Notes under the pieces: generated by a model
The model's input: the letters and a program-made list of their open reading frames with translations, nothing else
Told to the model about the DNA's origin: nothing
Database searches by the model: none
Assembly: GCA_015234045.1 (NCBI GenBank)
Contig: JADFWU010000011.1
Coordinates: 4,781-68,780 of the forward strand
Direction of reading: 5' to 3'
DNA from: Magnetococcales bacterium
GTDB lineage: Bacteria; Pseudomonadota; Magnetococcia; Magnetococcales; JADFWU01
Length of the DNA: 64,000 nucleotides
Shown here: positions 1 through 64,000 of the stretch, in pieces
How the letters are laid out: each line of letters opens with the position of its first letter
Numbering within the stretch: position 1 is the stretch's first letter
Translations under genes and position numbers: made by a program

Positions 1-2
1 GA

Positions 3-929
3 GGTACCGGCTTTCAAAAGCCATCGGCCACGCCAGCGCCCACCATGTATGACATCAACACCATTGTGAGCAAGATGCCCAAAGCCAACAATACGGATGG
101 TGCAGTGCCTGCCAATGTATGCTCTGGAAAAACCTTCTGGAGCGTGCGGACCGATGGGAGTTGGGGCCCTCAGACTGGAATAAGAGACTGTTCAGCGGAC
201 CCAGAATTCAATACATTTACCAATGATCTAGGCATGACTTTTAATAAGATCCCCGCAGGGACGTTCCAAATGGGATGTGAAAACAGTGATGGCACATCAG
301 GAATTGCTTGTGAATCAAATGAGGGACCAATCCATACAGTAATAATCAGCAATCCATATTACATGCAATCAACAGAGATAACCCAGGGCCAATGGCAAGC
401 AGTGATGGGCAATAACCCATCTCGTTATATATCGTGCGGTATTGATTGTCCGGTGAATAGAGTGACCTGGAATGAAGTTCAAATATTCATCACTGAGATG
501 AATAAACGTGGTGAGGGCACCTATCGTCTTCCAACGGAGGCAGAGTGGGAATATGCAGCTCGGGCATGGACGACCACTGCACGCTACTATGGAGATGGTA
601 ATGCGATGCTGGATGATTATGCCTGGAGTAGGAATAATAGTTCGTTAACATTGCATAAAGTGGCATTAAAGCTGCCCAATGCATTTGGTTTGTATGATAT
701 GTTGGGCAATGTGTGGGAATGGGTTCAGGACCATTATAAATCAGATTACTATATAAACAGCCCAAAACAGGACCCCCAAGGACCAAATTCTGGTACTTAT
801 CGGGTAATTCGGGGTGGTAGTCTTGATGATGATGTGAAAATATTTCGAGCGGCGTTTCGGGCTAGAAATTTGGCTGACTTCCGGAACGATGGCAGCGGCG
901 GTGCTCGTCTTGTAAGGATCACCCCTTAG
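3..929 (+). CDS. FGE/SUMF1-domain protein, 5' end outside the window
   Basis: The protein carries a formylglycine-generating-enzyme-like (SUMF1, C-type-lectin-like) domain over about residues 65-294 of the part counted from the ATG at 45. Visible family hallmarks are IPAGTFQMG near the domain start, TEITQGQW, RLPTEAEWEYAAR, GLYDMLGNVWEW and the closing RGGS...R.A.R pattern. The reading frame stays open from the ATG back to the window edge, so the gene probably begins upstream and is partial here. The segment before the domain (AVPANVCSGKTFWSV) resembles the linker of secreted or surface proteins. Members of this family include true sulfatase-activating enzymes and many proteins of unknown role; I cannot see the paired catalytic cysteines needed to claim FGE activity. 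It lies outside the putative island boundary at 1398. Confidence 0.75.
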   Translation, partial: GTGFQKPSATPAPTMYDINTIVSKMPKANNTDGAVPANVCSGKTFWSVRTDGSWGPQTGIRDCSADPEFNTFTNDLGMTFNKIPAGTFQMGCENSDGTSGIACESNEGPIHTVIISNPYYMQSTEITQGQWQAVMGNNPSRYISCGIDCPVNRVTWNEVQIFITEMNKRGEGTYRLPTEAEWEYAARAWTTTARYYGDGNAMLDDYAWSRNNSSLTLHKVALKLPNAFGLYDMLGNVWEWVQDHYKSDYYINSPKQDPQGPNSGTYRVIRGGSLDDDVKIFRAAFRARNLADFRNDGSGGARLVRITP

Positions 930-1359
930 GTACGACCTGAAGTCGATATATCAACTGTTTAAGACAGCTAAAAATAATCAAATCAAATAATCCACTGTAG
1001 GTAGTCTGTCCAGATATGCGTACCAAATAATCGGTGGGTGTAAAGCTCTGGGAACATTAGTACCCTTAGATATAAGGTCAACATCCCGAACCAAGTCACA
1101 CTCGACCCCATCCCCAACCGAGACGAGATCAAAACAGCACATTGTCCACGAAGCATACCAACCATATGGTTTTACAGTGTTTTTTTATCCACATTTCACA
1201 TCAGAGGTCGGATCACCCATCCGTCCTCTGCCACAGAGAAAAAGAGAGAAAAACAGCCATATTTCCACGAAGCCAAAAAGCACCCCGACCTCACAGAAAA
1301 TCTGGGAATTTTCGACCTATACTTTAAGCGTTGAATTTATTTAGGATTTTGAGACGAAA

Positions 1360-1383
1360 AAAGCCGCCTGGATAGGCGGCTTT
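1360..1383 (-). terminator. rho-independent terminator, strongest on the minus strand
   Basis: AAAGCCGCC and GGCGGCTTT form a perfect 9-bp stem with a 6-nt loop. Read on the minus strand the stem is followed by a T run. It sits directly downstream, in minus orientation, of the tRNA-3'-end-like repeat at 1398-1419. The intact tRNA-Ala at 51836 has the same arrangement. Confidence 0.8.
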
Positions 1384-1397
1384 AAAACAGAGAGCTT

Positions 1398-1419
1398 CCT
1401 GTTATTTTTATTTGGTGGA
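1398..1419. repeat. 22-bp direct repeat of the tRNA-Ala 3' end (putative attL)
   Basis: These 22 bases are identical to 51821-51842, which span the last 7 bases of tRNA-Ala(GGC), including CCA, and 15 bases of its 3' flank. The sequence to the right of this copy does not continue as a tRNA. It therefore looks like the displaced 3' remnant left when DNA integrated into a tRNA gene. No integrase gene is intact in the window. Confidence 0.55.
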
Positions 1420-2245
1420 CCGACCCATCCTGGCAGTGGAAAATTCTCAGAAGGATTTCTCTAAAATTATTCCGATCCCGCTACGGTTACGAGATAGCTT
1501 GGCAACAAACTGAGATCATGTGTTATCAGTGAGTTAAGCGGGGACGACCTCAACTTTCGAGGCCGATTTTCACTGAGTTGTCACAAACAGGCTAAACCCA
1601 TTAAAGATTCTGATATGCCCATTCTTGTCGTCAGCGGTAACGAAAGCGGCCATTTTCTTGAGGTCGGATGCCAAAATAGAAAATTCTCTATTTTGCAGCC
1701 CCATTTCGGTAACCAAGATGGGACTGCGGAAAGATTGCATTTCAGAATGCCATCTCGGTGGTCTTCATCATAAGTACCTGCGCAAAGCAGCCTGATCAAG
1801 CCATACCAATCAAATTGTCAAAGGGCGCTTCTGCAATGGTGCTTTGATGTCCCCTGTCTACTTTATGGAAAATGAGGCTGTTGGCATCTATCGAGCACCA
1901 GTTCCTTTATCAATCTTCCCGAAAATCATCTTCCCAGTCCACCGAAACCTGTTCATCAACCGTTGCTCAACCGCCCAGAATCGGAACGGATGACGTAAAC
2001 GGGATATGATAAGGGTTTCTTTGGATCGATGTGGTAACCCTCATTGGATCCTCATGTCCACGCCTGTGTCACCTTACCCTCACCAGACACCCAAAACCGG
2101 AAGAACCGTATTTGATCAATATTTCCGCTGTTTCAGTTGACATTAACCAACAAAAAGTTCAAAGTTTTTAAATCACTTCTAGGGCATGTTGGCTGTAGAA
2201 TTTATTAATAAAATTTGAACCACCCTTGAATGGAGGGCAAAATTG

Positions 2246-2827
2246 ATGGCTGTTGAAACCATGATGTTTAAAGTCGGTGAAGCGCAAGCAACACAACTGC
2301 CTATTTTAGCAGGCAATAAGTACACCATTGGCCAAGCCATGGCTACCAAAGGCGGCTTGGGCAGCTGGGTTTTCCTCCACCCTGCTGGCAGCAGTGCTGC
2401 TGCTGAAGGTATGGTCGCAGTAAAAATTCAGGGCACACAGCAGTTGGCAACCCTCTCTACCATGACCGGTAAATCATTCGTCGTCGGTCAGGCACCTTTG
2501 ACCAGCGCCGGGGTAGGCAATTGGCTGGTTCTTAGCCCGGCAAAGGCCACCACGGTCAGCAAAGGAGCCGCCTTGGCTGCTACTGGTACTGCTGGGGCCA
2601 AAGGCGGCTCTGCAACCAAAGGACTTTCCGCCGGCAAGATTATCGGCAGCAAGAAAGCCGCCACCAGCGCGGCGGCGGCGGCAGGATCAAAAGGTACTGC
2701 TGCCAAAGTGGGCACAGGTTTAGGTTTGGGACTGGGCCTCAGCACCGGCGGGACAGTTGCTCTGTTTGGCGCTTTTGTCGCTGTTGGTATCGGAATTCAC
2801 AGCTATATGAGCCGCTCCAAGGCTTAA
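2246..2827 (+). CDS. MamD/Mms6-family magnetosome membrane protein (short form)
   Basis: 193 aa. The start ATG at 2246 is preferred over an adjacent TTG because GGAGGG lies upstream. The N-terminus (MAVETMMFKVGEAQATQ) closely matches that of the second MamD at 38059 on the minus strand. Two repeats of a G-K-x-F/Y-x-V/I-G...NWL-x-L/F-H-P module cover residues 20-115. A Gly/Ala/Lys-rich linker follows, then a Leu-Gly repeat (GLGLGLGLS) and one hydrophobic segment near 165-187. The LG-repeat plus membrane helix is the signature of the Mms6/MamD family, whose members sit in the magnetosome membrane and affect magnetite crystal growth. It precedes a GTPase gene by 41 bases. Which subfamily it belongs to (MamD, Mms6, MmsC) I cannot settle. 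Confidence 0.8.
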   Translation: MAVETMMFKVGEAQATQLPILAGNKYTIGQAMATKGGLGSWVFLHPAGSSAAAEGMVAVKIQGTQQLATLSTMTGKSFVVGQAPLTSAGVGNWLVLSPAKATTVSKGAALAATGTAGAKGGSATKGLSAGKIIGSKKAATSAAAAAGSKGTAAKVGTGLGLGLGLSTGGTVALFGAFVAVGIGIHSYMSRSKA

Positions 2828-2868
2828 GGGCCGTTGATGCCGTAATCTCATACTGAAACTGGATATGA

Positions 2869-4065
2869 ATGGACGCCATTTTTCAGGAGCTTGACGCTTT
2901 TCGGGGTAGACATCGAACCGAAACGGTTAAAATCGCTCTGTTTGGTGATATCAATACTGGCAAAAGTTCCCTGATCAAGGCGTTCCTACCCCATGCACGG
3001 GTGAGAACCTCGGTCATTGCCGATACAGATCATCAAATCCGTCACTACCTTTGGAAAACGCCTCAGGGGGATGAAGTATTCCTGGTTGACCTGCCTGGCA
3101 TGCATGCCGCTGCCGAAGCACCGAACCACCTGGCAAAACTGGAAGCACTGTTGGCCGATATTGTCCTCTATGTCTGCACAGAGGATCTGACCCGTGATCA
3201 ATACCGGGATCTCAATACACTGATCATCAGCCAGAAACCGATCATTATTGTCCTCAACAAAAAGGACCACCACAGCCAAGATAACATTGGGCGCATTCAA
3301 TCCCGCATCACAAAACGGCTGGTAGAGCAGTTCGAAGCGCTGTCATCCATGCCAACCGCAGAGATACCGGTCATTGCCGTCAGCTCCGGGGGCATGCGGG
3401 AGAAAATCCGTCGCATGCCCGATGGAACCGAACAGATCGAACGTGAGACTATCACGCCTGAAGTCGCACCACTCTATGCTGCCCTGGACGGTTTTCTGGC
3501 TCAAGTAAAACAGCAGCGCAACGAGACACCAACCCATCAGATATTCAGCCAGGAAACCCGTCAAATGGCGGATCTGCTGGCACGATATCGGCTGGATTCT
3601 TGCGAAAAACTGATTCAGACTGCAATTCGGCAGGCCATCCATGGTACAACCACAACGTCGCATAAGCATGACATCAGCACTGCTGTGCGTGGTAACCTTG
3701 GACATGCGTTGACACGGCAACTGAAAACGATTTTCGAAATTGATCAGGAAAGCAATCAGATCACTGAGATCCTCCAGAGCGTGAGTCTCTTTCTGCAAGA
3801 ACAGGCGTCTGTTCTCTCCCAACTGATCCGTGACACTGCCCCATCAAGCCACAATAAGCAGCAACCGCTCTCTGATAGCAGTGTTGATCAACTCCTCCCA
3901 GGCGTGGCGGTCGCCTTTCTTGGCCAAGCGATTGTCGAAATACTCCAGCAACAGGACAGTCTATCTACCGATATAGTGACTGAACATATCTCCCAATCAA
4001 TACATGGAGAAGACCACGCAATTGTTCACACTGTCATACACCTCATACATACCATCAATGAGTGA
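2869..4065 (+). CDS. Era/dynamin-like GTPase next to the mamD-like gene
   Basis: 398 aa. The N-terminal 170 residues form a TRAFAC-type G domain. The P-loop is GDINTGKSS (about residues 26-34), G3 is DLPGMH, G4 is NKKD. The rest (about 215-398) is helical, with no transmembrane helix that I can see, and has no recognisable domain. The gene follows the mamD-like gene by 41 bases on the same strand and is closed off by a terminator at 4147-4178, so the two probably form an operon. GTPases of this class often act in membrane remodelling or ribosome assembly. Linkage to a crystal-associated membrane protein makes a role in vesicle shaping or protein sorting plausible, but that is inference. Confidence 0.75.
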   Translation: MDAIFQELDAFRGRHRTETVKIALFGDINTGKSSLIKAFLPHARVRTSVIADTDHQIRHYLWKTPQGDEVFLVDLPGMHAAAEAPNHLAKLEALLADIVLYVCTEDLTRDQYRDLNTLIISQKPIIIVLNKKDHHSQDNIGRIQSRITKRLVEQFEALSSMPTAEIPVIAVSSGGMREKIRRMPDGTEQIERETITPEVAPLYAALDGFLAQVKQQRNETPTHQIFSQETRQMADLLARYRLDSCEKLIQTAIRQAIHGTTTTSHKHDISTAVRGNLGHALTRQLKTIFEIDQESNQITEILQSVSLFLQEQASVLSQLIRDTAPSSHNKQQPLSDSSVDQLLPGVAVAFLGQAIVEILQQQDSLSTDIVTEHISQSIHGEDHAIVHTVIHLIHTINE

Positions 4066-4146
4066 CGTGATTTTTTAGCAAATTCACACGGAAGAGGAAC
4101 AGAGAGTACTGTTTATAAGCCGAAGAAAGGGCCTATGAATGACAAA

Positions 4147-4182
4147 AGGGGGCGTCGAGCAGCTTGCCACCGCCCCCTCTTT
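4147..4182. terminator. strong bidirectional terminator
   Basis: AGGGGGCG (4147-4154) pairs with CGCCCCCT (4171-4178) and is followed by CTTTT. On the other strand the stem is followed by a T4 run. It lies between the convergent GTPase gene and the small gene at 4216-4467. Confidence 0.8.
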
Positions 4183-4215
4183 TCGGAAAAGATGAACAGA
4201 ATCAAAGGACAAAGA

Positions 4216-4467
4216 CTATCCAGCGTTTCTAATCTTACCTAAGATACGGTCAACTTTATCCAGATCACCCACCTGTAAATGCCCGTATAATCGTAAAGAC
4301 TCGATTTCTACTGTTTTGTTGCCAGAGCGCTTTGCACCCTCGCGCAGATCCAAAGAACATTTTAATGCAGCGTCGATATAGCTCTTATAGTCGCCTTTAA
4401 GAGCTAACACTTGTTTTTCTAATTTTCCAAGATAAGGCTTCCAGCTAGAAAGTTGACTACTCATCAT
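4216..4467 (-). CDS. small hypothetical protein, 83 aa
   Basis: Soluble, mainly helical sequence rich in Lys and Leu; no signal peptide or membrane segment. The phrase LYGHLQVGDLDKVDRIL resembles a single helical-repeat turn. The start has AGGAGAA just upstream (read on the minus strand), supporting it as a real gene. It is convergent with the GTPase gene across the shared terminator. I do not recognise the family. Confidence 0.6.
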   Translation of the reverse strand: MMSSQLSSWKPYLGKLEKQVLALKGDYKSYIDAALKCSLDLREGAKRSGNKTVEIESLRLYGHLQVGDLDKVDRILGKIRNAG

Positions 4468-4792
4468 TTTCTCCTAATTCCCCCAATTCCCCAGAATTAG
4501 TTTTCGATGATTTGATGCGTAATCTATTGTCACTAGATCACTGTATAAATTCTATCAAAATACTCAATGCCAAGCAATATGAATTTTATATCAATTTATC
4601 TCCATAATCTTTGCAGAAGAAGAGCCAATAAGCAGCTTACCTGCCAGTACAGATCACTGTTTTCTTAAAGATCGTGACTCTATCATTTATACAGTCCAAC
4701 AATATCGAGATAACACTTTGATAAAATGCGCATTTCATGGTATGTTACAGGCACCTCGTACTAACATATCAGCAAAGTGTTCATTTGAATTA
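4468..4792. other. AT-rich divergent intergenic region
   Basis: 325 bases between the divergently read 83-aa gene and the MamI-YeiH fusion. It must hold promoters for both directions, but no -35/-10 pair stands out convincingly. The fusion frame is open through 4718-4792, so the first part of that gene could start inside this stretch. Confidence 0.5.
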
Positions 4793-6322
4793 ATGTTGTC
4801 ACTTGTTTTTGCACTTGTTCTGTTCTCGCTCGGGCTTTGGAGCGTGCACGCTTGGTGGTGGTCTGTCGCTGAAGTTTTGCGCGGTTTTGTACCTCTGTTC
4901 CTAATTCTGTTTGGTACGCTCGCCATTGCAGCCGGTGCGACAAAAGCACGTTCAGGAAGTACTGAGAACAACTTGGATAGCCCGACTGGAACGCACCCTC
5001 TGCTTCTCAAGGAAGATTGGTGGGCTATCTGGTTGGGATTGGCGGTTGTTGGCCTTGGCATAATCGCCCTATTTGGCGACAGCCCACTGTTGCATATTCT
5101 GTCAATCAACCCCGGCGGAATCAAATGGCACGCTATTAGCGAACTGTTTGATCATTTTAGCAGCAACGCAGACCTCTATCTTGTTCAGTTCATCCTGCTG
5201 ACCCTGATGTTTGGCGGTTCCTGTCATGTCATGGGCATTCCGTTCGGTACATTCATCAAGGGTTTCAGCCTGCTCTACCTGATGAGCATTATCATCTTCT
5301 CCATCGGTGGCTGGGCCAACGCATCGACATTTAATCTGGAACCGCCTCTTGTGGCACTGGTGGTGGGTCTGGTTCTAGCCAATACCGTGCAACTGCCATC
5401 CTGGATGAACAGCGCTTTGCGGGTTGAATACTACGTCAAGTTCGGCATTGTTCTGCTCGGCGCCACCTTTCCCATCTCGTTGGTTGTCAGTGCGGGACCA
5501 GTGGCCATTGGTCAGGCCACCTTCATCGCGGTCATCACCTGCCTGACCATCTATCATGTTGGCACCCGCTACTTTGGACTAGATCGGCGACTTGCAGCAG
5601 TGATCAGTGTCGGCGGCTCGGTATGTGGCGTCTCCGGCTCCATGGCCATAGCCGCTGCTGTCGGCGCAAAAAGAGAGCACCTGTTCACCTCGGTGACTCT
5701 GGTGGTGGTCTACGCACTGATCATGATCATCGCCCTACCATTCATCTCCCAGGCTCTGGGACTGGCCCCCGGCGTTGCCGGCGCATGGATCGGCACCTCG
5801 GAATTTGCCGATGCTGCCGGGTTTGCCGCTGCCAGTGCTGTAGGTAAAATGGCTGGTAATGAAGAGTCCGCCATCCAGTCGTTTACTCTGATGAAAGTGA
5901 TTGGACGGGATCTCTGGATCGGGCTCTGGTCATTAATATGGGCTTTGGTGGCCACCACCATCTGGGAAGAACGCAAAGGAACCGACGCCCGCATCGACAA
6001 ACGAGAGATCTGGCGACGTTTTCCCAAATTCGTGTTCGGCTTTTTCGTTGCGTCCATCATCGTCTCACTGATTACCGCCGGTGCGGACAGTGCCACTTTT
6101 GACAGTCACATCAAACCCAAACTGATTGACCCCATCAGTGGACTGCGCGGTTGGGCATTTATCTTCTGCTTTCTGTCCATCGGTCTCACAACACGCTTCC
6201 GTGAGCTTCGCAGTGTCGAGCGTGGCGCGTTCAGTGCTTTCTCCATCGGCGTGGCGGTGAATGTCATTTTGGGTTTCATTCTCTCAGTCTACGTCTTTGG
6301 CGACTACTGGGCGGCATTATGA
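4793..6322 (+). CDS. MamI-YeiH fusion: MamI-like N-terminus joined to a YeiH/UPF0324 family transporter
   Basis: About 509 aa from the ATG at 4793. That start aligns with the start of the free-standing MamI at 35183 (MLSLVFALVLFSLGLW here, MLTIVFGLVALALGLW there). Residues 1-60 share with MamI both hydrophobic helices and the SAWWWSV/HAWWWSVAE signature between them. From about residue 85 the protein is a complete YeiH/UPF0324 (Cons_hypoth698) membrane protein, the family annotated as putative sulfate exporters. It shows the GSVCGVSGSMAI and GTSEFADAAGFAAASAVG motifs and ends with helix-rich sequence. It overlaps the next gene by ATGA and heads a coupled unit with mamX and mamZ. In-frame upstream starts (TTG 4718, ATG 4742) are possible. 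Substrate and localisation to the magnetosome are inferred. Confidence 0.8.
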   Translation: MLSLVFALVLFSLGLWSVHAWWWSVAEVLRGFVPLFLILFGTLAIAAGATKARSGSTENNLDSPTGTHPLLLKEDWWAIWLGLAVVGLGIIALFGDSPLLHILSINPGGIKWHAISELFDHFSSNADLYLVQFILLTLMFGGSCHVMGIPFGTFIKGFSLLYLMSIIIFSIGGWANASTFNLEPPLVALVVGLVLANTVQLPSWMNSALRVEYYVKFGIVLLGATFPISLVVSAGPVAIGQATFIAVITCLTIYHVGTRYFGLDRRLAAVISVGGSVCGVSGSMAIAAAVGAKREHLFTSVTLVVVYALIMIIALPFISQALGLAPGVAGAWIGTSEFADAAGFAAASAVGKMAGNEESAIQSFTLMKVIGRDLWIGLWSLIWALVATTIWEERKGTDARIDKREIWRRFPKFVFGFFVASIIVSLITAGADSATFDSHIKPKLIDPISGLRGWAFIFCFLSIGLTTRFRELRSVERGAFSAFSIGVAVNVILGFILSVYVFGDYWAAL

Positions 6323-6534
6323 GAACGGATGCATTATGCCTATGCGGCGATTGCCACCATTTTGTACAATCATCGTTGGCCCTGGAAGCTGAGATTCCCG
6401 GTCTGGCTATTGTCTCCTCGGCATTTGGTGCAGTACGGGATGATACCGGCCTGTGTCGCTATCACGATCAGTTTTTTATTGCTCGGGACACCTGTGATGA
6501 TTTTCTTACCTGCATGGATGATGACAGCTTGTGA
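6319..6534 (+). CDS. small Cys-rich protein coupled to mamX
   Basis: 71 aa, soluble. Its ATG overlaps the preceding stop (ATGA) and its own stop overlaps the GTG of the next gene (GTGA). This makes translational coupling likely and is the main reason to choose this frame over a competing 73-aa frame at 6329. It contains a CLCGDC motif, a LCRYHDQF segment and a CDDF end motif: five cysteines with nearby histidines, which could bind a metal or an iron-sulfur cluster. I do not recognise a named family. Its place between a transporter and a magnetochrome protein suggests a redox or metal-handling role, which is inference. Confidence 0.65.
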   Translation: MRTDALCLCGDCHHFVQSSLALEAEIPGLAIVSSAFGAVRDDTGLCRYHDQFFIARDTCDDFLTCMDDDSL

Positions 6535-7370
6535 AAAGTCCGATGAATAACATCGCTGCATGGATCATGGCCTCTGCGATCGTTCTGGGTGCAGGGCTGT
6601 TTCTCATTGCGGTCTTTGAGGAAAATCCCTGGGATGATCACAGTTACGATGAGGCCCCTGCCATCGTTGCCGGCGCACCCTCACCCCATCCCGATGACCG
6701 CGGCCACATGGTCTGTTCCAGTTGTCACGAAATTCTTGTTGATAACATATCGAATCAAAAGACTGTACCACCTATCACCAGTGGTGCTACCGCGCCACAC
6801 CTGGATGCCCGACGCCGTCAGGTCTGTTCCAACTGTCATCGCATCATGACTCAAGCCGAAGCAGCAGCCCGTCAAGCCCAGCGTGAAAAACAGATCGCTC
6901 GGCAATCCGCCTCACCTGGTGTTCAAATGATGACCGTCGCCATGACGCCATCCACCAACCGGAGCGTCGCCACCCCACCACCGGCGGCCCGTACTGTTGA
7001 CCCCGAGTGGCATGAACGCTTCACAACGGTGCGTTTCCAAGGAAAAGTGATTCGGGTGGTGAATCAATCGCAACGCAGCTCCGGTCGAAAAAATGTCACC
7101 ATTCAAGTCAGCAATGAGATAACCAGTCCAGCCTGGTACAACTTGGCACCCGCAGGTTATCTGAAAGAGAATGGCTGCGGCATTCGCAACGGCATGTACA
7201 TCAAGGGAACCGCTTTCAAGGAGATGGGTGCTGGCAAGGGTGCACTTCTCTATGCCGCTTCAATTTCAGTCAATGGTGAAGTCTGTCCCCTGCGTGACTC
7301 CCATATGCTCGGCATGTGGGAAGGCGGTCGCATCGGACACCATGGCATGGGCGGCGGGGATGAGGAGTGA
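6531..7370 (+). CDS. mamX: MamX, magnetochrome protein
   Basis: 279 aa from GTG 6531 (an ATG at 6543 is also possible). An N-terminal hydrophobic anchor (about residues 8-26) precedes two c-type heme motifs, CSSCH near residue 64 and CSNCH near 101, each set after an HPDD/HLDAR-type segment as in magnetochrome domains. A low-complexity linker leads to a C-terminal beta-rich domain (about 165-270) with NLAPAGYL, GCGIRNG and VNGEVCPLR. That domain matches the whole soluble part of MamS at 21801-22478. MamX is needed for normal magnetite formation and is thought to carry electrons for iron redox control. The gene overlaps mamZ directly downstream, the standard mamX-mamZ arrangement. Confidence 0.88.
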   Translation: MKSPMNNIAAWIMASAIVLGAGLFLIAVFEENPWDDHSYDEAPAIVAGAPSPHPDDRGHMVCSSCHEILVDNISNQKTVPPITSGATAPHLDARRRQVCSNCHRIMTQAEAAARQAQREKQIARQSASPGVQMMTVAMTPSTNRSVATPPPAARTVDPEWHERFTTVRFQGKVIRVVNQSQRSSGRKNVTIQVSNEITSPAWYNLAPAGYLKENGCGIRNGMYIKGTAFKEMGAGKGALLYAASISVNGEVCPLRDSHMLGMWEGGRIGHHGMGGGDEE

Positions 7371-9307
7371 TCATGGACAAGACTGAAACCCCACAAAGTC
7401 GTACCATCCTGAGCAGTCACCACTGGAACGCCTTCTACCTGTTGAGCGCCCTCAGCACCCTGGTAATCTCCCTGACAGTGGCCATTCAACCCCTGTTTCT
7501 GGATGAGGTGCTGGCGATCTCCTTTGAGCAGTCCGGCACCATCAATGCGCACATTCAGGTAGTCACCCAGCTTATCGGCCTTGCCCTGGTTGTGCTCTAT
7601 ACAGCACAGAAAACCATATTCAACCGACGTATTCCCCTGCTGCTGGTTGGCTTTGCCACAGCAGCCCTAGGCACCTTCCTGATTCCGTTCAGCAAGGATA
7701 TTGAACTCATTCTTGGCCTGGAAGGACTGATCTTCTATTACATCATGCGTGTGATGGTGGCCATGGGTACCGATACGGTTCAACTCCAGATCACAACCCT
7801 GGCTGGAGATGTCTCTACCCGTCAATCCACGTTCAGCTTGCTGCCTAACACCGTGTTTATGATGGTGCTGGGCGGCGCTATCCTTACAGCGATATTTATC
7901 CAAATTCCGGTCTCCGATGGTCGTGTTGACCGATTCATGTGGATTCCTTTCATCGCTGCCATGGCGGGCCTGCTGTTGACCCGTTATCAGCTGCCAAAAC
8001 GCATTCCTCTGCTGAAGAGCGGTAAGGACTATTTTGAACGTGTGTGGGATATGATCACCAATGACCCCCGCATGCAGCTCTGTTTTGCTGCCTCTTTCTA
8101 TGTCCGCGCCGACATGATTGTGGTGAGCCTGTTTCTCTCACTGTGGTGTATCTCATTCGCCGACATGGTGGGTGTTACCCGAGATTATGCTGTCGGTCGT
8201 GCTGGCATCATGTTGGGCGTCATGGGGCTGATGACCCTGATCGCCATGCCTTTCTGGAAACAGTATATGCTGCATCGCAGCCGTATTGGCGCCATCGGTA
8301 TCAGCTTGGCCATCACCGGCCTGGGTTTTTTGTCACTGGGTATGATGAAGAATCCAATGAGCTGGCTGGTATTTATACCGGTAATGATCATCGGTATCGG
8401 ACAGGCAGGCTGCCTGGTTGCACCAAAAGTACTGGCGTTGGAACTGGCCCCCAAAGACCTACTCGGCTCGGTCCAGGGGCTGTTTCATCTGGTCAGTGGT
8501 TTGGGTGTCGTACTGCTGGTTCAGAGCGGCGGTTACTATTTTGATGCAGTCGGTCCTCGGACCCCGTTCATTCTGATCGGCTCCGGCAACCTGTTCATGA
8601 TGGTCTATGCCCTCTGGCTGATCATCAGCGGTCTGGATGAGAATGCCGAACATCAACTGATCAATAAAAACAAACGCAAAATCGACCTCAAGCCGTTGAT
8701 CTTCATGATGGCTCTGCTGCCGCTCATCTGGCTGGTGGGACGGGTGTTGATCAGCGGATATGTTCCGGGCAGCTCCCTGGGTGAAATGCCGGTTGGATTC
8801 ATTAACCGTTATCTGGGCGATTGGGCGTTCAACTTTTTGATCATCTCCCTGGGACTCAGACCACTCTATGAGATCACCGGCATCCGCAAACTGGCCAAAT
8901 ACTCACGGATGATCGGTCTGTACGCCTTCTTCTACGCCGTTCTGCATGTTCTGACCTACGTCTGGCTGGAGTGGGTATTCCACTGGGATAAGATCTTTGA
9001 GGACATTCATGAACGGTCGTTCATTATTCTCGGTGTGATCGCATTCTGCATTCTGATCGTCCTGGCCATCACCTCAACGAGAGACATGGTACGCAGACTG
9101 GGATTTCCAAAATGGAAGCGGATTCATAACACGGTTTACCTAGTCAATATCTTGATCATGTTCCATTTTATCTTTGCCGCAAAACATGAAAATGGCGAAC
9201 CCTATGTGTATGCCGCGATTGTCCTGTTGTTACTGGGCTACCGTTATCATCAGCACTTGAACAAAAAGGCCGCATCCCAACCTGTTGCCCTGGAGCTTGG
9301 CGAGTGA
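7367..9307 (+). CDS. mamZ: MamZ, MFS transporter fused to a ferric-reductase-like domain
   Basis: 646 aa. The first 420 residues are a 12-helix major facilitator domain clearly related to MamH at 35303-36646 (shared NAFYL/NALYL start, GIGQAGC..AP motif and PKDLLGSVQGLF-type signature). The last 200 residues form a YedZ/ferric-reductase-like transmembrane domain with heme-ligand-type histidines (YAVLHVL, FHWD, RIHNTVYLVN, FHFIFAAKH). This composition is diagnostic of MamZ, which with MamX and MamH is implicated in iron transport and redox balance in the magnetosome. The start is GTG 7367 overlapping the mamX stop, or ATG 7373. It is convergent with the minus-strand operon ending at 9447; I see no clear terminator in the 139-base gap. 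Confidence 0.92.
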   Translation: MIMDKTETPQSRTILSSHHWNAFYLLSALSTLVISLTVAIQPLFLDEVLAISFEQSGTINAHIQVVTQLIGLALVVLYTAQKTIFNRRIPLLLVGFATAALGTFLIPFSKDIELILGLEGLIFYYIMRVMVAMGTDTVQLQITTLAGDVSTRQSTFSLLPNTVFMMVLGGAILTAIFIQIPVSDGRVDRFMWIPFIAAMAGLLLTRYQLPKRIPLLKSGKDYFERVWDMITNDPRMQLCFAASFYVRADMIVVSLFLSLWCISFADMVGVTRDYAVGRAGIMLGVMGLMTLIAMPFWKQYMLHRSRIGAIGISLAITGLGFLSLGMMKNPMSWLVFIPVMIIGIGQAGCLVAPKVLALELAPKDLLGSVQGLFHLVSGLGVVLLVQSGGYYFDAVGPRTPFILIGSGNLFMMVYALWLIISGLDENAEHQLINKNKRKIDLKPLIFMMALLPLIWLVGRVLISGYVPGSSLGEMPVGFINRYLGDWAFNFLIISLGLRPLYEITGIRKLAKYSRMIGLYAFFYAVLHVLTYVWLEWVFHWDKIFEDIHERSFIILGVIAFCILIVLAITSTRDMVRRLGFPKWKRIHNTVYLVNILIMFHFIFAAKHENGEPYVYAAIVLLLLGYRYHQHLNKKAASQPVALELGE

Positions 9308-9446
9308 GGAAACAACATGCTAAACAAAAACATCATCTAATGTGCTGGCGGCCTTGAGCAAATAGATCTCTCAAGAACTCGTTTTCCATCACATTGACTG
9401 AAATTGCCATCTCCTTTGCCTCTTCCTGATAGACGGTAGAGATCCC

Positions 9447-10790
9447 CTACTCTATCACCTGGTCAAGAATGAAGTTCGCGGCTTCAATTGCCTCGGATGT
9501 ATCCATCATTTCACAGTTTTCTACATCCCCAACCATCACTTGTAACTGTGCAAGCAGGGTCATCATCGCTCTGACCATGTCCGGACGGATAACCAAGTGA
9601 TCAGCGACTTCACTCATTGATTGGACCACTGTGAGCAATACATGACTGATTTCTGTGATATTGATGAGCTGGCAGTAGTGGGCAGCATTCTGAATGGCAT
9701 GGGCATGACGACTAATCTGATTGAGTTGCACCAAATCAATGGCCTGATTTGACCGGCCCGTTATATCCATGAATGAGGATTGAATGGCAGAGAGTTTTTC
9801 AGAGGCTTCCTGGGAGAAAATCCACAACAGCTCATCCATTTTATGGGGCATGCTGTCCAACCAGCTGAACATGACCTCTTTGAGGGTTGGATCGACCTGA
9901 TTCCAAGCAAGAACTCTAGTACGCGGATCGCCGATATACTCTAACAGAAACCGTTGCAGAAGCGTCTGCATTGCACGAGTGGGCTTGCGATTCAAAAATG
10001 GCCGCAACAGCGTCTCAACCAAAAGAACCTTATAGAACCCGCCAAAAACTAGAAACAGCTCATTCTTTCCCCTGAACCCTTCTAAAACCGTATGCATCTT
10101 TTGGACAGATATTCTTCGGGTGTTCAAGGATGCGGCCAGAAGCGTCAGGAGATGGTTATAACTGTGCCAAACAAATCCATGTTGCGACACGTCACTACTC
10201 AATTTAGCCTGTTCACACAGATGATAGGCCAGGGTATCACCTTGATGAATTTTTTCAGCAAATGCCTTAGGACCATCAGAATCCAGCAACTTGTACTGTT
10301 GGCATATCCGCCATCGCGCCTCTATTTCAGGACGCTGGACATGTTTTAATAATGCCCTTATTTTGACCCGCCAAAACTCAAACAGATCAGTCTGATGCCT
10401 GGGATAATATATGAGGAAGTTATCTAAAAGCGCGAAAAGCGTACCACTATGCGGCACTGTCTCTTCAAGCCATGAGATCCACTGTTCGACAAAATCGGTT
10501 TGTTCCGCAAGCGATGGATCACCATATTTTTGCCCGGCACTAAACAGAAACCAAGGAACTTGTCGTAGCCGACGCCGCTGTATCCCCTGCAAAGATCCTG
10601 TTGACTTAAACCGATCAACCAGCCACTTGCGGCGTATATCAATTTCCTCCGTAGCACTGAGCAGTGATGGTGAGCCAGGTATGCTTCTGTTGATTTCGGC
10701 CCATTTCTTCTGTATTCGGAATGGATAGGCAACCTGCTCCTCATCCGGCAACGGTATTTTCCATCCAATAAGCGTACTGGACAAACTCAT
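9447..10790 (-). CDS. ZorC-like protein with EH-signature domain
   Basis: 447 aa, soluble. The region around residues 240-330 matches the EH_Signature domain of ZorC: an alpha-helical stretch, then LLQRFLLEYIGDPR (YIGDPR at 285-290), a W a few residues later, and the F-SWLD segment. The N-terminal 235 residues are helical. The C-terminal 100 residues (after about 345) are a further helical stretch that I do not recognise. The gene overlaps the ZorB-like gene by four bases (ATGA), the same order (A-B-C) as in Zorya. In Zorya, ZorC is a cytoplasmic partner of the ZorAB motor and contacts DNA. Here it is the last gene of the mam-linked run, and no ZorD helicase/nuclease or ZorE HNH nuclease follows. 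Confidence 0.7.
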   Translation of the reverse strand: MSLSSTLIGWKIPLPDEEQVAYPFRIQKKWAEINRSIPGSPSLLSATEEIDIRRKWLVDRFKSTGSLQGIQRRRLRQVPWFLFSAGQKYGDPSLAEQTDFVEQWISWLEETVPHSGTLFALLDNFLIYYPRHQTDLFEFWRVKIRALLKHVQRPEIEARWRICQQYKLLDSDGPKAFAEKIHQGDTLAYHLCEQAKLSSDVSQHGFVWHSYNHLLTLLAASLNTRRISVQKMHTVLEGFRGKNELFLVFGGFYKVLLVETLLRPFLNRKPTRAMQTLLQRFLLEYIGDPRTRVLAWNQVDPTLKEVMFSWLDSMPHKMDELLWIFSQEASEKLSAIQSSFMDITGRSNQAIDLVQLNQISRHAHAIQNAAHYCQLINITEISHVLLTVVQSMSEVADHLVIRPDMVRAMMTLLAQLQVMVGDVENCEMMDTSEAIEAANFILDQVIE

Positions 10791-11719
10791 TGCATCTGTT
10801 CCAATTCCAGAGTGAGTTGATCCAGCTCTTTGAGAATCAGTGGTATTATTTCCGGTGGCCGGGGATTGGTGAGCAAAAACCGCATGTCGATACGCCGGTT
10901 GATCGGCTCATCGGTGGGCTTTTCATGGGCCACCACGGGCCGGTGCTCGCCATAGCCACTGATGCCGAATACCGGTTGCTTTGACTGATTGCTCAGATTT
11001 GCCAAGGAGCGACTCGCCTCTACATGGCTGGACTCCAGCAGATACTCGAATGTGCGAATCGCCCGCATACCGGAGAGATGGAGATTATTGTCATGGGGAT
11101 TGGCTCGACTTAACGGGATATTATCTGTGTGCCCCTCAATGAATACGGCATCAAGCGTACCGGGATTCCATTGATCGTCATTACAGTGTTCAGGTCGGGA
11201 TGTCATTTCAGCCTGCCCTGCATAACACGCAAGATGCTTATCAAGCACCACAGAGAGTCTTTTCAGTGTGTTTCGCCCCTTTTTTCCCAAATCCGCAGAG
11301 CCTGAGTGGAACAGAATTTTATCTGAAAGCCGCAAGATCCCCTGGTCGGGATCAATCACCACATCCTTCATCCGCATTGTTTGCAGCTCTTTGAAAATAT
11401 CGACCAGCAACTGTTCCTTGAGTCGATCAGTACGACTCAGATAGAGGTCAATATTCTTGCGCAGACTATTGGAAAGCGTCTGCAACTCTTCGATCTTCAA
11501 GTTGAGCACCTTCAGCCGTTCCGCCTGCTCTTGGCGCTCTTTTTTCAACGGCTCCAGTTCTGCTTCATAATCTTTCTGAGAGGTATTCAGATGCAGTGCA
11601 AAAATACTCAGAGTGATAATAAAAACGAAAACCAATCCCGCCATCAGATCACTGATAGAGATGAAATAGCCTTGCTCGGCTTCGATCTCAACTCGACTGC
11701 TGACTCGACGATCACGCAT
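10787..11719 (-). CDS. ZorB-like protein (MotB/OmpA-type stator subunit)
   Basis: 310 aa. The N-terminus carries the ZorB hallmark GYFISISDLMAGLVFVFI (residues 17-34), a single transmembrane helix with Asp24 at its cytoplasmic side; this Asp is the proton-carrying residue in MotB/ZorB proteins. A coiled coil (about 50-100) leads to a C-terminal OmpA-like peptidoglycan-binding domain (about 125-295) with FHSGSADL, EGHTDNIPL and NRRIDMRF. GGAGGT lies just upstream of the ATG. It sits 12 bases after the ZorA-like gene and overlaps the ZorC-like gene. Flagellar MotB is excluded by the SDLMAGL-type helix, the partner gene and the absence of flagellar genes. Confidence 0.85.
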   Translation of the reverse strand: MRDRRVSSRVEIEAEQGYFISISDLMAGLVFVFIITLSIFALHLNTSQKDYEAELEPLKKERQEQAERLKVLNLKIEELQTLSNSLRKNIDLYLSRTDRLKEQLLVDIFKELQTMRMKDVVIDPDQGILRLSDKILFHSGSADLGKKGRNTLKRLSVVLDKHLACYAGQAEMTSRPEHCNDDQWNPGTLDAVFIEGHTDNIPLSRANPHDNNLHLSGMRAIRTFEYLLESSHVEASRSLANLSNQSKQPVFGISGYGEHRPVVAHEKPTDEPINRRIDMRFLLTNPRPPEIIPLILKELDQLTLELEQMQ

Positions 11720-11731
11720 GGCTAACCTCCG

Positions 11732-14700
11732 TTACTGTTTCTCGGACAGTTGGCCTAGAAAATCACTCAAGGATTCATTCATATCATCCAGCTTGCTACC
11801 AAACTCACCGATGCTCATGTTCAGCTTGCCAGTGACGTTACCCATATTGTCATCAATATTATGAATAAAGCCAATGATATTACCGGAAAATTCATTCAAG
11901 CCCTTACTGAGATTGATAAAGGTCCGCTCAAGCGATTCATCCACTGTTTCAAACCGCGACTGATACTCCTCCCACACAGCTTTGAGTTGACGATGGGCCT
12001 CCCCGATGGCAACCAGTGTTTCCTGAGCAATGTATTGAGTCTGCACCAGAGTTCCGGTGACCTTCTCGATCTTCTCGACACCACTATAGATTTTATCTCC
12101 GGTGATTGAGAACTGCTGACTGGCCTCGGCAAGCATCCCGGTGGTGTGCTCCATCGGTTGCAACAGGTTGGATGATATTTGAGAGATGAATTCATCAAGA
12201 CTGTTGCCCATCTCATCCATACGATTACCAAATCCACCGATGGTCACACCGAATTTATCAGCAACATTCTCCATATGCCTATCCATGCCATTGACAAAGT
12301 CAACAACCTGATGGGAAAACTCGCCAAGTCCACCGTTGAGATTGTTGAAGGTGTGTTCAAGGGTGTTGTCAACACTCTCAAAGCGAGACTGGTAGTTGGT
12401 CCACACCCCCTGAAGCTGCTCATGGGCCAGGGTGATCGCTTGCAGGGTTGCCTGCGCTACCTCTTGAGTCTGTCCCATGGTCTGAGTGACCGCATCCAAT
12501 TTACCGAACCCAGAATAGAGTCGGTCACCAGCCTGACTGAGAGAACGGCTGGCGGCCTCCATCGGCGTGATCAACTGACGCATGCTGGTCTGGGCTGTAT
12601 CAAAGGTTCGAGCAAAATCACGAATATTTTCGAGAGATGTCCGAGTTTCAGCAGCGATTCCCACCGAATCACTCAGCGTGTTGGCCAATCTTCGCGTAGC
12701 TGTACCCAACTCAGTGGCTGCCTGTTGAATCGATTCACCACTCATCTGAATCGCACCATGGAGACTGGCATTGTCAGTGCTCAACCGTTTTTGTGAGGCA
12801 TGTAATGCCTCAGCATTCTGCATGCTGTTGTTGAGCATCGCCGATGCGGAGTGGCTCATATCGTCCATCTGTTGGGAGAGTCGATCAACCAACCTGCCCA
12901 TACGATCCTCAAAGTTGCCGGACGTTGACTGTGTACCGCTGGAGGCTCTGCTGACATCTTTCATCAGGTCGGGAATCACTGACAGATGCCGCCCCATCGA
13001 CTCCTGGGAGGATTTCATACTTTCAATGGATGAGTGCAAAGTCGAAAACGCCTGCAACATCTGATCGGTCATCTGTTGTGAGGCGTGATTGATGCCCTCA
13101 AGCATACGATCATTATTCGTAGTCAACTGTGACAGCGTTCTGCTCTGACTGTCTCCTTTGTTATCTGCCGCCAACTGTCCAGACAACTGGGTCATGAATC
13201 CATCAAACTTGGTCTCCATACGGGTATGGAAACTGTGTAATCCTTCCGTAAGCTGATGGACCTGATTGGCAATATCGGGCGTTGAGACCCCCAATTGACG
13301 CATCTCCGCCAATATCGACCGAACACTCTCGGATAGCGCACTCATCACCGTATGGGAGTGCTGTACCTGATCGTTGAACCGGCTGCTGAACTGTCCCATG
13401 GTATCAGAGACAGAATCAGCCACAGAGGGGGTGTTATCGCTTTTCTTCATCTGTGCCAACATGGCGCTCATGCTGTCCGCCATGTCGCTGATGGCAATGC
13501 GCGTCTGCGCCATCTGATCACTGATCTGACTGCCCAGATCCTGCATACCCGTTGTTGCCGCTGTCGATTCTGCACCTGAACTGCTCGCTGCTGTGGTCAT
13601 GGTACCAACAGCCTGCATCAGTTTTTCGGCGGTTTGGCTCAGCCCATTGGCAGCGTGTGTCATCTGTTCACCAGCGCTGCTGACCACCTGGCCCAACGCC
13701 TTGGTATCGGTTCCAATCTGGGACTGAGAGTTTTGTAGGGATTGAATGAACTGTTCGGATTGATCGAGCGCCTGGAGGTTGCCTGCCTTGCTCTGCTGCA
13801 TCTGCTCCACCATGTCATCCATGGCGATCATATTGTCGCCAAACAGGGCATGGAACTGTTCAAAACGCTCTACCAGTTTCTCAGTGGAGACCAATATCTG
13901 CGGCGTGGTATTGAGTAGTAAAATCAGTTCGTCATGACCACTCTTCATTCCAGATACCACACCAGCCAAATCGGTTACCGACTGTTCTAAGCGGTCTCCC
14001 AGATCCGATGTCGATTTCTTGAACTGCTCTGATATGGATTGGGTACTGGCTGCAAGCCTGTCCCGATCCTGTTGCACCATGTCACTCAGTTGCTTCTGAG
14101 TGGTCTCCTGAGCGGTTTGCCAGGAGGCAGTAATCGTATTGGTCTGCCGCTTGAGTGTTTCATTGATGCTGGTCAATGACTCGCCAAAGGTGGATAAGTG
14201 CTTACCAATGACACTCTCAGCTGATGCCTCTTTGGCTGCTGGAACCACAACAGCAGCGGTGTTCTCAATAGAACCCGCAGGTGCCAAAAGCTGAACCGCC
14301 TGTACCATCTGATCAATGGATTGTTGAAATCGGCCCTGACCAAGATAACTGTTTTTCGCTTCAGATACGGACAACGCAATGGTGCTATTGAAGATTTTCA
14401 TTTGATTGGTCTGCTGGCGAAGCTCTTTAAACAGCCTTTCCTGGTTCTTACTGATGTCGGAGAGCGCCGTCTCCTCAGCAGGCTTGAGATCCAATCGACC
14501 AGTTAAGTTTAAAACAAAGCGACGAATCTGAAAGGAGACCCCATACAGCCGTCGTTTCTCCAAAAGCGAAAAAATGATCGACATGCTGATGCCGCAGATG
14601 GAGGTAAGAAATGCCAGTGAGGCACCTCCCATAAGGTCTCCCAGAGCAGCGCGCATCTCTTCCGGACCAGCATTCATACCTTTTTGGGCCAGATGAATAC

Positions 14701-15196
14701 CCGCAACCAGACCGATAAAGGTTCCCAAAATGCCCAAACCGGTCAGCAGGTTGGGTATTGAGTTGTAGAGCCGGATGTTGAGATGGTTGTAGAGCAGACT
14801 GCGATCATGGAAAAAATAACCAGGATCAGCAGTAGTCGTAATCGGTTTGGGTTTTTCCGGCGGGGTATAGTTGAGATTATTGACGAATGTCTTCCAAGGC
14901 CCCTTCAGAATTGTCAACCTGGAATCAGCCAAATCCCTGTTAAACACATCCCAATTGATCGCAAACAGATACTTTCTGCGGATTTCGTGATCATCCGCAT
15001 CTATTTCTGACCAATCATGCTCCTCTGGCAGATTTTCGGTGCGTCTCAACAGGCGCAGCCCACCGTTAATATGCCGAAGAACCTTGTTTGTCCTAAGATA
15101 GAGCGACAGAAGTGTAGCAAAAAAAACCGCACTGATAATCAGGCAGAAAATCGCGACCCCTGTCATACTGGAAAAAAAATGCGCAAAGGCGGTCAA
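11732..15196 (-). CDS. ZorA-like MotA/ExbB-type channel protein with a giant tail
   Basis: 1154 aa. The start is TTG 15196 with AGGAGAG upstream. A first membrane helix lies at about 12-32. The MotA/TolQ/ExbB-type channel helices follow at about 148-166 (LLTGLGILGTFIGLVAG) and 188-212 (GGASLAFLTSICGISMSI), typical of ZorA. Everything after residue 230 is long helical, coiled-coil-prone sequence rich in Gln, Ser and Met. It resembles methyl-accepting chemotaxis protein cytoplasmic repeats but lacks the MCP hairpin tip. The C-terminus holds a near-perfect duplication of about 120 residues (890-1011 and 1033-1154). ZorA tails project into the cytoplasm and set the length of the complex; this one is far longer than the 500-750 residues I associate with the family. 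Asp24 of the adjacent ZorB-like protein would complete the proton channel. Confidence 0.85.
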   Translation of the reverse strand: MTAFAHFFSSMTGVAIFCLIISAVFFATLLSLYLRTNKVLRHINGGLRLLRRTENLPEEHDWSEIDADDHEIRRKYLFAINWDVFNRDLADSRLTILKGPWKTFVNNLNYTPPEKPKPITTTADPGYFFHDRSLLYNHLNIRLYNSIPNLLTGLGILGTFIGLVAGIHLAQKGMNAGPEEMRAALGDLMGGASLAFLTSICGISMSIIFSLLEKRRLYGVSFQIRRFVLNLTGRLDLKPAEETALSDISKNQERLFKELRQQTNQMKIFNSTIALSVSEAKNSYLGQGRFQQSIDQMVQAVQLLAPAGSIENTAAVVVPAAKEASAESVIGKHLSTFGESLTSINETLKRQTNTITASWQTAQETTQKQLSDMVQQDRDRLAASTQSISEQFKKSTSDLGDRLEQSVTDLAGVVSGMKSGHDELILLLNTTPQILVSTEKLVERFEQFHALFGDNMIAMDDMVEQMQQSKAGNLQALDQSEQFIQSLQNSQSQIGTDTKALGQVVSSAGEQMTHAANGLSQTAEKLMQAVGTMTTAASSSGAESTAATTGMQDLGSQISDQMAQTRIAISDMADSMSAMLAQMKKSDNTPSVADSVSDTMGQFSSRFNDQVQHSHTVMSALSESVRSILAEMRQLGVSTPDIANQVHQLTEGLHSFHTRMETKFDGFMTQLSGQLAADNKGDSQSRTLSQLTTNNDRMLEGINHASQQMTDQMLQAFSTLHSSIESMKSSQESMGRHLSVIPDLMKDVSRASSGTQSTSGNFEDRMGRLVDRLSQQMDDMSHSASAMLNNSMQNAEALHASQKRLSTDNASLHGAIQMSGESIQQAATELGTATRRLANTLSDSVGIAAETRTSLENIRDFARTFDTAQTSMRQLITPMEAASRSLSQAGDRLYSGFGKLDAVTQTMGQTQEVAQATLQAITLAHEQLQGVWTNYQSRFESVDNTLEHTFNNLNGGLGEFSHQVVDFVNGMDRHMENVADKFGVTIGGFGNRMDEMGNSLDEFISQISSNLLQPMEHTTGMLAEASQQFSITGDKIYSGVEKIEKVTGTLVQTQYIAQETLVAIGEAHRQLKAVWEEYQSRFETVDESLERTFINLSKGLNEFSGNIIGFIHNIDDNMGNVTGKLNMSIGEFGSKLDDMNESLSDFLGQLSEKQ
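11735..12529 (-). repeat. internal tandem duplication in the ZorA-like tail
   Basis: Two copies of a 122-residue unit, separated by 21 residues. Unit 1 starts GDRLYSG and contains YQSRFESVD; unit 2 starts GDKIYSG and contains YQSRFETVD. Both continue with a VTIGGFGNRMDEM / MSIGEFGSKLDDM type end. The DNA copies have diverged, so the duplication is old and maintained at protein level. Confidence 0.85.
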
Positions 15197-15259
15197 CGGA
15201 CTCTCCTATGTATTCCATTCCTGTCGGCAAGAATCGCCAGGAAATTGTTTTGCAACTAT

Positions 15260-18196
15260 CTACAAATATTTCAGCATGGCCCTTACACGGGTTGAGGATA
15301 AATCCCGAATGGTCAGGATACCATCCTCTTGTATACGCAACACATGGCTGAAGGAGAACCACTTGTCACTCACGACAATGAAAGCCTGCCAAAACTCAGG
15401 CGGAATACGGGCTGTACCATCGGACCGGAACCAATACATATAGCCCTGGCCTGATTCGGTCTGAAAAAACAGCCGCACATCGGCGATATTATCCGCTGTC
15501 AAAGTAAATGTCGTGCCTGCAGCGGAAAAAGTTCTGTCAATAAAGGCGCTGATATCGACAATAAGGTTATTTTTTTCATCTGTGCGAATAGCAACGATTG
15601 GCGTTGGCCCATCTGAGTCACTCAAGCGATAAGGAACGCGCCAAAGGCGGTTATAGTGTTTGAATTGATTGTTATAGGTCGCCAATATTTCTTCAGGCGT
15701 TTTCTTTGCTTCAGCAAACTGATCCGTACTCTGCGCTTCGGGATCACTGCCCCCGGTTTGCCTATCGGTAAGAAAGGATTCTGTTCGCTGCACATCACCC
15801 CGTAATTCGGTCTGCTCTGCCGTGTCTATCAGGGCAATCCTATCATCCACATGTTCCTGTTCAACCTGTACAGTTTGAGGTGCTGCATTTTCAGCAGAAA
15901 GTTGCAAAGCCGTAGCAGCATCCCCTGATCCTGAAGCGTGCTCCGACGCAAAACCTGGTTCTTGAAGCTGTTCATAGGGCGCGACAAGAGTTGACTCTCC
16001 GGCGGTCAGCGTTGAGGATTCATCGGCAAATATCGCCTCAACTTCCGCTGGCGTCTGTCCCATTGATGCTTCAATAGCTGACTGAAGATCATCCGCCACC
16101 GCTTGGCTGTCAACTATCGACTGAGTGTCATTAACAGCGGCATCAGTTACATCAACTGAGAGATCATCATCTGGAGACAACAGGGCAACCTGAGGCTGCT
16201 CCGAGTCAGGTTCAGTATCCGCCGAAGGCTTTTGTATCGCCTTGTTATTGGACGGTTTCTGAACTACGGCATCAACCTGCTTGGCAGTGATACCTGATTT
16301 GGATACGGCAGGTCTGTTTTTACCCACTGCATCAGGCGTGTTGAGCACAACCAGCGGCTCAGTGCTTTGCCCTCGGTCAATGAAATTGCTGATCGTATCA
16401 CCATAAAACCAGATCAGGCCCACCAGTCCTGCTGCAATCGCACCGAAGGAGAACCATCCCACCATATTTCGTTTTGGACGGTATTCTTCATCGTAGAGAC
16501 TCTCAGGCTCAGCCGCACGCTCATCCTGTTCCATCTCCTGTTCAGGCACATTCCACATTTCCGCCGACGGATATAACTCTTCGACATGCCTGTCATCCAG
16601 TGACAGATGCTTGTCCAACAGCGGATAGGTCAGTTCCGATGAAACAAGGATATAGATGCGATCATCCGGGTATGACGACCAGTCCAGCTGCGCCAAACCT
16701 TCAGGTCGGGTATCCATGATGGCTGCAACCGGATCAAGCAGCTCACACACATAGTTGTAGTGCACTTTCCGATTGATGGGATCGTTTGGCAGGATAATCT
16801 CAATGGAGAAAAACTGCAGATCACGCGCAGCAGCATTCTGAACTGTACCAGGATAGTTGCTCAGATCAAAGATCTGCCTTGCCGCCCCTGTTTCTGATCT
16901 GCTGGACGCCCCCTCATCAGGCTTCTGACGGAATTGAGAGTCCTGTTCATCTTCAACGGGTTGTAGGATGTTTTCAATGCCTGCCACTGATCGCTGAACA
17001 TCGAACGTATTAATCGAGCCTACATTGCCAAACAACGCAATAAGATCGTCAAACCCACCCTGTAGTGCGGATACCACTTTTAAATTCAATGGAATCGACT
17101 TATCTACTACAGAATCAATCAGTTGTTCCATTACCAGAGAGAGGCTGAGCGCATTGACAAGGTTAAAATGTTCGGAAGAGCCCCGTACAGCGCGCACCTG
17201 TTGGAGAATAAGATTGAACTCAATCAAATTCAGCGGCGCTTCAACCTCTACCTGATCCAGATGGGTGCGTCCACGCTCCAAATGTTTCAGTGCTTCCAAT
17301 GTCACCTGATAAAGTTGTTTTCCGTCATTCTCATCCTCATTTTGGTCAGAGACGTCCATGGCAGGAACATCATCTGGTGGCGTTTGCACCTCAGATAAAG
17401 TCTCCTGCATCTCTTCCGTAACCGGGATGGCAACGATCCACGCATCCGGCAGTTGTGACAACGATACCAACAACTCTTTCTGAAGCAGTGAAGTAAACAG
17501 CAGATGAATCGGCGCATCCGAATCAGTGTCAAGCGTCAACCCTTCCTCAATGGGAGGAGTGGTATCAACGATGGTACCCACCGACATCAGGATATCGATC
17601 AAATCCCTCAGCGACTCGAACTGTTCCTCTCCTAAAATGGAGGGATGGATTGCAATGGCGTAGATCGCCCGATTCTGCTGCACAGCCCGTGCGACTATTT
17701 CTGGATAATGGCTCAGATCAAAAGGGATAGATCCAGTACTGGCTGCACTATAAGCGGGTGGAGCATCATCCACTTCTGGAGACTCGACAGCGGAAAGAGC
17801 AGTCATAGCATCCTGCACATCAATGCTATCACTCACTGAAACATCCTCAAACAACTGCTGCAATGCTTCAAAGCCGATCAGCAGGCGATCAATCAATGAT
17901 TGTGAAAAAATCAGTTGATCGTTTTCGACCTGCTCAAGCAACCGCTCCATCATGCGGGTCACACGAACGATATTGGTAAAATTAAAGAGCTCCGCAGAAC
18001 CACGAATACTACGAACGCCGTGCAGCAATGGATGAATCGAACTGATATCAACCTCATCCTCTTGGGGCACAACGAATTGCAGGCGTTGCAGGCAGTTGTC
18101 CAAAGAAGCGGTTGCCTCTTTGATAAAGAAGTCCAACTGCGTTGAGGTGGATTTTGAGACAAAACTATTTCTTTTTACGTCATCTGTTATAGACAT
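15260..18196 (-). CDS. membrane protein with two His-less Hpt domains and CheA-like modules
   Basis: 978 aa from ATG 18196, chosen for AAGGTGG eight bases upstream. Residues 20-130 fold-match an Hpt domain, but the phospho-acceptor position reads VRSIRGSA (Arg62) instead of x-H-S-I-K-G. A second Hpt-like copy near residue 340 reads VRAVRGSS, again with Arg. Each is followed by a segment like the one after Hpt in CheA (SNYPGTVQNA, YPEIVARA, then a beta-alpha unit ending in VGTIVDTTP or AAIMDTRP). A lone transmembrane helix lies near 590 (FGAIAAGLVGLIWF). Beyond it comes an acidic, low-complexity stretch and a C-terminal beta-rich domain (about 850-978), probably periplasmic. Without His the Hpt folds cannot carry phosphate, so they may serve as receiver-docking scaffolds. 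It precedes the ZorA-like gene by 63 bases. Confidence 0.7.
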   Translation of the reverse strand: MSITDDVKRNSFVSKSTSTQLDFFIKEATASLDNCLQRLQFVVPQEDEVDISSIHPLLHGVRSIRGSAELFNFTNIVRVTRMMERLLEQVENDQLIFSQSLIDRLLIGFEALQQLFEDVSVSDSIDVQDAMTALSAVESPEVDDAPPAYSAASTGSIPFDLSHYPEIVARAVQQNRAIYAIAIHPSILGEEQFESLRDLIDILMSVGTIVDTTPPIEEGLTLDTDSDAPIHLLFTSLLQKELLVSLSQLPDAWIVAIPVTEEMQETLSEVQTPPDDVPAMDVSDQNEDENDGKQLYQVTLEALKHLERGRTHLDQVEVEAPLNLIEFNLILQQVRAVRGSSEHFNLVNALSLSLVMEQLIDSVVDKSIPLNLKVVSALQGGFDDLIALFGNVGSINTFDVQRSVAGIENILQPVEDEQDSQFRQKPDEGASSRSETGAARQIFDLSNYPGTVQNAAARDLQFFSIEIILPNDPINRKVHYNYVCELLDPVAAIMDTRPEGLAQLDWSSYPDDRIYILVSSELTYPLLDKHLSLDDRHVEELYPSAEMWNVPEQEMEQDERAAEPESLYDEEYRPKRNMVGWFSFGAIAAGLVGLIWFYGDTISNFIDRGQSTEPLVVLNTPDAVGKNRPAVSKSGITAKQVDAVVQKPSNNKAIQKPSADTEPDSEQPQVALLSPDDDLSVDVTDAAVNDTQSIVDSQAVADDLQSAIEASMGQTPAEVEAIFADESSTLTAGESTLVAPYEQLQEPGFASEHASGSGDAATALQLSAENAAPQTVQVEQEHVDDRIALIDTAEQTELRGDVQRTESFLTDRQTGGSDPEAQSTDQFAEAKKTPEEILATYNNQFKHYNRLWRVPYRLSDSDGPTPIVAIRTDEKNNLIVDISAFIDRTFSAAGTTFTLTADNIADVRLFFQTESGQGYMYWFRSDGTARIPPEFWQAFIVVSDKWFSFSHVLRIQEDGILTIRDLSSTRVRAMLKYL

Positions 18197-18267
18197 AATC
18201 AAATCCACCTTGAAAAACGTCAACGACTCCCCGATGATGACGACCTGAAATCATTCTTATATGAACA

Positions 18268-19209
18268 TCAGGAAAAATCGAGAAGCCGGCCTAATTTCAC
18301 TTTTGCAAAAAGTTGTCTTACTCTACTGTTACTGTTAATGACTTTGATGCGGCTCTTGTCGGTTCCATTGTGTCGAACCAACATCAGAATCGTCCCCAGT
18401 TCAGGCCGCTCAAGATGCTGAAGATTGGCAAAATCAAGTAAATAGTGCGTGTTTTCAGGACGATGCCGGTAAGCTGCAATGAACGCTTCACGACAGCTGG
18501 CATCAAACACCCCATTTACCCGAATGACAACCTGATCCTGCCCATCATCGCGCTTCTCTTCTTCAACTTGAACTGTAATATTGGTATCAGTCAGCGTTTC
18601 GTAGTGCATATCCAGCTTAACAGCCGTCTGATCAATATGACTGTCTTGCACGGCTGTCTGTATTGCATTGTTGAAATTTACCAGTTTAATATCGCTTTTT
18701 TTTCCTTTGTTATGATCCGCCATCATCAACAACATACCGATACCTGAGGGGGTAATATCGGTTGCATTATGGAAGTCCAATAGATATTTAGTACCGGGTT
18801 TGTTGTTTCGATAGGCATCAACAAAATCGATCAGACAGTTCGCGTTGACATGCCCTTTAAAATTGATTTTTATTCCATCTTCAAGGGGATGTATGTACTC
18901 AATACCGTTATTGATATGATAGGCGATACCTTTAAGCACGCTCTCTTTTTCCATGGAAATCACCGCAATACCATGGTTTTCCACACGTACTACCTTGGCC
19001 TTTTCCTGAATAAGAATATCGTCATGTTCCAACCGCAACAGCCCCTCCGCACCCTCATCCACCAAGCACGGTTTCTCCAAAATGATGAAAATGGAGTTGA
19101 TACTGATCTCCTGGGCAATGCCGACACACCAGTTGAATTTGACTGGCACACCACAATAATGGCGCTCCATTAATCGTGGTGCTATTGAAGATGTGGAGGT
19201 GGTGGTCAT
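18268..19209 (-). CDS. PilZ-like plus double STAS domain protein
   Basis: 313 aa, soluble. Residues 10-95 resemble a PilZ fold (VPVKFNWCVGIAQEISINSIF...), although the RxxxR c-di-GMP motif is not convincing. Two STAS domains follow, at about 105-190 (VDAYRNNKPGTKYLLDFHNATDITPSGIG type) and 215-310 (FIAAYRHRPENTHYLLDF). The first has Ser at the usual phosphorylatable position (TPSGIG); the second has RPELG there. STAS domains of this type act as anti-anti-sigma-like switches or scaffold modules. The gene sits 20 bases downstream of the receiver gene and upstream of the Hpt-like protein, so a signalling relay controlling the ZorAB-like complex is plausible but inferred. Confidence 0.75.
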   Translation of the reverse strand: MTTTSTSSIAPRLMERHYCGVPVKFNWCVGIAQEISINSIFIILEKPCLVDEGAEGLLRLEHDDILIQEKAKVVRVENHGIAVISMEKESVLKGIAYHINNGIEYIHPLEDGIKINFKGHVNANCLIDFVDAYRNNKPGTKYLLDFHNATDITPSGIGMLLMMADHNKGKKSDIKLVNFNNAIQTAVQDSHIDQTAVKLDMHYETLTDTNITVQVEEEKRDDGQDQVVIRVNGVFDASCREAFIAAYRHRPENTHYLLDFANLQHLERPELGTILMLVRHNGTDKSRIKVINSNSRVRQLFAKVKLGRLLDFS

Positions 19210-19229
19210 AATGATGGTTCCTTTATCTG

Positions 19230-19637
19230 TTACCCTTCATCCTCTTCAACCAATCCATGTTCCAACAACTTATCCAGAAGCATCTGCCTGGTAATCGGCT
19301 TGGTCAGATAGTCAGCAGCACCGCCTTTGAAAAAGGACTGCATTGCCTGAATGGATGAATCCATTCCAGTCACCATGATGATCATGCACGGCTTTTGATC
19401 TGGTGCCAGCTCACTCTCAATGGCACGCATCCGCTGAACTGCCTTCTGGCCATCCATAACCGGCATGACGATATCCATTAGGACCAGATCGTAGGGTTCA
19501 CCATCTTCCAGGTCGGCTTCAAACAGCTCCAACGCTGCTTTGCCATCATTAACCATGTCACAGTCTGCATACGGTCGCAGAATATCGCGCAACAGTTTAC
19601 GGTTGTTGAAATTATCGTCAGCAATCAAGACCTTCAT
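19230..19637 (-). CDS. CheY-like single-domain response regulator
   Basis: 135 aa, one receiver domain with all key residues: Asp7/Asp8 (LIADDN), phospho-acceptor Asp55 (LVLMDIVMPVMDG), the Thr of VTGMD and the Lys of LTKPITR. There is no output domain. GGAGGT lies immediately upstream of the ATG. No histidine kinase is adjacent; the closest in the window is the hybrid kinase at 48229-51081. Its neighbours with STAS and His-less Hpt domains suggest a partner-switching role inside this operon. Confidence 0.9.
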   Translation of the reverse strand: MKVLIADDNFNNRKLLRDILRPYADCDMVNDGKAALELFEADLEDGEPYDLVLMDIVMPVMDGQKAVQRMRAIESELAPDQKPCMIIMVTGMDSSIQAMQSFFKGGAADYLTKPITRQMLLDKLLEHGLVEEDEG

Positions 19638-19684
19638 ATACTACCTCCGCACTGCCCCCCAGGCAGAGAAAGTTACCGAATAAA

Positions 19685-19726
19685 CTGGAAGATCTGTTTT
19701 GGGTACTCTAAACAGATTCTCAGTTA
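19685..19726. other. hairpin-forming intercistronic sequence
   Basis: ATCTGTTT and AAACAGAT form a perfect 8-bp stem around a 10-nt loop, extended imperfectly on both sides, in the gap between the 194-aa gene and the receiver gene. There is no T run, so it is not an obvious terminator. It may affect mRNA processing or stability. Confidence 0.35.
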
Positions 19727-20308
19727 AGTATTGCTACCCTGCCCCTTCTTTGCACTCTTCTGCTTCTCTTCAAGGCTTTCAATCGAGTGAGATAATCCAT
19801 AAGCTATAAAGAACGGAATTTTATAAGCACGATGTCCGACCCTGATCAACAGGGATCCACGGCAGCTCTCCTGTTTCCAAATGACTTTGTACAGAATGAA
19901 TTTTCCAGGTTCTGCTGAAAAAGTGATTTTGACCCGCCGCGCAATCTGGCTGCCAAATTCTACGCCCCGGTTTTTTCCCAACTCTTTCTGAATAAAGCCT
20001 TCAAGAATCGGCCACCAATTCGCCTTGGAAAGCTTGGAGGTCTGTTCCGTCTGCCCCAACCGCAACTGCACCGTTGCCGTTCTGGCAAACTCATGCTCGC
20101 TGATCAGGGTATTACTACCAAAACGGTTGTCCAGCGGCACCTCTTCTGTGGACAAGACGATCGGTGGCTCAGGATGAATGGTCTCCCGAATAAACTCAAT
20201 AGAGGGCGCCTTGCTTGACTTATCATGGATAAATCGCTTGTGGAAAAGCTTCTTTCCAACAAATATCCCGGTAAGTGCCGCAACGCCAAATGTCACAAAT
20301 GGAAGCAT
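19724..20308 (-). CDS. hypothetical membrane-anchored protein, 194 aa
   Basis: An N-terminal hydrophobic helix (residues 1-18, LPFVTFGVAALTGIFVG) with basic residues after it anchors a cytoplasmic-type domain of about 150 residues. That domain has alternating beta-strand-like sequence (FILYKVIWKQESCRGSLLIRVG). I do not recognise the family. It lies between the 287-aa gene and the receiver gene in the run downstream of mamT. With its neighbour it forms the bridge between the classical mam genes and the Zor-like module, so it may be specific to this magnetosome cluster. Confidence 0.7.
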   Translation of the reverse strand: MLPFVTFGVAALTGIFVGKKLFHKRFIHDKSSKAPSIEFIRETIHPEPPIVLSTEEVPLDNRFGSNTLISEHEFARTATVQLRLGQTEQTSKLSKANWWPILEGFIQKELGKNRGVEFGSQIARRVKITFSAEPGKFILYKVIWKQESCRGSLLIRVGHRAYKIPFFIAYGLSHSIESLEEKQKSAKKGQGSNT

Positions 20309-20405
20309 CTGTTGCCCCTATTCCCGTCTATTCCAAGTGATACCGATATCCCTACGTTGAATGTGATCCTTATACCCCTATTTTGGCTATTGATACTGCT
20401 GTCGA

Positions 20406-21269
20406 TCAACCTGTTCCATCTTTTTGGATTCTCTCGTTATATACCGACACCATCTGTTCCAAAATTTGAGGTAGATCAGCACTTAAGCGGAAGATCATGT
20501 CGTGAGCCTGGATCATATTGTCCAGGTTGCCCTTGAAAATTTCACCAATCTTCTGGAACGGCACGGCAATGATCTTCAACTCCTGATGGGTCTTATCAAA
20601 GGACTTCTCAAAGTCCTTTATTTCAGTACCGATATTGACCAAGGTTTCATAGATCATCTGGTCGCTGGGTGGCTCTTCTGTATCAAGCAGTGCGCTCAAC
20701 CGACTGATAGAGGTGGTTTTCAACTTCTCAGCCGCCAACCCTTCCTCTTCGATTGTCTTGATCAGCGGTTCCAGGTAGATCACCAGGCGCGGATCAATCC
20801 GTTTTTTTAACTCTTCAATCAGAGTACTTTGATCAGAGGACATTTTGACCAGAACATCAGCCGGAATGGCATCACCACTTCCGGTAACAGCAGCTATGCC
20901 ATCGTCTTCACCCGTTATCGGCTCAGCATTACCGGTCAGACGCGTGTGCATGATCGCGGTCAGTTTTTCAATATTCTTCAGACGCGCATCCAGTGCCTGA
21001 ACGGTAGCATCCCCGCTGCTGCCAGCCAGTGCCCCACCCGCACCTATGGCCGGAGATTTGCCTGTCTGATCAACCATGGTACCAGATGAGGCGGAGATTT
21101 GTTGAGCAATCCGCTCCATACGATCAAGTTTTGCGTCCAATTCCTGAAAACGCTGAGTCGAGGCCACATGCAATTCGACAATCTTGCCAATCAATCCCTC
21201 CATCACATTAATTCTGTTTTGGAAAGATGCTTCGCAGAATCCTTCTTGAATTCCTTTTTTCAGAGCCAT
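20406..21269 (-). CDS. hypothetical coiled-coil protein, 287 aa
   Basis: Soluble and helical. An N-terminal coiled coil (about 15-60: VELHVASTQRFQELDAKLDRM) is followed by a flexible Gly/Ala/Ser-rich linker. The C-terminal 150 residues look helical, with another coiled coil around KDFEKSFDKTHQELK and a region ending RLSADLPQILEQMV. No transmembrane segment and no known domain. It starts 18 bases after the mamT stop with a GGGAGAG ribosome binding site, so it is very likely co-transcribed with mamT. The family is not recognised; its helical nature would suit a scaffold or partner of the ZorA-like tail, which is inference. Confidence 0.7.
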   Translation of the reverse strand: MALKKGIQEGFCEASFQNRINVMEGLIGKIVELHVASTQRFQELDAKLDRMERIAQQISASSGTMVDQTGKSPAIGAGGALAGSSGDATVQALDARLKNIEKLTAIMHTRLTGNAEPITGEDDGIAAVTGSGDAIPADVLVKMSSDQSTLIEELKKRIDPRLVIYLEPLIKTIEEEGLAAEKLKTTSISRLSALLDTEEPPSDQMIYETLVNIGTEIKDFEKSFDKTHQELKIIAVPFQKIGEIFKGNLDNMIQAHDMIFRLSADLPQILEQMVSVYNERIQKDGTG

Positions 21270-21287
21270 TGTGTCTCTCCCAAAAAC

Positions 21288-21794
21288 CTATTTGGTTTGA
21301 ACCTGCACCAAAACATCATGACATTTGATACAGCGCCCTGATGCCGGATGAGGCCGTGCTGAATCCGGCAGAATAGGCGGGCCAAATTTGGTAATCTCTT
21401 TTGACGCCCTCTCCCAGACTTTGGCAACCGGTGTTGCTGGTTGACTACCGGCTGGAGCACCGCCTCGAATCAGATGACATTTGGTGCACGGCCCCCAATA
21501 GGGATGCGGCATTTTGGCACCCGGATTGATGCGCGGAATGCGTTTGATCAACACCTTCGTCAACCGTCGTGGCTTAATGGCATCCTGAATCGGTGCCTGC
21601 AACGACGGTTGGGTCGGCTTGGGCAGTATCCCCAGAATTTCACCCCGCATTTGACGGCTCGGTCCACCCAATCCCAAACTATCTATGGACTTCTTTAAAG
21701 TCCCTTCGCTCATCAGTAACAGTCCGATTACGATAATCAGGGCAATCAGGCCCAACAAGGGCCAAATAGGGGGTCTGCCTTGGGGGTCATCCAT
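21288..21794 (-). CDS. mamT: MamT, double magnetochrome protein
   Basis: 168 aa with an N-terminal membrane anchor (about 10-28, WPLLGLIALIIVIGLLL). Two magnetochrome heme motifs follow: PYWGPCTKCH near residue 106 and ASGRCIKCH near 157, each preceded by the typical HP element. Length and layout fit MamT, which binds c-type heme in the magnetosome lumen or periplasm and contributes to magnetite maturation, presumably by electron transfer. It is seven bases downstream of mamS, as in other mam operons. Confidence 0.9.
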   Translation of the reverse strand: MDDPQGRPPIWPLLGLIALIIVIGLLLMSEGTLKKSIDSLGLGGPSRQMRGEILGILPKPTQPSLQAPIQDAIKPRRLTKVLIKRIPRINPGAKMPHPYWGPCTKCHLIRGGAPAGSQPATPVAKVWERASKEITKFGPPILPDSARPHPASGRCIKCHDVLVQVQTK

Positions 21795-21800
21795 GGATGA

Positions 21801-22478
21801 TCACCGAAACTTATTCGACCAGAAGGCGAACCCTTCATCATTACGCAGTAGGCACGGCTTGCCATTAATAACAATCTTTTTCGCATAGATCAGAGAAGAT
21901 GGGGTCTTTTTATCCAACTGAAAACCGGCCCCTCTGACCTGTATATCATGCGCCAAAGTACAGCCGGTGTACTCCAGAAACCAGCCAGGCGCGAGAGAGA
22001 TGTGAAAATCCTCCTCAGCCGGTCCTTTGACCCAGACATGAATCTGACCATCCCGCTCAGCAATCTCGGAAATCTGTTGTATGGCACCGCTGAATGAGAC
22101 CTGCGGCAACCGCGTCAAAGGCACGATGCCCTGCTGCGGTTTGGTTTTTCGGTTCGGATTGCGCGGAACCGTCGAGTTAAATGCTGCTATGGGCTGCATG
22201 TGTGGCTGAATCAACGGCATCTGCAACTTGACCGTCTGCATGGCCGATTGAGGATTGACCATGCTGACCGGCGCTTGTGCCTGTGCTGGTGCCATTGCCG
22301 ATGTATCACTGCTCTGCGAAGGCAACAGCGACAACCCGCCAAAAATAGCCGGAGAACGCTGCTTCGGAGCCTCCCAGAAATCATCTGGAAACAGAGCAAC
22401 AACAAATGAACCGATCAACAGGAATAATCCGAAGATGATGATCCACTCTGCGCCATTTATGGAACCACGCCTTTTCAA
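21801..22478 (-). CDS. mamS: MamS, magnetosome membrane protein
   Basis: 225 aa. There is a short cytoplasmic N-terminus, one hydrophobic helix (about 11-30, WIIIFGLFLLIGSFVVALF), a low-complexity linker, and a beta-rich C-terminal domain (about 125-220) with LAPGWFLEYTGC, QVRGAGFQL and VINGKPCLLRN. The same domain forms the C-terminus of MamX. There is no heme motif. MamS proteins affect crystal size and shape, but their biochemical role is unknown. Its position between mamB and mamT is the conserved mamB-mamS-mamT order. Confidence 0.85.
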   Translation of the reverse strand: MKRRGSINGAEWIIIFGLFLLIGSFVVALFPDDFWEAPKQRSPAIFGGLSLLPSQSSDTSAMAPAQAQAPVSMVNPQSAMQTVKLQMPLIQPHMQPIAAFNSTVPRNPNRKTKPQQGIVPLTRLPQVSFSGAIQQISEIAERDGQIHVWVKGPAEEDFHISLAPGWFLEYTGCTLAHDIQVRGAGFQLDKKTPSSLIYAKKIVINGKPCLLRNDEGFAFWSNKFR

Positions 22479-22488
22479 CGTTGTACCC

Positions 22489-23367
22489 TCACTCCATCAC
22501 CGGTGAGAGTACAATCTGAATCTCACCGATATTGTCGAGTTTCTGATTCAGTGTTTGCTTCAGTGCTTCAACAATCAAGTCGCCTTCAAACACTTTCAAA
22601 TCATCATCCACCTGAACATCAATCTCCACATAAAGATCTTGACCGAGACTACGTGCACGGAAGTAGTTAACCCCCATCACCTTGGGAAACTTGCGCACGA
22701 TCTTGTAGATTACTTCCGATTCCAGAACCTCGGGTGTTGAATCCATCAGATTGCTCACCGATTCGGTCAACAACTCCGTACTGATACGCATCACCAAAAC
22801 CGACACGGCAATGGCCGCCAACGGATCGGCTATCGGAAAGCCGAGAAAAGTAGCAAACACAATGCCCACCATCACACCAATGGAGGACAAAGCATCGGAG
22901 CGATTATCCCAGGCATTGGCCAAAATCGCCGGACTGTTATTTTCCGTTCCGACACAAAACTGATAGCGGTACATCAACTCGTTGGAAAAAACCGATACCA
23001 ACGCACCAAAGAAAGCGATGTGTTCAGGTGAGTCATACTGGCCGAGAATGATATCACGCACCGAGTTGACCATGATGACACAGGCACCGGCTAACAGAAT
23101 CAACCCGACGATTCCCGACGATATGTGCTGAATCTTGCCATAACCATAGGTGTGCTTTTCGTCTGCGGGCCTGTTGGAGATCCTCAGACTGATCATGGTC
23201 ACGCCACTGGCGATGACATCCGCCATACTGTGAAAGGCATCGGCCACCAAGGCGGCGCATCCGGTCATAACGCCTAATGCGCCTTTGAAAATAACCAGAA
23301 AGATGTTGGTGCCAATCGAATACCAGGTCACTACTTCGCGGCAGTCCGAACAATAATCGTATTTCAT
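22489..23367 (-). CDS. mamB: MamB, cation diffusion facilitator
   Basis: 292 aa, CDF family. It begins MKYDYCSDC with the Cys motif typical of MamB. Six transmembrane helices follow with metal-site motifs DAFHSMADV in helix 2 and NAWDNRSDALSS in helix 5. The C-terminal cytoplasmic domain (about 205-290) carries the acidic dimerisation/metal-sensing part (VYVEIDVQVDDDL). MamB is essential for magnetosome vesicle formation and is thought to bring ferrous iron into the vesicle with MamM. It overlaps mamQ by four bases. Confidence 0.95.
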   Translation of the reverse strand: MKYDYCSDCREVVTWYSIGTNIFLVIFKGALGVMTGCAALVADAFHSMADVIASGVTMISLRISNRPADEKHTYGYGKIQHISSGIVGLILLAGACVIMVNSVRDIILGQYDSPEHIAFFGALVSVFSNELMYRYQFCVGTENNSPAILANAWDNRSDALSSIGVMVGIVFATFLGFPIADPLAAIAVSVLVMRISTELLTESVSNLMDSTPEVLESEVIYKIVRKFPKVMGVNYFRARSLGQDLYVEIDVQVDDDLKVFEGDLIVEALKQTLNQKLDNIGEIQIVLSPVME

Positions 23368-24461
23368 GGTTCACCTTGATCCGACAAACCGGATCCATCC
23401 GGCTGTTTTGACGGCTGACCCAGCCCTTGTTCTCCCATAAAGGGGAAAAGGCCCGGTCTGTTCTGTTTCATCTGCATGGTCGGCAGAAGCCGGTTGAAGT
23501 TCTTTGATCTCAAGAGGACGTAATCCCCCTCGCCTTTGGCACCGGATCGGAAGTATTCGTAGCGTTCAAAGCCGGTGATCTTGGCCAACAGATACCAGGG
23601 AAATGAGGAGATGAGAGTATTGAATATTCTCACCTGCTCATTATATTCATCACGTCGGTTCGCAATCCGGTTTTCAATCTCTACCAGCTTGTCCATCACC
23701 ATTTGATAGGTGGTGGAGGTTTTGATATCCGGGTACTGCTCAACCACTGCCAATAGACGACTCATTGCTGACAGTCCGGTGCTGTTCATGATCTTGTCCA
23801 ACGGCGATGATGAGGCACTTTTATCCGCCTTCAGCGCATCGGGTTTAGTTGCTGAACCGTCTGTCTCAACCCCGGCAGTGGCAGAAGAGTCAGCCACACT
23901 CCCTTCGACGGCTGGCGCTGTTTCTCCAGCCCCTTCCAGAACAGCGCTTGGCGCTTCTGGGACGGCAGAGAGATCCGCAGCCGATGGAGATTGGCCCAGC
24001 GCGCCGTTGTTCATCCCTGCAACACCGGTTAAATTCGTCGGGCTGTTCGGCGTGATGGCCGAAGGCCGCATCTTGTGCAGCAGACCAGAACGTACATCCG
24101 CCACATGACGGAACACCTCCTGCTCCAATGCCGCCTGATTGAGCGCCAGATTGACCAGATTGCCCATCAGGTTTTCCCGCCGTTGTAATGCATCTTCAAT
24201 ATGTCCGGCCGAGGAGAGTACTTGCTCTTCCAATGAAACAAACCGGTTGAAGTTATAAAGCGTCGTAACACCGAAAACCAATATGGAGACGATAGAAAGA
24301 AACACCACCAGATTCTGAGACTTGATCGGAGGCAGGCGCAGATTGTTCGAGCGCGACTCCTCCGCATAGAGCTGCCGCATCAGCTTTTTCATCTGATGCA
24401 CGCGCGCACTATTGTCCGTTTCCGGCCCCAATGCCTCCATATCGTTATTAAATCTGACCAT
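23364..24461 (-). CDS. mamQ: MamQ, LemA-like membrane protein
   Basis: 365 aa. A cytoplasmic N-terminus and a membrane helix (about 51-72, LVVFLSIVSILVFGVTTLYNF) precede a LemA-type helical domain. The core helices are RENLMGNLVNLALNQAALEQEVF and, after an inserted Ala/Ser/Pro-rich loop of about 90 residues, NRRDEYNEQVRIFN with SFPWYLLAKITGFERYEYF. MamQ is one of the few proteins required for magnetosome membrane formation. The long insert between the LemA helices is unusual compared with the compact form. Gene order mamA-mamQ-mamB matches known operons (without mamR). Confidence 0.92.
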   Translation of the reverse strand: MVRFNNDMEALGPETDNSARVHQMKKLMRQLYAEESRSNNLRLPPIKSQNLVVFLSIVSILVFGVTTLYNFNRFVSLEEQVLSSAGHIEDALQRRENLMGNLVNLALNQAALEQEVFRHVADVRSGLLHKMRPSAITPNSPTNLTGVAGMNNGALGQSPSAADLSAVPEAPSAVLEGAGETAPAVEGSVADSSATAGVETDGSATKPDALKADKSASSSPLDKIMNSTGLSAMSRLLAVVEQYPDIKTSTTYQMVMDKLVEIENRIANRRDEYNEQVRIFNTLISSFPWYLLAKITGFERYEYFRSGAKGEGDYVLLRSKNFNRLLPTMQMKQNRPGLFPFMGEQGLGQPSKQPDGSGLSDQGEP

Positions 24462-24478
24462 CGTCAGCGTGTCCGCCC

Positions 24479-25141
24479 TTAGCTAGAGATCTTATTCTCT
24501 TTGATTTCAGCCGTCTTTTTGAAAAAGACAATCGCTTCGTCATGCTTGCCCTGCTGGTCCAGAACAAAGCCGATTGACTGGTAGACTTTGGTTTCACTAG
24601 GACGGATCGCCAAAGCTTTCTCAAACGCTTCTAACGCTTTGTCATACTCTTTAATATGATCATAAGCGAGTCCCAAGCGGTAGTTGAGGTTGAAGTTTTC
24701 AGGATTGTTCTCCACCCCCTTGGCCAATACACCAGCCGCCTTTTCAAAATCCTTGGCTTGCAGATAGGCCATACCCAATATGGAACAGACACGTGCACTT
24801 GAGGAATCCTTTTCGATCACCTTCTCCAGCAAGGCGATACCATCCTTGGTGCGATCGGTCTTGAAGTAGCAATACCCCAGGTGAAACAGCACATCTTCAT
24901 CATCGGCATGGTGGACCAACACCGGCTCAAGCTGCTGAATCGCTAAGGCGTAGCGACCAGCCCGTGTGTGTTGAATGCCACGATCCCGATAAAAATCAAG
25001 TCGCAACTCTCCATCCACTGAGAAAACTGAATTAAATCCCCTGATGCTCGACTCAGCAATCCGTTTAAGAACCCGAGAAACGGAAAATGTAAAGAGACTC
25101 AACTCATCTACAAAACTTCCAGAGTTGGACTTATGGCTCAT
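24479..25141 (-). CDS. mamA: MamA, TPR scaffold protein
   Basis: 220 aa made almost wholly of tetratricopeptide repeats. The units from about residue 45 to 215 carry the usual A-x-x-x-F/L-x-K pattern (for example DEDVLFHLGYCYFKTDRTKDGIALLEKV and DKALEAFEKALAIRPSETKVYQSIGFVL). MamA assembles as a homo-oligomeric coat on the cytosolic magnetosome face and helps activate vesicles for biomineralisation. It lies between mamP and mamQ as usual. Confidence 0.95.
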   Translation of the reverse strand: MSHKSNSGSFVDELSLFTFSVSRVLKRIAESSIRGFNSVFSVDGELRLDFYRDRGIQHTRAGRYALAIQQLEPVLVHHADDEDVLFHLGYCYFKTDRTKDGIALLEKVIEKDSSSARVCSILGMAYLQAKDFEKAAGVLAKGVENNPENFNLNYRLGLAYDHIKEYDKALEAFEKALAIRPSETKVYQSIGFVLDQQGKHDEAIVFFKKTAEIKENKISS

Positions 25142-25163
25142 TGATCGTGTTCCTTCTTCACAC

Positions 25164-25955
25164 TTAGTTGGTGATCATCACATGACAGGCTTTACACGGA
25201 CCACGGTCCTGATGCGGCCTCGGCGCGTCAACAGAGATCGGCGGTGGCGGCAGGATAATTCCATCCGGGTCTGGCACCATGTGCCCTGTTGTGCCAACGG
25301 TATGACACCGAGTACAGGGTCCACGATACGGATGTGGCATAATTTCTCCCGGCAGAATCATCGGCGCCGTCTCCACCTGGGCATAGCCCAGATTATCTTC
25401 TGCACTCATAACAAATATCTTCTGCACACCCTTCCGATAAACGGTCATCGCCACGGAACGGCGTGCTTGTACTCTTTTGGAGACCTCAAGTAGATCATCC
25501 AGACTCTTGACCCGAGTTGCGTTGACAACCATCAATATATCCGCGGCCAACAAACCCGAAAGCGCCGCATTGAGCGACACCTCATCAATCAATAACCCTT
25601 CCAGCTTGGCCGGCAGCTTGAGCTTTTTTTTGATCTCACTGCTTAAAGGAATCGCTTCCAACCCCTGCCAATGCGCTTCTGAAAGCTGGACTTCCTTGGC
25701 AATAAACGGCTTGAGCGGTGGTGCGTTTTTCATAGGCCGCGCAACCATCATCTCACCGCGATTAAACGCCACTGTCTGCCCCAAACCAGCTGGTGAGATG
25801 GCTGAAGCCGTACCACCACCCATCACAGCCGGTGTCTGCGCAGTGCTTGCCTCAGGCAACTGATCATAATCCGGGGAGATAAACAGCGCACTCACCAGCC
25901 CCGCCAGCACAACAACCAAGCCGACAGCGACAATCATCGAGCCTGTCAGCCTCAT
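25164..25955 (-). CDS. mamP: MamP, PDZ-magnetochrome iron oxidase
   Basis: 263 aa from ATG 25955, which overlaps the mamO stop (ATGA); a longer frame from 26006 is less likely. N-terminal membrane anchor (about 5-25), a PDZ domain (about 95-180, with [15 protein letters not shown] and [20 protein letters not shown]), then two magnetochrome hemes, [10 protein letters not shown] and [10 protein letters not shown]. MamP is a known c-type cytochrome that oxidises ferrous iron and is needed for mature magnetite. All expected elements are present. Confidence 0.95.
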
Positions 25956-27982
25956 ATGACAAACATCCTCACCGCAATAATGAACATCAAAAACGCATAG
26001 ATCCAACGCAGAGCGTTCAATGGGAACAGAGTGGTCAACTTAGCGCCGATCAATCCACCCACATAAGCTCCCGGCAACATAATCAAACCCATGATCAGTG
26101 GCGTCTGCAATTCAAATGAACCGGATTGGACGCCGTGTATAATGGCGACTATCGAACCGGTCAGCGATGCATAAAACACCAGCACAGCACTATTGGCAAT
26201 CGCAGTTCGCAGCGGTAATTTTGCGACATAGCGTTGCAATGGCACTTCAATTACGCCACCGGTAATACCGAGGATGCCACTGATCAGTCCCATGGGTAGC
26301 CCTAACAGACCATGCATCGGCTTCTGACTGGTATCCGCATCACCTAGCTCACTATCCCATGACTGCTTCTCTATCGTCCGCGTGCCAAAAAAGCGCTGTA
26401 GTTTGGACCTAAACGGCGCATTCGCATTAACCACCGAGGGGTCGATTCCCTTTTTACGTTGATTGGACTCAAAAATCTCAACTAACATCTTGATGCTAAG
26501 CAGAACGGCAAAAATACCCAACAACCACTGAACCGTGGTCTTGCTGAGTATATTGCCGATAAAGTATCCAACAACGACACCACCAACCGCCCAGGGAATC
26601 AGTGGCTTGATCGCACTGAAGCGAACCAATCCCTCACGATGGTAGCGCAGTGCCGCAGCACCATAGATGATGATATTGGTCAAATAAGCCACAGGCCGTA
26701 CCAACAGCAGACCGTAGCCAAACAACCACATCAGACCGGTCACTTTGATAATGCCGCCGCCCATGGTCATCATGCCGCCACTGATGCCTGAAATAAGTCC
26801 TAAAAAAATCAAACCTGCAAAATCATTTAATGAATAACCGAGAACCCGAAATATGGGTTGATCGTTTGGATCAGCAAAAACAACACCGTTCATGGGATTA
26901 ACATTGGTCGCCACATTGATGCCCAGTTGGGTATCCATCCTCGCCTTGGCCAACTGCCACCAACGATCTGCCGGACGTTGAGAAGCAGGATCTGAGACAC
27001 CAGGCCCCAACACTGCTCCCGGCTCTGTACCGGGAACAGTCATGGCGACATTGACAGGACCTGCTGACGCAGGTCCGGCCTGTGCTGGAAGCAGATTGGC
27101 TGGCGCTAGCCGTGCTGCTTGAGGAAATTTCACCAACTCTTGAAAGTGGCGAATTAACGTCTGAGCAGGAATGGCGTAGCCCATCATCTGACCCGAAGCC
27201 GTGTTGACAACAATATTGATGCCGACCAGCTCATTATTATTATTGACCAGTGGGCCACCGCTTTGAGACCAATGATTGATGGCGTCTGTGGCAATCAGGT
27301 GGGTCAACTGGGTCTTGCCGACAATCACCGGTTGTTTCACAGCCTTACGCGCCACTGTTCCCATCTGACGCACCGCTTGCTGACCACGGGGATCGCCCAA
27401 CGCCACGACTGGATCGCCGATGCGTAGGGTTCCCCGTTTAGCAATGGGCAGGTAGGGAAAAGTATCCTGGGAAATCATCTTTAACAACGCCAGATTGTGT
27501 TCGGGTGCGACCTTGACGATCTTGGCGTTGTAAGGACGTGGACCCTGGGGCGTCTGCACCTGAATCATAATCCCTTTAAAATTCTGGATCTGATGCAGGG
27601 CGGTAACCACATACCCCTTGGGACTGACAATCACACCAGATCCCGCACTGAGATAACTGTCGGGTGGATTGCCCGGCATGGGATCTTTTGGCTTAACCGC
27701 AACATTGACCAGCGCCGAACGCGCCAACAACCCAGTCGGTGGCGGGACGGGCTGAGCCGGCGGGGTCAAAGCAACACCCATGGCATCCAGAAAGGGAGAA
27801 GACTCCACCGCATCCATTGGATCGGAAAAGAGTTGTCGGCCTTCCAGCAGGTCATCATGCTCCATGAGCAGATGCATGCTCCATGTCAGCGTTCCGATAT
27901 AGAAGATCAGCAGAAGTACTGCAGGTATCTTCCATCCCAAAACGCAGAATGGCGTTAATGGTTTCTTTGTATATCTTTTCAT
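25952..27982 (-). CDS. mamO: MamO, pseudo-protease fused to a TauE-like domain
   Basis: 676 aa. A membrane helix at about 18-40 is followed by a trypsin/HtrA-like domain (about 85-290). The triad positions read His130 (TALHQIQ), Asn163 where Asp is expected (EHNLALLK), and Ser241 (SQSGGPLV), so the fold is kept but the charge relay is broken. A linker leads to a TauE/SafE-type eight-helix domain (about 395-676, with [16 protein letters not shown] and [17 protein letters not shown]). MamO is known as a catalytically degenerate protease required for magnetite nucleation, and the TauE part is a candidate transporter. It starts 24 bases after mamM; no mamN is present. Confidence 0.95.
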
Positions 27983-28006
27983 GCTCCACGCCTGATAAAG
28001 ATCATG

Positions 28007-29002
28007 TCAATCTGACGAGCTGACGGGTTGTTGCTTGTCCAGCCCCTGAATTTGTTGACTCTCCTGATCAACTTGTTCACGCAGGACAGAAATTTCCTTC
28101 TTGATCTCACCAAACTCCGGCAGGCTCCCTTCTGCTGATCGGAATTGAATGGTGATATCGCCCACATGGGGAATACTCTCGATCAACCGCTGTTCCACCT
28201 GAAGGCTGACCGCATTGGCATCGCCAATGGAGATATCCGGATTGACTCCGATTTCAAGGAAAATCCAAACTTCCTGACCAACACGACGGGTGCGAATGTT
28301 TTCAATGCGTTGAACACCATCCACATTTTCAGAAACTTCCTGGATATGCTGAACCACCTCTGGAGAGGCCGCGTCATCCATCAAGCCTTTATAGGAGTCA
28401 AGAATCACCTGACCGCCGAGATAGAGCAGATGAATACACTCGAATACCGCTACTGCCGTATCAAGCCATGGCATGCCCAGATAGTGTGAGCCAATGATAC
28501 CGAGCGCCACTGCCAGTGAGGACCAACCATCCGCCTCATGATGCTGGGAGAGCACCATCACCATGGGACTGTTTATGTTGTGGGCCACACAGCGGGTGTA
28601 GTAGCGGAGATAGATATTGACCGCTACGATAAAAACCGCCGTCCACAGCGCGATCAGATGGGGTGTCTGATGTTCTGTTTCCATCAGATTTCCGGCTGCA
28701 TAGATCAGAAACAGCAGTGTGACCACCACCAAAATGATGCCGATCACCATTGAGAGCAGAAACTCGATCTTGCCGTAACCAAACCGATGCTCATCATCCA
28801 AGGGCTTTTTGGCAAACTTGAGCCCCAAAATGATCAAGAACGATGTGATGACATCTTTGCCGGAATAGAGCGCGTCAACCAACAACGCATGTGAGCCCGA
28901 CAGGATGCCGACAAAGATTTTTAATACGGAAAGCGCCAGATTGGTCAATAGACCAACCCAACCGACAAACCGATAACAGACTATGCATTTCGCGTAACTC
29001 AT
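28007..29002 (-). CDS. mamM: MamM, cation diffusion facilitator
   Basis: 331 aa, CDF family, begins MSYAKCIVC. Metal-site motifs are DALYSGKDV in helix 2 (the Tyr-for-His variant typical of MamM) and HHEADGWSSL in helix 5. The C-terminal cytoplasmic domain (about 210-295) is followed by a 35-residue acidic/coiled tail. MamM pairs with and stabilises MamB and helps load iron into the vesicle. The 25-base gap to mamO supports cotranscription. Confidence 0.95.
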   Translation of the reverse strand: MSYAKCIVCYRFVGWVGLLTNLALSVLKIFVGILSGSHALLVDALYSGKDVITSFLIILGLKFAKKPLDDEHRFGYGKIEFLLSMVIGIILVVVTLLFLIYAAGNLMETEHQTPHLIALWTAVFIVAVNIYLRYYTRCVAHNINSPMVMVLSQHHEADGWSSLAVALGIIGSHYLGMPWLDTAVAVFECIHLLYLGGQVILDSYKGLMDDAASPEVVQHIQEVSENVDGVQRIENIRTRRVGQEVWIFLEIGVNPDISIGDANAVSLQVEQRLIESIPHVGDITIQFRSAEGSLPEFGEIKKEISVLREQVDQESQQIQGLDKQQPVSSSD

Positions 29003-29117
29003 GGACGAGTATTCTTCTTCTATCTAACGTACATGAAAAGGGGACAGGACTCCCCTTACACCCCTGACCATGAAAGATCACCGCATGACTTTCATAGTAA
29101 TCGTCATGAGACAGAGA

Positions 29118-29321
29118 TCAGTCTCTGGGAAACCGTCTTGTGCGACGGGTAACAAGCCGCAACGTCGCCAGCGCAAATCCGAAAATGATGGCTCCGACAA
29201 TAACGAGAATCAGTGGAATTTCCACAGCCGGCCCAAAGATGAAGCGAACCGGTACGATCATCAAGTTTTGCGAAGCAAATGCCAGAACAAAAATGGCTAT
29301 AATCAGGTAAACAATTGCCAT
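29118..29321 (-). CDS. mamL: MamL, small LapA-like membrane protein
   Basis: 67 aa with two hydrophobic helices (about 2-20 and 34-54) and a strongly basic C-terminal tail (LRLVTRRTRRFPRD). The middle FASQNLMIVPVRFIFG is the LapA-like signature. MamL is essential for membrane invagination, and its basic amphipathic tail has been proposed to bend the membrane. Position before mamM is canonical. Confidence 0.93.
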   Translation of the reverse strand: MAIVYLIIAIFVLAFASQNLMIVPVRFIFGPAVEIPLILVIVGAIIFGFALATLRLVTRRTRRFPRD

Positions 29322-29376
29322 TATTTCACTACATCCTGATACGACATCACCTTCAGATGGGCTGTACTATCCATAT

Positions 29377-29703
29377 TTACAGTTTTTCTGCCCAATTACC
29401 GACCACTGGGAACTTCCAAGCACGTCCCATGATCACCGACATCACTCCGATAATGGAGAGCACGATACAGATAAAACTGGACATGCCGAAAAACAGTCTG
29501 CCGATCCCTGGAATGACCAGGGTATAGACTGCCAACACTTCCCAGATCCACAAGACCACGCCCTGCCGACTGTGAAATCGTACATATTCGTCGCTGCGAT
29601 TCAGCAATAGAGCCACCAGGGAGAGAATCCCAAAATAACTCATCGCGGCCAGCACCTTGGCCGATAGAGTGGGCTCTACCCGCAACACATTTGATTGATC
29701 CAT
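29377..29703 (-). CDS. mamF: MamF/MmsF family membrane protein
   Basis: 108 aa from ATG 29703 (GGAG eight bases upstream); two upstream in-frame codons are also possible. Three hydrophobic helices in a DUF4870-type arrangement: AAMSYFGILSLVALLLN, RQGVVLWIWEVLAVYTLVIP and FICIVLSIIGVMSVI, with the conserved YVRFHSRQG between helices 1 and 2. Members of the family influence magnetite crystal size and maturation. A second copy of the family lies at 36660-36998. Location between mamK and mamL is as I remember for Magnetococcus-type clusters. Confidence 0.88.
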   Translation of the reverse strand: MDQSNVLRVEPTLSAKVLAAMSYFGILSLVALLLNRSDEYVRFHSRQGVVLWIWEVLAVYTLVIPGIGRLFFGMSSFICIVLSIIGVMSVIMGRAWKFPVVGNWAEKL

Positions 29704-29754
29704 TCTCATCACTCCAATTGTTCAGCTGTCACTATCGATAGAATCGACAGGTAA

Positions 29755-30795
29755 TCAGCTACCGGTGACCTGTCCAACCTGTTCCCAATACTCTGGTGGC
29801 AACTCAGAGGCCAGTTTCAAGGCGCCGGCACTACCTGAATAATCAGGATCTGCAACACACTGAACCAGCACTTCGCCATACTCTTTCATCTGGTTCATGA
29901 TCATCTCTTCAATACCTTTGATGGCAGCGCCACCTCCGGTCAGATAGATATTTTTCAGTGCTTCGCTCTGGTCTTCCGGATCAAACACCATGATCAATGT
30001 TTGCAGGTGTTCAACAATCTCAGCCACAATGGTTTCACAGGCCACACGAAGCTCTTCGGTGATATCGCTCTTGACCGGTTTACCATCAATACGCAGCTCA
30101 AGTTCGATCACCTCTTCGGCTTCACCGACAAAAGCGTAATCTTCCTTGATTTTACGTGCCAGATGCTTGGTAAACTGAACATTGGGATATTTATCAATGA
30201 TCAGGTTTTTCAGAACAAAATCTATATAGTTGCCCGCCTTGAGCACAGTCACCTGCTCTTCCATACCGGGAATAATACCCTTCATGGCACAGATGTCCGT
30301 GGTGCCGGCACCAATATCAATAATAATAGCATTGTTCAGCTTGCCGATCTGGTAGGCGACCATGAACGGCTCGGAAACTACCATGGAGAGTGACATCAAC
30401 TCACCGGTGATCTTCAGCAACTGGTTTTTATTGAACAGTGAGGCGCGCGCAGGCACACCGACAACGCCGCAAATACGGTCGCCCGGCTGTGGGTTGGCCT
30501 CATTGATCATATTTTTGATCAATAGTTTGGCTGCTTCAGCAGCCTGATCATTGGCTTCCTTGAGAACCCCATCCTCCAAAGGATAATGGAGATCCAGATA
30601 GGATTGCCGCTGTAGCGCCTCTTCACCGATGACATGAGAACGTCCCATCAGTTTCACACCGATGATATCCTTGGGATAACCAACCACCGAGTGGGTCACT
30701 GCCTTGGTGCCCCGACTGGACATCATCATGGTGCGGGAGGTCCCCAGGTCGATGCCAAGGAGAAGGGTATTGTTTGGGTGGCTCATATTCTTCAT
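29755..30795 (-). CDS. mamK: MamK, actin-like filament protein
   Basis: 346 aa. Actin/MreB-fold motifs: phosphate-1 GIDLGTSRT (about 13-21), phosphate-2 IIDIGAGTTDI near 160, and adenosine motif YLTGGGAAIKGIEEM near 300. MamK polymerises into the filament that aligns and positions the magnetosome chain. GGAGTGAG precedes the ATG. The upstream gene at 30874 is in the usual mamJ position. Confidence 0.96.
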   Translation of the reverse strand: MKNMSHPNNTLLLGIDLGTSRTMMMSSRGTKAVTHSVVGYPKDIIGVKLMGRSHVIGEEALQRQSYLDLHYPLEDGVLKEANDQAAEAAKLLIKNMINEANPQPGDRICGVVGVPARASLFNKNQLLKITGELMSLSMVVSEPFMVAYQIGKLNNAIIIDIGAGTTDICAMKGIIPGMEEQVTVLKAGNYIDFVLKNLIIDKYPNVQFTKHLARKIKEDYAFVGEAEEVIELELRIDGKPVKSDITEELRVACETIVAEIVEHLQTLIMVFDPEDQSEALKNIYLTGGGAAIKGIEEMIMNQMKEYGEVLVQCVADPDYSGSAGALKLASELPPEYWEQVGQVTGS

Positions 30796-30873
30796 CTGAT
30801 CTCACTCCACTGAATCATCTCGTTCGTTTTGAAGAACTGTGACAGTTCAACACCGCTCAGGATATCGTTTATT

Positions 30874-32772
30874 CTATTCTTGTTCGTCCGATTTTCCTGA
30901 CGATCTAAAGGATCGAAAGATAGCGCTGGTTACGGAAACTATAGGCATGGTAATCACACCGATTGAACCTATAGCGATATTGCCACTGCCCTTGATAATT
31001 TCACCAGCACCATGAACAACCTCTTCAGCGCCACTCACAAGACGGCCTGCCATCTTTCCAGTACCGCTCTCGTTCGGTTCAGTCGGCTGTTCTACGGATT
31101 TCTTGCCGGACTCACCACCCATAAGAGAGCTGCCTACATTCACAACACCGCCGACCATATCGCCCAGGGCGTTGTAAATTCCTCGTCCAAGTGACTCGAC
31201 AACAACATCCACTGAACCATCTGGATTCACCCGGCGGGTTAAACTGGCCGGACGGCTTCCCCCAGGTCCTGAACCAGCCTCTCCTGGCATTTCATACTCT
31301 TCACCTTGAAGATGCTTGAGAAAGGCTTCCTGAACCTCAATCTGTTGGGCAGAACGGTAAGGCTCCGGCTCCATATCGCGATAGGCCATCCCATGAACAC
31401 GCAGTTCTGGTGGAATCAGACCAAACGGCTTCTCTTCAACTACCTGTTCATCGTCGGTCGTCGCCACATCTTCCGTTCCTGGTTTTTGTACATCAGCTGC
31501 CGCAGCTGCCGCAGGTGCCGCTGCCGCAGGTGCTGCTGCCACAGGTGCCGCTGCCGCAGTTGCCGATCTTTCCACTTTGGGAGGGGCACCACTGAGTTTC
31601 TGATCAAGAAAGCTTTGGAACTTGGCTTCCGATTCGCTCAGTGTTCTTGGCTCGGCAACCTTGGGTTTTTCCACATCTTTTGGTTGCATATCTTTCCTTG
31701 CGACCTCTTGTTTCCCCTTTTGTTCAATCGACTTTCTGGCATCTTCACGAATCGCCTGCAAAATACGCTCTTTTTCAGCCTGTTCAACAATTGATGCCTC
31801 CGAACCCTGCTGAGCTGTAGCTGGCATACCAGCCTTCTTGCCGACTTTAGGGGGCACGCGTCTGGGCTTGGGCCTTTTGGTCTTCACCTTGGGTATAACT
31901 GGTTTTTCAAATGGCTTTTTGCCTCTACCATTAGCGCCACGTTGGCCGAACCTCTGGGCCTCTTTCGAGCCGTTTGTACTTTTGGTCTCAGCAGAACCGA
32001 ATGGTTTCGACTTTGGAAATGGCTTGGACTCAGCACCTTTGGCTTCACCAGGCGCGTCATCATCAAACTCAATACCAAACGGTTTTGATTTTGGCAGTTT
32101 TTTCGCCGTCGTTTTTGGTAGCGGCTTGGGTAACGTTCTCTTGGCTGCAATATCCAGTTTTTTGTCCTCAGGCTTATCGTCACCACTGGGCTTTGATGCT
32201 GCAAAGAGCTTCGCACCTGGTGTTAATTCGCCCTTGCCTACCTCTGCCTTATCAGTCTTGATCTCTTTTTCATCAGAAGGTCTGGATTTCTTGCCTCTTT
32301 TGCCACCCTTCGACGGCCAAGTCGATTTAGCAGCTTTGGCATCCTTCTTCTTTTCAGCAGTGGAACTGTCCACCTTGTTGTCATCCTTTGCCTTCTGTTC
32401 AGCAGATCCAGCAGACTTTTCATCCTTCTTATCGGTAGGTTTATCTGCTTTATCCGCTTTTTTGTCGTCTGCCTTTACAGTATCGGTGGACTCAGAAGAG
32501 TCCTTTGTAGCCACTGGAGGCTGTAATGCATCAAGCAGTTTTTTCTCTGCTTCTGATTGTTGTTCAATATTTTTTTTGGAAGTTCTACTCTTTTTTCCCA
32601 TAGCCTTATCCTCTAAAGACGAGACCTTATCCTCTAAAGACGAGACCTTATCATTCGGCGTTTGTTTTCCTTCAGGTATAGAAGGATCACCTCCTTGTGA
32701 CCAACCAGATTGTGCGCCATCCACGGTTTGGGGTGCTGTTTTACCCGCTTCATCTTTCCAAGATCTGGTCAT
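30874..32772 (-). CDS. large low-complexity protein in the mamJ position
   Basis: 632 aa with no recognised domain. It is Lys/Asp/Ala/Pro-rich and probably disordered through about residue 470, with small internal repeats: KVSSLEDK twice near residue 45, KSKPFG twice, and an Ala/Pro run (AAAPAAAAPAAAA) near 425. A central helix (EKERILQAIREDARKSIE) breaks the disorder. The C-terminal 130 residues alternate Gly-rich and hydrophobic segments (NALGDMVGGVVNVGSSLMGG and GSGNIAIGSIGVITMPIVSV) that could associate with a membrane. It lies between mamE and mamK exactly where mamJ, the acidic linker joining magnetosomes to the MamK filament, lies in other genera. A functional substitute for MamJ is a reasonable hypothesis, but sequence similarity is not evident to me. 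Confidence 0.75.
   Translation of the reverse strand: MTRSWKDEAGKTAPQTVDGAQSGWSQGGDPSIPEGKQTPNDKVSSLEDKVSSLEDKAMGKKSRTSKKNIEQQSEAEKKLLDALQPPVATKDSSESTDTVKADDKKADKADKPTDKKDEKSAGSAEQKAKDDNKVDSSTAEKKKDAKAAKSTWPSKGGKRGKKSRPSDEKEIKTDKAEVGKGELTPGAKLFAASKPSGDDKPEDKKLDIAAKRTLPKPLPKTTAKKLPKSKPFGIEFDDDAPGEAKGAESKPFPKSKPFGSAETKSTNGSKEAQRFGQRGANGRGKKPFEKPVIPKVKTKRPKPRRVPPKVGKKAGMPATAQQGSEASIVEQAEKERILQAIREDARKSIEQKGKQEVARKDMQPKDVEKPKVAEPRTLSESEAKFQSFLDQKLSGAPPKVERSATAAAAPVAAAPAAAAPAAAAAADVQKPGTEDVATTDDEQVVEEKPFGLIPPELRVHGMAYRDMEPEPYRSAQQIEVQEAFLKHLQGEEYEMPGEAGSGPGGSRPASLTRRVNPDGSVDVVVESLGRGIYNALGDMVGGVVNVGSSLMGGESGKKSVEQPTEPNESGTGKMAGRLVSGAEEVVHGAGEIIKGSGNIAIGSIGVITMPIVSVTSAIFRSFRSSGKSDEQE
32604..32651 (-). 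repeat. 21-bp tandem repeat encoding VSSLEDK
   Basis: A 21-base unit (CCTTATCCTCTAAAGACGAGA) is present twice in perfect tandem at 32604-32645, followed by the start of a third copy. It encodes the duplicated heptad VSSLEDK near the N-terminus of the protein in the mamJ position. Perfect identity means a recent or unstable expansion. Confidence 0.85.
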
Positions 32773-32826
32773 ATTTTTCTCCCAAAATACGATGCATCAC
32801 AATCAGTACAGTTAACAGTAACTACA

Positions 32827-34959
32827 CTATCTCAGGGTGACAAACATCCGTCGGCCATTACGATCGATATCAAATAAAATGGACTGTTGTTTTTTTGCTG
32901 CATTAATCGCTTTATCGAGTTTGACGTTGCTATTGACGGGCATATTATTTATGGAAACAACGATATCGCTGTTCCGTATACCGGCCATATCAGCAGCTAA
33001 GCCTGGATCAAGCTCAATAATTTCAGCGCCTTTTTTCCCTTTAAGCGCAGGGTTTTTCATAATTGCTGCTTTGTTGATAACCACAAGTTCCATCCCCTGC
33101 CACTCAAACTCTGTTGGTACAGGGGCCGCAGGCTTTTTTGCAGGCACCGCCTTTGTGGTTTGCTTTCGTTGTGCGGTCTGCCGGGTCACTGGCTGTTGAA
33201 TCATGATCGTACGCTGAGGCGGTGTTGCCACGACCAGCGGCCCCGCCTGTGCAGGCGTTTGGAACAATGGGTTGGTTGATTTGGCTGGATAGATGACGAA
33301 TAAATCCATACGCTGCCCCTGTCGCATGATGGAAAAACGCAGCTCATCTCCGGGACTGTACTGTGTTGAGATCCGCCTTTGAATCGTCTCAGGAGTCCGT
33401 ACCCAGCGACCATCCAGCTTGAAGATCACATCACCAACGGCTAATCCGCCCTTTTCTCCCGCAAATCCAGGCTGAACACCTTGGACAAAAACCCCATTTG
33501 GAAATGGCAGCTTGGTACGTTCGGCAAGCAGTTTATCCAATGCGCTGAAGGTCACTCCGATGGGAGAAACATTCGGCGCTGGCGGAACCGCAACGTATTG
33601 GCCCAATTTTCCGGCTTGCATCGGCGGAGACTGAACAGGTTGTGTTGGCGTCTCCGGCTGTGTGGCTTGCGGGTCAAAACCTGGCAGAGCCAAACTGGGC
33701 AGGTTGAAGTTCACCTGCTGCCCACCACCATTTAAAATGGGGTGACAGTTGGAACAAGCGCCTCGGTCATCATGGGGCATGATGGCGTTTTTCGGAATCG
33801 GAGGGGCTGTTTGCGTTTTAGCCGCCACCATCTGACCCAAGCCTGCATTCATGGGTTGGATTTTAGGCAGTTGGATCACCTCTTCGACAAAATCGACTAC
33901 ATGATTGGCCGGTACAGCAAAACCAACACCCGAAAATGCACGCGTTGGCGAATAGATCGCGGTATTGATACCAATCACCGTTCCCTTATTCGATACCAGC
34001 GGTCCACCGGAGTTACCCTGGTTGATGGCAGCATCTGTCTGGATCAACCCTTTATGGACTGTCCCTTCAATGACAACTGATTTACGGATCGCCGAGACCA
34101 CCCCTTTGCTGACAGTCTGCTCCAGACCAAACGGGCATCCAACGGTGATAACAGGATCACCAAGATTGACCACTTCACCCCGTCCTAGCGCGGCTGTTTT
34201 CAACGGCTTGTTCGAGTCGATTTTCAACAACGCCAAATCGCGGGCTTCATCCAGTCGAATCACCTGGGCCGGCAAACGACGGCTACCGTTGTCACTGTAG
34301 ACGGTGACAAACACATTCTTGGACTGCTCAACCACATGATAGTTAGTAACAATGTAACCATCTTCAGTTATGATGACACCGGAACCAATGCTCTGGATTG
34401 ATACGCCGGTAAACGGCTGAGCAAATTGCAGCGGAGAAGCGGGCTGTGGCGCTGGCGCAGCGGCTATTGAACCATTCGGTCCCTGGGTGCTGACATTGAC
34501 CACACTGGTCAACATGGATTTGACAATACTTGGAAAGGGCAAAACCGGTGCATCTGCGACCGATCTCATCGCTGGCAACTGTGGTAATTGCGGTTGCAGA
34601 AATGACGGAGCGCCCATCATATCAACCGGTGCAGCCACATTTTGCAAGATGGGCTCTGGGAACAGCGTCCCCATACTCGGTGTGTTGGCAAAGCCCTGTA
34701 AAGCAACCGGGTTACCTGCAGCGACACCTTGTTGAGTCGGCATTGCCGGCGGCATGACAGGTGACGCAGGCGATTGGGCCACAACGGGTCCAGTCGGAAC
34801 GGCACTCTGTGCTGTCTGGTTGGCTTTATAGATGTTCAAATACCAGTAGCTGGCGATCATGACACCAACCGCTACCACCCACAGCAAGTGGAGGTATTTG
34901 ACCATGCTTTTGCCGCAATAATTGTCGTCATTAAAATCTAAATTGAGCATGCGTATCAC
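32827..34959 (-). CDS. mamE: MamE, HtrA-type protease with PDZ and magnetochrome
   Basis: 710 aa, starting at GTG 34959 overlapping the mamI stop, or ATG 34950. A membrane helix (about 24-44) and a Pro/Ala-rich linker precede a trypsin-like domain with an intact triad: His208 (TNYHVVEQ), Asp241 (ARDLALLK) and Ser317 (GNSGGPL). One magnetochrome heme motif follows (CSNCH at 402-406), then two PDZ domains (about 475-570 and 630-710). MamE processes MamE, MamO and MamP and switches on crystal maturation. Other MamE proteins carry two heme motifs in this region; only one is visible here. Confidence 0.95.
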   Translation of the reverse strand: MIRMLNLDFNDDNYCGKSMVKYLHLLWVVAVGVMIASYWYLNIYKANQTAQSAVPTGPVVAQSPASPVMPPAMPTQQGVAAGNPVALQGFANTPSMGTLFPEPILQNVAAPVDMMGAPSFLQPQLPQLPAMRSVADAPVLPFPSIVKSMLTSVVNVSTQGPNGSIAAAPAPQPASPLQFAQPFTGVSIQSIGSGVIITEDGYIVTNYHVVEQSKNVFVTVYSDNGSRRLPAQVIRLDEARDLALLKIDSNKPLKTAALGRGEVVNLGDPVITVGCPFGLEQTVSKGVVSAIRKSVVIEGTVHKGLIQTDAAINQGNSGGPLVSNKGTVIGINTAIYSPTRAFSGVGFAVPANHVVDFVEEVIQLPKIQPMNAGLGQMVAAKTQTAPPIPKNAIMPHDDRGACSNCHPILNGGGQQVNFNLPSLALPGFDPQATQPETPTQPVQSPPMQAGKLGQYVAVPPAPNVSPIGVTFSALDKLLAERTKLPFPNGVFVQGVQPGFAGEKGGLAVGDVIFKLDGRWVRTPETIQRRISTQYSPGDELRFSIMRQGQRMDLFVIYPAKSTNPLFQTPAQAGPLVVATPPQRTIMIQQPVTRQTAQRKQTTKAVPAKKPAAPVPTEFEWQGMELVVINKAAIMKNPALKGKKGAEIIELDPGLAADMAGIRNSDIVVSINNMPVNSNVKLDKAINAAKKQQSILFDIDRNGRRMFVTLR

Positions 34960-35183
34960 TCACCCGTTTTAGGGTCGTCCTCCATCAAATCCTCATCCGG
35001 TTCACTTGGAGAGGGAATTGATTCACGGATTCTTGTGACTCCGGCACCGATGGCAACCAAGCCGAGCAGGGTCAACACAATGGGCATGAGACCGCGCAGA
35101 ATCTCAACCACAGACCACCACCACGCGGATAGGCCCCACAGACCTAACGCCAACGCCACCAACCCAAAGACTATTGTAAGCAT
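34956..35183 (-). CDS. mamI: MamI, small magnetosome membrane protein
   Basis: 75 aa with two membrane helices (about 2-20 and 29-48) separated by the WWWSVVEILRG turn, and an acidic tail. MamI is essential for magnetosome membrane invagination. Its 3' end overlaps mamE by four bases. A close relative forms the N-terminus of the fusion at 4793-6322. Confidence 0.93.
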   Translation of the reverse strand: MLTIVFGLVALALGLWGLSAWWWSVVEILRGLMPIVLTLLGLVAIGAGVTRIRESIPSPSEPDEDLMEDDPKTGE

Positions 35184-35254
35184 GTCATACAGTTCCTTGC
35201 TTGTTGATCACCTGCAACTATTTCACGAAGGGGGAAAACGTTCTCCACCCGTCA

Positions 35255-35285
35255 ACCCTGACAGTCACGCTGTAGCTGTCAGGGT
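35255..35285. other. strong intercistronic hairpin between mamH and mamI
   Basis: ACCCTGACAG (35255-35264) and CTGTCAGGGT (35276-35285) form a perfect 10-bp stem with an 11-nt loop. On the minus strand it is followed by TTGACGGG rather than a T run, so it is not a standard terminator. It could be an mRNA processing or stability element that sets mamI-mamE expression apart from mamH. Confidence 0.6.
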
Positions 35286-35302
35286 GGCTATCCTTCTTTC
35301 AA

Positions 35303-36646
35303 CTACTCAAACTCAAGTGGCGGCAGTTCAATTTGTGAATCATCCGAGACGCTTGAAACGTCCGAGCCACTCTTTTCCACATAGCGCATCACAATCAGCG
35401 CATAGGCAACGATTAAAAAGTTGATAATACCGGTGAATATGAACGGTACCGTCGGTCCAACCCAATCGAACAACAACCCACCGACAAGCAAAAAGAAAAT
35501 GATACCGATACTGCCAACGGTGTTAAAAACACCAAGAACCGATCCACGTATCTCTTCAGGAGCCAGATCAAGCACCAGGATCTGTGGCGCTAGAATACAG
35601 CCCGCCTGTCCCAATCCCATCAACGCGCCTGGCAGCAAAATCCACCAACTGAATGGATTGTCCAACAGACCGATGGAGGTAAATCCAGCACCGGAAAAAA
35701 ACAGCCCCAGTGCAGTGGCCTGAACCCGGCCCAAAATCTCAATCAAACGCCCCCAAAAAGGGATCGAGATCAAGACGACCAACCCGATAAAGCCGATGAC
35801 AAAGCCCGCTTGTGACGCAGCTTGTGCATGATCCAACATCGGCAACAGGTCGGCAAAATAGATGAACCAGGTCATCAAAAACAGACCGACAATCACCATG
35901 TCGTTACGGGCGGTAAATGCCGACAAAAAACTGAGCTGCAATCCCCGTTCGCGTTTAACCAGTTGCCAGATCTCCCGCAGTGGGAATTTGCGCTCTGGTT
36001 TTGGTGACGAGAGTTCTGCCAACAGATTGTGCGCAATCCAAGCACCGGCGAAAGCGATCACTGCTGCCAGCAGCATGGTTGTCGGAACGCCCAAATGTTT
36101 AGGCAGCTGCATCAGAACGGCGTATACCAAAGTGACGCCGAATGCCATCATGAATCCCACTTTAGCCAGAATGCGGGGGCGCTCTTCGGGTTCGGTATAA
36201 TCACCGGTCAATGTTGACAATTGCGGCCAGACTGCCGTGGTGCCCAACGACATCAGAATACGCGCCAAGTAGAACAACATCAGCGCGTTGATGCCCAATA
36301 TCAGACCGAATGTCTGACCAAATGGCAGCATCAACGCTGACAAACCCGCCATCAGAAAACCAAACACCAGAATTGGAACCCGGCCAAACTTATCCGACAA
36401 ATACCCGAGATAACCAACGACAACCAGATCAACCAACTCGGTGATCATTTGAATATTGGCATTGATAAACCCGGCATTCTCCCGGTCCAGCCCCAACACA
36501 CTACTCAGATAGAGCGGCTGCATGGCCAACACAAGAGTCATGAATATCATGACTAGAGCAACAACCAAATAGAGGGCATTGTGATGTTGCTCATCCAGGT
36601 CGCTGGTTGTCTTGACTGTGCCCTTTTTCGGCATGTGTCCGTCCAT
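35303..36646 (-). CDS. mamH: MamH, major facilitator transporter
   Basis: 447 aa from ATG 36646; a longer frame to 36733 would overlap the upstream mamF-like gene by 74 bases and is unlikely. Twelve-helix MFS protein with DKFGRVPILVFG after helix 2, GLGQAGCILAPQILVLDLAP and PEEIRGSVLGVF. It is closely related to the N-terminal two thirds of MamZ. MamH contributes to iron uptake into magnetosomes. In known mam operons mamH is the first gene; here it follows mamD and a mamF-like gene. Confidence 0.92.
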   Translation of the reverse strand: MDGHMPKKGTVKTTSDLDEQHHNALYLVVALVMIFMTLVLAMQPLYLSSVLGLDRENAGFINANIQMITELVDLVVVGYLGYLSDKFGRVPILVFGFLMAGLSALMLPFGQTFGLILGINALMLFYLARILMSLGTTAVWPQLSTLTGDYTEPEERPRILAKVGFMMAFGVTLVYAVLMQLPKHLGVPTTMLLAAVIAFAGAWIAHNLLAELSSPKPERKFPLREIWQLVKRERGLQLSFLSAFTARNDMVIVGLFLMTWFIYFADLLPMLDHAQAASQAGFVIGFIGLVVLISIPFWGRLIEILGRVQATALGLFFSGAGFTSIGLLDNPFSWWILLPGALMGLGQAGCILAPQILVLDLAPEEIRGSVLGVFNTVGSIGIIFFLLVGGLLFDWVGPTVPFIFTGIINFLIVAYALIVMRYVEKSGSDVSSVSDDSQIELPPLEFE

Positions 36647-36659
36647 GGTAATTTCTGAA

Positions 36660-36998
36660 TTACAAACGGCTGGACAGGATGTAAATAATGGGTAACCGCC
36701 AAGCACGCCCCAAAACAACAGACACCATTCCAATCAAGCTGAGCGCTGCAATTACCGTGGCCGAGAAACTAAAGAAAAATGGCCCGATTACCGGTATGTG
36801 CATGGCAAAAATCGAAATCACGCCCCAGATCCATAGCACCAATCCCTGACGTGCATGAAAATAGACATACTCATCTTCCTTATTAAGAACCAGAGGTACA
36901 ACGCACAAAACGCTCAGGTAGCTCAGCATCGCCATAAAGATGCTTTTGCCTTTTTTGGAAACTTGGACGATATGTTTCTTTGCTGCACGTGCCGGCAT
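36660..36998 (-). CDS. second MamF/MmsF family protein
   Basis: 112 aa. Same three-helix DUF4870 architecture as the gene at 29377: MAMLSYLSVLCVVPLVLN, YVYFHARQGLVLWIWGVISIF and IAALSLIGMVSVVLGRAW. A basic N-terminal extension (PARAAKKHIVQVSKKGK) is not found in the other copy. AAGGAATGA lies upstream of the ATG. Members include MamF and MmsF, the latter a regulator of crystal maturation; I cannot tell which of the two this represents. Confidence 0.85.
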   Translation of the reverse strand: MPARAAKKHIVQVSKKGKSIFMAMLSYLSVLCVVPLVLNKEDEYVYFHARQGLVLWIWGVISIFAMHIPVIGPFFFSFSATVIAALSLIGMVSVVLGRAWRLPIIYILSSRL

Positions 36999-37102
36999 CT
37001 GTCATTCCTTTTTCGTCATAATTCGGATTCAAACAGAATAATGCAACCTGCAAAAGTCCGTCGAACAACAAGACAGACTTTTGCCCGTAAGCGATACAAA
37101 TT

Positions 37103-38059
37103 TTAGCTGATCGCCTCTTCCAACTCACTCACGCCTTCAGGACGGTTCAAGTAGCTGTAGACACCAACGCCAAGAACAGCAATCGCGCCAACCAGGGCAA
37201 TCGGCCCCAGTGATCCGAGACCAAGCCCCAAACCAAGGCTGGATCCTGCGGCACTAGCAGCGGCACCTTTGGCTACCGCTGCACCACTACCAGAGACAGC
37301 ACCAGCAGAACCAGCAGCTTTAGCACCCGCTGCGCCCGCTGCAGCACCTGCTGCGCCAACCCCAACCAGAGCACCCTTACCGGACATCATGGCCTTGCCG
37401 CCTACAACACCCTTTGCTGCCAACGCACAACCGGCACCAGTCCCAGCACCACCTTTGGCACCAGCGAGACACGCCTTACCTGCTACCCCTTTAGCCATGG
37501 CACCTTTTGCGGCTGCACCTTTTGCGGCTGCACCTTTTGCGGCTGCACCTTTTGCGGCTGCGCCCTTAGCGGCTGCGCCTTTTGCAGCGGCTGCACCTTC
37601 AGCACCTTCAACTTCACCCATGGCGACGTTGAGCCACCAACCGCTTTTGGCTTTTGCAGCTCCGGTTCCGGCTGCACCTGCTTTTGCAGCTCCGGTTCCG
37701 GCTGTACCCGCTTTTGCAGCCACACCGGCACCTGCCGCACCTTTGGCCATTGCCGCAGCTTTGGAGGAGTGTAGAACCAACCACTTATTGGCTGCGGCCC
37801 CACCGAGAGGTGTCTCACCCACGACCACTGTTTTACCAACGATAGAGCTCAACAAGCCCATCTGTTTGGCCCCTTCCAGTTTCAGAGCCACCATCCCCTT
37901 ACCAGCAACCGTGCCAGTACTGGGATGCAGAAACAGCCAATTGGCCATTCCATTACCCGATGCAACTGTTTTGCCGACTACAAAACTCTTGCCGGTCATC
38001 AAAGGGATCTGGCCCGCTTGCGCGCCACCGAGTTTAAACATCATTGTTTCTGCTGCCAT
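37103..38059 (-). CDS. mamD: MamD-family magnetosome protein with KGAAA repeats
   Basis: 318 aa from ATG 38059, with GGAG upstream; a GTG one codon earlier is possible. Residues 1-110 contain the duplicated MamD module (GKSFVVGKTV...NWLFLHPS and GKTVVVGETP...KWLVLHSS). The centre is an Ala/Gly/Lys-rich region with about seven KGAAA pentads and two copies of a GTGAAKAGAA unit. The C-terminus has SLGLGLGLGSLGPIALVGAIAVLGVGVYSYLNR, the LG-repeat plus membrane helix of the Mms6/MamD family. It is the first gene of the 24-gene minus-strand run and follows a candidate promoter. A shorter paralogue is at 2246-2827. Confidence 0.88.
   Translation of the reverse strand: MAAETMMFKLGGAQAGQIPLMTGKSFVVGKTVASGNGMANWLFLHPSTGTVAGKGMVALKLEGAKQMGLLSSIVGKTVVVGETPLGGAAANKWLVLHSSKAAAMAKGAAGAGVAAKAGTAGTGAAKAGAAGTGAAKAKSGWWLNVAMGEVEGAEGAAAAKGAAAKGAAAKGAAAKGAAAKGAAAKGAMAKGVAGKACLAGAKGGAGTGAGCALAAKGVVGGKAMMSGKGALVGVGAAGAAAGAAGAKAAGSAGAVSGSGAAVAKGAAASAAGSSLGLGLGLGSLGPIALVGAIAVLGVGVYSYLNRPEGVSELEEAIS
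37490..37590 (-). repeat. 15-bp tandem repeats coding KGAAA in mamD
   Basis: The 15-base unit CACCTTTTGCGGCTG is repeated four times almost perfectly, followed by two or three diverged copies. Copy number could change by slippage, altering the length of the Ala/Lys-rich linker. Confidence 0.85.
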
Positions 38060-38062
38060 CAC

Positions 38063-38563
38063 AAACGCTCCATCTAGAAGGGTTCAAGTCCGGTTCCAGG
38101 CTCCCATAGTCACCCTATGAAACACCTCAATCGTTTTTTTTAAATGAATAACTCAATAAAAAAGCAAACAAAACTACAAAAAAAATGGTGAAATGCATTC
38201 ATACTAACAATAACCTGCACACCCGAAGATACACTTCATGAAAAGCCACAGTCCATATTTGTGACTCTGTCCTAATTTATGAGGCCATCACTCTTTTGGT
38301 AGAGGCTTGTTAAACGTGCTTATAAGTATAGCTGATAAGTGCAATCAATCCAGTAAAAAATTTTAAACAAGCTGATCAAAAAACAAGCATTTACGATACG
38401 TAATGGGAATGAGTTTCATTAAAGAGGCCGTTTATTAAGATCACTCCAGTCCAAGCAGGAAACATACTACTTATTATCTACATAAAATCCCAATCTCTTT
38501 TAAAAAAAAAAAAAAAAATATGGTCAATTGGTAAATTTTATATTGATATTTAAAAATAACAAT
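38063..38563. other. AT-rich upstream region of the mam operon
   Basis: 500 bases without a gene. It contains a run of 17 A at 38502-38518 and the candidate minus-strand promoter at 38320-38348. It separates the symporter gene from mamD, both read on the minus strand. Confidence 0.6.
38320..38348 (-). promoter_or_regulatory. candidate promoter of the mam operon
   Basis: Read on the minus strand, TTGATT and TTATAA are separated by exactly 17 bases, a reasonable sigma-70-type pair about 260 bases upstream of mamD. The long leader and the AT-rich context mean it could be a chance match. Confidence 0.35.
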
Positions 38564-39898
38564 TCAGTCTAGAAAAAGAGATAATTTTTTTCGCAAACTG
38601 GTGAGATTGATCAATGTAATGTAGGTGAGTGGGACCAGATGGACAATAAGCATCAGTCCAATCAACACATCCCCAACCGACCAGATGAATGCAACAGGGA
38701 AAAAAGGTCCGCAGAAGGTAACAGCGCTGAAAAACCAACGGTAGAACATAACGTTACGCCCACCGAGATAGACAAAACAACGCTCTGAAAAATGTGCCCA
38801 ACTGATCATTGTTGTGAATGCAAACAAAATCAGGCTGACCAAAACCACCAACTGTCCAATACCACCCAAAGCCGTGGAAAAAGCCGACACCGTTAGATAA
38901 GCGCCTGTAATTTCACGCCAATCACCAACCGACAACACCACCAATCCGGTTATTGAACAGATGATAATGGTATCAATAAAAGGCACTAAGGCAGCCAGAA
39001 AGGCACCACGTGCCGGATGGTCGGTGTTGGCACCTTGCAGAAAAGGCGCAATCCCGATACCGGAACCATGGGAGAATACACCACGTGAAACCCCATACTG
39101 AATCGCCTGCATCACCGTATAGCCGATTAAACCACCTGCTACCGAATAGGGTTGAAAGGCATAATGAAACACCAACCCCAGCGCCTCAAGTGTTCTCAGC
39201 GGGCTGCCCAGCAGAATGATCAGCCCCATAACGACATATAGCAAGAGCATCCACGGCGCTATAGTGGTACTGAAGCGTACGATGGATTGAATACCCCCCA
39301 CCACCACCACACCAACCAGGAAACAGAGCACCACTGCCACCAACAGGGTTGGCACACCAAGTTGATTGGTCACAGCATGAGCGACTGAGTTCGCCTGAAT
39401 AATATTGGCGGTGACCAGTCCTTTCACCAATATCAAACCGGCCAAAACCATCGACAGTTTCGCCCAACTTCGCGGCAAAAAACGCTCCATGTAGGACATG
39501 GGTGTTGCAAAAAGGCGTGGATCTTTCTTCTCATTGCTGATGATGGCGAAGTAGGCAGAACACATACGAAAGGCGGTGCCAGCCAGCGCTGACATCCACA
39601 TCCAGAACAGCGCACCCGGCCCGCCGAGATGAATCGCAGTCCCCACACCAGCCAAATTCCCTACGCCGATGCTGGTGGCAAGGGCAGCGATAAAGGCCGA
39701 TTTATGATCAATATGGTGTTTATCAAGACCCGCAGACGTGACATTCGGCCACCAACGGCGCACAGATAGCGCACCACGCCAGGAGAGCCCGCGCGTGACG
39801 ATCAGTAGCAGAAATCCGATTTCAAGATAGATAAGACTGAGAAATGGATTCCATATAAATGAAGCCAACCAGGTCATAGACAACCAATAGACGAGCAA
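38564..39898 (-). CDS. sodium:alanine symporter family protein (AGCS)
   Basis: 444 aa, hydrophobic throughout. AGCS family signatures include GVGNLAGVGTAIHLGGPGALFWMWMSAL (about 78-105), RMCSAYFAI, GVSRGVFSHGSGIGIAPF and a C-terminal EERCF-type segment (HFSERCFVYL). The family imports alanine or glycine with Na+. It is read toward mamD but separated by 500 bases, so it is probably an independent unit. Confidence 0.9.
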   Translation of the reverse strand: MLVYWLSMTWLASFIWNPFLSLIYLEIGFLLLIVTRGLSWRGALSVRRWWPNVTSAGLDKHHIDHKSAFIAALATSIGVGNLAGVGTAIHLGGPGALFWMWMSALAGTAFRMCSAYFAIISNEKKDPRLFATPMSYMERFLPRSWAKLSMVLAGLILVKGLVTANIIQANSVAHAVTNQLGVPTLLVAVVLCFLVGVVVVGGIQSIVRFSTTIAPWMLLLYVVMGLIILLGSPLRTLEALGLVFHYAFQPYSVAGGLIGYTVMQAIQYGVSRGVFSHGSGIGIAPFLQGANTDHPARGAFLAALVPFIDTIIICSITGLVVLSVGDWREITGAYLTVSAFSTALGGIGQLVVLVSLILFAFTTMISWAHFSERCFVYLGGRNVMFYRWFFSAVTFCGPFFPVAFIWSVGDVLIGLMLIVHLVPLTYITLINLTSLRKKLSLFLD

Positions 39899-40024
39899 AT
39901 GGTTTATGGATTTCAGGCAAAAAAGTGTGTGTTTAAAACGTTACACCATATTTTAGCATGAGTCCATCAATCCACTACACGTATAGGGCCACTAACGAGG
40001 ATGAAACATACCAATTGTGCCCGG

Positions 40025-40174
40025 TCAATACATCGGCCTAGTTAACAAAATAAACACTGCAAACAATGCACTAGCCACAACTCCAATGGCAGCAATGTAT
40101 AGCATGAATGCAAATGGGTGAGACGCCAGGTAGGCATCCTTTTCGTCTTTGGATGGAAAATGATAATGGGACAT
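40025..40174 (-). CDS. 49-aa single-helix membrane peptide
   Basis: Begins MSHYHFPSKDEKDAYLASHP, followed by one hydrophobic helix (FAFMLYIAAIGVVASALFAV) and a short tail ending RPMY. An excellent ribosome binding site (AAGGAGG, 7 bases before the ATG) supports it as a real gene. His-rich start and single helix suggest a small membrane subunit or regulator; family not recognised. It is divergent from the DUF2202 gene across the large palindrome at 40231-40274. Confidence 0.7.
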   Translation of the reverse strand: MSHYHFPSKDEKDAYLASHPFAFMLYIAAIGVVASALFAVFILLTRPMY

Positions 40175-40230
40175 GATCGCTCCTCCTTGTTACTTTTGGA
40201 CAGTATGTTCCATTATTTAGTTTCCAGGCC

Positions 40231-40274
40231 AGAGTCAAACTATTTATATTTATTACTATAAATAGTTTGACTCT
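40231..40274. promoter_or_regulatory. perfect 18-bp palindrome in a divergent promoter region
   Basis: AGAGTCAAACTATTTATA (40231-40248) is the exact reverse complement of 40257-40274, around an 8-base AT spacer. It lies between the divergent 49-aa gene and the DUF2202 gene. A symmetrical operator for a dimeric regulator or a cruciform-forming site are both possible. Confidence 0.7.
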
Positions 40275-40324
40275 CAGGCTATGATTCTATTGCTGTGACA
40301 CATTTCAATTCTGGAGCCAGATCT

Positions 40325-41122
40325 GTGAAAGATAAATTGCAAGATTATGATGTCATTGAGATTCATGAAGACAAGCCCACACGTCAGTCACGCCCTTCAT
40401 CATGCCATAGACATCCAGATCAGGGACAAAAACTACTGATTGGAGCAACCATCGCTGTTGCCATAATCGCACTGGCGCTCTCCTTTCTTGACATCCAAAA
40501 GGATGACAGTAAGGCACCCGCACCAAACGTCATCATCCCCACGACCATGCTCCAGCCCGTTGCCATGCCCATGGCCAACCAAGTCACCCCCCCTTCTGAA
40601 ACAGACAAAACCCACCTTCTCTACATGCGTGAAGAGGAAAAACTGGCGCGGGATGTCTATCAACAACTTTTTCAACACTGGAAACTCACCCTATTCAGCA
40701 GTATCGCACGCGCTGAACAGAGACACATGAATGCTGTCGGCCAACTGATCACCCGTTTCAGCCTGCCTGATCCGGTCGGTACCAACGGCATCGGCGTTTT
40801 CCAACATCAAAAACTCGCTACACTCTATTCGGATCTGATGGCCCGCGGAAAACGCTCCATTACTGAGGCATTACGCGTCGGCGCTCTTATCGAAGAGATC
40901 GACATCCTGGATTTGGAAGCAGGCCTGAAGACCACAAACCAGCCTGATATTCAACGGGTGTTCCGAAATATTCAACGTGGCTCCACCAATCATTTGCGGA
41001 CCTTTGCCCATGGTCTTGAGTTACGTGGTGAAATCTATCAGCCCATCAAACTCACGAAAGATTCATTCAATGCCATTCTTCACAGTCCAACAGATACTGG
41101 ATTCTTTGCAAACGGTCAGTAA
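40325..41122 (+). CDS. DUF2202 ferritin-like protein, membrane-anchored
   Basis: 265 aa from GTG 40325, chosen for CTGGAG nine bases upstream; GTG 40295 would add ten residues. N-terminal membrane anchor (about 38-58, LLIGATIAVAIIALALSFL), then a DUF2202 helical bundle (about 95-235). Family motifs are EEEKLARDVYQQL, SIARAEQRHMNAV, EALRVGALIEEIDILDLE and HLRTFAHGLELRG, with Glu/His pairs as in ferritin-like di-metal sites. The presumed role is metal binding or redox on the outer face of the inner membrane. The downstream CZB and feoAB genes strengthen an iron-handling context. Confidence 0.82.
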   Translation: MKDKLQDYDVIEIHEDKPTRQSRPSSCHRHPDQGQKLLIGATIAVAIIALALSFLDIQKDDSKAPAPNVIIPTTMLQPVAMPMANQVTPPSETDKTHLLYMREEEKLARDVYQQLFQHWKLTLFSSIARAEQRHMNAVGQLITRFSLPDPVGTNGIGVFQHQKLATLYSDLMARGKRSITEALRVGALIEEIDILDLEAGLKTTNQPDIQRVFRNIQRGSTNHLRTFAHGLELRGEIYQPIKLTKDSFNAILHSPTDTGFFANGQ

Positions 41123-41205
41123 AAGAGCCCCACTTCTTTTAACTTCAAAGACGCGTCGTCTTTTTAACAAGGCAAGCCACCAAATTATCATTTTGAGGTC
41201 TAATC

Positions 41206-42036
41206 ATGGGTGCAAAACTAGATATCAATGTCGCTAGAATGATTCACCTAAATTGGGAGTTGGATCTTGAAGCCTTGATTGAAAAACGACAGCCCATCGA
41301 AAACCTTACCTCCTATCAAGATTGCGACCTTGGACTGTGGCTTCATGGTGACGGGCTACACACCCTCGGCTCATTCAGTGCCATCCGACAGCTTGTCATG
41401 GTTCATAAACGCTTTCATGAAACTGTCGATAGCGTGGCAAAAATGACGTCGGACCATGACAAACGTGAAGGACTCTCTGAAGTGCGTACCCTTAGCCGAG
41501 AGGTGATCTATCTACTGACTCAAGCTGAAATGGAATACCTCAATGCCCATGATCAAGGTATCGGTTTGAACCAGCCAATGTTCAAGCTCTGGGACCGTTT
41601 ATTTGGCAGACGTGAAGAGAAAATGACCCAACAGGCAATGCTCGACGTCAGTCATGCCCGCCTACTCCATCTCAAATGGGTTCAAAGCATGCCCCAAGCT
41701 TTTCGCAATCATGGACACGGCATGAACCTGGATACTGCAGAACTCTGCTCTCTCGGCGTTTGGATTCATGCGGTTGGCCTTAAGAAATACGGTCAAATTC
41801 AAGAGATTAACCAGCTAGATGAGACCCACCAGGCATTTCACGAATATACCGCAAACACACTGACTGCCCTGCGCAATAAGCAGGATAGTGCAGCCACCCA
41901 CACCTTCGCAGAGGTCCATCGTCTTAGCCGTGAAATCATCTACCTGCTGTCATTAGTAGAATATAAACTGCTTGATTCCAGCGCCGTCAAACGCACCAAA
42001 ACGATTTTGCCGTTCTTTTGGAAAAAATCAGGTTAA
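41206..42036 (+). CDS. tandem CZB (chemoreceptor zinc-binding) domain protein
   Basis: 276 aa, soluble, made of two CZB domains (about 8-120 and 148-255). Each has the His/Cys metal-ligand pattern: HLNWELDLEALI...DCDLGLWLHG...HKRFHE in the first and HLKWVQSM...LCSLGVWIHA...HQAFHE in the second. CZB domains bind zinc and usually sit at the C-terminus of chemoreceptors or diguanylate cyclases; a free-standing tandem is less common. GAGG precedes the ATG. The 84-base gap to the DUF2202 gene suggests cotranscription. Its partner is unknown. Confidence 0.85.
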   Translation: MGAKLDINVARMIHLNWELDLEALIEKRQPIENLTSYQDCDLGLWLHGDGLHTLGSFSAIRQLVMVHKRFHETVDSVAKMTSDHDKREGLSEVRTLSREVIYLLTQAEMEYLNAHDQGIGLNQPMFKLWDRLFGRREEKMTQQAMLDVSHARLLHLKWVQSMPQAFRNHGHGMNLDTAELCSLGVWIHAVGLKKYGQIQEINQLDETHQAFHEYTANTLTALRNKQDSAATHTFAEVHRLSREIIYLLSLVEYKLLDSSAVKRTKTILPFFWKKSG

Positions 42037-42345
42037 TCCATGCGTATTGGAAAAGCACACCCATAGCCTTTTTCAACGTCTTAACAAGAAAATATGAATT
42101 CTACACTCTCAACCTAATCAATAAGTTGCTGTGTTATGATTTTGCAAAAACATGCCTGTTTTGTATCCCGTTTTGCTATTAACGAGCTGTTATTTTAAGG
42201 AAACACGGGAACTGGTCATAAGGCGCCTTCCTTACTGCTGTAACGAACAAAGAATCTTGAAATGCAGATCAATTTTTTATAAAGTAGTTCAGCATTAATT
42301 GGTATTTATTCTTATTATCATTTGTATTCATATAAGAGCCGCATA
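42037..42345. other. intergenic region upstream of feoA
   Basis: 309 AT-rich bases with no open gene. Its last 40 bases hold a Fur-box-like sequence (42308-42330). Confidence 0.5.
42308..42330. promoter_or_regulatory. candidate Fur box upstream of feoAB
   Basis: ATTCTTATTATCATTTGTATT resembles the Fur consensus (GATAATGATAATCATTATC family) in its TTATTATCATT core and lies 16-38 bases before the feoA start, where a repressor would block transcription. The match is imperfect. Confidence 0.4.
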
Positions 42346-42624
42346 ATGAAAACATGGAAGAAAAAAACACTCCACAAAGCAAAAAAGCGTGGTGATAACG
42401 TGACTCTTGCCGACCTGAAACAGGGTGAAAAAGCCCTTATTATGGACCTCAAAGTAGACAATAGCGACGCCAGCCGACTGGTTGCCCTTGGTATTGTCAA
42501 AGGTGCAGAGGTTGCTTTGGATAAAAAAGCGCCCATGGGCGATCCGCGCATTTACTCGGTGGTAGGCTACCGACTGGCTCTACGCAATGACATTGCACAA
42601 CGGATTGTTGTTGCGCCCTTTTGA
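42346..42624 (+). CDS. feoA: FeoA, ferrous iron transport accessory protein
   Basis: 92 aa from ATG 42346. SH3-like FeoA domain (about 18-92) with VTLADLKQGEKALIMDL, RLVALGIVKGAEV, and VVGYRLALRNDIAQRI. A strongly basic N-terminal extension (KTWKKKTLHKAKKRG) precedes it. FeoA assists the FeoB channel at the inner membrane. It is 55 bases before feoB. Confidence 0.93.
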   Translation: MKTWKKKTLHKAKKRGDNVTLADLKQGEKALIMDLKVDNSDASRLVALGIVKGAEVALDKKAPMGDPRIYSVVGYRLALRNDIAQRIVVAPF

Positions 42625-42679
42625 GACCTGCCGCATCGCCAATGCATACTCTTTGACACCACTGTTTTGAGGATCCTGG

Positions 42680-44821
42680 ATGTCCGACGCTCCCCGTATA
42701 ATTACCGTGGCTTTGGTCGGCAACCCCAACTGCGGCAAGACAACGCTATTCAACAAACTAGCCGATACAAATGCCACCGTTGGCAACTATCCTCGGGTTA
42801 CGGTAGAGCTTCAGGAAAAACATTTTGAACACAACGGCTGGCGAATATGCTTGGTGGACCTGCCTGGAATATACTCGCTCACTTCAAAATCACCGGATGA
42901 GCAGATCAGCCGAGAGTTTCTGCGCGAAGAGCAGGCGGATGTACTGCTTAACATCCTGGACGCTGCCAATCTCGAAAGATCACTTTTTCTGACGACCCAA
43001 CTACTGGAATTGGGACAATCCACAGTCTTCGCATTCAATATGATTGACGAAGCAAAAAAACAGGGTATCAGCCTGGCCTTGGATGATTTATCTTCCATGT
43101 TAGGTGGACCCGCAATTCAAACCGCGGCTGTTAAGGGCAAAGGATTAGATCTCTTACTGGATGCAGTCATCGCCCAGGCCCAAATTCCCCATGAAGAGAT
43201 TGTCACCACGCCCATTTCCTACGATACCCATCTTGAATCATCTGTGGTCAAAATTCAGGATATGGTCCATAAGCTATACCCCGATACTCTAGATCACCAC
43301 CAGACCCGTTGGTTAGCTATCAAGTTAATGGAAGGAGATGACGCTCTTCAGGGTTACGACAATGATTACAGCCATATCATAGAGATGGTTCGCCGTGAAC
43401 GTTATGATTTGGAGCGTAGCCATGGCGACAGCTGTGAGACCATGTTTGCTCATGCCCGCTTTGGCTTTATTCATGGGCTACTTTCAGAAGTTCGAACTGT
43501 CTCCATTGATCCCTTAAAACATTTTGAGCTGACAAGCAAAATCGATAGCCTGTTGCTCCATCGTTTATTAGGATTACCGCTGTTTCTACTCATCATGTGG
43601 ACAATGTTCAAGGCCACATTCTCCCTGGGTAACATACCCGCAGGTTGGATTGAACACGGTGTGGAATGGATTACTGACCATATCAGCGCCCTTATGTCCA
43701 AAGGACTGCTGCATGATCTACTGATTGATGGCATTTTTGCCGGCATGGGCGCTGTGGTGGTTTTCCTGCCCTATATATTGATTTTATTCTTTTTTATTGC
43801 TCTCTTTAGCGAAACAGGCTACCTCGCCCGCTCCTCTTTTCTCCTGGATCGGATGATGCATACTTTCGGACTGCACGGAAAAGCATTTATCCCATTGGTC
43901 ATGGGTTTTGGCTGCAATGTTCCAGCTGTCATGGCAAGTCGCACCATCGAAAGCCCCAAAGCACGCCTGATTGCCATATTGATCAACCCGTTCATGTCTT
44001 GTGCACAACGATTGCCTGCGTTTATCCTATTTAGTGGTGCTTTTTTTGCCGAATATGCAGGACAAGCCATTTTTTCCATGTATATGATCAGCATCGTCAC
44101 TGCCATGGGAGCCGCAGTAATCCTCAGCCGATTCGTCATTCGTGGTGGTACAGAATCCTTTGTCATGGAGCTGCCGCCCTACCGCGTGCCAAGCATAGAC
44201 TCCATCCTGTTTCACATGTGGGAAAAAGCCTACGACTTCGTTCGCATGGTAGGCGGGGTCATCGTCATTGGCTCCATTCTGATCTGGTTCCTGCAGGCAT
44301 TTCCTCAGGAGATCGACTACAGCCAGGATTATCAACAGGCGATCACCCGGATTGAAGCACAATCCGAAAGCGCCCAGCGGAATGAGTCCCTCACCAATCT
44401 GCGCACCCAACAAGAGTTGGAACGCATGTCCAAAAGCTATCTGGGCCAGGCAGGTCAAGCCATCAGCCCAATCTTTGCTCCCTTGGGTTTTGACTGGAAA
44501 GATACCGTAGCCATCGTCTCAGGATTCTTTGCCAAAGAGGTGGTGGTAGCCAGTTATGCCGTGCTCTATACAAATAACGCAGATGAAAGCGGTAATGCGT
44601 CAGAAGGACTCCGTAACGCTCTTTCCCAGGCCATGACCCCAGTCACAGCCTTTGCCATGATGGTATTTCTACTCCTGTATGCACCGTGTCTCTCCACTGT
44701 GGCTGCCATCAAAAGGGAAACCAAAAGCTGGGGATGGGCAGGATTCTCCATTCTGTTCTCTCTATCTATCGCCTATCTTCTGGCCTTCGCTGTCGTCACT
44801 GTAGGTCACTGGATCATATAG
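42680..44821 (+). CDS. feoB: FeoB, ferrous iron transporter
   Basis: 713 aa. An N-terminal G domain has P-loop GNPNCGKTTLFN, G2 GNYPRVTVE, G3 DLPGIYSL and G4 NMIDEA. The membrane part carries the Gate motifs (MGFGCNVPAVMASR and the second near FAMMVFLLLYAPCLSTVAAIKRE) and the core SGFFAKEVVVAS. FeoB imports Fe(II) and is the main iron route in several magnetotactic bacteria. Its place inside the putative island, with feoA and metal-binding genes, fits iron supply for magnetite. Confidence 0.95.
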   Translation: MSDAPRIITVALVGNPNCGKTTLFNKLADTNATVGNYPRVTVELQEKHFEHNGWRICLVDLPGIYSLTSKSPDEQISREFLREEQADVLLNILDAANLERSLFLTTQLLELGQSTVFAFNMIDEAKKQGISLALDDLSSMLGGPAIQTAAVKGKGLDLLLDAVIAQAQIPHEEIVTTPISYDTHLESSVVKIQDMVHKLYPDTLDHHQTRWLAIKLMEGDDALQGYDNDYSHIIEMVRRERYDLERSHGDSCETMFAHARFGFIHGLLSEVRTVSIDPLKHFELTSKIDSLLLHRLLGLPLFLLIMWTMFKATFSLGNIPAGWIEHGVEWITDHISALMSKGLLHDLLIDGIFAGMGAVVVFLPYILILFFFIALFSETGYLARSSFLLDRMMHTFGLHGKAFIPLVMGFGCNVPAVMASRTIESPKARLIAILINPFMSCAQRLPAFILFSGAFFAEYAGQAIFSMYMISIVTAMGAAVILSRFVIRGGTESFVMELPPYRVPSIDSILFHMWEKAYDFVRMVGGVIVIGSILIWFLQAFPQEIDYSQDYQQAITRIEAQSESAQRNESLTNLRTQQELERMSKSYLGQAGQAISPIFAPLGFDWKDTVAIVSGFFAKEVVVASYAVLYTNNADESGNASEGLRNALSQAMTPVTAFAMMVFLLLYAPCLSTVAAIKRETKSWGWAGFSILFSLSIAYLLAFAVVTVGHWII

Positions 44822-44948
44822 TAGGGTGGTCAGGATATTTCAGTTTGAAATATATAAACACAGCTCTGTTCAAAATGAGACAGCTATTGTCAATTTGAGT
44901 GGAGGTCCTGGTAATATTTTTGCGCCGCTTTTGATATGCGAATCAGAG

Positions 44949-45470
44949 CTACCGACCATTTAATACTGTTCCAAACTTAGTGAAACACTGTTTAAACCAA
45001 GCCATCAACGCCTCCTTCTCTTTCTTATTTGACAATAAAACGAGAACATTAACGAATGACCTATTAGGACTTATATTAAAATGTATTGTATGATTGAAAT
45101 AAACTAGAGACATTATTTCAGGGAACAGTAAGTTGCTCCATTTGCAAACAGAAGATGGAGAGGGCAGCAGTATCAATATTGTATTATCATCGCCTTGATC
45201 TATTGTGTTTAGGCTTTTCTCTACCCAAGGCAATATTAATGAATAAGGCGGATTCAAAAATATTGTTCTATATTTTGTCCAATCCCTATCAAGCCCATCA
45301 TCAAGAACATTGAACTCAACTTGTGCATACTTTTCCTTGCTATCACTATATATTGGAATACATGGATCTAAATCTATATGACCATTATAAAACCCAGATA
45401 TTTCATCTAAAATATATTTTGGAGTTTTGAATTGATTTTCATAATTTCTTCTTGTTTTCGTTGAAATCAT
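44949..45470 (-). CDS. phage-type Dam family DNA N6-adenine methyltransferase
   Basis: 173 aa, compact. Motifs: the N-terminal TPKYILDEI and IDLDPC that bind S-adenosylmethionine, and the catalytic NPPY (FLNPPYSLILPW, about residue 75). This is the small PF05869-type enzyme typical of phages. Codon use is AT-rich compared with the mam genes, as for recently acquired DNA. It overlaps the upstream 35-aa gene by four bases. Confidence 0.85.
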   Translation of the reverse strand: MISTKTRRNYENQFKTPKYILDEISGFYNGHIDLDPCIPIYSDSKEKYAQVEFNVLDDGLDRDWTKYRTIFLNPPYSLILPWVEKSLNTIDQGDDNTILILLPSPSSVCKWSNLLFPEIMSLVYFNHTIHFNISPNRSFVNVLVLLSNKKEKEALMAWFKQCFTKFGTVLNGR

Positions 45471-45574
45471 ATTTCAACTCCATTATCAAGAATATTGCCA
45501 GCTCGAAATACTGGTGGATTATAACCCAAATCAAAAGCAACAGGAGCCAACCATTCTCTTCGCCGTTGAGCCAT
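45467..45574 (-). CDS. 35-aa peptide upstream of the phage Dam gene
   Basis: Starts MAQRRREWLAPVAFDLGYNP and ends by ATGA overlap with the methylase start, implying translational coupling. Ribosome binding site weak. May be a phage-derived small gene or the truncated end of a longer one; function unknown. Confidence 0.45.
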   Translation of the reverse strand: MAQRRREWLAPVAFDLGYNPPVFRAGNILDNGVEI

Positions 45575-45596
45575 GATTAAGTTGGTTCGTTTACGC

Positions 45597-46059
45597 TTAC
45601 TTCCAGAGACCTATCCATAGACTTTTTTTCCTTCTCGGTGCCCAGACACTCCCTAGATTCACCTCTTCTTCAAATCCACTTTCATCAAAGTAAACATTAT
45701 ATTTCTTTGCCATATAGCAATATCGACGCAGCTTAGATAAATAGCCCTCTCTTTTATTGTGTTTTTTTCGCCCCCCCATCTTCTTCAGCGCAGCGCTGAT
45801 TGTGCTCATATGTACGCAAAAGTGCGCCGCCGGTTCTCGCTGCAAGGCGCCTAGGAAAGCATCTACATGGGCTGCAAACTCTTTCTTGTTGAGCTTACGA
45901 TCACAATTTTCCGAGCTGTTGGTTCCAGGTTTGACCGGTTAAGCCAATTGTAGATAGTTGCCCGACTGAGTTTAAATAAGACCGCAGCATATGTCTTGCG
46001 CCCGCCTGCATCAACGAAGTCTATTACACGTTCTCATAGTTCAATATCGTAGCTAATAA
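45597..46059 (-). pseudogene. degenerate IS630-family transposase
   Basis: Fragments in shifting frames reproduce the IS630 pattern in order: ERVIDFVDAGGRKTYAA.LFKLSRATIYNWL, HFCVHMSTISAALKKMG, then YNVYFDESGFEEEVN...WAPRRKK, which contains the first DDE-type Asp-Glu. In-frame stops and frameshifts separate them, and the C-terminal third is missing. A dead transposon remnant. Confidence 0.85.
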
Positions 46060-46089
46060 TGCAATATTATAGCATGTCTAGCTCTAAAT

Positions 46090-46291
46090 TTGACCTACTA
46101 TAGCGTTCCAGGATGTTGTGCATCTGGTGGGAATCATTGTTCAACACTGCGGCCTGCCAGAACATGAAAGCGCCCGCAAAAAAGCTGATATGCCGTCTGA
46201 TGATCCACTGGTCAATGCATTGGTCAGAGCGTGCCATTGGGACAAGATGTTGGATAATGTGAAAAGCGAACTTTCATGGGGATATGACTGA
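46090..46291 (+). pseudogene. recombinase-associated gene, 5' fragment
   Basis: Reads QDVVHLVGIIVQHCGLPEHE...SDDPLVNALVRACHWDKMLDN and then hits a stop. The PLVNALVRAxxWxxML pattern is typical of a recombinase-associated protein found beside serine recombinases. The next block of that protein type (a LAPDI segment) appears at 47227-47454, 0.9 kb further on the same strand, after the hemerythrin gene. Confidence 0.5.
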
Positions 46292-46312
46292 GCTATACCC
46301 GTTAAGAGGTGT

Positions 46313-47069
46313 TCATTTTTGCTCGCTCTTACGTACCAAAGCCGAGATTACTGGCATATAAAGAGGGTCGCGCAACTCCAAACCAATCCCACTATTTCCG
46401 TCTATACGGTTTACCACACATGCACGGGGCTTATCATCAGATAATGGCAGGAGATGAATAATGCCTTTATCATGAACTTTTATCCATTTTGGCAAGGGGG
46501 GGGGGGAAATCAATAAACAATCCTTGTTCTCCAGCATCATGAAGTAATCCAGTAATTCCTTTCTTTCCTGAAAATTCTATCAACGCCCGCCCTTCAAGTC
46601 TGATTCTTGGTGCTCTTGAGTTTATTTCGTCAGGGTTTGATGCCATGTAACGCCGTGATTTTCTGTCAACGACCAAAATATGATTGCACAACCATTCTAT
46701 AAGAACGTCGAACATTTTTTGCGCTATTTGACAGGCTTTTAAATGGTCGCTTACAAAGACTTTTTCACGCAATATTGCGCTGTCTTTTTGAAATCTTCGA
46801 TGGGCGAGAATATGACTATTTAAATTCGGGTTTTTGTTTTTCCTCATAAGAGCTTCTTCAAAACCAAGGTGTTCACTGACAAAGGCTTCAAGCTCTAAAA
46901 CGCTCACTTCAATTTCGGTTTGGTTTGCTCCGCCTTGGATTTGCTCTAACATCCCGGTAGCTAGTCGAAACAGCTTCTCATGCTGTTGATCTATTGAACT
47001 TATCCCAAGCTTCAAATCTTGATCGAAATCTAACTTGGCACCGCCATAGTCTATTGTCAGATGAGACAT
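46313..47069 (-). pseudogene. bacteriohemerythrin-PilZ protein, frameshifted at a G11 tract
   Basis: The start ATG 47069 has AAGGAAAG upstream. Residues 5-140 are a bacteriohemerythrin (DFDQDLKLGISSIDQQHEKLF, HLGFEEALM, HILAHRRF, NHILVVD), an O2-binding di-iron four-helix bundle. From about 155 a PilZ-like domain begins (RAPRIRLEGRALIEF). At an 11-base homopolymer (46496-46506) the frame ends after a short tail (KMDKSS), while the rest of the PilZ-like domain (PKWIKVHDKGIIHLLPL...SGIGLELRDP) continues in another frame to 46313. One base gained or lost restores a full protein of about 250 aa. It could be truly broken, phase variable, or a sequencing error. Confidence 0.75.
46496..46506. repeat. 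homopolymer G11 tract inside the hemerythrin-PilZ gene
   Basis: Eleven consecutive G on the plus strand (poly-C in the coding sense). Tracts of this length slip readily during replication and are classic phase-variation switches; they are also error-prone in sequencing. Confidence 0.9.
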
Positions 47070-47226
47070 AAGCTTTCCTTTGTTCAGAAACAAGGACATC
47101 AATCAGTCATAGTACCCCATCTGTATACTTCACTGCACAGACTTGAATGATGAATCCCTCTCTAACGTATGCAACTGTAGATAGTCTGATGGCTAAGTGA
47201 ATAATCATTTCCCACAAGCGGCATTA

Positions 47227-47454
47227 AGGGAAGTGAAATGGTTCTACCTGAATATCGGGCTGAAAAGAATCATGCAACCTCTTGCCCACACCCTGCGTCT
47301 CAACAGTCTGGCTCCGGATATTGTCGAGGCGACCCTGTATGGTAAAAAACCGGAGGCCTTGACTCTGAAGGTGTTGAGGAAGCCGACTCCTCTGGCTTAC
47401 TGTAAGCAGCGGGAGTTTTATGGAAAGAACAATCCATTGATTAATATCATATAA
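47227..47454 (+). pseudogene. recombinase-associated gene, 3' fragment
   Basis: Encodes IGLKRIMQPLAHTLRLNSLAPDIVEATLYGKKPEALTLKVL..., matching the S-Y-V-x-R-x-L-R-L-x-LAPDIVEAIL-x-G segment of recombinase-associated proteins. No proper start or complete domain. Together with 46090-46291 it appears to be one gene split by the oppositely oriented hemerythrin gene. Confidence 0.55.
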
Positions 47455-47528
47455 TCCCAACCACTCTGGAAATCTGACCTGACTATATACTATAATTCCT
47501 CCTTTTTCCCTGAAGGAGTTTGCACATC

Positions 47529-47741
47529 ATGTCAGAACGCGAAACCGGCACCGTCAAATGGTTCAACGATGAAAAAGGCTTTGGATTCATTCAACGTGAC
47601 TCAGGCCAAGGCGATGCCTTTGTTCACCATTCCGCTATTTCCGGCAGTGGCTTTAAATCCCTCTCTGAAGATCAGAAAGTTGAGTTCGGAGTTGAGGCTG
47701 GACCAAAAGGACCGGCTGCTAAAGATGTAGTTGCTATCTAA
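47529..47741 (+). CDS. cold-shock protein (CspA family)
   Basis: 70 aa. RNA-binding cold-shock domain with RNP1 KGFGFIQ and RNP2 DAFVHHS. The ATG at 47529 is preferred over a TTG at 47520 because GAAGGAG sits at the right distance. It acts as an RNA chaperone. Followed by a terminator at 47771-47796, so monocistronic. Confidence 0.95.
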
Positions 47742-47770
47742 ACCGCACCCAGCAAGTTGATTCCATCAAG

Positions 47771-47797
47771 GCCATCCTACTCAGGGTGGCTTTTTTG
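47771..47797 (+). terminator. rho-independent terminator of the cold-shock gene
   Basis: GCCATCC pairs with GGGTGGC (one G-U pair) around a 6-base loop and is followed by T6. Confidence 0.85.
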
Positions 47798-47807
47798 GTT
47801 TCTCTGG

Positions 47808-48005
47808 TCAGTCCGTCACCGCAATGTCCTGCAACACCTCACCACTCACAGCAAACCCGGTTACACTGCCTTCAATTGATGTGAAGTCGCCATCATTATC
47901 GACCTGGATATCATAGGTCTGATCGGTGTCGAGACCATCAACCGTATAGGCTCCGGACTGATCCGCTACGACGGCGTTGATGAAGTTGTCATCGACAAAG
48001 ATCAT
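47808..48005 (-). pseudogene. fragment of a surface-protein beta-sandwich domain
   Basis: The C-terminal part of a reading frame (NAVVADQSGAYTVDGLDTDQTYDIQVDNDG...) resembles carboxypeptidase-regulatory or SdrD-B-like beta domains of large secreted proteins. No start or signal peptide; its upstream part is unrelated sequence. Likely a remnant. Confidence 0.5.
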
Positions 48006-48009
48006 GGTG

Positions 48010-48228
48010 TTGCAGCGTTCTGGTCGTCGCCCAGAACTCACTCCTTTCGACCGTCTCCTATGGATACTTCTCGCCAAGTTCTGGGATGGCTGGGAAGGTA
48101 GCCTGGAAATCATCCAGCCAGATACCGTGAAACAAATGGAAGCAGAAGGACTGGCTCGCCATCATCACCGAGAAACATTGGAAGAACCTGGGCGGACGAC
48201 CTCAGATACAAAGTGTCTGATTTTGTGA
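48010..48228 (+). pseudogene. integrase/transposase N-terminal fragment
   Basis: Encodes GRRPELTPFDRLLWILLAKF and WEGSLEIIQPDTVKQ, the N-terminal pattern of IS481/IS3-like integrase-core transposases. Continuation appears in another frame, and the catalytic core is missing. Confidence 0.55.
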
Positions 48229-51081
48229 TCACGTGGACCGTGTGAATTCAATCAGCGCAACCGTTTTTTCGACCAAAATGCCAATCCGACCCAGCAGGGT
48301 TTGAGCTTCACCCCAATCACCCATTTCAGCCAATCCTCGTAACCGTAATACCTGTGACGCCACCCGAGAGGCACCGATCTCTTTTGAGATTTTTCTCAAA
48401 TCAGGCAGAATGGTCTCAACCGATTGAATTTTTTTATCATCAACTGCCGTTTGCAACTGCTCCACCAGTTTTGGCACCACCTTAATAAACAACTGTTTAC
48501 GTGCGATCAACGTCTCATCATCGACATCGACGGACTTGAGCTTTATCGGCACCGCTGGTTTGTCTTTCTTATCTTTTTTATCCAACCTATAGGGCTCTAT
48601 TAGGTTCAGCAGATCATTTACCTGATACGGCTTACTTAAATAACCGTCCATTCCAACCTCATGACACTTGTTTTCCTCCCCACGCAACAGGTTGGCAGTC
48701 ACAGCTAAAATGGGAATATCCGGATTGATTCCGGAATCATGTGAGGCGTTTCGAATGCGACGGGTCGCCTCAAAGCCATCCATCTCCGGCATCTGTAAAT
48801 CCATTAAAATCAGATCGTAGGTTGCATTCGGCAGCATCGATAGAGCCTCACCGCCATGATTGGCAATATCAACATGACAACCATTTTTCTTCAAAATCGA
48901 CACAGCCAGCTTTTGATTATGTGGCAGATCTTCAACTAGCAAAATGTTCAGGGAGGCTTGTTTCACTTGTAGTTTGAGCGTTTTTTTGGCGGTCGACTCA
49001 GGCGCTTTATCAATCCGCTTGAGCAGTGCCGCTATCTTCTGTGTCAGATAAAAACGTTTGATCGGTGTTTTGATTAATATAGCATCATTAGCCCACAGAT
49101 GTTTACAATCGTGCGAGATTGAACGATTACTTGGAAGAAGGATGATAACATGACCACGACTGCCTGAATGATGATTGCCCCCAGTCAGAACAGGCAGATC
49201 TACCTCCATGAATGATATATCCAGCAGGACAAGATCAAATGGGTTTTGGTCCCGAGCTGCTTGATCCAATGAGTCAACCAAACCTTGAGCATCGCAAGCC
49301 TCATGAATGGTCGCGCCAAAATAATCCAACGTTTTATGGACAATGGCACGACCGGAATCATGGCCATCCGCTAAAAGAACCCGAACTTCCTTCAGCAAAT
49401 TCGAATCTTTGAGAGTGCGACTGCGGAGGTTTTGTCCACTGTAAAAAACACAAGACTCCTTTTTGCGCTCTCCCAGTTCAAACTGTGCCGTAAAATGGAA
49501 TGTACTGCCCTTGTCTTTTTCACTATCAACCCAGATGTTACCATTCATCATATTGACAAAGTGTTGACTAATAGTCAGTCCTAGCCCCGTACCGCCATAT
49601 TTGCGTGAAATGGATCTGTCCTCCTGGGAAAAACTTTGAAAAATTTGGTCAATTTTATCTGCAGAGATGCCAATACCGGTGTCGGAAACAGATACCAATA
49701 AGCGAACAGAACTCGCTTTGACAAAGCGATCCAGTTTAACATGTAAAACAATCTCACCTTGCTCGGTAAACTTGATTGCATTGTTGGTGAGATTGATCAG
49801 AATCTGTTTTAAACGTAAAGGGTCACCAACAAGATTGGTTGGAATGTCCCAGTCAATATCACAGTAGAGCGCTATCCCTTTCTGATTAGCATCGATTGCC
49901 AAAGTTTCGGCGATGTCTTCGATTTGACCAATCAGATCAAAATGGGCCTTCTCTAACTTCATCTGCCCAGACTCAATCTTGGACATATCCAGAATATTGT
50001 TGATGAGTTCCAGCAGAGTGTGTGAGGAGTTTTGAACAATCTTGATATTGTCCAGCTCCTCTTCGCGGGTCAGATCTGTTGTCACGATCAAATCTGTCAA
50101 CCCAATGATCGCATTGAGTGGGCTACGGATTTCATGACTCATATTGGCCAAAAACTCGCTTTTCGCCTTTGATGCTTGATCGGAGTATGCTCGTTTGATC
50201 AAGTTGGCGATGGTGATACCAACTGAAAACAGGTCGGATGCAAACAACGATTCGCTCTCAAAATCGGCTTCAACTTTGAGTACCAGCAGTCCCATCTGTT
50301 CATCCAGATGGCCGAGCGGGACATAAAGTGCATTATTTGCAGAGCACTTTTCGCAGGTCCCGTTTTTCTGATAAAGATTACTTTTCAGTTCCAACGTTTC
50401 CCGACAGGGACACACAATGGATGAATCCAGCTCGCAATGATGACATGCCTTCATTTGAGGCATGTTGTGCTCAGCCATCAGAATCAGCGTATCGTAACCT
50501 TTTTCCACACAGGTCAGAAAGATGGCCCCACTAGGCGGTGAGGAAAGATGAGGCATTTCCAACAAATGCGTCAATACATTCTGAAGCTGTTTATCAAGCG
50601 GTGCGTCCTGTAATGAAATCACAAGTAAATTGTTGATCAATACATGAAAATGCAACGCACTGACAAAACTGGCTTGAACCTCATCCCGGTCATGGCAAGC
50701 AACACCGCTTTGATCTTTCAATTCGTCGATTGTCCATTGGGACTTTTGCTGCTGTTTTTTGTAAGATGTCACATCGGACAACTGATACAACCAATCCGAC
50801 TGTGGATCACTCGCATCAATATGGGTGATGGATATCCGATACCACATCCCCAAATCGGGCCATTCCAGCTCCATGATCCCAGGATCATCAAGGTTACAAA
50901 GCGGGCATTCCATCGGTGATGTGGATGGATTGTGAAATAGGTCATGAACAGCCTGGCCTTCCAACATGTTCACCGATTGACCAACCAGCTCTCCCGCCTT
51001 TTGATTGCCGCGAACAATGGTTCCATTCCGGCGTACCTGCAAAACTGGTTCTGGCAGATTATTGAACAGTTGATCCAACAT
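48229..51081 (-). CDS. hybrid sensor histidine kinase (PAS-GAF-HK-REC-REC)
   Basis: 950 aa from ATG 51081 (GGAGAG upstream). No transmembrane segment. A PAS domain (about 1-115) and a GAF-like domain with a Cys-rich segment (about 140-300, including [16 protein letters not shown] and CEKCSANN) precede the kinase core: H-box [21 protein letters not shown]-box [11 protein letters not shown], then the G boxes. The first receiver is poorly conserved; the second is intact ([30 protein letters not shown]). The C-terminal 90 residues resemble an Hpt bundle but lack the His ([10 protein letters not shown]). The CxxC-rich GAF may bind a metal or heme, which is inference. It could supply the orphan receiver at 19230. 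Confidence 0.9.
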
Positions 51082-51149
51082 TATCTCTCCAAAGTGGCTC
51101 TCAGCGAACCTCAATATTCAGAATTCTCAGCATACGAGGTGCATAATAC

Positions 51150-51439
51150 CAGAACCATAGTGTCCGTCGATACGTGAAGGCCTTGGGGCCATTGGTATCG
51201 CCAGGACTTTTTATGTTGCTGGTCGCATTGGCAGTAGGCTCTATGACCCGGATGATCCATTTGCCAAAGCGCATACAGCCGATGATCACCATTTCTGTCT
51301 GGATCATTTCCATCTCAAGTTGCTACGTTTACCGGGGATTATGAAAACACCTCCCGGACACCGCTTAGCCAAAGAACGGGTCGCCTTCATGCATGCCTTC
51401 CTCGATCAGCTGGAGGCAGAACTCTCCAGCCCTCAGTGA
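51150..51439 (+). pseudogene. C-terminal fragment of an HD-domain hydrolase
   Basis: An open stretch reading GLGAIGIARTFYVAGRIG...HFHLKLLRLPGIMKTP...LAKERVAFMHAFLDQLEAEL matches the C-terminal half of YedJ-type HD phosphohydrolases. The N-terminal part with the HD motif is missing, and the fragment starts within the promoter region of the histidine kinase. Likely deleted during island rearrangement. Confidence 0.6.
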
Positions 51440-51776
51440 TCAAACTTACAAAGAACCGATTTCCCTTACCTTGACGATATTCAATGCATCGCCTGGTGGC
51501 TTAGGTTCGCTGTCAGCACATTTCGGTTGCACAAAAAAAACTGCAAACCGTTTAAGTACAGCAATAACACGTGATTTATTTAACATGCTGTTTCTGAGAA
51601 CATTTTTTAGCGAGGTCGGGCTGCGAGGTCGGATTCGCATCCGACCACACCTTTTTCAGAATATGGGCAGACAGAGAAGGGTTCGGGCAGTATCGAGAGA
51701 GGAGCCGACCACGACAGAGAATACAGGGCAAAGCACCCTATCGCCGTAACCGTTGAATTCATTTGGATTTTCGCGC
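51440..51776. other. non-coding region at the right island edge
   Basis: About 340 bases with no gene that I can support. Confidence 0.5.
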
Positions 51777-51782
51777 ATAAAA

Positions 51783-51803
51783 AAACCGCCCAGAGGGCGG
51801 TTT
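51783..51803 (-). terminator. terminator downstream of tRNA-Ala
   Basis: AAACCGCCC and GGGCGGTTT form a 9-bp stem with a 3-base loop; on the minus strand it is followed by a T run. It ends the tRNA-Ala transcript. It differs in sequence from the equivalent hairpin at 1360-1383, as expected if the two flanks come from different parents. Confidence 0.85.
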
Positions 51804-51820
51804 CTGTATCAGGGATGTTC

Positions 51821-51842
51821 CCTGTTATTTTTATTTGGTGGA
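51821..51842. repeat. 22-bp direct repeat at tRNA-Ala (putative attR)
   Basis: Identical to 1398-1419. It covers the 3' CCA end (7 bases) of the tRNA and 15 bases beyond it. With the other copy it encloses the whole magnetosome region. Confidence 0.55.
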
Positions 51843-51911
51843 GCCAGGCGGGATCGAACCGCCGACCTCTTGAATGCCATTCAAGCACTCTCCCAGCTGA
51901 GCTATGGCCCC
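51836..51911 (-). tRNA. tRNA-Ala (GGC anticodon)
   Basis: 76 bases including encoded CCA. Acceptor GGGGCCA pairs with TGGCTCC, the anticodon loop reads TTGAATGGCATTCAA with GGC as the anticodon, and the T arm GGCGGTTCGATCCCGCC is canonical. tRNA genes are common integration sites; the intact gene marks the right edge of the proposed island. Confidence 0.97.
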
Positions 51912-52032
51912 GTACCAGTTGTTGAAGGCGGATACTACCTACTTGGGCGGGGTACTGTCAACAGGGAAAAATATATTCAATCCTGTTTCAGAAGGGGGTG
52001 TTTCAGTGGGGTGAATATGATAATCTGAGAAG

Positions 52033-53523
52033 ATGATTAAACCGTCCGTCACAGAGTTCCAGCAGCTGGCTGAACAGGGAAGCATTGTCCCCGTTTTTCG
52101 GGAGATCCTGGCTGACCTGGACACACCGGTTTCCGCTTTCTTGAAAGTCGCGGAAGGCAAACCCTATGCCTTTCTGCTTGAATCTGTTCAAGGTGGTGAG
52201 AAATGGGGACGCTACAGTCTCCTTGGTGTTGATCCTGCCGCTATTTTTCAAATTGAAGGGCGTCGGGTGGAAATTCAGTATCCCGACCGGCCTGAAGAAA
52301 TCATTGAGGATTGCGATCCCATTGATACCTTCAGGACCTTTATGGATCGTTATAAACCGGTTCCGCTGCCTGATCTGCCGCGCTTTCACGGTGGTGCTGT
52401 AGGCTATTTCGGTTATGATATCGTCCGCTGTTTTGAAGATATTCCCAACAATAATCCCGACCCGCTTCAAACACCGGATGGGCTGTTTATGCTCACCGAT
52501 ACCGTGCTGATCTTTGATAACCTTTTGGGAAAACTCAAAGTCGTTGTCAATGCGCGGGTTGATGGTGATCTCTCCTTGGAAGTTGTCTATCGTGATGCAT
52601 GCGCTCGCATTGACACGATTGTTGACACTCTGAGACAACCGCTACCTCCTTTGCCTATTACTTCGGACCTTGGCCGGGTTTCTGAATCAGATTTTAAATC
52701 CGAAATGAGCCGTGAGGCGTTCGAAGATGCTGTCGTAAAAGCCAAAAAGTATATCGCTGCGGGCGATATCATGCAGGTCGTGCTTTCTCAACGACTCTCC
52801 ATACCATTTCCGCACACACCCATCGCACTCTATCGCGCACTGCGCACCACCAATCCTTCACCCTATCTGTTTTTGATGCGGCTTAAGGATTTTTCACTGG
52901 TGGGGTCCAGTCCAGAGATCCTGGTACGACAGGAAGGCGAAATAGCTACTGTTCGTCCCATTGCTGGTACGCGCCCACGCGGCGAAACTGTTGAAGCCGA
53001 TCTCACTCTTGAGAATGAACTTCTGGACGACCCAAAAGAACGCGCTGAACATATCATGCTGGTGGATCTGGGCCGTAACGACCTGGGACGCATTGCTGAA
53101 ATTGGTTCTGTCTCTGTGACCGAGCAGTTCATTATTGAACGCTACTCCCACGTGATGCACATTGTCTCCAATGTAGAAGCTCAGCTGAAAAAGGATCTGG
53201 ACAGCTTTGATATCATTGCAGCCACTTTCCCAGCTGGCACAGTAAGTGGTGCGCCCAAGATTCGCGCCATGGAGATCATTGATGAGCTGGAAGTGTCCAA
53301 ACGGGGTGCCTATGCTGGTGCAGTGGGTTACATCTCCTACTCTGGCCACATGGATCTGGCAATCACCATCCGCACAGCTGTCATAAAAGACGAAACACTA
53401 TTTATTCAGGCAGGGGCTGGCATTGTTGCCGACTCCCAACCTGATCGAGAGTTTGACGAAACCATGAACAAGGCACGTGCGGTTTTTAAGGCCGTTGATC
53501 TTGTCCAACGTGGGATGGAGTAG
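52033..53523 (+). CDS. trpE: anthranilate synthase component I
   Basis: 496 aa, usual length. The chorismate-utilising domain occupies about 230-490 with QVVLSQRLS, SSPEILVR, RPIAGTRPRG, HIMLVDLGRNDLGR and GTVSGAPKIRAMEII. The N-terminal regulatory domain has the LLES...RYSLLG element that binds tryptophan. First gene of a compact trp operon; TrpG follows by six bases. Confidence 0.97.
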   Translation: MIKPSVTEFQQLAEQGSIVPVFREILADLDTPVSAFLKVAEGKPYAFLLESVQGGEKWGRYSLLGVDPAAIFQIEGRRVEIQYPDRPEEIIEDCDPIDTFRTFMDRYKPVPLPDLPRFHGGAVGYFGYDIVRCFEDIPNNNPDPLQTPDGLFMLTDTVLIFDNLLGKLKVVVNARVDGDLSLEVVYRDACARIDTIVDTLRQPLPPLPITSDLGRVSESDFKSEMSREAFEDAVVKAKKYIAAGDIMQVVLSQRLSIPFPHTPIALYRALRTTNPSPYLFLMRLKDFSLVGSSPEILVRQEGEIATVRPIAGTRPRGETVEADLTLENELLDDPKERAEHIMLVDLGRNDLGRIAEIGSVSVTEQFIIERYSHVMHIVSNVEAQLKKDLDSFDIIAATFPAGTVSGAPKIRAMEIIDELEVSKRGAYAGAVGYISYSGHMDLAITIRTAVIKDETLFIQAGAGIVADSQPDREFDETMNKARAVFKAVDLVQRGME

Positions 53524-53529
53524 GCTGTC

Positions 53530-54093
53530 ATGCTGGTGATGATCGACAACTATGACTCCTTTACCTACAATCTGGTACAGTATTTCGGTGAGTTAGATAC
53601 CGAGGTAAAGGTCTTTCGTAACGACAAAGTAACCATTGAAGAGATCGAAGCGCTCAAGCCAGACCATATCTGCCTCTCGCCCGGCCCATGCACACCCAAT
53701 GAAGCGGGCATTACCATACAAGCCATCAATCACTTTGCCGGCAAGATTCCACTTCTCGGTGTCTGTCTGGGGCATCAGGCCATTGGTCAGGCGTTTGGTG
53801 GTAAAGTGGTTCGCGCTCCGCATGTGATGCATGGCAAGACCTCTCCGATACACCATCGGGATGCGGGCGTTTTTGCCGACCTGCCCCACCCGCTCAGTGC
53901 GACACGCTATCACTCGTTGGTTGTAGATCGGGACTCTCTGCCCGTTTGTCTGAAAGTCACCGCATGGACCGAAGACGGTCTCGTGATGGGCCTGAAACAT
54001 AAAACGCTGGCGGTAGAAGGGGTACAGTTTCACCCGGAATCCATTCTCACTGAACGCGGCCATGATCTTCTGAAGAATTTTCTCAGACAATAG
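53530..54093 (+). CDS. trpG: anthranilate synthase component II (glutamine amidotransferase)
   Basis: 187 aa class I glutamine amidotransferase: [15 protein letters not shown] at the start, nucleophile Cys in [10 protein letters not shown], and the His-Glu pair in [11 protein letters not shown]. It supplies ammonia to TrpE, or to aminodeoxychorismate synthase if dual-use (pabA). Confidence 0.96.
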
Positions 54094-54147
54094 CCTGTCT
54101 CGCCATTATCCCTCGGTGATGGAAGCCATACTCACTAGGACACGCTC

Positions 54148-55179
54148 ATGACCCAGATTCAACAAGCCCTTGCCAAAATCGTAGACAATCAGAACCTCTC
54201 GCAGGAAGAGGCGTGCCAGGTCATGGATCAAATCATGTCCGGCGCGGCCACTGAGGCTCAGATTGGTGCCTATATCACCGCACTACGCATGAAAGGCGAA
54301 ACCGTTGATGAAATCGCCGGATCTGCACAAGCCATGCGTGACAAATCCACAAAAATCGCTGCCCAAGGCACTGTTGTGGATACCTGTGGAACTGGCGGGG
54401 ACTCCTCTGGTTCATTCAACATCTCCACGACCACCGCCTTTGTGGTAGCTGCTTGTGGCATTACCGTAGCCAAACATGGCAACCGATCCATTTCATCAAA
54501 AAGCGGATCAGCAGATGTACTGAAAGCATTAGGTGTCAACATTGAAGCGGAGTTGGCTGTTGTTGAAAAATGTTTGGAAAAAGCGGGCATCGGTTTTATG
54601 TTCGCGCCACGCCATCACGGCGCGATGAAATATGCCATGGGACCACGCACACAACTGGCACTGCGCACGGTTTTCAATCTATTGGGACCATTAACAAACC
54701 CTGCTTCAGCACCATACCAACTGCTTGGTGTATTCAGTCCAGACTGGACCGAACCGTTGGCCAAGGTTTTGGGCCGAATCGGCTCCAAACGCGCCATGGT
54801 GGTTCATGGTCATGATGGACTGGATGAGATCACACTCACGGACACCACTCGCGTTTCCGAACTGCATGAAGATGGGTCGGTCACCACCTACGACCTTGAT
54901 CCACGTGAATACGGACTACAATTGACTTCAGCCGATGCCCTCAAAGGCGGTGATGCCGAAACAAACGCTGCAATCACCAAGCGCATTCTAAACAACGAAG
55001 CAGGACCAATGCGGGATATCGTTGTACTCAACGCAGGCGCTGCGGTCTATGTCTCCGGCATGGCGGACACCCTTAAAACCGGCATTGATATGGCACATAT
55101 TGCATTAGAAAGCGGTCGTGCCATGCAACGGTTGGAGCAATTAATTCACTTCTCCAATCTCGCTGTAGACGACCTGTAA
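54148..55179 (+). CDS. trpD: anthranilate phosphoribosyltransferase
   Basis: 343 aa, full length. PRPP-binding motif DTCGTGGDSSGSFNIST, KHGNRSISSKSGSADVLKALG, and FAPRHHGAMKYA. Third step-encoding gene of the trp operon. Confidence 0.97.
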   Translation: MTQIQQALAKIVDNQNLSQEEACQVMDQIMSGAATEAQIGAYITALRMKGETVDEIAGSAQAMRDKSTKIAAQGTVVDTCGTGGDSSGSFNISTTTAFVVAACGITVAKHGNRSISSKSGSADVLKALGVNIEAELAVVEKCLEKAGIGFMFAPRHHGAMKYAMGPRTQLALRTVFNLLGPLTNPASAPYQLLGVFSPDWTEPLAKVLGRIGSKRAMVVHGHDGLDEITLTDTTRVSELHEDGSVTTYDLDPREYGLQLTSADALKGGDAETNAAITKRILNNEAGPMRDIVVLNAGAAVYVSGMADTLKTGIDMAHIALESGRAMQRLEQLIHFSNLAVDDL

Positions 55180-55193
55180 GAGAAAAGCCAATC

Positions 55194-56012
55194 ATGTCCG
55201 TACCCAACATACTCCAGCGCATTATGACGCGTAAGCAAGAAGAGGTTTCCGAACGGCGTGCAACGCATTCGGAATCAGCACTACTCTCTCGCATCACCGA
55301 ACAGTCACCAACCCGTGGCTTTGCTGAAGCGTTGCGCAACACAGTCAATCAGCGCCGACCAGCCATTATTGCCGAAGTAAAACGGGCCTCGCCTTCCAGA
55401 GGAATGATTCACCCTAATGTGGACAATTTTGATCCCGCGTTAATCGCCTCTGGCTATGAGAAAAATGGTGCAGTCTGCCTCTCTTGTCTGACTGACAAGG
55501 ATTTTTTTAAAGGCGATGATCGATTTATTGCGCCTATTCGTGAGGCAGGCACTTTGCCGATATTGCGTAAGGATTTTCTTTACGATCCTTACCAGGTACT
55601 GGAAGCGCGTGCCATTGGTGCTGATGCGATCCTGTTGATCATGGCGGTTCTGTCACGTTCTCAAGCCCAAGAGCTTGAATCAGCGGCTTTTGAACAGGGA
55701 TTGGACGTGCTGGTAGAAGTGCATGATGAAGCAGAACTCGAAGCCGCCCATGATCTGAAAACACCATTATTGGGCATTAACAATCGTAACCTGAAAACGT
55801 TCGAAACCACCTTACAAACGACGCTCGACCTGATGGCTCGAGCTGATGATCAGCGTATTGTAATCTCTGAAAGCGGCATTCAGAATGCCAGCGACATCAA
55901 TCACCTGATGAAAAATGGCGTATTCTCGTTTTTAATCGGCGCATCGTTCATGCGTGACGCTGATCCAGGTGCAGCGTTAGCCACTATGCTTAAGGATGTG
56001 CAGGCTTCATGA
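55194..56012 (+). CDS. trpC: indole-3-glycerol-phosphate synthase
   Basis: 272 aa TIM barrel. Motifs AEVKRASPSRGMI with the catalytic Lys, LRKDFLYDPYQVLEARAIGADA, LGINNRNLKTFET and ISESGI. Overlaps trpF by four bases (ATGA). Confidence 0.97.
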   Translation: MSVPNILQRIMTRKQEEVSERRATHSESALLSRITEQSPTRGFAEALRNTVNQRRPAIIAEVKRASPSRGMIHPNVDNFDPALIASGYEKNGAVCLSCLTDKDFFKGDDRFIAPIREAGTLPILRKDFLYDPYQVLEARAIGADAILLIMAVLSRSQAQELESAAFEQGLDVLVEVHDEAELEAAHDLKTPLLGINNRNLKTFETTLQTTLDLMARADDQRIVISESGIQNASDINHLMKNGVFSFLIGASFMRDADPGAALATMLKDVQAS

Positions 56013-56644
56013 GCCGGGTACGCATCAAAGTGTGTGGCATCACCCGTCCATCGGATCTTGATGCCGCTGTTGAAGCGGGTGTCGATGCGGTTGGTTTTGT
56101 TTTTTTTGAACGCTCACCGCGTAACGTGACAGTGGAACAAGCAGCAGCATTGTCCAAACGACTGCCACCCTTTGTCAGTGCGGTTGGGCTGTTTGTAAAT
56201 GCGGGACGCGATGAGATTCAACGGATTACTGATTTATGTCCATTGGACATCATTCAGCTGCATGGTGATGAAACACCAGCGGATTGTCTGAATCTGCCAA
56301 GACGTGTTGTCAAAGCGATTCGAGTTGCAACTGCGGAAGATCTCCAGGGACTTGACCGCTATCCGCTCTCCGGTCTATTGCTGGATGCCAAAGTGGCAAA
56401 AGCCTATGGTGGCACTGGAACAGCGTTTGACTGGGACTTGTTGGCGAACTATCAACCACCGCATCCGTTGATTTTAGCGGGTGGTTTGGGGCCGGATAAT
56501 GTTGCTGAAGCGGTTGAGCGCGTGCGCCCTTTTGCGGTAGATGTTTCCAGCGGGGTTGAATCTGCACCAGGAATCAAGGATCCTAAGAAGATTCGGCGCT
56601 TTGTACAACAAACCCGAGATGCCGAGAAAAATATCAGGCTATAA
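56009..56644 (+). CDS. trpF: phosphoribosylanthranilate isomerase
   Basis: 211 aa TIM barrel with catalytic Cys in KVCGITRPSD, GFVFFERSPRNV, IQLHGDE, and LAGGLGPDNV...VDVSSGVESAPGIKDPKK. In many proteobacteria trpB and trpA come next; here accD follows after 64 bases, so tryptophan synthase must be encoded elsewhere. Confidence 0.96.
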   Translation: MSRVRIKVCGITRPSDLDAAVEAGVDAVGFVFFERSPRNVTVEQAAALSKRLPPFVSAVGLFVNAGRDEIQRITDLCPLDIIQLHGDETPADCLNLPRRVVKAIRVATAEDLQGLDRYPLSGLLLDAKVAKAYGGTGTAFDWDLLANYQPPHPLILAGGLGPDNVAEAVERVRPFAVDVSSGVESAPGIKDPKKIRRFVQQTRDAEKNIRL

Positions 56645-56708
56645 TAGCAAAATGGCCCATTTGACCATTTCTGAACCACAACACACTTAACCACAGGCGG
56701 ACAGTATC

Positions 56709-57704
56709 ATGGCGGTGCTTCCCAATGACGGCTCAACCATCAACTGGTTGACCCGAATCATCAAACCAAAAATCAAGGGCAACAGCAAACGCACCAGCCC
56801 GCGTGAAGGCTTATGGAAAAAGTGTCCCAGCTGTGGACAAGCGTTATTCCATACGGAGCTTGAGCGAAATCTGGATGTCTGCCGTCACTGCCAGCACCAT
56901 TTTCGCGTCTCCAGCATGCGGCGCATGGAAATGACTTTGGATTCGGATGGACGTGAAGAGCTATTCCCCGCCCTATACCCTTCTGACCCTTTGAAATTTA
57001 AAGACATCAAGCGCTATCGGGACCGCGTCAAAGATGCACAGAAAAGCAGCGGAACCAATGATGCCGCCCGTGTGGTCAAAGGTTCCATCAAGGGTGTTCC
57101 TGCGGTTGTCACCTCATTTGAATTTGGTTTCATGGCGGGTTCCATGGGCTCGGTTGTCGGTGCGAAAATCGCGCATGGCGCATTGGCAGCGGTTGAGAAC
57201 AAGTGTGGATTCATTACCTTTGCCGCTTCTGGTGGCGCACGCATGCAGGAAGGTATTCTCTCCTTGATGCAGATGGCCAAGACATCTGCCGCATTGACCA
57301 AACTGGAAGCCGCTGGCCTGCCGTATATCTCCGTACTCACTGACCCCACAACCGGTGGTGTCACTGCCTCTTTTGCCATGTTGGGCGATGTTATCCTGGC
57401 CGAGCCAAACGCTTTGATCTGTTTTGCTGGCCCTCGGGTGATTGAGCAAACTATCCGTGAAAAATTGCCGGAAGGCTTCCAACGCAGTGAATATCTGTTG
57501 GATCACGGATTTTTGGATGCCATTTGTCACCGCAAAGATCTACGCAATACGCTGGCTGACATTCTATCCCGACTGACAGGCTTCCCAGTGGAAACCATCC
57601 GCACCAGCGGTGATGTCCCTCTGAAGCCCAAGCCAGAACCACCAATAGAACCACCAGCACCTGATCTTCGTCGGGCTGAGGCCGATGCCGAACCCTCATC
57701 CTGA
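56709..57704 (+). CDS. accD: acetyl-CoA carboxylase carboxyltransferase subunit beta
   Basis: 331 aa. N-terminal zinc ribbon CPSCGQ...CRHC (about 38-60), then the crotonase-fold carboxyltransferase domain with GSMGSVVGAKI, ASGGARMQEGI and LTDPTTGGVTASFAMLGD. Pro/Glu-rich C-terminus. Forms the carboxyltransferase with AccA for fatty-acid synthesis. Overlaps folC. Confidence 0.97.
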   Translation: MAVLPNDGSTINWLTRIIKPKIKGNSKRTSPREGLWKKCPSCGQALFHTELERNLDVCRHCQHHFRVSSMRRMEMTLDSDGREELFPALYPSDPLKFKDIKRYRDRVKDAQKSSGTNDAARVVKGSIKGVPAVVTSFEFGFMAGSMGSVVGAKIAHGALAAVENKCGFITFAASGGARMQEGILSLMQMAKTSAALTKLEAAGLPYISVLTDPTTGGVTASFAMLGDVILAEPNALICFAGPRVIEQTIREKLPEGFQRSEYLLDHGFLDAICHRKDLRNTLADILSRLTGFPVETIRTSGDVPLKPKPEPPIEPPAPDLRRAEADAEPSS

Positions 57705-59001
57705 CACTATTCAGGAAGCTGACACCATAGAACACCGGCTCGATGCCCTGCTCAAGCAGACCGAGGCCCTTTCGGATCAACCAATGGTGTTCGGTCTTGA
57801 ACGCACCGAACACCTATTGGCTCGATTGGACAATCCGCACCATGGACTGAACATTGTTCATGTGGCAGGCACAAATGGCAAAGGCTCGGTCATTGCCTTC
57901 ATGACGGCGATGCTCATACAGGCAGGCATGACCGTCTACAGCCACACATCACCCCATCTGAACCACATCACCGAGCGCTATAGGATCAACGGAAAACCGG
58001 TAACATCATCCCAGCTTCATAATTTATTGGAAGAGATATTAGCCATCAATGCCGGAGAGTCCATCACCTCTTTTGAGTTGATGACCGTTGTAGCTTTGGT
58101 CCTATTTGCCCGTTTAACGAAACCAAAATCTCATAGCCCCTCTATCATCCTTCTGGAAACAGGGCTCGGTGGTCGTTTGGACGCTACAAACGTAGTCACG
58201 CCCCTACTCTCGGTGATCACGGCTATCTCGCTGGACCACACCGATTTTTTAGGCAACACCCTCTCTGCCATTGCCGCAGAAAAAGCGGGCATCATAAAAA
58301 AAGGCCGCCCAGTCGTAGCGGCTCCTGCCCATGATGAAGCCTCTTCCATTATCCAAGCCTATGCCAATAACCAAGGCGCTTCACTTTGGTTGGCCGGACG
58401 TGATTTTCATTTTGATCAAACCAAAAACGGTTGGCGCTATCAGGACCAGATTGGTCAGATTTCACTACCCAATCCAGCATTAACCGGCCAACATCAATTT
58501 GATAACGCAGCCCTTGCCATTGCAGCTGTACGCAAACTCATTCAATTGGGCCTCATTCCCGATCAATCCGACTGTTACCAAGCCATCAGCAAAGCCCAAT
58601 GGCCTGGCCGTCTGGAACAGATATCAACAACACCAGCCATCTGGTTGGATGGCGCTCACAACCCAGCCGCAGCCCAAGCCCTGGCCACGGCCTGGACTCA
58701 ATTGAACCACACACCAACGCTCATGATCTTCTCGGCATTGGCGGATAAAGAGATTGACCGCATGGTTGAGATCCTGGCCCCTTTGGCGGATCAGGTGATA
58801 ATCACACCTCTATCCTCACCACGCGCAGCAACAATCCAAACGCTGAAAGAAGCTTGGGAAAGACAACAAATCAAAACAATCACCACTCAACACCCTGAAC
58901 AGGCAGTGGAACAAGCGCGAAAGCTTGTCAATAAGGAAGACTCTATTCTGGTGTGCGGGTCTCTTGATCTGGTCGGAGTAGTCAGGAAATTTATTGCCTG
59001 A
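57685..59001 (+). CDS. folC: folylpolyglutamate/dihydrofolate synthase
   Basis: 438 aa Mur-ligase fold. P-loop HVAGTNGKGSVIAFM, then YSHTSPHL, LETGLGGRLDATNVV, SLDHTDFLGNTLSAIA and WLDGAHNPAAAQAL. Its start lies within the end of accD, the usual accD-folC pairing. Confidence 0.96.
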   Translation: MPNPHPDTIQEADTIEHRLDALLKQTEALSDQPMVFGLERTEHLLARLDNPHHGLNIVHVAGTNGKGSVIAFMTAMLIQAGMTVYSHTSPHLNHITERYRINGKPVTSSQLHNLLEEILAINAGESITSFELMTVVALVLFARLTKPKSHSPSIILLETGLGGRLDATNVVTPLLSVITAISLDHTDFLGNTLSAIAAEKAGIIKKGRPVVAAPAHDEASSIIQAYANNQGASLWLAGRDFHFDQTKNGWRYQDQIGQISLPNPALTGQHQFDNAALAIAAVRKLIQLGLIPDQSDCYQAISKAQWPGRLEQISTTPAIWLDGAHNPAAAQALATAWTQLNHTPTLMIFSALADKEIDRMVEILAPLADQVIITPLSSPRAATIQTLKEAWERQQIKTITTQHPEQAVEQARKLVNKEDSILVCGSLDLVGVVRKFIA

Positions 59002-59013
59002 CATAATGATCTA

Positions 59014-59562
59014 TTATGCAATTACTCGACGAACACCAGAGACAAATGTGTTAAAACTGGTAGAACAATTATTCTCCAGATCCATGTGTGGACCGATAGC
59101 CCTTGAGCCCGCTATTTTTTGGTATTCTGTAGCAATTCTGGTGAGTTCCTGAACTGGGTTGCCCAGCCGATCCGGTGTTCTATACTTACGTTTATTCTGC
59201 ATTTTTGACAGCCCATTGATGGCCATCCCTTTTTCTACGGCCTTCAAATCCCCAAGATACCAGCTTTCCAACTCTCGACAGGCGATGCGAATCAGCACGC
59301 CTGTTTTGTTAGCCTGTTTGCAAAGATCGACCAACTTATTTTTCAGTTGATAACAGTCTGCACCATCACGATCTTGCAGCACCACAAATCGTGCATCCTG
59401 TGATTGCCACGCTTTTAAACGTCTGGGCATTTTTTTTGCAAGATCCTGTTTCCCTTCGAACACCAAATAGCGAATACGCACATCCTCTGGCACAAACCGA
59501 GGCAACACGCCCTTAAGCATCTCTTTTGCGGAAGGTTCCTCCAGTAAAAACACCAATTCCAT
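59014..59562 (-). CDS. DUF4276 family TOPRIM-like protein
   Basis: 182 aa. The motif set FLLEEPSAKEML, VLQDRDGADC and RIACRELESWYLGD gives the Glu, Asp-x-Asp and Glu expected of a TOPRIM-like nuclease fold. It starts two bases after the AAA ATPase stop, so the pair is co-expressed. Such ATPase-TOPRIM pairs are frequent in anti-phage systems; this specific pair I have not matched to a named one. Confidence 0.75.
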   Translation of the reverse strand: MELVFLLEEPSAKEMLKGVLPRFVPEDVRIRYLVFEGKQDLAKKMPRRLKAWQSQDARFVVLQDRDGADCYQLKNKLVDLCKQANKTGVLIRIACRELESWYLGDLKAVEKGMAINGLSKMQNKRKYRTPDRLGNPVQELTRIATEYQKIAGSRAIGPHMDLENNCSTSFNTFVSGVRRVIA

Positions 59563-59564
59563 AC

Positions 59565-60755
59565 TTACGGCTCCACACTTTCAAACAGACCTTCTTTCCA
59601 CAGATACCCCATCTGATCGCCTGCATCCATACAAGCTTTAACCTGAGGATCATCCTGAGCACGCTGTATATGAGTCAAGCCCTCTTTTTTACTCAGCCAA
59701 AAGACCTCATCCACTCCCAAGGCATTCATAAAATCCGGTGAATGTGTAGAGACAAACACCTGTCCACCTCGATTGGCATAGCTGCGGAACTCTTCGGCCA
59801 ACTCCCAAAGCAATGAAGGATAGAGCTGATTTTCAGGCTCTTCGACACACAGAAGAGGATGTGGATTGGGATCGTATAACAGAATCAAATAAGCGAACAT
59901 CTTAATGGTGCCATCTGAGACATGGCGGGCTAGAAAGGGATCTTCAAAAGCACCATCTTTGAATTTAAGAAGAACGCGCCCTTCTTCAGTGATCTTTGTT
60001 TCTACATTTTCAATGCCTGGGACGCGCGCTGACAGCTTGGCCAAAATGGTCTGAAACTGTTGTTGGTGATGGGCATGAAGAAACTCCGTCACCAAAGAGA
60101 GATTCTCACCCTCAGTGGAGAGATGTTCTGCATAGCCCGCTTCTTGTTCCGGCCTAGCACGATTAATATGGAAATCAGACACATGCCAATTTTCGATTAA
60201 ATCACCGAGCACACGTACAGCCGGAAACTCTTTAAACTGTGACAATCCGCGCACCGCTAGGATATCCGGTGATTTTAATGTCTGATCTTTGCGCTCCAAC
60301 AGTTTGATATCATCAATATCCTCCAACTCATTGGTAACCGCGCTACCAACCCCTTTTTTAAAGTCCAGAAAATGCCAAGGCTGACCATGAGAACCGCGAC
60401 GATATTTTAAGATTTCCCTCTCGACTACCGGCATACGGCTCTTTTTATCATTATCAATCGAAAGGAAATAGGTCACCAAAGGCTGCCCCGGTTTCTCCCG
60501 AAATTTCAGGGTAATCTCAATAGGCCCTTTTGTGCCGCGACTGCGTACTTCATCCAATCCACGATTTCCACCCAATTTATGAAGCGCAGTACGTATATTG
60601 CTTGTAAACGCTTCTTTAAGGAAACCAAACAGATGAAACAGAGTAGATTTACCGGTGCCATTTGCGCCTATAAAAACACAAAGGCGCGGCAATTGATCAA
60701 TTTCCATATCTGCAAAAGCACGAAATCGCTTTAGCTTGATCGATTCAATTTGCAT
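59565..60755 (-). CDS. RecF/OLD-like AAA ATPase
   Basis: 396 aa from ATG 60755 (MQIESIKLKRFRAF); a longer start at 60785 is possible. SMC/RecF-type ATPase with Walker A FIGANGTGKSTLFH, a signature-like HVSDGTIKMFAYL, Walker B LLCVEEPENQLYP and the H-loop STHSPDF. AAA15/21-type architecture without a nuclease domain of its own. The partner DUF4276 gene directly follows. Ends up against the radical SAM gene on the same strand. Confidence 0.85.
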   Translation of the reverse strand: MQIESIKLKRFRAFADMEIDQLPRLCVFIGANGTGKSTLFHLFGFLKEAFTSNIRTALHKLGGNRGLDEVRSRGTKGPIEITLKFREKPGQPLVTYFLSIDNDKKSRMPVVEREILKYRRGSHGQPWHFLDFKKGVGSAVTNELEDIDDIKLLERKDQTLKSPDILAVRGLSQFKEFPAVRVLGDLIENWHVSDFHINRARPEQEAGYAEHLSTEGENLSLVTEFLHAHHQQQFQTILAKLSARVPGIENVETKITEEGRVLLKFKDGAFEDPFLARHVSDGTIKMFAYLILLYDPNPHPLLCVEEPENQLYPSLLWELAEEFRSYANRGGQVFVSTHSPDFMNALGVDEVFWLSKKEGLTHIQRAQDDPQVKACMDAGDQMGYLWKEGLFESVEP

Positions 60756-60785
60756 TGGTTTTTCGCCCCTATTACGCCTATCCAA

Positions 60786-62903
60786 CTACGCCTTGGAAGT
60801 CCCCACCACGGTGTTCTTAAACTGACGCGCCAAAACAAACATGACACCAACAAAAAAGCGATAGAACCGCTGTGGTGTGTTCAGACCTCGGACATGTTCC
60901 CACAGTTTAGAGGGGCGGAAATAGAACTTTCGGTAGGCGTATTTTTGCAGTTTGAGGATATCTTCCTGGGAGAGGGTTTCCAGGTGGTGGACTGGTGCTG
61001 AGTAGGTGCCGTAGAGGGAGTAGTCCCGGCTGTCTACCAAGCCTTGTTCATCCAATTGATAGTAGGCTTCACTGCCGGGATAGGGTTTTAGAATTAGGAA
61101 TCGTGCGGTTTTGACGTTTAATTCCATAGCGAAGTCGATGGTTTTGTGGATGCCTTCTCGCGTATCACCGGGCAGCCCGAACATGAAGAAGCCCCAGGTG
61201 TCCAAACCCACTTCCTTAGCCAAGCGCACGGCGCGGCGGACGCGGTCCAGGCTGACACCTTTTTTGGCAATGTCCAACACATCGGTATCGCCGGATTCAA
61301 TGCCAAAGCCGACATTACGCAAACCCGCATCACGTAACAGAGTCAGAATCTCTTTGGAGACCATATCCGCTCGTAGGCCGTTGGCCACTTGCAGGCGCAG
61401 TTCATACGGTTCATTGATCAACAGCGTACACAGCTCACGCACAAAGCGTTTATTGGCGGTAAGCACGTCATCCATAAAATGGATCTCTTTGACACCGTAA
61501 TCATTTACCAACAGGCGAATCTCTGCCAACACGTTTTGAGGCGAGCGAAAACGGGTCCGCCGCCCAAAGATATTCTTGGTCAAACAATAGGTACACAGAC
61601 CAGGACAGCCACGGGAAACAATAATCACACCGGTGGGCGAATACTCTGCATCCGCAGGATCGTAGCGGTGTAGGTTTTTGACCTTATGATGTGCTGGCAG
61701 TGGATAATCATCCAGATTCGGCGTTAAACGCCGCTCACCACTGGCGGTTATGTTACCATTATTATCTTTGAAGACGACACCACGCACTGAGGAAAAATCC
61801 TCTGCCTTGGCCATAATGGCATCCACCAACTCAACAGCCGTACACTCCGCCTCACCGACCACGACAAAATCAAACATCGGCTCTTTGGCACACTCCAGGC
61901 TATCCACAGTGGCGTGAATCCCGCCGAGCATTACTGGAATATTATTAAACTGCGCCTTCGCCTTCTGGGCGATCTCCTGCGCATTAGGATAAGTCGGTGT
62001 TGTCGCGGTAAGGCCAAGGATATCAAAGCCGATTTGGGCGATATGGTTGAGCACATCATCCACATCCATCTCATCGGCATCCATATCGATCACTTCAACG
62101 GTGTGACCGGCTTTTTCCAACATGGCAGCGATCCAGAGCGTGCCCAATGCCGGATAAGCGGGATTGATTTTGATGCCATAGACATTAAATTGACTGGGCA
62201 CAACCAGCAATACCCGACCCAAGGTGCGCGGCTGACTGAGAATATAGTCAACGGTTTCCTCTTCGGACAGCGCTTTAGGCGCAACTGGCGTATTGAGATC
62301 AATACTGCTGAACGTACGTCCTTCAACGCTTTTTTTAGTGTAGCCCATGGAGATTTCGGTCAACCTGGCCTGATTTTCAATCAAAGGCCGATTAACCAAA
62401 AAAGGATCATCCGCTGCGGGCATGGCATGAGCATCGGGAATCAGTCGCGCCATCAACGTTGGCAGATCATCCATGGCCAGCACATAGTGACTGGCACCAA
62501 ACTCATGAAAGAAACCATGATCCAGCGTGGCTCCATCCAGCGTCAACACCGCGTTACGGGCACGTGGAAAATGATAGAGACAGCGTTGCGTTATCTCAAC
62601 AAGATCAAAGGTCGCACACTGTTCACCGGCAATAATGAACAGCTCTGGCTCACCTTTATACTCACTAGTGAGATAGAACACCGCCTCTTCGACATTCTGT
62701 TCCTCCTCATCGATAATCAACGCCTCAAGATAGATATCGGCAGGTGAACAGAGCGTTGTGAGCTGCATTCGAATGGCAGTAAGCTGTTGCTCGGAGAGCG
62801 CAGAGGAGAGCAGTGCGACAACGGCGGTCAATTCGGTTTTTCCCAGATTGACACCACTCTCTACACGTCGTTGTCGTGGCATTCCAAGAGGCGCTGTTTG
62901 CAT
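60786..62903 (-). CDS. B12-binding radical SAM protein
   Basis: 705 aa. The N-terminal 210 residues are not recognised. A cobalamin-binding Rossmann domain (about 230-370, YPALGTLWIAAMLEKAGHTVEVIDMD) precedes a radical SAM core with the cluster motif CPGLCTYC (near 430) and GFGIESGDTDVLDIAKKG. The C-terminal 130 residues are helical. The class includes BchE-like and hopanoid- or lipid-methylating enzymes, but the substrate cannot be told from sequence. It lies outside the putative island. Confidence 0.85.
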   Translation of the reverse strand: MQTAPLGMPRQRRVESGVNLGKTELTAVVALLSSALSEQQLTAIRMQLTTLCSPADIYLEALIIDEEEQNVEEAVFYLTSEYKGEPELFIIAGEQCATFDLVEITQRCLYHFPRARNAVLTLDGATLDHGFFHEFGASHYVLAMDDLPTLMARLIPDAHAMPAADDPFLVNRPLIENQARLTEISMGYTKKSVEGRTFSSIDLNTPVAPKALSEEETVDYILSQPRTLGRVLLVVPSQFNVYGIKINPAYPALGTLWIAAMLEKAGHTVEVIDMDADEMDVDDVLNHIAQIGFDILGLTATTPTYPNAQEIAQKAKAQFNNIPVMLGGIHATVDSLECAKEPMFDFVVVGEAECTAVELVDAIMAKAEDFSSVRGVVFKDNNGNITASGERRLTPNLDDYPLPAHHKVKNLHRYDPADAEYSPTGVIIVSRGCPGLCTYCLTKNIFGRRTRFRSPQNVLAEIRLLVNDYGVKEIHFMDDVLTANKRFVRELCTLLINEPYELRLQVANGLRADMVSKEILTLLRDAGLRNVGFGIESGDTDVLDIAKKGVSLDRVRRAVRLAKEVGLDTWGFFMFGLPGDTREGIHKTIDFAMELNVKTARFLILKPYPGSEAYYQLDEQGLVDSRDYSLYGTYSAPVHHLETLSQEDILKLQKYAYRKFYFRPSKLWEHVRGLNTPQRFYRFFVGVMFVLARQFKNTVVGTSKA

Positions 62904-63119
62904 CGTTCTATCGCTTTCCGTTTATAAAGTTGCCTGGCCAACCGGTTGATGATCGAATAGGCTCGAGGGATTGTTTACTAAGGATGATGACTTGGAGAAA
63001 AGCATGAATCAGACCGATCATAGCGAATTTTTGCGCTCTTGGTGATCTTTTTTTTGAATTTCACGGTAACTATTCGGTTTTATGGCCTGCAAATCGTGTC
63101 AAAATTGAAAAATCAAAAA
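62904..63119. other. intergenic region upstream of the radical SAM gene
   Basis: About 216 bases before the terminator; presumably contains the promoter of the radical SAM gene, which I cannot place with confidence. Confidence 0.4.
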
Positions 63120-63169
63120 AAAACGGGTTGCCCAAGAGCGGCTCACACGCCCTTGATCCAACCCGTTTT
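63120..63169. terminator. terminator of the chemoreceptor gene
   Basis: AAAACGGGTTG (63120-63130) pairs with CAACCCGTTTT (63159-63169) with a long loop; flanked by A and T runs, so it can work in both directions. It lies just after the stop of the chemoreceptor gene. Confidence 0.75.
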
Positions 63170-63189
63170 TATACGCCACTACCACTATA

Positions 63190-64000
63190 TTAACACTGAA
63201 ACCGACCTAACAACTGGTTCAGCTTATCTGCCACTGCGTTCATTTTTCCCGATCCTTCATGCACATCATGGCTGACATTGTTCATCTGTCCAGCCGTGTT
63301 GGTTAGTGTTTCCATGGTATCGCTGATCTCTTCGGAAGCACGGTACACCTCACCAACATTACGACTGATATCAGAAGCAGCACTGGCTGAATCTGACACA
63401 GTCTGTGCAACGGCTTCCAGTCCGGTAGAGACATCACCCACATTTCGGCTTACCTCATCCATACCGGTTGAAATCTCTTGCACACTGTGACTCACCGCAG
63501 CAATACCAGAACTTGCTTCATCGACATTATTGGACACGCCGTGAATCTGCCCGGAAACATCGCTCATAGAGCCGGACATACTCATCATGGTATCGCCCTG
63601 CTCATCCATGGCGTACAGGATTTCTTCATTGGCTTGACTGATATGGTCGATGGCATCGGTAACCGATTTGGTCACACTGGCGACCTCCTCGGTATGGGTA
63701 CGAATGTCATTGATTTTTTCGGAGATCATCTGAGTGGCATCACTGGTTTGACGAGCCAGATCTTTCACCTCATTGGCAACAACGGAGAACCCTTTACCCG
63801 CTTCGCCCGCACCGGCCGCTTCAATAGAAGCATTGAGGGCCAGCATATTGGTCTGTTCGGCAATATTATTGATAATCTCAATAACATTGCCAATCTCTTC
63901 AGCCGAGCCCATCAACCGTTCCATCACTGCAACCGTTTGACCGGTCTGATGTTTTGCATTTCTGGAATCTTCGGTAGCACCTTTACATTTTTGACGTACA
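63190..64000 (-). CDS. methyl-accepting chemotaxis protein, 5' end outside the window
   Basis: About 270 codons present; the frame is open to the window edge and the sensor part is missing. The MCP signalling hairpin is clear: INNIAEQTNMLALNASIEAAGAGEAGKGFSVVANEVKDLA, followed by a long helical stretch with DVS/NVDEAS-type repeats. It relays signals to CheA/CheW. Magnetotactic bacteria carry many of these; nothing links this one to the magnetosome cluster. Confidence 0.93.
   Translation of the reverse strand, partial: VRQKCKGATEDSRNAKHQTGQTVAVMERLMGSAEEIGNVIEIINNIAEQTNMLALNASIEAAGAGEAGKGFSVVANEVKDLARQTSDATQMISEKINDIRTHTEEVASVTKSVTDAIDHISQANEEILYAMDEQGDTMMSMSGSMSDVSGQIHGVSNNVDEASSGIAAVSHSVQEISTGMDEVSRNVGDVSTGLEAVAQTVSDSASAASDISRNVGEVYRASEEISDTMETLTNTAGQMNNVSHDVHEGSGKMNAVADKLNQLLGRFQC

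What the first reader, a model, noticed from the sequence alone, without database searches (positions are those of the whole stretch)
9447..15196. Zorya-like ZorA-ZorB-ZorC module forms the tail of the magnetosome operon
Seen: three coupled genes encode a MotA/ExbB-type protein with a giant coiled tail, a MotB/OmpA-type protein with the GYFISISDLMAGL helix (Asp24), and a protein with an EH-signature-like YIGDPR block, in the Zorya A-B-C order. Known: Zorya uses a proton-driven ZorAB motor with ZorC and nuclease ZorD (or ZorE) against phage. Seen: no ZorD or ZorE nuclease, helicase or HNH gene lies nearby; the upstream genes are mamT, unknown coiled-coil genes and signalling domains. Inference: either an incomplete or novel Zorya type carried by the island, or a Zorya-derived energy transducer adapted to magnetosome work, for example anchoring or tensioning the chain at the envelope or powering transport. 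I know of no description of such a module in magnetosome clusters.
Basis: partly seen in the sequence, partly recalled or inferred. Interest (0 to 1): 0.95.

Follow-up and report, generated by a model that had tools for sequence, protein, structure and literature searches.

The report
Phage-defence motor recruited to magnetosome islands
Many magnetic cocci carry, inside the gene cluster that builds their magnetic organelles, an ion-driven motor descended from an anti-phage system that has lost its DNA-attacking parts and gained a chemotaxis-type signalling domain, so it probably now serves the organelle, for example by anchoring or moving it.

Summary
Observation confirmed. zorA (11732-15196), zorB (10787-11719) and zorC (9447-10790), all minus strand, end a co-directional gene run that starts in the mam genes. 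Best PADLOC matches are Zorya I ZorA, ZorB and ZorC; the ion-path residues and peptidoglycan-binding motif are intact.

ZorD is absent from the genome.

This ZorC-P1 triad occurs in 16 of 48 Magnetococcales genomes and two further magnetotactic bins. In 13 of the 16 it shares a contig with mam genes; the other three contigs are short or end at the triad. Magnetosome ZorB and ZorC each form one clade apart from true Zorya, which also occurs in the order with ZorD. The triad co-occurs with a kinase/receiver/STAS/Hpt module, and zorABC is under purifying selection. At least 14 other Magnetococcales, including the genome identified as MC-1, carry divergent ZorAB-like pairs in or beside the cluster.

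Best reading: a Zorya-derived, envelope-anchored motor recruited to magnetosome work, probably anchoring or positioning. Recruitment is well supported; the function is inferred. Koziaeva 2019 listed the three genes as unknown without recognising Zorya.

The parts
11732..15196 (-). zorA: MotA/ExbB-type motor subunit with a tail of about 900 residues (1154 aa)
   Evidence: PADLOC ZorA1 7e-54; NF033914 1.2e-49, below cut-off; relatives 1154-1610 aa against 617-793 aa in ten true ZorA
14429..14908 (-). zorA channel region (residues about 97-256) with invariant T159 and S199 (16 of 16 relatives)
10787..11719 (-). zorB: MotB/OmpA-type subunit with ion-binding D24 (codon 11648-11650) and an OmpA peptidoglycan-binding domain
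   Evidence: PADLOC ZorB1 2.3e-71; OmpA 31.3 bits; invariant residues
9447..10790 (-). zorC: EH_Signature N-part fused to a CheA P1/Hpt-like domain (447 aa)
   Evidence: PADLOC ZorC1 5.4e-45 over profile 3-308 of 462; Pfam EH_Signature plus Hpt; AlphaFold2 pLDDT 82
9549..9833 (-). Hpt/CheA-P1-like domain of ZorC (residues 320-414); His364 at the phospho-acceptor position
   Evidence: Hpt 6e-7; Foldseek to CheA P1 1i5n and 1tqg, TM (target) 0.77-0.84; His in 6 of 16 relatives
15260..18223 (-). 987-aa protein with CheA-like P1/Hpt domains whose phospho-His position reads Arg, a putative transmembrane helix and a C-terminal region
   Evidence: Hpt 20.2 bits, below cut-off; CheA model E=7e-4; Arg and helix read directly from the sequence
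18268..19209 (-). STAS-domain protein, orthologues in 18 of 48 genomes including all 16 with ZorC-P1
19230..19637 (-). single-domain response regulator (receiver)
   Evidence: Response_reg 7.9e-20
19724..20308 (-). u194: conserved protein of unknown function, N-terminal helix plus beta domain; in 45 of 48 Magnetococcales genomes
20406..21269 (-). u287: probable coiled-coil protein of unknown function next to mamT
21288..21794 (-). mamT, end of the mamAB gene run that leads without a strand change into zorABC
   Evidence: NF040992 MamT 1.9e-57, just under its cut-off; magnetochrome domains

Best explanation
The triad is a Zorya-I-derived, ion-driven motor recruited to the magnetosome gene cluster. 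Shown by sequence: ZorA and ZorB keep the motor core, the ion-binding residues and the peptidoglycan-binding motif; ZorC keeps its N-terminal ZorC part, has lost the EH motif and carries a CheA P1-like domain instead; ZorD is absent; the triad is kept with mam genes and co-occurs with a receiver/STAS/Hpt module. Inferred: an assumed ZorA5-ZorB2 complex sits in the inner membrane, tied to peptidoglycan by ZorB; ion flow drives or tensions the ZorA tail, which at 1.5 A per helical residue would be roughly 130-200 nm long; ZorC at the tail docks chemotaxis-type receivers rather than DNA. The most likely job is to anchor, tension or reposition magnetosomes or their skeleton at the envelope. My confidence is about 0.85 that this is a magnetosome-cluster derivative no longer attacking DNA, and about 0.45 for the anchoring/positioning mechanism.
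For: ZorA1, ZorB1 and ZorC1 are the best PADLOC hits. D24 of ZorB and T159 and S199 of ZorA are invariant in 16 of 16; D24 is the essential Asp of type I ZorB in PMC11890865. OmpA-type TD, LS..R, GYG..RP and NRRID positions are invariant. The EH C-terminal region of true ZorC is absent in 16 of 16 magnetosome ZorC, and the replacement folds like CheA P1. ZorD is absent from the own genome, whereas ten true Zorya loci have a 970-1228 aa gene after zorC, two of them confirmed as ZorD. ZorC-P1 is in 16 of 48 genomes: on a mam contig in 13, on short contigs or contig ends in 3. The two other carriers also have magnetochrome genes. Each of the ZorB and ZorC magnetosome sets is one clade, support 100/99 and 100/100. 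dN/dS is 0.07-0.19 in five pairs. Co-occurrence with the STAS gene has Fisher p=7e-11 for 48 genomes, 1.3e-6 for the 27 better ones. Divergent ZorAB-like pairs lie in or beside at least 14 other clusters.
Against: No functional data. Co-occurrence and clade counts are not corrected for shared ancestry or for transfer of whole clusters (UR-1 and WMHbinv6 exchanged theirs, PMC6783814). About eighteen genomes of the order show no ZorAB-like pair in what I searched (several are fragmentary), so it is not shown to be universal or essential to making magnetosomes. The phospho-His is kept in only 6 of 16. Two divergent pairs (G006, G013) lack the ion-binding acid. Only one ZorABC carrier, UR-1, has a known magnetosome arrangement (unchained cluster), so no link to phenotype can be made.
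Confidence: 0.45

Rival explanations
1. Mechanosensor: as proposed for Zorya, the motor senses envelope strain; here it would sense torque from magnetosomes and pass it through the tail and the ZorC P1-like domain to receiver proteins and the flagellar system.
For: CheA-P1-like fusion; receivers, hybrid kinases and STAS protein in the cluster; Zorya is modelled as an envelope-damage sensor in PMC11890865.
Against: The phospho-His is missing in 10 of 16 ZorC-P1; no direct link to flagellar genes was tested.
Confidence: 0.2
2. An anti-phage Zorya variant, with an unknown effector, that is only stored in the magnetosome island.
For: Homology to Zorya; islands can carry defence genes; true Zorya also occurs in the order.
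Against: EH motif and ZorD lost; one clade kept with mam genes in at least three arrangements; co-occurs with a signalling module at a different place in the cluster.
Confidence: 0.1
3. Energises transport (iron or protons) across the membrane as ExbBD or TolQR do.
For: ExbB/MotA-type fold; CDF-family transporters next to zorC in some clusters.
Against: Best matches are ZorA and ZorB, and ZorB has an OmpA peptidoglycan-binding domain; no TonB-like gene was noted nearby (no dedicated search); the giant cytoplasmic tail is unexplained.
Confidence: 0.1
4. A passive relic of Zorya decaying in the cluster.
For: Effector lost.
Against: dN/dS 0.07-0.19 and invariant ion-path residues; intact ORFs in divergent families.
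Confidence: 0.03

Closest known systems
Zorya type I (ZorA-ZorB-ZorC-ZorD)
   Same: ZorA, ZorB and N-terminal ZorC homology, gene order A-B-C, ion-path residues, OmpA domain
   Different: No ZorD, EH C-terminal half of ZorC replaced by a P1/Hpt-like domain, ZorA tail about twice as long, location in magnetosome clusters
Unknown triad of Koziaeva et al. 2019 (WP_130470120-122 in UR-1, PMC6783814)
   Same: The same genes: the UR-1 contig is G019:C525, locus L036
   Different: Not recognised there as Zorya; no domain replacement, distribution or motor analysis in the text read
   Same: ZorA- and ZorB-like by profile comparison (probability 99.5 and 99.8), giant tail of 1705 aa, located in the mam cluster
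   Different: No ZorC, Glu in place of D24
Flagellar MotAB stator
   Same: Distant motor fold and OmpA domain
   Different: Pfam MotA_ExbB scores only 15.4 bits, below its cut-off; long tail and ZorC partner
CheA P1 (Hpt) domain
   Same: Fold of the ZorC C-terminus; the nearest Hpt hit in most genomes of the order is a roughly 1100-aa protein, CheA-like where read
   Different: Fused to ZorC; acceptor His not conserved

Membership tests
Zorya type I | ZorA and ZorB motor subunits | tested here: met
Zorya type I | ZorC with EH-signature C-terminal motif | tested here: not met
   N-part present, EH region replaced
Zorya type I | ZorD helicase/nuclease | tested here: not met
   not among the neighbouring proteins scanned nor in the whole assembly
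Zorya type I | protection against phage | not testable with these tools
   needs an experiment
Zorya type II or III | ZorE, or ZorF and ZorG | tested here: inconclusive
   nine proteins at 2.9-9.3 kb and 9.4-19.2 kb gave no such PADLOC hit; no genome-wide search was run
Ion-driven 5:2 motor | TM Asp in B and Ser/Thr ring in A | tested here: met
   D24, T159 and S199 invariant in 16 of 16
Ion-driven 5:2 motor | 5:2 assembly and rotation | not testable with these tools
   needs cryo-EM or assay
Magnetosome gene cluster component | conserved co-location with mam genes | tested here: met
   same contig in 13 of 16 genomes, other contigs short or ending at the triad
Magnetosome gene cluster component | magnetosome phenotype on deletion | not testable with these tools
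   needs genetics
Hpt / CheA P1 domain | four-helix P1 fold | tested here: met
Hpt / CheA P1 domain | phospho-acceptor His | tested here: inconclusive
   His in window and 6 of 16 overall

The most novel reading that the evidence does not exclude
Bacteria have a dedicated, chemotaxis-linked, ion-driven motor that acts on an intracellular organelle: a Zorya-derived ZorAB(C) machine anchored in the envelope that holds, pulls or senses the magnetosomes of magnetotactic cocci.
Probability: 0.4. Interest if true: 0.95.

Novelty: new variant of a known kind. Interest (0 to 1): 0.85.

Why it matters
[quoted passage not shown] This points to a concrete, testable motor candidate. It would also be an example of a phage-defence machine turned to housekeeping work by losing its DNA-attacking end and gaining a chemotaxis docking domain. 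No paper in the held library contains both 'Zorya' and 'magnetosome'.

Tried and rejected
Plain Zorya I: rejected on EH loss and ZorD absence. Chance resemblance to MotAB: rejected on PADLOC scores. Misplaced defence genes in one MAG: rejected on recurrence in 16 genomes. Two carriers labelled Thiotrichales looked like an exception, but both carry magnetochrome genes. A working phosphorelay through ZorC: weakened, since His is kept in 6 of 16. u194 as a clue to function: its AlphaFold2 model is an elongated beta fold whose PDB matches are weak (TM 0.37 or less) and taught nothing. Hu et al. on Zorya structure is not held. No scan was made for the triad in magnetotactic bacteria outside Magnetococcales beyond.

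Full report
OBSERVATION. They follow mamT, u287, u194, a receiver, a STAS protein and a 987-aa Hpt protein in the same direction, with gaps of at most 97 bp. Best PADLOC families are ZorA1, ZorB1 and ZorC1. Pfam MotA_ExbB reaches only 15.4 bits for ZorA, and EH_Signature 42 bits for ZorC. NCBIfam supports a ZorA subfamily below its cut-off.

ZorC aligns to its family only to position 308 of 462; its C-terminus is an Hpt domain. In an alignment of 16 magnetosome and 10 true ZorC, most residues conserved up to the WL motif are shared, while the conserved W-S-H-N-G, H and WQ positions of the EH region are missing from the magnetosome set. AlphaFold2 on 15 relatives gives pLDDT 82, and Foldseek places the C-terminus on CheA P1 structures (TM by target 0.77-0.84 for 1i5n and 1tqg; whole-query E-values are weak, 0.03-0.2). 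In most genomes of the order the closest separate Hpt is in a protein of about 1100 aa; the one read, in G037, is CheA-like. The acceptor position is His in 6, Asn in 7, Arg in 2 and Gln in 1 of 16.

MOTOR. ZorB D24 and ZorA T159 and S199 are invariant in 16 of 16; type I ZorB D24 is the critical Asp in PMC11890865, where the ZorA tail and peptidoglycan-binding domain also matter. OmpA-type motifs are invariant. ZorA is 1154-1610 aa in the magnetosome set against 617-793 aa in the ten true ZorA. dN/dS is 0.07-0.19 for all three genes in five pairs.

DISTRIBUTION. All 48 genomes of the order have magnetochrome genes. ZorC-P1 is in 16: 15 complete copies and one, G018, cut by a contig end beside an intact zorAB. 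In 13 genomes it is on a contig with mam genes. In G016 and G033 the contig is short (12.5 and 7.4 kb) and in G044 zorC lies at a contig end; no mam genes were seen there. There are at least three arrangements: after mamT; divergent from mamD-like/mamH; upstream of and co-directional with them. Two further carriers labelled Thiotrichales also have magnetochromes. Full-length ZorC occurs in other contigs of the order and in other proteobacteria; in the loci with sequence beyond zorC a ZorD-sized gene follows in ten, and two of these were confirmed as ZorD. ZorB and ZorC trees put the magnetosome set in one clade (100/99, 100/100). The STAS gene downstream of mamT has orthologues in 18 genomes, including all 16 ZorC-P1 carriers (p=7e-11, or 1.3e-6 in the 27 better genomes), though in many the two lie at different ends of the cluster; shared ancestry is not corrected for. 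In some relatives a PAS-HisKA-HATPase-REC hybrid kinase lies there too.

OTHER CLUSTERS. Genomes without ZorC-P1 often have a divergent pair instead. In G037 (4,719,581 bases, which I recognise from memory as MC-1), mamT is followed by a 1705-aa ZorA-like and a 286-aa ZorB-like protein; profiles of this group reach probability 99.5 and 99.8 against true ZorA and ZorB. Similar pairs or ZorB-like genes were seen in G001, G003, G004, G006, G007, G013, G035, G038 and G039, and a third form beside mamH in G022-G025. Some of these are at contig ends, and in G003 and G035 u194 was the only cluster gene seen beside them.

LITERATURE. Koziaeva et al. 2019 (PMC6783814) described the same three genes in UR-1 and two relatives as unknown. 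No held paper joins Zorya and magnetosomes, and only that paper joins 'EH signature' with 'magnetotactic'. UR-1 has unchained, one-sided magnetosomes; MC-1 has a single chain. One carrier with known morphology is too few for inference.

VERDICT. Not a member of Zorya I as defined (EH motif and ZorD tested, not met), but derived from it and likely to work like ZorAB. Shown: homology, domain replacement, conserved ion path, cluster association, selection. Inferred: assembly, ion drive, tail length, docking of receivers, role in magnetosome placement.

Noticed in passing
[quoted passage not shown] identity with maq1 was not tested by sequence.
   Followed up: no
19724-20308: u194 is in 45 of 48 Magnetococcales genomes, next to mamT or ZorAB-like genes in many; it looks like an undescribed core magnetosome-cluster gene.
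   Followed up: partly
2243-4065: A mamD-like gene followed by a GTPase with PADLOC LeoA similarity (1.5e-21), outside the mam operon.
   Followed up: no
59014-60785: A gene pair coding for an AAA-type ATPase and a small partner, possibly a defence pair; read by eye only.
   Followed up: no
L108 and L109 (G006, G013): ZorB-like proteins that lack an acid in the transmembrane helix, so possibly non-conducting.
   Followed up: partly
window 15260-18223: Hpt domains with Arg in place of the phospho-His, resembling the CheA N-terminal region.
   Followed up: partly
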